This document shows, one piece after another, positions 1 to 20,604 of a stretch of DNA of 20,604 nt (its first letter is position 1; the number at the start of each line of letters is the position of its first letter). Source of the stretch: a virus; the IMG/VR virus record IMGVR_UViG_3300036864_000104, positions 1 to 20,604 of that record; one strand, 5' to 3'. The notes under the pieces are model-generated. The model saw only the letters and a program-made list of their open reading frames with translations. It was not told the origin of the DNA and did not search any database. Made by a program: the position numbers and the translations under genes.

Positions 1-732
1 TCGCGTCACGGCACCAGTTGTGACTGACGAGATAGATTGCCCGTTCGGCAGACGAACCGCGCCGCTGGATGGGGCAGACCCAGATCCGGATAGGACGTAT
101 GTCGTTGCCTGAACATTATCGAACCCGGCAATCTGCACCGTCCCCTGACCGATGACGTTGCCGGTATTCAGTTGTGTGTAGGCACTGTCATCAGCAAGTT
201 TTACCTCAAGCGCCGTACCGCTACGCTTCAGTGCTGGGAAGCTCGCGGTTATTCCATTGAACGTCAATAAACCTCCGGACGCAATGCTGAGAGTGATGTG
301 GTTGGCGGCGTTGGTATCACCCACTATCACATCGTTCACGGTGTTTGCGGCGATGAGATTGATATCGCCAGAGTTGGCACCATTTCGGCCAACGACATAC
401 ACGTTATTCGCTAGTCTAATTCCACCTGTTGTCGCCGGGTTCGTCCCCACCGCCAGCGCCGTGCTGAGCGTCAGCGTGGTCAGTGAGGGACTCGCGCTCC
501 ACGATGGCGCCGCTCCCCCGACGAGCACCGTTCCAGCCGCGCCGATCCCCAACTTCGCTAACGTCGTCACGCCGCTCGCGTAGAGCAGATCGCCAGTCGT
601 ATAGGACGCCAGCCCAGTCCCGCCCTGCACCGCAGTTACCGCCGCATTCGTGGTGAGGATCGTTGCATTGGCATCCGGAAAGGTGAAGGTCCGTCGCGCC
701 GTAGGGCCAATACCATCAATCAGGATTGCCAT
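1..732 (-). CDS. Tail fiber / receptor-binding protein, N-terminal part (truncated by window edge)
   Basis: An open frame starts at ATG 732-730, only 3 nt after the stop of the hub gene, and runs without a stop for 244 codons to the left edge, so the C-terminus is missing. The start MAILIDGIGPTARRTFTFPD is followed by a GGTGLASYTTGDLLYAS motif (residues about 37-53) and an IGAAGTVL...PSWSA stretch (about 63-80). I recognise this combination from phage tail fibers and tail-tip adhesins with beta-structured, Gly/Ser/Thr-rich shafts. The rest is rich in A, T, G, N and S with no catalytic motif. Being last in the tail cluster, after the hub, fits a distal adhesin that contacts the host. Fiber identity is inferred from motif, composition and position; receptor and C-terminal fold cannot be seen. 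Confidence 0.72.
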   Translation of the reverse strand, partial: MAILIDGIGPTARRTFTFPDANATILTTNAAVTAVQGGTGLASYTTGDLLYASGVTTLAKLGIGAAGTVLVGGAAPSWSASPSLTTLTLSTALAVGTNPATTGGIRLANNVYVVGRNGANSGDINLIAANTVNDVIVGDTNAANHITLSIASGGLLTFNGITASFPALKRSGTALEVKLADDSAYTQLNTGNVIGQGTVQIAGFDNVQATTYVLSGSGSAPSSGAVRLPNGQSISSVTTGAVTR

Positions 733-735
733 GAG

Positions 736-3700
736 TTAGGCCGTCACCAGGACTCGGCGAAGCAAATCGGATAACGAGAAGACGGCAGACGAGGCCGTCA
801 CCTGATAGTGCGGCAACAGATCCGGCGCCGCGTCAAACGTGATCGTCACGTCCTGAATGAGGAAGTCCCCTTCGAGGCCCCAGGTCCCGACGACATTGAA
901 CATGTTACCGAACTCATCCGAATCGAAAATGCCGGTCGTCGTATTGATATGAACAGTCTTGCCCGCACGTGTCTTCGGATCGCGGGTGCAGTAGGTCACC
1001 GAGACGATCGGCCGGCTGAACCGTGCGAGGTCCGCATCGCACAGCGCGATCAGTGAGGCTTCGCCGCGTCGGTCGTCGGTGATCGTGAATTCACGGATGC
1101 CGTCGGTGGGATTTCCATTGGGTTCTTTTTCCAATTGGCCAAGTGCCGCTTGTGCCGCGAGATCATCGCGCTGCACCCAGAGATGAACGAGTGAGCCCTT
1201 AGCAATCGCACGTCGCAAGCCGTTACTATTATTGAGGCCAGTCAGTGCAGGTGATGGAAAGATCTGATTCCCGTACAGGACCGTCGTCGTGAGAGCACCA
1301 AATCCGTTGGGCGGAATCCCCGTGAGAGTATTGCCAGAGATCCCGGTATAGCGGACGGTCAGACTACTCAGCGATGCCCATCCACCATTGACTGAAAAAG
1401 GGCCGGCGCTGGCCAACAGGATCGATGTCGATCCAGCGAGGACTTGTCCCTGCGGCTGCGTCAACCCTGAGGTATCTGACACCGGAGCATTGGCACCCAA
1501 CGACGCATCGGCGTTCACGTCTAGATATGTCGTCGTCGTATTGTCGGCGAGCGTGGTCAAGAGTTTGAGTTGCGAAGCATTGACGGCAGTACGATAGACC
1601 TTGCGCTGCGTCGTCCCGCTCGCGCCGATCGCAATCCCGGTCAATGACACTTGATTCGCCGTGGCCGTGTTAGTCGTCGGCACATTCGCGCCAAGCGATG
1701 CATCAGTCACGGTATCATTAAATGTCGTTGTGGTGTTATCAGCGAGCGTGGTCAGTAATTTCAATTGCGCACCACCAGCCGTCGTGCGGTAGATCTTACG
1801 CTGGGTCACGCTCGCGGGACCAGTGGGAATCGCTGAGAGCGGAATCCGTTGGAGATAGGCCGTATTCGTCGATGGTGCTGCTGCGCCGAGGCTGGCGTTC
1901 GTCGTTGTATCTGTGTAGGTCGTGGCAGTATTGTTCGCGATCGTGGTGACTAGCTTGAACGTGCCGGTCCCATTGAAGCGGCGATAGAGCTTGCGTTGCG
2001 TGACATTCGACGCGCCAGTTGAGATCGTCGTCAGGCCGATCGTTTGATATTTGAACGTGCTAGATCCTGGTGGACTGACGTGGCCTGCGATGTCGGCGTC
2101 CGAAAACGTTTTGTCTCGATATTCTTGCGTAGTATTGCTGAGGACAACGAGCAGCTTGAACGCCCCTGTACCTGCCTGTCGGTAGATGCCGATGTTTGTG
2201 ACTGCCGCATCACCAGAGGCCGTCACAGTAAAAATGAATTCATTAGTCGATGGGTCACTAGTACTATGCAGGAGAGACGTCGGACCCTGAAGAGTTTCGT
2301 GTGAACTGCCTGGGGTACCACCATCGAGATAGGTAGCGACATAATGATAGTCGGTATTGGCAGTCACGTTACTCGGCCCAGGCCCAGTCGTTGCCTCAAA
2401 GGTGAAGGCCGGAGGTGCGCTGACCTCGCGGGCCGTGACCGATCCGCTCGTCGGGCTCACCGTCGTCTCGCCGATCGCCGTGACGAAGGTCACCTGGTAA
2501 TCATGAGTACCGTTATCCACGCCAACATCACCAATAGTAGGCGTCCCGGCCGTCGGCGCTGAGCTTGGCGCTGTGGTCGTCGATGTCGCCTTCGTCACAG
2601 TTGGACCCGCCGTCGTCTCGCCAGAGGCCGTGACGAATGTCACCGCATAATCATGACTCCCAATGTCTGGGCCTGTCCCTTCCGTAGGCGTCCCGGCCGC
2701 CGGCGCACTTCCAGGCGCGGCCGTGTTGCCAGTCGTAATCGACGCCACTGGACTCGGCAATGATTCACCGCTGCCAGTCACATCGGTATAGGCATATTGA
2801 AAGAGGCCTGTGGCGAGACCAGCGCCAGCTGCGAGGGCCAGCGAGGGCGCCGTAGACGGCGATGCCCCAGGACCGACCAGTGAACCGCCGCTCCCGAACT
2901 GCACACCAGTGTACGAGTAGATATCCGTCTGGGCGCCGTCTGCCGTCGATCCGGCAATGATCTGTCCGCCGAGCGGATTGAACATTGAGACATCTGGAAT
3001 CGGCAGAATCGTTTCACGTTCAGCCACGTCGGTCGGAATCGTTTCACCATGGCCTTTGCCATATGCGCGTGAGCGGATCTGTGACAAATCCGTACTGAAC
3101 GTCAACGGCGGCGTGTTCATGGGCGGGTGAAACTCGTTAATCGGATCCGGCGCGTCTGTCGCCTCCGCAATGAACAAATGCACGTCACGGCTGTAATCAA
3201 CTTTGGTTCGGCCACCCACAGCGATCGCAAGTTGATTCATGCAGGACATGAAGTCGGACTCGCCGTCGAAGTTGATCGAGATCGCTGGCAGATCCAGCTG
3301 GACGTGTCTTGATGTAAATCCAGGCGCGAAGGTCGCGATGAGGTATTGAGCGATCATCGTCGCAGACTGATTCACAAATGTCCCAAGTGGTCGCCGTTTG
3401 TTGATCGCGAAGGTATGATCAATCAGGCTCGCCGGCCAGACGAGATTGTCTGGCTTCACTTCGTAGCTCCGATCCACGGACTGAATCTCGCCACCGAACA
3501 ACAAGTTCGCTGAGTCGAGTAGTCCGAGGCCGATCGTGATCGACTGGCCCGCAGTCGGCGCCACCGTATCGAACAAGGCGGATGCCGTATTCGGTGCCGC
3601 CCCGAGCACATCATGAATTGAAAGGCCTGACGGGAAACGTACCCGCGAGGTCATCAGGACGCCGTCGAGCAGAAACAGCACTTTCGAGGCGGCCAGTGTC

Positions 3701-4032
3701 GTGAAGGACCACACCGGGCCTGTCGCCGTGCCGCCATCGTTGATCGCCACGATCTTCCAGTAGTACGTGGTGAACGGTGCGAGCGTAGGAATGTAGGTCG
3801 TGCCGACATAACTCGGAATGAGAAACGACGGGGACGGGTTCGTCCCGAAGTAGATATCGAACTTCGTCGCGCCAGCCGACACCCAGGAGAGCCGACTGTA
3901 GAGCGCAGTTGCGGTATCGGCAGGATACGGCATGTTCGGTGTCGCTGGTGCCGCTGGAATCGGCAGCACCGTCGAGCCCGCACGCGGATGGCGCCGATAC
4001 GGCGCGAAACGCAAGACCGAAGATGGAGGCAT
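736..4032 (-). CDS. Tail hub / tip protein with FN3 domain and tandem repeats (1098 aa)
   Basis: Large virion protein, probably the tail-tip hub. Residues about 32-112 look like a fibronectin type III domain (LSWVSAGATKFDIYFGT, then FTTYYWKIVAINDGG and WSFTTL). Residues about 115-345 form a non-repetitive block that I take as the first half of a hub domain. Residues about 410-540 hold two or three short repeats around HDYxVTFVTAxGETT, and about 612-862 hold four ~65-aa repeats (TQRKxYRT...LKLLTTLADNTTTT...DASLGA). From about 865 to 1098 non-repetitive sequence returns (SLTVRYTGISGNTLTGIP, then RDDLAAQAALGQLE and VTYCTRD), resembling the C-terminal half of phage hub proteins. The start ATG 4032-4030 is directly preceded by a G-rich ribosome site and lies 3 nt from the preceding stop. 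The exact hub family is uncertain; host binding by the repeats is inference. Confidence 0.78.
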   Translation of the reverse strand: MPPSSVLRFAPYRRHPRAGSTVLPIPAAPATPNMPYPADTATALYSRLSWVSAGATKFDIYFGTNPSPSFLIPSYVGTTYIPTLAPFTTYYWKIVAINDGGTATGPVWSFTTLAASKVLFLLDGVLMTSRVRFPSGLSIHDVLGAAPNTASALFDTVAPTAGQSITIGLGLLDSANLLFGGEIQSVDRSYEVKPDNLVWPASLIDHTFAINKRRPLGTFVNQSATMIAQYLIATFAPGFTSRHVQLDLPAISINFDGESDFMSCMNQLAIAVGGRTKVDYSRDVHLFIAEATDAPDPINEFHPPMNTPPLTFSTDLSQIRSRAYGKGHGETIPTDVAERETILPIPDVSMFNPLGGQIIAGSTADGAQTDIYSYTGVQFGSGGSLVGPGASPSTAPSLALAAGAGLATGLFQYAYTDVTGSGESLPSPVASITTGNTAAPGSAPAAGTPTEGTGPDIGSHDYAVTFVTASGETTAGPTVTKATSTTTAPSSAPTAGTPTIGDVGVDNGTHDYQVTFVTAIGETTVSPTSGSVTAREVSAPPAFTFEATTGPGPSNVTANTDYHYVATYLDGGTPGSSHETLQGPTSLLHSTSDPSTNEFIFTVTASGDAAVTNIGIYRQAGTGAFKLLVVLSNTTQEYRDKTFSDADIAGHVSPPGSSTFKYQTIGLTTISTGASNVTQRKLYRRFNGTGTFKLVTTIANNTATTYTDTTTNASLGAAAPSTNTAYLQRIPLSAIPTGPASVTQRKIYRTTAGGAQLKLLTTLADNTTTTFNDTVTDASLGANVPTTNTATANQVSLTGIAIGASGTTQRKVYRTAVNASQLKLLTTLADNTTTTYLDVNADASLGANAPVSDTSGLTQPQGQVLAGSTSILLASAGPFSVNGGWASLSSLTVRYTGISGNTLTGIPPNGFGALTTTVLYGNQIFPSPALTGLNNSNGLRRAIAKGSLVHLWVQRDDLAAQAALGQLEKEPNGNPTDGIREFTITDDRRGEASLIALCDADLARFSRPIVSVTYCTRDPKTRAGKTVHINTTTGIFDSDEFGNMFNVVGTWGLEGDFLIQDVTITFDAAPDLLPHYQVTASSAVFSLSDLLRRVLVTA
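1447..2199 (-). repeat. Four ~65-aa tandem protein repeats inside the hub gene
   Basis: Residues about 612-862 contain four consecutive copies: 612-677 (divergent), 678-742, 743-807 and 808-862 (shorter). Conserved positions are TQRKxYR, LKLLTTLADNTTTT, DASLGA and a TNTA-type tail. The last two copies are closest to each other, also at DNA level. The pattern suggests a beta-rich Ig/FN3-like stalk or carbohydrate-contact array. Unit boundaries are approximate because they were set by eye. Confidence 0.85.
2419..2694 (-). repeat. Two ~46-aa tandem protein repeats inside the hub gene
   Basis: Residues about 447-538 hold two copies of a unit with a GTPT start, a GxHDYxVTFVTAxGETT core and a Ser/Thr-rich tail. 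A related YAYTDVTGSGESLPSP segment just upstream (about 413-428) may be a third, diverged copy. They precede the ~65-aa repeat set and are distinct from it. Likely a small Ig-like fold; no function can be read from the sequence. Confidence 0.75.
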
Positions 4033-4035
4033 CCC

Positions 4036-4596
4036 CTATTCCCAGCTCACCAGTTCGGCCATGTACTGATGGACGGTCAGACTTCCGGTCGCCACGGTCT
4101 GCGTAAAGAACATGTCGAGCGATTGCGCAATAGACGTGTCGAAATTGCCCCCGACGGCTGGCGCGGAGTTCCACGGCAGGATCGCGCTGAGCACACCCTT
4201 GGGCGCCGTCGCGGGAACCCCGAGAATATCTTCACAGGTCCAGATTCCCTGCCCCGCGAAATTCCCAGTCGCACCAACGGCCCGCAGAGACATCATGATC
4301 TCCAGGGTCCACCCGACGGTGGTATGTCCAGCCACGGTATCCAGCAAGATGGCCAGGCTGTCGAAGACAACCGTTCCGCCGAGTCGAACATCGAATCGCG
4401 CGGTGCCTGGGGTCGTGATGACGGAACTGATACGACCAGTCGCGTTGATCAGCAACAATTTCCCGATGGTGTCGAAGGCGCTGGCTGGCACAATCGTTTT
4501 CGCCTGAGCGGGAAGACATGTGGCCGCAGCCGCAGCCGTCAAGGTCGGTCCGTCGACTTGCGCACTCGCCAAAATCTTGCGGTAACCTAGACTCAT
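4036..4596 (-). CDS. Tail-associated virion protein of unknown function (186 aa)
   Basis: The gene sits between tape measure and hub, where distal-tail or tail-decoration proteins are usual. It starts MSLGYRKILAS, has an Ala-rich segment (about 18-26), then alternating beta-strand-like sequence (RFDVRLGGTVVFDSLAILL, WTLEIMMSL) and ends VHQYMAELVSWE. There is no signal peptide, membrane segment or catalytic motif. The pattern suggests a beta-sandwich or jelly-roll structural protein. A GGAG ribosome site lies about 9 nt upstream of ATG 4596-4594. The stop is 3 nt before the hub start, implying co-translation. Distal tail protein is the best positional guess, but I do not recognise the family with certainty. 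Confidence 0.7.
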   Translation of the reverse strand: MSLGYRKILASAQVDGPTLTAAAAATCLPAQAKTIVPASAFDTIGKLLLINATGRISSVITTPGTARFDVRLGGTVVFDSLAILLDTVAGHTTVGWTLEIMMSLRAVGATGNFAGQGIWTCEDILGVPATAPKGVLSAILPWNSAPAVGGNFDTSIAQSLDMFFTQTVATGSLTVHQYMAELVSWE

Positions 4597-4609
4597 CGCA
4601 TGCTCTCCA

Positions 4610-6946
4610 TTAGGCCGATGGCCACTGTCGGCCCTGTCTCATGATCCGCGTGATTTCATCGATGAGTGGTTGTGCAAGATCGCGGACCGATCCGTTGATA
4701 TACCAGTTGTTCGTCATGCTGCCGCCGCTACTGGGCGCGATCGATCCTGAGCCACTCGGCCGAAACAACTCAGGCCCGCGCTCACCAACTAGATAGGTCT
4801 GTCCAGCCGTGACCGGTCCACCCGCGGCTCGTGTCGGCATGCCGCCACCGAACCCCGTGAGAAAGAAATCCCCGCGGTCCCGCTGTGCCTGCTCCATTTT
4901 CAGTTTGCGATTAATCCAATCGCCCGCATTATTGACTTCCATGAACGCCGACACCATCGTGCCGGTGCCGGCCACGACGACGCCCTTGAACTGTTCGAAC
5001 GCCGCCGCGGCGCCCTGAAGGGCTGGCGGAATCTGCGCGACCGTCGGAGGAAGTTGCTGAACCGCCGCGTTGACGGCGTCCTGCGCCTTGGCTTCCTCAT
5101 AGAGCGATTGGGTGTACGCGTCGACCAGGATTTGCTCCTGCGCGGTCTGAGAGATCCCAGCCGCTTGCGTGAGATGCAGCGCCTCGAGCGCGAGCCGCAG
5201 CGTCTCTGCCGCAGACGTCACTTTGAGATGGCCCTGTGCGTCGAGCCCATAGATGGCATTCCGCTGCGTTTGCGCTTGAAATTCGGCCACAACCGCCGCA
5301 TTGGTGAACGCCAGCAGCTTCTCTTCGAGTGCCATCCTCTGGTTCATGACTGCGGTGTGTTGTTTCCCAGCGTCAAGAATCACCTTCATGCGTTCGGTTT
5401 CGGCATTGAGTTGCGCATAGGTCGATTTCGCGAGCCGCTGCTCGGCGGCATCTAACTCGGTCAGCATGGCGATTTGCGCGGCCGTCCCGTATGACTTCGC
5501 ACGCTGCGTTTCCATGGCTTGGAGTTGCGCGATCTGATTCGTGTAGGTCGCTGTGAGGATCTGGTCTGCCTGTGCATGCGCTTCCTTGAGGTCACTCGCC
5601 GCTTTTTTCGCAGCTTCCACTCCAGCCACATACTTATTGTATTGCGCGGTAGCGATGCCGATGCCCTCGGCGTTCTTCGCATTGAGCGCACCGATTTCTT
5701 TCAGGTGCTCCAAATCCTTCATTTGCGCGGCCGTTAACGTGGCCGCCGCGTCCGCTTCGAGCGCAGCCATGAATTTGACGGCCTGACTGCGCATGTCGAG
5801 CACTGTCACGGCTTTCTTGTGTTCACCGGTGTTCGCGACAGTACTCGCGGTGTTCTTCTCGGTTTGCTGATTGAGATGATCGAGAAGGGTCGCTAAGTTC
5901 GTCGCACTCGCACCAGTAATGGTATTACTGGCCGCGAAGTCCTTCAGTACGGCGACGGCGATGGCCCACTTCGAGGCGCCTTGATTGGCCGCATCGATCA
6001 CCACATTGAAACCCTGCGAGATTGGACCGATCATGTTCGCGGCGATTGACGAGAGGTTCTTATTCGCACGCGCGATCGATTCGCCGAACTGATCCATCGC
6101 GTCGACCGACTCGGTACTCGCGACATGATTCAGCCTGCGCCACGTCGCCAACGCGCCTTCGATACCCTCTGATGCACCGGCCATTGCCGCGCCTAATTTC
6201 CCGCCGAACAGCTCCGCCGCAGCCGTGTCACGTAATCCGCCCTGTAAGGTCGATAAGCCCTTTTCTATCTTGAGAAACAGTTCCTGCCCGTTCAGGCCTT
6301 CGACGTCCTTGAACGATAAGCCCATGATGTGCAGGCCGTGTGCCACGGACTCATCGCCACCTGCGATCCCGCGACTGAGACGAAACAGCCCTTTTGCGAG
6401 CGTGTCGGCATCCACGCCGAATTCCGTCATGGCGCCGGCGATCAACTGAATCTCTTCGACGTTGATATGCGTCTGGTTACTGAGATCTTTCAGGGCTGAG
6501 GCTTGTTTGATGATGTCGGTAACGAATTGCGCCGCCGCGCGCACGGTAAACATAGCCGCCAGTCCTACCGCGATATCGGTGACGACTGATTTCATACTCT
6601 CGAAATGCCCCGTGCTGGTTTTCGTCGCGTCTGCGAGTTTCTGGAGACCGGGAGGTGCATCGAGGCCGAGCTTTTTCATCTTCTCGGTGGCTTCGTTTGC
6701 CTTTGTGCCGACCTGCTCGAGTTCGCGCGCCGTCAGCATTGAGACGCCGCCGGCTCGCTCAATCGCTTCGGCCATCAATGTGGCTTCCTGAATGAGTTTG
6801 CGCCCCGAGAAGCCGTCTGTCATGCGGTTGAGCGAGCCCTCGACTTTGCTGGCGCCTTTGGACATATCGACCAGCGCCACGTCCGCCTTAGCGATCGCGT
6901 CGAGAAAGCTACTGAAGTCCGCCTGGAACCTGGCATTAATGGCCAT
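4610..6946 (-). CDS. Tape measure protein
   Basis: Determines tail length and is threaded through the tail tube. It is 778 aa, mostly alpha-helical, Ala/Gln/Glu-rich. Residues 1-120 are helical. About 120-148 is a hydrophobic stretch, and about 150-195 matches the phage tape-measure core pattern (ALKDLSNQTHINVEEIQLIA...GVDADTLAKGLFRL). Long coiled-coil-like helices follow at about 370-640. The C-terminus carries AAGGPVTAGQTYLVGERGPE (about 707-726), a motif typical of tape measure C-termini. By the usual ~0.15 nm per residue a tail of roughly 115-120 nm is expected. No good ribosome site precedes ATG 6946-6944; the start overlaps the stop of the frameshifted chaperone frame, suggesting translational coupling. 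No lysozyme or peptidase motif was seen. Confidence 0.93.
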   Translation of the reverse strand: MAINARFQADFSSFLDAIAKADVALVDMSKGASKVEGSLNRMTDGFSGRKLIQEATLMAEAIERAGGVSMLTARELEQVGTKANEATEKMKKLGLDAPPGLQKLADATKTSTGHFESMKSVVTDIAVGLAAMFTVRAAAQFVTDIIKQASALKDLSNQTHINVEEIQLIAGAMTEFGVDADTLAKGLFRLSRGIAGGDESVAHGLHIMGLSFKDVEGLNGQELFLKIEKGLSTLQGGLRDTAAAELFGGKLGAAMAGASEGIEGALATWRRLNHVASTESVDAMDQFGESIARANKNLSSIAANMIGPISQGFNVVIDAANQGASKWAIAVAVLKDFAASNTITGASATNLATLLDHLNQQTEKNTASTVANTGEHKKAVTVLDMRSQAVKFMAALEADAAATLTAAQMKDLEHLKEIGALNAKNAEGIGIATAQYNKYVAGVEAAKKAASDLKEAHAQADQILTATYTNQIAQLQAMETQRAKSYGTAAQIAMLTELDAAEQRLAKSTYAQLNAETERMKVILDAGKQHTAVMNQRMALEEKLLAFTNAAVVAEFQAQTQRNAIYGLDAQGHLKVTSAAETLRLALEALHLTQAAGISQTAQEQILVDAYTQSLYEEAKAQDAVNAAVQQLPPTVAQIPPALQGAAAAFEQFKGVVVAGTGTMVSAFMEVNNAGDWINRKLKMEQAQRDRGDFFLTGFGGGMPTRAAGGPVTAGQTYLVGERGPELFRPSGSGSIAPSSGGSMTNNWYINGSVRDLAQPLIDEITRIMRQGRQWPSA

Positions 6947-7453
6947 GTCGTGTGTTCTGTTCGTTCAGCATCTCAACCAAGATCGCGTAGTCGTCTTGAT
7001 CTAGTTCACGGACATAGTGGACTGGCCAGCCTGTTCTGATGGCGATGGCGAGATCGCTGACCCGTTCTTCACGCCATCCCGCTCGTTTTTTTCTGCCTCG
7101 CGTTCCTGATACATCGCCTCTTCGTGCGCGTCGATCGCCGCCCGAATTTCGACGAAGCTCTCCGGATCAAATGTGTCCAGTGCCGCGGCGACAGCTTCCA
7201 CAGATCGATCGGCGATCGGGATCACCTTGCCGTCCGGCCCGACAAACGACCAATCCAGTAAATAGGCCGTCACCTTGGCGACCCCCTGCTGGATCGGATT
7301 GACCCGCAATTGCCCATCGATGCCAGCGAGGTACATACGCGCGAACATGGCGCGCTGTTCGCCCGAGTTCAACCGTTTCTTGACTTCGATCCAGTCCCCG
7401 TCTGACAATGGCAACCGGACCGCGTCCGGCTGCACGACACGACATCGCCCCAT
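6936..7453 (-). CDS. Tail assembly chaperone GT fusion made by -1 frameshift
   Basis: Ribosomes that slip back one base at A AAA AAC (7085-7091) leave the G frame after Asn123 and read 49 more codons. The extension begins RAGWREERVSDLAIAIRTGW and continues through PVHYVRELDQDDYAILVEML to a TAA at 6936-6938, giving 172 aa. The extension is a plausible helical T domain (Tyr-Ala-x-Leu-x-Glu-Met near the end, as in many phage GT proteins) and has no start codon of its own with a ribosome site. Its stop lies inside the first codons of the tape measure gene, in a different frame. In lambda and HK97 the G and GT proteins bind the tape measure and recruit tail tube subunits. Frame and stop are read directly; slippage itself is inferred. 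Confidence 0.85.
7001..7453 (-). CDS. Tail assembly chaperone, G form
   Basis: A 150-aa protein placed between tail tube genes and tape measure, the conserved position of the tail assembly chaperone. It opens MGRCRVVQPDAVRLPLSDGD with WIEVKKRLNSGEQ after it, the usual N-terminal pattern of this family. It continues through a helical region (about 37-100, with TAYLLDWSFVGPDGKVIPI) and ends in an unstructured Glu/Ser-rich tail after residue 115. The ATG at 7453-7451 has a GGAG site about 6 nt upstream and follows the preceding stop by 3 nt. It is not part of the finished virion in relatives; it coats the tape measure during assembly. The tail after residue 123 is what normal, unshifted translation yields. 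Confidence 0.85.
   Translation of the reverse strand: MGRCRVVQPDAVRLPLSDGDWIEVKKRLNSGEQRAMFARMYLAGIDGQLRVNPIQQGVAKVTAYLLDWSFVGPDGKVIPIADRSVEAVAAALDTFDPESFVEIRAAIDAHEEAMYQEREAEKNERDGVKNGSAISPSPSEQAGQSTMSVN
7044..7091 (-). promoter_or_regulatory. Programmed -1 ribosomal frameshift signal (slippery heptamer plus hairpin)
   Basis: On the coding strand the zero-frame codons GAA AAA AAC contain the heptamer A AAA AAC (7085-7091), a canonical X XXY YYZ -1 site within a run of seven A. Six nt downstream, GATGGCG (7072-7078) can pair perfectly with CGCCATC (7044-7050), or with a second overlapping copy at 7038-7044, with a loop of about 21 nt. Slippery site, short spacer and stem match known stimulatory arrangements. 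The shifted frame is open for 49 codons to the tape measure start. Confidence 0.88.
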
Positions 7454-7456
7454 GTG

Positions 7457-7723
7457 TTACTCCGTCTGAGTCAGTTTCGCGGTCAGCGTCCCTGACTCGA
7501 TCTGCAACGATTCCACCGACCATACCCACGGCAGGGCGTGCTGACGATTGACCCGAAACGTTAAGGGTGACTGTGACATCCACAACGCATGTTGACTCAC
7601 GACCGTGGCGGTCAGTGCCAGCCCTGAGGGCGTCGTCGTCATGGTCCACGATCCAAGCACTGCAGCTTGATGCCAGCCGTAGCGCAATTCGCCCTCCAGA
7701 CCGCGATACGTAAACGTTGGCAT
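7457..7723 (-). CDS. Unknown small protein between tail tube and tail chaperone (88 aa)
   Basis: I do not recognise this protein. It is 88 aa, starting MPTFTYRGLEGELRYGWHQA, with several Trp (five) and alternating polar/hydrophobic segments suggesting mostly beta strands. There is no signal peptide, membrane span or Cys motif. It starts 14 nt after the tail tube stop and ends 3 nt before the chaperone start, so it is clearly in the tail operon. An AGGA lies about 12 nt upstream of ATG 7723-7721, a distant ribosome site. By position it could be a minor tail protein or an unusual tail terminator, since no standard terminator gene is visible. That role is speculation. Confidence 0.72.
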   Translation of the reverse strand: MPTFTYRGLEGELRYGWHQAAVLGSWTMTTTPSGLALTATVVSQHALWMSQSPLTFRVNRQHALPWVWSVESLQIESGTLTAKLTQTE

Positions 7724-7737
7724 GACTTACCAGATCC

Positions 7738-8136
7738 TCAGAACGTATTTGCCCATGCCCCATTCGCGGCGAATGACCCTGAAATCGTGACCGCGCCGCT
7801 GACCGATTCGTCCATCGAGATGTCCAGCCACGCAGGGCCCGACCAGAACTTGGTCACGATGTCGGCCGACGGATAGAGATACAGCTTGCATCCGTCCGCC
7901 GATGCCGCCGCCGTGAAAGGCTTGCTTTCGGTATCGTCCCACGATCCGCCGAATGATCCTTGGACATCCGGCAACCCTTGGACATACGTTTTGTTGGCAT
8001 CGCCAAAGGCCGTCACCTCGATCTTGTCGGTCGACCGATTGATCGTCCACTTGTTCAACTTGATGACGTTCGTCGCGGCGCCGGCTCCCGTCGTCGAAAG
8101 GTAGATAACCCCTTTGCGTCCTGCATAGACAGCCAT
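7738..8136 (-). CDS. Major tail tube protein
   Basis: A 132-aa protein that fits the small tail tube subunit of siphoviruses. It begins MAVYAGRKGVIYLS, has a NKWTINRSTDKIEVTAFGD segment (about 28-46) followed by VQGLPDVQGSFGGSWDD (about 52-68), and ends in paired beta-strand segments (AWLDISMDESVSGAVTISG). The 'W-x-I/x-K-I-E-V-T-x-F-G-D' pattern followed by 'G-S-F-x-G-x-W-D' is typical of phage tail tube families, whose subunits stack as hexameric beta-barrel rings. A GGAGAGGG ribosome site lies about 7 nt before ATG 8136-8134, strong as expected for an abundant product. It is the first tail gene after the cargo genes. The short length and beta pattern support tube rather than sheath. Confidence 0.85.
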   Translation of the reverse strand: MAVYAGRKGVIYLSTTGAGAATNVIKLNKWTINRSTDKIEVTAFGDANKTYVQGLPDVQGSFGGSWDDTESKPFTAAASADGCKLYLYPSADIVTKFWSGPAWLDISMDESVSGAVTISGSFAANGAWANTF

Positions 8137-8155
8137 ACTGTGACCCTCTCCGCCG

Positions 8156-9247
8156 CTAGGCGGCCTGTTCCTGAATCAATCGTGAGAGATCCCCCAGGAC
8201 CGTCTTAGCCCTAGTCGTCCACGATGACTCGGCCACACAGGCCGGTAACTGCTGTGCCATCCGCTGTCGTCCGTCCGGATCATGTAACCAGAGACGAATC
8301 AACGCGGCGGCCTCGGTCGGAGATGAGAAGGTCGGCACGAGATCGCCGAATACTTCCTTGACTTCCGCCCGGTCATCTGAGAGATGAAACGCACCACACG
8401 CGGCCAGTTCATAGGCACGCGGACTGAGCGATTCAGCATGAGCAAGATATGGCGCACCTTTTCCCCAGCCACGCGATTTCCGATAGAGATTCAGCCCGAT
8501 CTTCGCGCGCCGGTAGAGCGCCGCAGTCATTTCGTTGGTGATCTGCGCGCCTCTGATACAGGCCACCACCTGATCGTTCAGGCCCAAGTCTTTCCACGTG
8601 CCATAGAGGCCTAGATCAATCCCTGTCCAGTCAATACTGTTGAACCACGTCACACGCTCAGAGAAGCCGGATCCCACAAATACGACATCATGGCTGGGCA
8701 AATCGCCGAGTGACCGCGTCGCGACATAATGCTTGTCGGGATGCCACGCATGTGGGAGATAGCCCGCACGCGGATTCACGGTCAGAAAGTCCGCGACACA
8801 GGTCCGTTCATTTGTCCAGCATCCATCCACGAGCCCGGCAATCCGTAATTCCTGCTCATGATCGTAGGGTGATTCAGTGAAGAGGACGGTCACGAGCAGA
8901 CCGGCACGTTTCATCATGACGATCACGTCCGGGTGCATCAACATCGCACTGACGATGAGGACGACGTCCACCTGTTGCCGCAATGCCATTTCGAGTGCAC
9001 CGACGCCAGCGTGGTACATCACATCTGCGACATTGGGTTTCGCGAGATCCGGATTCGTTTTCTTTTTGGTGCGCCAGAGCCAGTGCAGTGCTTTGTGCGA
9101 GGCTTCGATCCGCGTATCGAGTCGATACGGTTCGACGTAGACGCCATGCTGTTGCAGACCGTAAGAAAGGCCGTCGAACACATCCGCAGTGGACCACGAA
9201 GCCCCAGGATGCGCCAGCAACACGCGCAGCGACCGAGTCCCGCTCAT
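8156..9247 (-). CDS. CgeB-like glycosyltransferase (GT-B fold)
   Basis: A 363-aa protein likely transferring a sugar from a nucleotide donor. The N-terminal half has an opening beta strand and loop (LRVLLAHPGASWSTADVF, about 7-24) and a second nucleotide-fold block (VDVVLIVSAMLMHPDVIV, then LLVTVLFTESPYDHEQE, about 93-133). The C-terminal half carries FVGSGFSERVTWF (about 190-202), LYRRAKIGLNLYR (about 244-256) and SLSPRAYELAACGAFHLSDD (about 273-292). The last matches the R-x-x-E-x-x-A-C-G-A-F donor-site signature of CgeB / glycosyl transferase group 1-2 proteins. The ATG overlaps the stop of the radical SAM gene (ATGA) and has a GAGG site about 8 nt upstream, showing coupling. Acceptor and donor are unknown; modification of a virion protein or surface glycan is inference. 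Its length is normal for the family. Confidence 0.87.
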   Translation of the reverse strand: MSGTRSLRVLLAHPGASWSTADVFDGLSYGLQQHGVYVEPYRLDTRIEASHKALHWLWRTKKKTNPDLAKPNVADVMYHAGVGALEMALRQQVDVVLIVSAMLMHPDVIVMMKRAGLLVTVLFTESPYDHEQELRIAGLVDGCWTNERTCVADFLTVNPRAGYLPHAWHPDKHYVATRSLGDLPSHDVVFVGSGFSERVTWFNSIDWTGIDLGLYGTWKDLGLNDQVVACIRGAQITNEMTAALYRRAKIGLNLYRKSRGWGKGAPYLAHAESLSPRAYELAACGAFHLSDDRAEVKEVFGDLVPTFSSPTEAAALIRLWLHDPDGRQRMAQQLPACVAESSWTTRAKTVLGDLSRLIQEQAA

Positions 9248-10308
9248 ATAAACGCCTCATGCGCTCGCGATGTGGCGATCGCATCAAGCTGCTGATTCAC
9301 TGGATGCAGCCGGCACATCACCCGACAGCCCTCGTCGACCGCATAGTGGCCTGGATGCCCTGCCCAAATGTCCGCGAACGAGTCGATACGAAGATCACCG
9401 AGCGCCGTCACTCCGCGCCGTTGTGGGCAGATCCAGACGCGGCCGTCTGGCGTGATCGTCGTATTTAATCGGATCCCCGTGCAGGACGTGTAGCCATGGC
9501 CAGCCCATGCGGCATAGGCGCGGAACCGCTCCGGCTCGATCTCGACATCAGATTCACGCGCAAGCTGTTCGAACAGAAGTGGCGCCGCCGCGATCCAGCG
9601 GCGATCGTCGGTGCATTGGCTTGGCGTGTCAGGCGACGTCCGGATCGCCGGCCTGAAGGTCGCATAGGTCGCGCCGAGCGAGCGAGCGAGCGCGAGCATG
9701 TCCCACGCGCGCGTGTAGTTCTGGGCATGCAGCAGAAACGACACGCCCACGACCACGCCATATGGAGTCAGCCACCGGATGCCATGACAGGCCGCCTCGA
9801 AGCGCTCAGTCGATACGCCCTTCTCGGCAGCGTAGGTCGCTGCATCAGCACAGTCCAGCGACACGACCACCCATGACGCGGTGTGCGCAAGAAAGTCCGC
9901 AGACTCTCGTGTCAGCAGCCCGCCAAGCGTATACATCCCTTGCTGCAGCCCTTGACTCTGTGCGTGCGCCAGTATCTCCATCCATGCGGGATGTGTCGTG
10001 GGTTCCCCGCCGCCGCTCCAGACGATGCCCTGCACGTCTAGCGCAGCCAGTTCGCTGACGATGCGCGTGACAAGTCCGACGTCAGCGAGATCGCCTGTGT
10101 CCTCATACGCCATCGGCAACATGCGCGACCTGGACACCCACGGTCCCTTGCTATGCGTGTGCGCAAAATGGCAGTCCTGACACCCCAAGACGCAACGGTT
10201 CGAGAGATCCCATTCCACCGTCACAGGTGCTGGCTTCTGGCCGTGGCTCCAACCGACCACCCGATCGAGATGGGCAAAGACTTTGTGCCGTGGGTCGATG
10301 TAGGTCAC
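9244..10308 (-). CDS. Radical SAM protein with C-terminal Cys cluster (twitch/SPASM-like)
   Basis: A 354-aa enzyme predicted to cleave S-adenosylmethionine at a [4Fe-4S] cluster. The cluster motif is Cys39-x3-Cys43-x2-Cys46 in VTVEWDLSNRCVLGCQDCHF. The SAM-contact GGGEPT motif is at about 99-104 (VWSGGGEPTTHP). A C-terminal set Cys276, Cys294 (in TPDGRVWICP), Cys328 and Cys332 resembles the auxiliary cluster of twitch or short SPASM domains, including the G-x4-C pattern. The start is GTG 10308-10306, overlapping the glycosyltransferase stop (GTGA), with an AGAGGT site 7 nt upstream. Relatives of this architecture act on peptides, sugars or small molecules, so substrate cannot be assigned. Flanking glycosyltransferases suggest a role in a sugar or modified-residue pathway. 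The motifs are clear; the function is not. Confidence 0.88.
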   Translation of the reverse strand: MTYIDPRHKVFAHLDRVVGWSHGQKPAPVTVEWDLSNRCVLGCQDCHFAHTHSKGPWVSRSRMLPMAYEDTGDLADVGLVTRIVSELAALDVQGIVWSGGGEPTTHPAWMEILAHAQSQGLQQGMYTLGGLLTRESADFLAHTASWVVVSLDCADAATYAAEKGVSTERFEAACHGIRWLTPYGVVVGVSFLLHAQNYTRAWDMLALARSLGATYATFRPAIRTSPDTPSQCTDDRRWIAAAPLLFEQLARESDVEIEPERFRAYAAWAGHGYTSCTGIRLNTTITPDGRVWICPQRRGVTALGDLRIDSFADIWAGHPGHYAVDEGCRVMCRLHPVNQQLDAIATSRAHEAFI

Positions 10309-10850
10309 GCGACTACCTCTGGATGCCCATGACGCACATCCCCACGAAGAAACAGCATCGACAACCGAGCGACGCGATGGCCAGCCATACAGAGCGCCTG
10401 TGCGAAATCGGCGTCACCCTCATAGCGTTTCCCGTAGTCGCCGCAGTGTTGCGTCCACACATCCCGGCGCACGATCAGATTCCCGAGATCGATTTCACCG
10501 AGGACCGGTGGCCACACGCCGGAGATCTGCCCCAGACCGTGCTTGATGACCGAGACCAGGATGATCGGCGGATAATCCTCGGCGATGGCGAAGTCGCGCA
10601 GCTGTGTCACGACGGACGAATTCGCGAGCTCGTCATCGTCGGCCAGGAAATGCACGTACTGGCCATGTATCGCGTTGGCGTACTCAGGCACCCGCGCAAA
10701 CACGCCCGCGATCCCGACGCCCACGTAATCGGCGACGATGACATGTTCGATCCACTTGATGTCGGTTTGCTTTCCCACGCTGGCCATGCATGCGGCCAAG
10801 GCCTGTGGCCGTCGAAAGGTTGGTGTATAGAACGTGATGAATGGCGTCAC
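10305..10850 (-). CDS. Family 2-like glycosyltransferase, compact GT-A
   Basis: A 181-aa protein with a GT-A N-terminal fold. It opens with the family-2 strand and loop (ITFYTPTFRRPQALAACMAS, about 5-24). A metal/nucleotide-binding acidic motif DDDE (71-74) follows in YVHFLADDDEL. Then come a GNLIVRRDVW strand (about 123-132) and an acidic EGDADFAQAL helix (about 144-153), where family 2 enzymes often have their catalytic acid region. At 181 aa it is shorter than usual (commonly 230-300), so it keeps only the core and may need a partner. The start is GTG 10850-10848, overlapping the gp10-like stop (GTGA) with a GAGGTGA site about 4-5 nt upstream. It is the first of three coupled cargo genes. 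Donor and acceptor are unknown. Confidence 0.85.
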   Translation of the reverse strand: MTPFITFYTPTFRRPQALAACMASVGKQTDIKWIEHVIVADYVGVGIAGVFARVPEYANAIHGQYVHFLADDDELANSSVVTQLRDFAIAEDYPPIILVSVIKHGLGQISGVWPPVLGEIDLGNLIVRRDVWTQHCGDYGKRYEGDADFAQALCMAGHRVARLSMLFLRGDVRHGHPEVVA

Positions 10851-11269
10851 ACATTCACCTCGAAGCCAGCCCGCCGCACGACTTCAATCAACGCGTCAAC
10901 CATTTTCCGGCGGATCCGGATCACCTTCGGGATCATGCGCTGCGCTTCCGGTGCTTCCGGCATCCGGCCACGATTCCAGCCGCGATCGGTTCGACGATTG
11001 CCCGTGCCGCGCTCAAAGAAATGCGCATGTGGGGCGCGACTTCTCACGGTGGCCATTGTCGTAACCGTCGATCGATGCTGTTCAATCGTGACGCGGCGTT
11101 TGAGGTTGCCGGTCGGGCCAGTCGGGTAGTTCTGGACAATCTCGCGCTGCGCTGCTTCAGCATGAGCCGACACAATGTCGCCTGCTTCGGCCGCTAAGTC
11201 TTCCGGCAAGTTACGCAGCACCATGCGTAGCTCATCGAGACCACTCAACACAAGACGGTTGTGACTCAT
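10847..11269 (-). CDS. HK97 gp10-like neck / tail completion protein
   Basis: A 140-aa protein of the HK97-gp10-like type, found at the head-tail junction. The pattern is an N-terminal helix (LSGLDELRMVLRNLPEDLAA) leading into AHAEAAQREIVQNYPTGPTG, then NLKRRVTIEQ and VRSRAPHAHFFERGT, the last being the hallmark 'A-P-H-A-x-x-x-E-x-G-T' segment. A basic C-terminal helix follows. I chose ATG 11269-11267 rather than the upstream in-frame GTG at 11287 because it has a GAGGAA site about 8 nt upstream and forms an ATGA overlap with the head-closure stop. It is the last recognisable neck gene before the cargo cluster. In relatives it helps attach or complete the tail. Confidence 0.85.
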   Translation of the reverse strand: MSHNRLVLSGLDELRMVLRNLPEDLAAEAGDIVSAHAEAAQREIVQNYPTGPTGNLKRRVTIEQHRSTVTTMATVRSRAPHAHFFERGTGNRRTDRGWNRGRMPEAPEAQRMIPKVIRIRRKMVDALIEVVRRAGFEVNV

Positions 11270-11568
11270 GGAATGATTTCCTCGCACAGCAACCGCAACT
11301 CCGCGTCGTCTTCGTTGATGTTCTGAAATCCCTTGACAAACAATTCGCGCGTGTCGAACACGATCCGCGTGTCCATGTTGACTTGCGGATGAAACCGCAT
11401 CCCGACTTCATGCTGAATCGTACGACCGTCTAACGACGGCGGCAGCGGCCGAATCGCCGCCCACGCCCCAGCGGGTGACAATGGCTCGAAGAATCCATCG
11501 GTATCATTGGTATGTTGCGGACACCGCGAGAGCGTCACCCATTTATTGAACCGACCCACGCGCGGCAT
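11266..11568 (-). CDS. Head closure / head-tail adaptor protein
   Basis: A 100-aa protein of the phage head-closure family (SPP1 gp16 / HK97 head-tail adaptor type). It begins MPRVGRFNKWVTLSRCPQ, reads through an AWAAIRPLPPSLDGRTIQHE segment (about 35-54), RFHPQVNMDTRIVFDTREL (about 58-76) and ends FQNINEDDAELRLLCEEI. The A-x-I-x-P-L...G-R/E...H...R-Y/F...I...M-R-I-x-F pattern is characteristic. It forms the stopper ring beneath the connector. It starts 1 nt after the connector gene stop, with no strong ribosome site nearby, so translation is probably coupled. Order connector, closure, gp10 is the standard one. Confidence 0.87.
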   Translation of the reverse strand: MPRVGRFNKWVTLSRCPQHTNDTDGFFEPLSPAGAWAAIRPLPPSLDGRTIQHEVGMRFHPQVNMDTRIVFDTRELFVKGFQNINEDDAELRLLCEEIIP

Positions 11569-11569
11569 A

Positions 11570-12196
11570 TCAGCTAGACCTCGTCATCGACCACTCGAGC
11601 CAATCTTGCGGCTCGATCCAATGCACGCGATCGCTCCAGCAATTCTCGGCCGCCATGCGGGCCCCCTCGCGATACTCTTCAAGCCCTTCTCGATCGCAGT
11701 CCAGATAGGCGACGTACATCCGGATCCCCTGCTTGATGCGCTCGGGAATCAGCGCCACCGATGTCCAGCCGATCACGTAGGTGACAATCACGCGCGGTGT
11801 AAACCTTGTGCTCTGCAAGGCGGGCCAGTTCTGCCCAGGCTTGAGCACGATTCTGGCGGGACGACTCACCGTATCTGTGTCGTAAATGCTCGTCGCTAAC
11901 GTCTGTAACGCGCCAGCCGTGTCGTAGTACTGCACCGTGGTCACCGACTGTAGCGGCGCCGCTCGCGGGAGATACATCACGTCGTACCACCAATCAAGCG
12001 TCATCTGCCACGTCTGCGTGAAAAACCCGCGGTTCATGTACTCTTCGCCGGTTTCCCGTGCGGTGACAATGAATCGCTGAATCGTCGCGTCGTCGTTGTC
12101 CTGCGTGATCCGCGCGTGCTGTTTGGCTTCGACCAGCGTGATCGGTTCACTCGCCGGCCCAGTCACGAGCGCCCAGGACACCTTCGTCGTGTTCAC
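11570..12196 (-). CDS. gp6-like / phiE125 gp8-type head-tail connector
   Basis: A 208-aa protein that would dock under the portal as a dodecameric adaptor ring. Visible hallmarks are the N-terminal PITLVEAKQHARIT segment (about 18-31), helices with IQRFIVTARETGEEYMNRGF (about 39-58), and the strand/loop LPRAAPLQSVTTVQYYD (about 75-91). A PRVIVTYVIGWTSVALIPERIKQGI-like stretch (about 133-157) leads into the last helix. These match the phage gp6-like connector group in which longer members are called phiE125 gp8 family. The start is GTG 12196-12194, overlapping the previous stop (GTGA). Length is as expected for the longer members. Family placement is confident; stoichiometry is from relatives. 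Confidence 0.88.
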   Translation of the reverse strand: MNTTKVSWALVTGPASEPITLVEAKQHARITQDNDDATIQRFIVTARETGEEYMNRGFFTQTWQMTLDWWYDVMYLPRAAPLQSVTTVQYYDTAGALQTLATSIYDTDTVSRPARIVLKPGQNWPALQSTRFTPRVIVTYVIGWTSVALIPERIKQGIRMYVAYLDCDREGLEEYREGARMAAENCWSDRVHWIEPQDWLEWSMTRSS

Positions 12197-12429
12197 CGTG
12201 AACCTCGCGTGCGTGGGCGCTTCTCACTCGCCGTCTCCGTTGGCGGCCCAAGCACGGCGGCCTCTGGTGTCGCCGGCAAGGACACCGCACTCGGATCGTG
12301 TGCGTCAGCCCAACCTAACTGCGCAAACGCCTCGACGAGATCGGAATCGCCGTCCGTCACGATCACGATTTTGCCATTACGCGTCGTCGACTTCGCCACT
12401 CGTCGCACGAGCTTCTCAAGTAGATCCAT
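12193..12429 (-). CDS. Unknown 78-aa protein downstream of capsid gene
   Basis: I do not recognise a family. The first 50 residues could form a small fold: helix (MDLLEKLVRRVAKST), strand (GKIVIVTDGDSD) and helix (LVEAFAQLGWADA). The rest is Pro/Ala/Thr-rich and ends in a basic, disordered tail (SEKRPRTRGSR). A GGGAG site lies about 6 nt upstream of ATG 12429-12427, and the stop overlaps the GTG of the connector gene. Small unknown genes at this place between capsid and connector are common in HK97-like phages. It could be a decoration or assembly protein; nothing in the sequence decides this. Confidence 0.7.
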   Translation of the reverse strand: MDLLEKLVRRVAKSTTRNGKIVIVTDGDSDLVEAFAQLGWADAHDPSAVSLPATPEAAVLGPPTETASEKRPRTRGSR

Positions 12430-12454
12430 GCATCACTCCCAACAGCAGAGAACA

Positions 12455-12484
12455 AGGCTGATGGCCCGTCTGGACCATCAGCCT
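12455..12484 (-). terminator. Hairpin after the capsid gene (weak or leaky terminator, or mRNA stabiliser)
   Basis: A perfect 10-bp inverted repeat, AGGCTGATGG (12475-12484 on the coding strand) with CCATCAGCCT (12455-12464), encloses a 10-nt loop. It starts 9 nt after the capsid stop codon. The downstream tract TTGTTCTCTG is only weakly T-rich, so full termination is unlikely and the connector genes follow in the same direction. It may reduce downstream transcription relative to the capsid or protect the capsid mRNA 3' end. Confidence 0.7.
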
Positions 12485-12492
12485 CGAAAGGA

Positions 12493-13881
12493 TTACGCCT
12501 GGGTGCCGTACTTGACCGGGTTCGTGCCCGCGTCGAGTAAGTCACCGTCATGTCGTGAGAAGGCAAGGAATGCGACCTGTCCGAACTCGGCGAAGCGTTC
12601 CTCGAGTCGGAGCAACGTCACATCACGCACATCGCGGATCTGGTACTTCGAGAAGTCGCCAAAGAGGATCGATTTCACCGCTGTCGCCGGCGTCGTCATC
12701 GATTGGTTGACGGTGTATTCGTAGCCAAGAATCCGATCGGGTTGGCCGGTGGTCAAGCCGGGTATCCAGAGCGGCGCGCCGACGGTGTCGCCGGAGTACT
12801 GCAGGATCTTGACCTTTTTGATCATCTTCAGTCCGCCATCATGAAACATCCAGCGCCCGTTGTTGCGATAGGCGGGGTCGACGGAATGGATCACATCCGT
12901 CAGGTTGTCCGCCGTCACGGTCGCTGTTCCTGAAAACGTGATCCCGGAGCTTGTCGCCGCCGTCACGATCCCGTTTGGCTGCGATGAACCGGTCCCAGTC
13001 GTGAAATGATCATTCGTGATCCGCGCGATCCGGACCCCAAGCGCATTCCCGATGAACTCGGCTGGATTGATCGACGTGTCCTGCAAGAACTCGACGCTCG
13101 CCTTGATGTACTTGCTCGTGTACTTCCAGGCGTCAATCACGAGCTGACCGAAGGTCATTTCCAGCTCGTTGAACGTCGTGTTTTCCGCGATGATCTCGCC
13201 CTTGTTTGCCGTGTCGTTCGTGGTCGGAAACGGCAATGGCCCACCGGTATCCGTCCTGAAGACCGTCGAGACCAAGCGCATCCCACCATAGGCCAAGAGG
13301 GCCATTTCGAGCGCGCGCATCGTGGCATCCGCCGTCGTGAACCCTCCGGTCGTCGTCGAGCTCTGGAGGCCCGTCAAGGCTGCGCGCTTTTCGTCCACCT
13401 GGACCTGCCACGCGCGCAGATCCTCTGGCGTGTTCCCCTTGAGCAGCGGTCCCATCTGGAGCTTGAGCCGTTTCGAGTCGACGTTGATACCGCACCGGCG
13501 CGCCGTCTCGCGCTGTTCATCCGTCACCGCATTATCTGGCACGCCGCCAAGTGCCCAGGCGCGAAACGCTTCGACCCGATCGTGCTCGGTGATCTTGCCG
13601 GCTGAGCCGCGATAGGACGGACGGGTGTCGATCGGATTCGGGTCAGTACGCCGGCCTTTGGATTCCTCGAGACTGGCCCGTGTCGCTTGCTGCTTCTCCA
13701 TCCGAGTGATCAGGGCCGTGATTTTTTCGATGTCCGCATCGATCGCATCCCACTTGTCCTGTTCTTCCTTGCGAAGATCCATGCGGCCTTCGTCGGCCGC
13801 TTTCTTCAGGACTTCGTCGGCCTGATCGCAGAACTCGCCCTTTTTCTGGCGTAACTCTGTAAGGTTTTGTGAAAAGTCCAT
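12493..13881 (-). CDS. Major capsid protein, HK97 fold
   Basis: A 462-aa shell subunit. Residues about 1-75 form a charged helical/coiled-coil segment (LTELRQKKGEFCDQADEVLK and on to ITALITRMEKQQATRASLEE), the expected scaffolding delta-domain removed by the prohead protease. The capsid core begins around residue 170. It contains GGFTTADATMRALEMALLAY (about 179-198) and segments typical of the P- and A-domains (ELEMTFGQLVIDAWKYTSKY; NDHFTTGTGSSQPNGIV; WMFHDGGLKMIKKVK). It ends SILFGDFSKYQIRDVRDVTL, LRLEERFAEFGQVAFLAFSR and DGDLLDAGTNPVKYG. The ATG at 13881-13879 has an AGAGGAA site 7 nt upstream; an in-frame TTG at 13956 was rejected. It follows a 204-nt non-coding leader and precedes a strong hairpin. 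The cleavage site cannot be placed by eye. Confidence 0.94.
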   Translation of the reverse strand: MDFSQNLTELRQKKGEFCDQADEVLKKAADEGRMDLRKEEQDKWDAIDADIEKITALITRMEKQQATRASLEESKGRRTDPNPIDTRPSYRGSAGKITEHDRVEAFRAWALGGVPDNAVTDEQRETARRCGINVDSKRLKLQMGPLLKGNTPEDLRAWQVQVDEKRAALTGLQSSTTTGGFTTADATMRALEMALLAYGGMRLVSTVFRTDTGGPLPFPTTNDTANKGEIIAENTTFNELEMTFGQLVIDAWKYTSKYIKASVEFLQDTSINPAEFIGNALGVRIARITNDHFTTGTGSSQPNGIVTAATSSGITFSGTATVTADNLTDVIHSVDPAYRNNGRWMFHDGGLKMIKKVKILQYSGDTVGAPLWIPGLTTGQPDRILGYEYTVNQSMTTPATAVKSILFGDFSKYQIRDVRDVTLLRLEERFAEFGQVAFLAFSRHDGDLLDAGTNPVKYGTQA

Positions 13882-14085
13882 CGGTCGTTCCTCTGGTCGT
13901 GCGCTGAGGAACGGCCCAAGACACATGGCAGGAGCGCGATCCACGCACGAACTCAACTGAGAATTCGTGAGCTTGTGGATGCGCTCGACACGCGAGCTAC
14001 ATCACGGTTATCGCCTGCTCTCCACTGGCACCGCCAGCACCTGAACGAGGCTCAACTGTGTCGTCAGGAACCAGTGTGCAGCGAA
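13882..14085 (-). promoter_or_regulatory. 204-nt non-coding, structured leader upstream of the capsid gene
   Basis: This is the longest non-coding stretch in the window. No ORF with a credible start fits. The coding strand shows CTGGC-GGT-GCCAG as a tight hairpin. It also shows a nested inverted repeat in which ATCCAC pairs with GTGGAT outside CACGAA pairing with TTCGTG, about 60-100 nt before the ATG. CAGTTGAG occurs twice. I see no convincing -35/-10 pair. A leader controlling capsid output, or an operator for the adjacent small DNA-binding-type protein, is possible but inferred. Confidence 0.4.
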
Positions 14086-14295
14086 TCAGAACCTGCCGGT
14101 ATTTTTAAGGTGGGAAATGAGGGCATCGCGCACGACACGTGCGACCGAGACGTCACGACGGATCGACTCTCGAATCACAGCGTCATGCACCGGCGTCGGC
14201 ACGGTACAGGCCGGCAACTGCGAGACCGATGGCGCGAGCGGAGGCCGGCCGCGCTTTACCGCGCCCGCCGTATGCGTAGCACTTTCCTGAGCCAT
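14086..14295 (-). CDS. Small ribbon-helix-helix-like protein with AT-hook-like segment
   Basis: A 69-aa protein. Residues 14-20 (KRGRPPL) resemble an AT-hook or the basic N-terminal arm common in small RHH proteins. Residues about 29-34 can form the DNA-contacting strand, and two helices follow (TPVHDAVIRESIRRD about 33-48; SVARVVRDALISHLKN about 50-65), giving the strand-helix-turn-helix layout of CopG/Arc-type regulators. The ATG at 14295-14293 has a GAGG site 5 nt upstream and lies inside the protease gene, which it overlaps by 40 nt in another frame. It sits just before the non-coding capsid leader. The fold call is from pattern only; a scaffold or assembly role is the alternative. Confidence 0.65.
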   Translation of the reverse strand: MAQESATHTAGAVKRGRPPLAPSVSQLPACTVPTPVHDAVIRESIRRDVSVARVVRDALISHLKNTGRF

Positions 14296-14834
14296 TCAAG
14301 CCTCGATCCTGCCTGGGTTTTCTGAAAGGCGTCGAGCGATCGCTTCGCGACCGAGACATCAGTCTGCATATAGGCCGGGAACGCCACCACGCTGACTTCG
14401 CTGATCGTCATGTCGTTGACTTCGCGGATCAACATCCCGTCCTCTTCGCGCCAATCGTCGCCGTTCGGCATCACCCGGAACGCGAACGACATACCGGAGA
14501 CATCACCGCGGCTGACGGACTCAAGAATGTCCCGGCCGGCCGTGGTATTCGCGGGATCAATTTCGACTTTCAGCCCCTTCTGGTCCTTTCGAAGCGCCAG
14601 CGTCCCCGACCGCGTGCGACCGATGACCTTTCCGGAGTCATGATCCACGAGCGCACGCACGTCCAAGGCTTCCGAGAGTGTCCGATCCACGGCTTCGGGC
14701 CGGATGATCTCGCGGAACCCGCCGAGGTTCTGGGACAGGGCGTTGAACACGATGGCGTAGCCCTTGATCTTGCGGAGGGCATCAAGTTCAACGCGGACTT
14801 CTCCGGTAAAACGCCGTTCCAGTTCTTCCATCAT
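14256..14834 (-). CDS. HK97-family prohead protease
   Basis: A 192-aa maturation serine protease that cleaves the capsid scaffolding domain and itself. The catalytic His is expected at His65 (ALVDHDSGKVIGRT) and the Ser at Ser116 (DVSGMSFAFRV). An acidic partner region lies around Glu146 (MTISEVSVVAFPAY). The N-terminal KIKGYAIVFN segment (about 22-31) and the GFREIIRPEAVDRTL segment (about 39-53) are also family hallmarks. The ATG 14834-14832 overlaps the portal stop (ATGA) with an AGAGG site about 5 nt upstream; a second ATG follows at once. Length fits the family. The C-terminal basic stretch may bind the capsid scaffolding region. Portal, protease, capsid is the canonical order, here with one extra gene between protease and capsid. 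Confidence 0.93.
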   Translation of the reverse strand: MMEELERRFTGEVRVELDALRKIKGYAIVFNALSQNLGGFREIIRPEAVDRTLSEALDVRALVDHDSGKVIGRTRSGTLALRKDQKGLKVEIDPANTTAGRDILESVSRGDVSGMSFAFRVMPNGDDWREEDGMLIREVNDMTISEVSVVAFPAYMQTDVSVAKRSLDAFQKTQAGSRLEWLRKVLRIRRAR

Positions 14835-17224
14835 GCGACCTCTTTCAGCACCCGCGCTGCGATCGTCTCCGCGCGTTCTGCTTCCCAGCGCCGGAGCACT
14901 TGCTCCAGTGCTGGCGCCATCGTGTCGGCGTCGTGCTCATCCGCGACAGTGCCGAGCTGCCGACGTGATTGATTGATGTACTCAGCAACGAACAGATCGA
15001 GCAGATATTCGACGGGTTCCGTATGGCCCATACAGACCACCCACGCACGTACGGACGGCCTCAGCACCTTCCGACAGCGATCCTCATGGCCCGGATAGAA
15101 CTGTGTCAGCCATGTCCGGAGCTTGTCTGGTGATCCTTGCACGCGACGCGCACGATCGGACTCGTGCTCGATCAGCCAGCGAAGATCATCGACCAGTGCC
15201 GCTCGAATGGCGACACCTGATTCGTTCAGGCGGCGTTCGGCCTGCGCAAGAGCGGCCGTCCGAACCGTGAGCGTCTCGTCGAGCGCCAGCCGGGCCGCTT
15301 CTGTCTGAACCTGCGCCGTTTCCGCCAGTACTCGGGCCTCACGCATCTGACCGTATATAAGGCGTTCATCATCCCGTTCGCCAGTCAATGTGATAATCTG
15401 CGCTCGTAGTTCGACGTTCACGGCTTCAACCGTTTGGCACTTGCCGCTGAGCCCATCACGCTCAGTGATCATCGCCGACAGATCTGCCACGGCCCGCCCG
15501 AGATCTTGCCCAAGCCGCATCGCCTCAGCCGTCAACCGTGCCTGTTCAGTCGCGTGCTGATCGCGCGCGGTGTCACGCTCCCGCGTCATCGCCTGCAACT
15601 CACCACCGACACGCTGGACATCAGCCTCAAGCCCCGCCCTGCGCAATTCCAGTGTCGTCACAGCGGCCCGTATGGATACGAGTTCGATGTTCAATCCATC
15701 AGCACGAGTCGTCTCACCGCGGAGTGCAGTTTCCAGCCCACCGACTTTCTGGACGGCATCGTCACGCTGCGTCGTCATCATCTTGACGTCGCCAAGCGAG
15801 ATATCGAGGAGATCTTCGAACTCTTGGGCCTTCTTACGGGCCGCGTCGCGTTCCTCGATCGCACGACTCAAGTCTTCCTGAGTCGGCCCAGGCGGCCGTG
15901 GAGGTGGCTCCTTCAGCTTCTCAATATTGGCGAGTTTCTCGTCGATCGATGCCTGCCACCAGTCTTTCGACAGGCTCAGCGGGATCATCGCCGTATTGAC
16001 AAAGGCCTCATCACCACCATCAACCGGGTTCCGGTTCTCAATTTCCCGGATCTCATTCGGAATGATGGACGCCGTATTGAACTGCTCGCGATAGAACACA
16101 CCGCGACCCGCCGAGTCGCCGCGCAATAATCCAGCCGCGACAAATTCGATCTCCTGCTGATTCCGCTCGAGCGGCGAGACGAGTTTCTCGTTCAGTTCCT
16201 GATCCCAGCGTTCCAGCCATGGACTCAGACAGTCAATGTAGTACTCAAGATTCTGATGTTCAATATTGTTGTTCGTCGAACGCGCAAGTTCTTTGAGTTT
16301 GTGCGGCGGCAGATTGAACCAGCGCGCGACTTCATCAATTTGAAACGTTCTGCTTTCTAGGAATTGCGCATCGTTCGGCGGGATGCCCATCCGTGTATAC
16401 GTCGCATCGTTATAGAGCGCGAGCAACTTGTGTGCGCGATCGACGCCTTGATGTTTCGCGTTGAGCGACTCTGTATAATTCTTGTCGGACAGTTCCGTCG
16501 GCCGCGGCCCCTTATAGGAGATCACGCCGCCGAAAGTGGCCCCGTTACCGAAAAATGATCCGCCGAAGCGCTCCGTCGCGAGGCCCAATCCGATGGATTC
16601 GCGCGCCTTCTGGATGACCGAATAGCCGCTGACCCCATCGAAGCCGAGGCCCGGGATGTGCAGCATATCGGCCGAAGCCATAAAGACCTCGCCGCCGTTT
16701 GGTTGCTGCACGCGGTATTGCAACGGACTATCGGCCGATCGCCTGAACGGCATGACCCGATCCGGTGTAATCGGCCAGAGTGCGGCCACCCGATCGGCAC
16801 CGTTTCGTTCGATTTCGGCATAGGCATTCCCCCACGTCAGCACATGCGCCTGCAGCGTTTCGCGAAACGTGAACGCTGACATCTCAGGGTTCGGCCGATC
16901 GTGAACGATCCGATAGAGTGGGTGCGACGTGTACCGTTCCTTGCCGCCCCCGGGCAATTTCCGCCACAACGGGCATGGCAGATTCCCGACCTGCGAGGAG
17001 ATGAGGCCGACCGCGGCCCAGACCGCGGAATAGTTCAGCGCGGTCGTTTCGTTGACCGCCACGCCTGATGACACCGGCGTGGCATTGAACAGACGCGCGA
17101 TCTCCGGCGAACTCGCACTCAGCGGCCCAGACCAATGCGAACGGAACGCATCCAGCGCTTGCTTGAAGCGCTGGATGCGTGACGGCCGATCCTCGACGAG
17201 CTGGTACCGCTGGAGCTTACCCAC
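14831..17224 (-). CDS. Portal protein (HK97 family) with long coiled-coil C-terminal extension
   Basis: The portal is the dodecameric DNA gate of the head. Residues about 55-420 match HK97-family portals: NYSAVWAAVGLISSQVGNLP (64-83), HPLYRIVHDRPNPEMSAFTF (101-120), WGNAYAEIERNG (131-142), MLHIPGLGFDGVSGYSVI (187-204), ARWFNLPPHKL (300-310) and NIEHQNLEYYIDCLSPWLER (320-339). The usual portal ends near 420-450, but here a Pro-rich linker (PPPRPPGP, 440-447) leads to a heptad-rich, charged coiled coil of about 215 residues (450-665). A helical C-terminal domain (about 670-797, with LRTWLTQFYPGHEDRCRKVL) follows. The start is GTG 17224-17222 with GAGGAAA about 6 nt upstream, overlapping the preceding stop. 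I infer one continuous polypeptide; the extension's function is unknown. Confidence 0.93.
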   Translation of the reverse strand: MGKLQRYQLVEDRPSRIQRFKQALDAFRSHWSGPLSASSPEIARLFNATPVSSGVAVNETTALNYSAVWAAVGLISSQVGNLPCPLWRKLPGGGKERYTSHPLYRIVHDRPNPEMSAFTFRETLQAHVLTWGNAYAEIERNGADRVAALWPITPDRVMPFRRSADSPLQYRVQQPNGGEVFMASADMLHIPGLGFDGVSGYSVIQKARESIGLGLATERFGGSFFGNGATFGGVISYKGPRPTELSDKNYTESLNAKHQGVDRAHKLLALYNDATYTRMGIPPNDAQFLESRTFQIDEVARWFNLPPHKLKELARSTNNNIEHQNLEYYIDCLSPWLERWDQELNEKLVSPLERNQQEIEFVAAGLLRGDSAGRGVFYREQFNTASIIPNEIREIENRNPVDGGDEAFVNTAMIPLSLSKDWWQASIDEKLANIEKLKEPPPRPPGPTQEDLSRAIEERDAARKKAQEFEDLLDISLGDVKMMTTQRDDAVQKVGGLETALRGETTRADGLNIELVSIRAAVTTLELRRAGLEADVQRVGGELQAMTRERDTARDQHATEQARLTAEAMRLGQDLGRAVADLSAMITERDGLSGKCQTVEAVNVELRAQIITLTGERDDERLIYGQMREARVLAETAQVQTEAARLALDETLTVRTAALAQAERRLNESGVAIRAALVDDLRWLIEHESDRARRVQGSPDKLRTWLTQFYPGHEDRCRKVLRPSVRAWVVCMGHTEPVEYLLDLFVAEYINQSRRQLGTVADEHDADTMAPALEQVLRRWEAERAETIAARVLKEVA

Positions 17225-17411
17225 TCGTTTCCTCTGACTCGGCCACCAAGATTCTCAACACTTTACGGCGACTCGATTCGGTGTAGCCATAGAACGTCGG
17301 ACATCCACATGTTTCAGGGCAGTAGTGCAGCGTCAACGAGTTCCGCAGATCCTGGATAAACTTCTCGCGACCGCCTGGGTATTCGTTCACAAACGGAAAT
17401 CTAGTCTTCAT
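17217..17411 (-). CDS. Short unknown protein with CxxxCxC motif (64 aa)
   Basis: I do not recognise the family. Between large terminase and portal, this 64-aa frame has a helical N-terminal part (about 13-28, GGREKFIQDLRNSLTL) and a Cys cluster (HYCPETCGCPTFYGY; Cys31, 35, 37). An Arg/Lys-rich segment and an acidic tail follow. The Cys arrangement could bind a metal, but only three Cys (with one His near) are visible. I prefer the start at ATG 17411-17409 because AGGGAA lies about 7 nt upstream. An in-frame ATG at 17495, overlapping the terminase stop, would add 28 residues but has little ribosome site. The stop overlaps the portal GTG region by 8 nt. Confidence 0.6.
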   Translation of the reverse strand: MKTRFPFVNEYPGGREKFIQDLRNSLTLHYCPETCGCPTFYGYTESSRRKVLRILVAESEETSG

Positions 17412-17485
17412 AGCCGTTCCCTGTGACGATGCAAGGCGATACCAGTTCTTTTCAGATAAGACACATTTGGCCGAAACGTTAGGCA

Positions 17486-19171
17486 TCAGAGCCATTCCGC
17501 CATGACGCTCGTGTCTACCTTCGGCGGCTCGCGAATCGCTAAGGCCATCCCGATCGTCGGCGCAATCACTGGATCGATCCGGCCGCGACTCTTCTTTTTC
17601 ACGAACATCATGTTGTCTTTACCGTCGCGCTGGTCGACCACATTCGATACCGACCACGCCGTGACGGGACACCCACACGCGTCGACGTCGCCCGCAAGGA
17701 TGTCCGCCTGCATCCGCAGACACGCGCTGCTCATCCCGGCATACGTCTGCGGGACTTCTAGTAATTGCTCCTCAGCGAACCCATCCGTCTTCAGGTCGTC
17801 AATCAACTTGTCCGCATGCCACGGGTCAAACCCGATCCGCTCGATGTCGTACCGATTGCGGGCCTCGAGCAACGTCTCTCGGATGATGTGGTGATCGATG
17901 CGTGTCCCCGGCGTCGTCTTCAACCAGCCTAGATCGCGCCACACCACATATGGCGCGCGGTCGCGATGCATACGATCAACAAGGGTCTCGTCCGGCGTCC
18001 AGACGTGCTGAATCAACCGCCACCCTGGCCGGCCTGGTGCCGGCGGGAACACGAACGACAACGCGCACAAATCAATCTTTGACGCGAGATCGATCCCGAC
18101 CCAGCATGACTGGTGGAGGAGTTCCTCAAGCCACGCATCGCGAGTGAGGCACTTCGGATTCTGCCCTTTGCGCCATCCTTCCACCGACAAGCAGGGATTT
18201 GAAGCGTTCACAAGCAGGTTCAGATGCTTTTGCTTGTATGTGGCCGCCGCTGAGGGGATCCCCTTCGCCTTCAGGACTTTCGCGGCCAGATCCTCCGGAT
18301 TCACCGAGATCCCGTAATTTGGGTTCGCCTTGCGCGCCGTCTCTGGCAGCGTCCAGTCGTCGCTATCGTCTGCATGCGCCGTAAACACGTAGAAGGACTC
18401 ATCAACAAGGACACCTTCAAGAATCTTGTTTGAGTAGTCGTTCTGATCGCCCCACGGCGAAACCGGATCGTCCCCGAACGTCGTGATCAGGTAGATCACG
18501 GGCTGACGGCGAGCACCTGTCGCCGTCTCCATCACGTCCAGCATTCCGCGATCCTTCATCGCGTGGATCTCATCACCGACGACGACGTTTGGATTCAAAC
18601 CGTCTGTCGAATCGTGATCGGCGCCGAGCGGCTCCAGTTTTGAACTCGTCTCATCCCTATGCAGGTTCGCGACGAGCACCGTGATGCGATCCTTGAGCCC
18701 GCTGGATTGGACGAGCTTCTTGGCATCGTTGAAGACGATCTTCGCCTGATCGCGCTTGGTCGCCACCGCGTAGCCTTCCGCGCCAGGCTCCCCATCGAAG
18801 AACGTCAGATACAGCAACATGATCGCGGCGATCAGCGTCTTGCCATTCTTGCGCGGGATCTGCGTGAATGCCGTCCGGAACCGACGTAGCCCCGTATCGA
18901 CATGCACCCAGCCAATCACACTTCCGGTGATGAACTGCTCCCATGGTTCAAGGCGGATATTCTGGCCGGCCCACTCGCCCTTGTAGTGCTTCAGGAGGCT
19001 TGCGAATTTGAAGAACAGCTCCGCCTTTTTGATGTCGAAGCGGTAGGGAAACTCAGACGTCCCTTCACGCGCGCGGTCGCGCTGATGCCGTGCGCAGGCA
19101 AGCTTGTGAAATTTCCCGGCCGGGAGTCGGCCAGTCACCACATCCGCCGCGTACATATCAAGCGCGTTCAT
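17486..19171 (-). CDS. Terminase large subunit
   Basis: A 561-aa packaging motor with ATPase and nuclease domains. Walker A is the deviant IPRKNGKT (105-112), Walker B is VVVGDE (196-201), and the coupling motif ITT lies at 229-231. The RNase H-like nuclease shows Asp361 and Asp367 in VGIDLASKIDL, Asp449 in IGFDPWHADKL and Asp533 in GRIDPVIAPTIG. This spacing fits the HK97/terminase_1-type family. The ATG overlaps the small terminase stop (ATGA). Together with the HNH nuclease two genes upstream this suggests a cos-type packaging system, since phages with that pair are often cos phages; this is inference. All key acidic residues are present, so it looks functional. Confidence 0.95.
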   Translation of the reverse strand: MNALDMYAADVVTGRLPAGKFHKLACARHQRDRAREGTSEFPYRFDIKKAELFFKFASLLKHYKGEWAGQNIRLEPWEQFITGSVIGWVHVDTGLRRFRTAFTQIPRKNGKTLIAAIMLLYLTFFDGEPGAEGYAVATKRDQAKIVFNDAKKLVQSSGLKDRITVLVANLHRDETSSKLEPLGADHDSTDGLNPNVVVGDEIHAMKDRGMLDVMETATGARRQPVIYLITTFGDDPVSPWGDQNDYSNKILEGVLVDESFYVFTAHADDSDDWTLPETARKANPNYGISVNPEDLAAKVLKAKGIPSAAATYKQKHLNLLVNASNPCLSVEGWRKGQNPKCLTRDAWLEELLHQSCWVGIDLASKIDLCALSFVFPPAPGRPGWRLIQHVWTPDETLVDRMHRDRAPYVVWRDLGWLKTTPGTRIDHHIIRETLLEARNRYDIERIGFDPWHADKLIDDLKTDGFAEEQLLEVPQTYAGMSSACLRMQADILAGDVDACGCPVTAWSVSNVVDQRDGKDNMMFVKKKSRGRIDPVIAPTIGMALAIREPPKVDTSVMAEWL

Positions 19172-19644
19172 GCACCCTTCTGCACCAACTGCGGCCCGTC
19201 GAATTCGGCGAATTCATCTTTCGGCTGTTCCGGCGCAATGACCGGTTTCCCATCAGGAACCAGCCGAAACCGAGCCCGCCCGAGATCCACCCGCGCAATC
19301 ATCCCGCGATGATCAGGCCCAGCGACCGCCAACGGCGCCGCCCGGAGCTTCCGCTCAAGGACGATATAGGCACAGAGATCCGCGAACGCCATCGCCGTCG
19401 AGGCCGTCAACGTCCGCTGTTCGAGTGCGAGTGGCGCGAGCTCCTCCCACACGTCCCGCACATCCTTGTCGAGTCCTGATGGTTGCGTGACCGCCGGCAA
19501 TGGCCCCTCTGGCAGACTCGGACGTTCAATCGCCCTCGGCCCACGTTTGCCAGGATGCCCAGCGAGCCAGTCTGCAGCCCGTTCCCGGGGCTTTCTCCCT
19601 GCCCCGACCCGAACCCCTCCGCTACGTCCCTTGACCCCAGCCAT
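19168..19644 (-). CDS. Terminase small subunit, P27 family
   Basis: A 158-aa DNA-recognition subunit of the packaging motor. The Gly/Arg-rich start (MAGVKGRSGGVRVGAGRKPR), the Pro-rich segment and the helical block LDKDVRDVWEELAPLALEQR (about 58-77) followed by TLTASTAMAFADLCAYIVLERKLR-type helices are the P27 pattern. The C-terminal acidic tail (KDEFAEFDGPQLVQKGA) may contact the large subunit. A 142-nt intergenic stretch precedes it, and its stop overlaps the large terminase ATG (ATGA). No strong ribosome site precedes ATG 19644-19642; only AGGG about 15 nt upstream. Length is typical. Confidence 0.9.
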   Translation of the reverse strand: MAGVKGRSGGVRVGAGRKPRERAADWLAGHPGKRGPRAIERPSLPEGPLPAVTQPSGLDKDVRDVWEELAPLALEQRTLTASTAMAFADLCAYIVLERKLRAAPLAVAGPDHRGMIARVDLGRARFRLVPDGKPVIAPEQPKDEFAEFDGPQLVQKGA

Positions 19645-19786
19645 TTGTTTTCTAAAGCCCTTGATTTGATTACCTTATGACACTGCGGTCACACGCGTGA
19701 GGGGCCAGAGTGGTTTGGGAACACATCAGGTACAGAGATTTGATCCACCCTGGGCTTTCACCCAACACGGCCGGAACTCGGCCCAT
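19645..19786 (-). other. 142-nt intergenic stretch upstream of terminase
   Basis: One of the few non-coding gaps. On the coding strand an ATG directly follows the stop of the preceding gene (TAAATG) and opens a 38-codon frame ending at 19670, with no ribosome site and no recognisable sequence. I do not call it a gene. The last 40 nt before the small terminase are A-rich. No -35/-10 pair or terminator is convincing. Because small terminase genes often lie next to the packaging site, cos or pac could be here or just upstream, but nothing in the sequence shows it. Confidence 0.3.
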
Positions 19787-20200
19787 TTACGCCGTGCCTT
19801 CAGCCGGTGCCACCCACGCTTCCATCGTCTGCGTCGAGGGGAACGTGCTGGCTCGCTTGCGTGCGCCATACCTGATGGCCACCAAGCTATCGATCGTGGT
19901 GGTCGTGCCTCGAGTGACACGGCAACGCACAAACTGTTCAAGAGGGCGCTGGAGATCAAGGACCAGGGTGGTGTTGGCGCCACTGACGACCTTGGTACCA
20001 GCAAGGTCCGCTGCGGCACCCATGCCGACCACAACGTCCTGTTGGGCACGGATATCGTTGTTGGCCGCGGCCGATCCGATACGAACCACCCACATCACAC
20101 CCGTGAATCCGGCCATATCGAGGATCGTGCTGTCAATGGTGGTGGTACCAGTCGCAGTCGGGGCATCGGCAGTGACGAGACATTCATCAACGAGCGACAT
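19787..20200 (-). CDS. Small virion-type protein upstream of terminase (137 aa)
   Basis: A 137-aa protein starting MSLVDECLVTADAPTATGTT, with DMAGFTGVMWVVRIG (about 28-42) and AQQDVVVGMGAAADLAGT (about 52-69). It then has TTLVLDLQRPLEQFVRCRVT (about 77-96) and ends VAIRYGARKRAS...VAPAEGTA. The order 'D-x-x-G-F-x-G-V', 'D-L-x-R-P-x-E-x-F-V-R-C', 'A-I-x-Y-G-A-R' and a C-terminal 'P-A-E-G-T-A' is a family I recall from many phage structural modules without a firm function. It is beta-rich, probably a capsid decoration or minor virion protein. A strong AAGGAG site 7 nt upstream of ATG 20200-20198 suggests high expression. It overlaps the HNH gene by 14 nt. Confidence 0.75.
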   Translation of the reverse strand: MSLVDECLVTADAPTATGTTTIDSTILDMAGFTGVMWVVRIGSAAANNDIRAQQDVVVGMGAAADLAGTKVVSGANTTLVLDLQRPLEQFVRCRVTRGTTTTIDSLVAIRYGARKRASTFPSTQTMEAWVAPAEGTA

Positions 20201-20561
20201 GAGATCTCTCCTTATCTAACGTGTTAGCTTTCCACTTGTTACAGTTCTGACAGGCCGCCATGTGATTACTGGGATCCCACTTGCTGCCGCCATGGCTAAG
20301 CGGCATCGTGTGATCGACGCACTCCGCTGGAGTCGTGAGTCCTTGTTGGACACATCGGCTATGGATCTTGTCCATCGTGCCGTCCACGCGTTCTCCACAC
20401 ACGGGATGTTCTGCTCGAAAGCGTCGACTGTAAGCCGCCCACGACGCGTCATAGCCTCGCTCGAAGGACGTTCCGCGTTGGCGATCCTGGTGTTTCGCGT
20501 GTCTTGAACATCGTCCTTCCATGACCAGAACCGAGCAACCGGGCTGGGCACAGAATCTCAT
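20187..20561 (-). CDS. HNH endonuclease, packaging-associated
   Basis: A 124-aa nuclease of the beta-beta-alpha-metal type. The core CVDHTMPLSHGGSKWDPSNH (81-100) holds the catalytic His84 and Asn99, followed by CQNCNKWKAN with a Cys pair (Cys104, Cys107) that can bind zinc. The final HNH position is Asn108 (HNN form), which is common. An N-terminal Cys/His group (RFCAQPGCS; CSRHAKH) may bind a second zinc. Such proteins next to terminase assist cleavage of packaged DNA in many cos phages. The ATG at 20561-20559 has only a weak ribosome site, and the frame stays open upstream to the window edge, so the true start could lie outside. Confidence 0.88.
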   Translation of the reverse strand: MRFCAQPGCSVLVMEGRCSRHAKHQDRQRGTSFERGYDASWAAYSRRFRAEHPVCGERVDGTMDKIHSRCVQQGLTTPAECVDHTMPLSHGGSKWDPSNHMAACQNCNKWKANTLDKERSHVAR

Positions 20562-20604
20562 CGGCGTCGTCTTGTGAGGAATGCGCTCAGCACACGATGT
20601 ATCC

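Follow-up and report, generated by a model that had tools for sequence, protein, structure and literature searches.

A modular cassette of two glycosyltransferases and a radical SAM enzyme beside the tail tube gene of uncultivated phages, a candidate for virion glycosylation

Three overlapping genes in the neck and tail region of a virus record encode 2 glycosyltransferases, called GT-A and GT-B here, and between them a radical SAM enzyme, called rSAM. They belong to a sugar-modifying cassette that is widespread among uncultivated phages and is put together in a mix-and-match manner: GT-B is the fixed member, and rSAM is one tailoring enzyme among several that can replace each other. Assembly of a glycan is very probably what the cassette does, and rSAM probably edits a sugar. 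To the full proposal, that the trio is the tailoring module of a virion-glycosylation cassette in which GT-B and GT-A glycosylate the tail tube and rSAM edits the sugar, we give an even chance.

Locus and reading frames

The window, by which we mean the whole stretch of DNA analyzed (20,604 nucleotides), is a 20.6-kb virus record with terminase, portal, protease, capsid, adaptor, neck, tail tube, and tape measure genes on the minus strand. The trio lies at 10850-8156 on that strand, flanked by a gp10-like neck gene and the tail tube gene, with these features:

10847..11287, minus strand: gp10-like neck or tail-completion gene, directly upstream of GT-A (PF04883, 1.6e-5; phrog_5 "tail completion or Neck1", 6.7e-14)
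10856..10861, minus strand: GT-A ribosome site GAGGTG, read from the sequence
10305..10850, minus strand: GT-A, minimal family-2-like glycosyltransferase, 181 aa, GTG start, ADDDE motif (D71/D72 invariant in 15 relatives)
10315..10320, minus strand: rSAM ribosome site AGAGGT, read from the sequence
9244..10308, minus strand: rSAM, radical SAM enzyme with a C-terminal 4-Cys twitch (short SPASM) domain, 354 aa, GTG start (Pfam, conserved Cys, AlphaFold model)
9255..9258, minus strand: GT-B ribosome site GAGG, read from the sequence
8156..9247, minus strand: GT-B, retaining GT4-like glycosyltransferase, PF13524, CgeB-like, 363 aa, ATG start (EX7E, Pfam, model)
7738..8136, minus strand: tail tube (major tail) protein, candidate acceptor (PHROG major tail protein, 1e-10)

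Four-nucleotide overlaps join gp10 to GT-A (GTGA), GT-A to rSAM (GTGA), and rSAM to GT-B (ATGA), and the distance from ribosome site to start is 5 to 10 nt for all 3 genes, so that the trio consists of intact frames co-translated within the late operon. This agrees with the preliminary description of the locus, which had placed the genes between neck and tail tube with these overlaps and ribosome sites. No convincing membrane segment is found in any of the 3 proteins, and judging by their sequences they are apparently soluble. Elsewhere in the window, the portal ORF at 14831-17224 has an unusual length of 797 aa and ends in a charged C-terminal extension that looks like a coiled coil; in a 1098-aa tail protein at 736-4032, the middle region is long, repetitive, and rich in Thr.

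The two transferases

GT-B matches PF13524 at 2e-19, above the Pfam cut-off. Its EX7E motif is E272-x7-E280, with E280 invariant and E272 nearly so across relatives. The model, with a pLDDT of 91, has the retaining GT-B fold with BshA, GlgM, MshA, and PimA as nearest structures, and the protein transferase SdgB is matched as well. By fold, EX7E, and Pfam, GT-B is thus a GT4-like retaining GT-B enzyme. A second GT-B paralog is seen elsewhere in the head-tail operon of some relatives, where it precedes adaptor, capsid, or neck genes (L006:1-816, L142:2802-3911, L145:1355-2449, and L121:3357-4403).

GT-A has no Pfam match. Its profile matches GT2 structures (PglI, 1.4e-5), and the DDD motif is conserved, with D71 and D72 invariant among the 15 relatives. 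A single-protein search of viral contigs with GT-A gave 0 matches by a pattern method of limited reach, GT-A relatives being found later beside rSAM. Profile comparison of other small upstream genes with GT-A found no similarity. The motifs first noticed, ADDDE in GT-A, CxxxCxxC with GGGEPT and a four-Cys C-terminal cluster in rSAM, and a CgeB-like GT-B (PF13524), have all held up, the four-Cys cluster now being refined to a twitch domain.

Distribution and modularity

When viral contigs were scanned, 16 relatives of rSAM with 60-70% identity came up first, alignment raised this to at least 150, and for GT-B at least 277 relatives were found. Merging near-identical loci among the matches listed left 116 non-redundant virus loci, in which gene calls were made by script, so that the counts are approximate. 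The complete trio is found in 16 of the 116, and every locus with both GT-B and rSAM (16/16) also has GT-A, frequently with the 4-nt overlaps retained. Among 50,697 phage-isolate records, there was no match to GT-A or GT-B, and the best rSAM matches were below 30%.

The preliminary description had suggested looking for the trio as a conserved neighborhood, and had named independent occurrence of the 3 genes in related phages as a refutation. The trio does recur, but not as an obligate unit, an idea that we reject: GT-B is usually found without rSAM, and many rSAM loci lack a GT-B of the window type. Of the 57 GT-B loci without rSAM, 32 have a GT-A domain upstream, and 5 of these 32 have the GT-A and GT-B domains in a single open frame; one GT-B locus has a methyltransferase-like region fused to GT-B. 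The slot upstream of GT-B is filled in relatives by GT2 enzymes, methyltransferases, TylF-type O-methyltransferases, and one DegT sugar aminotransferase. Several loci show only the tail-completion gene and GT-B, so GT-B may work by itself, perhaps as the priming enzyme. In 2 of the 16 loci with the complete trio (L048 and L056), terminase and portal are the flanking genes, and the tail tube gene is elsewhere, strongly diverged, and has no GT-B adjoining, so that the trio can be present as a block at another site. Some relatives have the cassette beside capsid or terminase, away from the tail tube. A joint glycan pathway, which had been proposed as plausible, is now well supported by the recurrent neighborhood, the single GT-A/GT-B frame in 5 relatives, and the sugar-nucleotide, aminotransferase, and methyltransferase genes in the slot.

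The radical SAM enzyme

Pfam matches rSAM to Radical_SAM at 2e-10 (PF04055, above cut-off) and to SPASM at 1e-5. The SAM-cluster motif is C39xxxC43xxC46 with GGGEPT, and C39, C43, and C46 are invariant in all aligned relatives, placing the enzyme in the radical SAM superfamily. The C-terminal motif, also invariant, is C276-x12-G289-x4-C294 followed by C328xxxC332. The published start pattern of SPASM/twitch domains is CX9-15GX4C plus a later Cys pair (PMC6231123). Since only 4 conserved Cys follow the SAM motif and the C-x12-G-x4-C start fits that pattern, we assign the C-terminal domain as a twitch and not as a full SPASM domain, which has a seven-cysteine motif and 2 auxiliary clusters. In relatives as distant as about 39% identity, none of the 7 cluster cysteines varies. 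With active sites conserved in this way and gene order recurrent in many contigs, we reject chance or decayed genes, an outcome that had also been named as counting against a system.

The AlphaFold model has a pLDDT of 83, with the barrel starting at about residue 30. BlsE, SkfB, and DesII are among its top structural matches and score alike (Z of about 24), with BtrN at 17.8, and identity in the structural alignments is only about 15-19%. The modeled structure alone does not decide between a sugar-modifying and a peptide-modifying function, and the SkfB paper cautions that sequence networks are a poor guide to function within the SPASM/twitch subfamily. A viperin-like defense enzyme (Viperin or pVip) was rejected, as the viperin model NF038283 reaches 30 bits where its curated cut-off is 180, and PADLOC pVip covers residues 30-159 only.

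Peptide enzymes (SkfB, SuiB, and anSME) are among the top structural matches, the first NCBIfam matches include peptide maturases such as those of mycofactocin and PqqE, and a PDB profile search with rSAM returns PQQ, SkfB, and anSME. These matches would suit an enzyme that modifies a side chain of a virion protein, by anSME-like oxidation or by a crosslink, and so creates the acceptor for both transferases. We regard this as unlikely. The N-terminal peptide-binding (RRE) domain of RiPP maturases is not found in rSAM, whose barrel begins some 30 residues in and which has no extra Pfam domain; GT-B usually occurs without rSAM, so rSAM is not required to make the GT-B acceptor; and the nucleotide-sugar neighborhoods of remote bacterial relatives argue against a peptide substrate.

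It is mainly the transferase and nucleotide-sugar company of the rSAM relatives that makes a sugar the probable site of the reaction. Among relatives of at least 35% identity, a transferase is found within 4 genes in 45 of 46 loci, where 3 of the 45 are counted only by a family with weak GT34 similarity and 6 only by weak-to-moderate GT2 similarity; the exception, L051, ends at rSAM. Neighbors of rSAM relatives include NDP-sugar dehydratase/epimerase, GT-D, GT4, and GT17 genes, methyltransferases, and a second radical SAM protein that is sometimes B12-binding. In the remote bacterial relatives, NDP-sugar SDRs make up 13 of 65 neighbors, accompanied by GT2, DegT, and carbamoyltransferase genes. 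There is no conserved Cys in rSAM outside the clusters, which makes a cysteine-donor epimerase less likely than an oxidation or other sugar-radical reaction.

Two arrangements are recorded as side observations. The second radical SAM protein measures about 420-460 aa and adjoins the twitch rSAM in L060, L061, L064, L067, L086, and L250, with a B12-binding domain in L061. In the podovirus MW202801.1 (L026, 12004-16667), an rSAM of 27-29% identity is followed by GT2, a PhyH-type dioxygenase, a methyltransferase, a NodB-like deacetylase, and GT genes, all behind the capsid gene.

A first scan of bacterial genomes found no close rSAM relative. In a second, one relative (42%) was present on a Chloroflexi MAG contig of 3.9 kb, where a GT-A gene and another rSAM gene adjoin it, and all others were remote. 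On these 2 scans we reject a close bacterial origin of rSAM.

The acceptor

GT-B is encoded directly upstream of the tail tube in the nearest 80 tail tube relatives, the one exception being a truncated contig. The remaining misses of the automatic count reflect gene-call artifacts or a gene that lies a few hundred bases off. Phage DSL-LC06, with a 31% tail tube relative, has no transferase at that place. Because GT-B accompanies essentially every close tail tube relative, the earlier statement that none of the 3 enzymes is needed for morphogenesis is an assumption. GT-B and tail tube co-diverge with rho of 0.49-0.61, no greater than tail tube against other head-tail genes, so this is no proof, and the fixed neighborhood may be only vertical descent. 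We rejected a comparison of tail tubes with and without GT-B as a guide to the acceptor residue: the two sets differ at N48, K49, S79, Y86, and W128, but clade is a confounder, and no more than 73 of 97 have the N48-x-S/T sequon. The GT-B-paired tail tubes, including the one at 7738-8136 of the window, share a DxNK[TV]YVQG loop and W128 that are absent without GT-B; these are candidate acceptor positions, again confounded with clade. Capsid and tail tube subunits of mycobacteriophages are reported to carry glycans (PMC12619734, PMC11256854), and for this reason the tail tube is our leading candidate. We take the tail tube or another virion protein to be the likeliest acceptor, with host envelope or DNA less so; of the acceptors offered in the preliminary description, a virion protein is thus favored over the host envelope.

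Serotype conversion of the host by gtr-type systems uses a membrane-bound bactoprenol transferase and a flippase. The trio has no convincing membrane segment, and there is no flippase-type or bactoprenol-transferase family among the neighbor families listed. Together with expression of the trio alongside late virion genes and the linkage of the GT-B gene to one tail tube family, this argues against a role in infection where the cassette would alter glycans of the host envelope to exclude superinfecting phages or to aid release. That role is quite improbable in our estimate, although glycosyltransferases of temperate and marine phages have been proposed to alter host O-antigen (PMC7029224) and distant bacterial rSAM relatives are found in surface-polysaccharide-type clusters.

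Hypermodification of phage DNA bases has precedent in the known DNA-glycan transferases of phages (Pyle 2024, cited in PMC12619734). A TAGT gene at record 13083-13727 of gut phage MT835491.1 (L027) is directly upstream of a 23%-identical rSAM, and 2 TAGT genes are in the genome of L038 (G009, 66.5-71.1 kb), far from its rSAM. Against this, no TAGT was found in the other close-relative records tested, nor beside the window-type cassettes tested, and the trio sits in the neck/tail module. PF00303, the thymidylate-synthase/hydroxymethylase family, has 0 matches in 29 records including the window, with the controls giving matches, the window record being a fragment; PF12851 (Tet_JBP) has 0 in 28 records, where the controls were silent and several records are fragments. 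DNA as the target seems very improbable.

Discussion

In the pathway that we favor, glycosylation of the virion, GT-B would transfer the first sugar, most likely onto the tail tube protein encoded beside it, and GT-A would then attach a further sugar. The rSAM enzyme would cleave SAM at the C39/C43/C46 cluster and abstract a hydrogen from a sugar carbon of a nucleotide sugar or of the attached glycan. By analogy with known twitch enzymes, the Cys-ligated twitch cluster could take up the electron to leave an oxidized sugar, as in BtrN, or the step could be another sugar-radical reaction like those of BlsE or DesII. The product would be an unusual virion glycan, its composition varying among related phages.

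Virion glycosylation by phage enzymes is already known; the novelty lies in its pairing with a radical SAM enzyme and in the modular slot. Mycobacteriophages such as Che8 likewise encode their own glycosyltransferases (Freeman et al. 2023, via PMC11256854 and PMC12619734), whereas here the transferases are within the neck/tail operon, are joined by rSAM, and are known from genes alone, and the cassette varies gene by gene. The rSAM enzyme has the fold and cluster motifs of the sugar-acting twitch/SPASM enzymes BtrN, BlsE, and DesII, and its 4-Cys twitch resembles the fully ligated BtrN type, but it belongs to a phage family whose only close bacterial relative found is on a short MAG contig. 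GT-B has the fold, EX7E, and Pfam match of CgeB-like/GT4 retaining transferases (PF13524), and differs in being tied to a phage tail tube gene. Phage transferases, sometimes with a radical SAM gene (one remote case, MT835491), are found also in the TET/JBP and TAGT loci that hypermodify phage DNA, but the searches here found no hydroxymethylase in the 29 records and no TAGT beside the window-type cassettes tested. A search of full-text literature, with subscription papers mostly outside its coverage, found no description of such a trio.

A broader proposal, which we hold tentatively and at somewhat less than even confidence, is that phages of this group glycosylate the tail tube by the tail-tube-linked GT-B, and diversify the sugar by swapping enzymes, rSAM among them, into the slot flanked by neck and tail tube genes. 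If true, a large group of uncultivated siphophages would join the mycobacteriophages in glycosylating their virions, with radical chemistry added, and the slot would be a natural series of glycan variants upon one tail tube scaffold. The phage radical SAM family, with at least 150 viral relatives, would also gain a narrow, testable substrate hypothesis.
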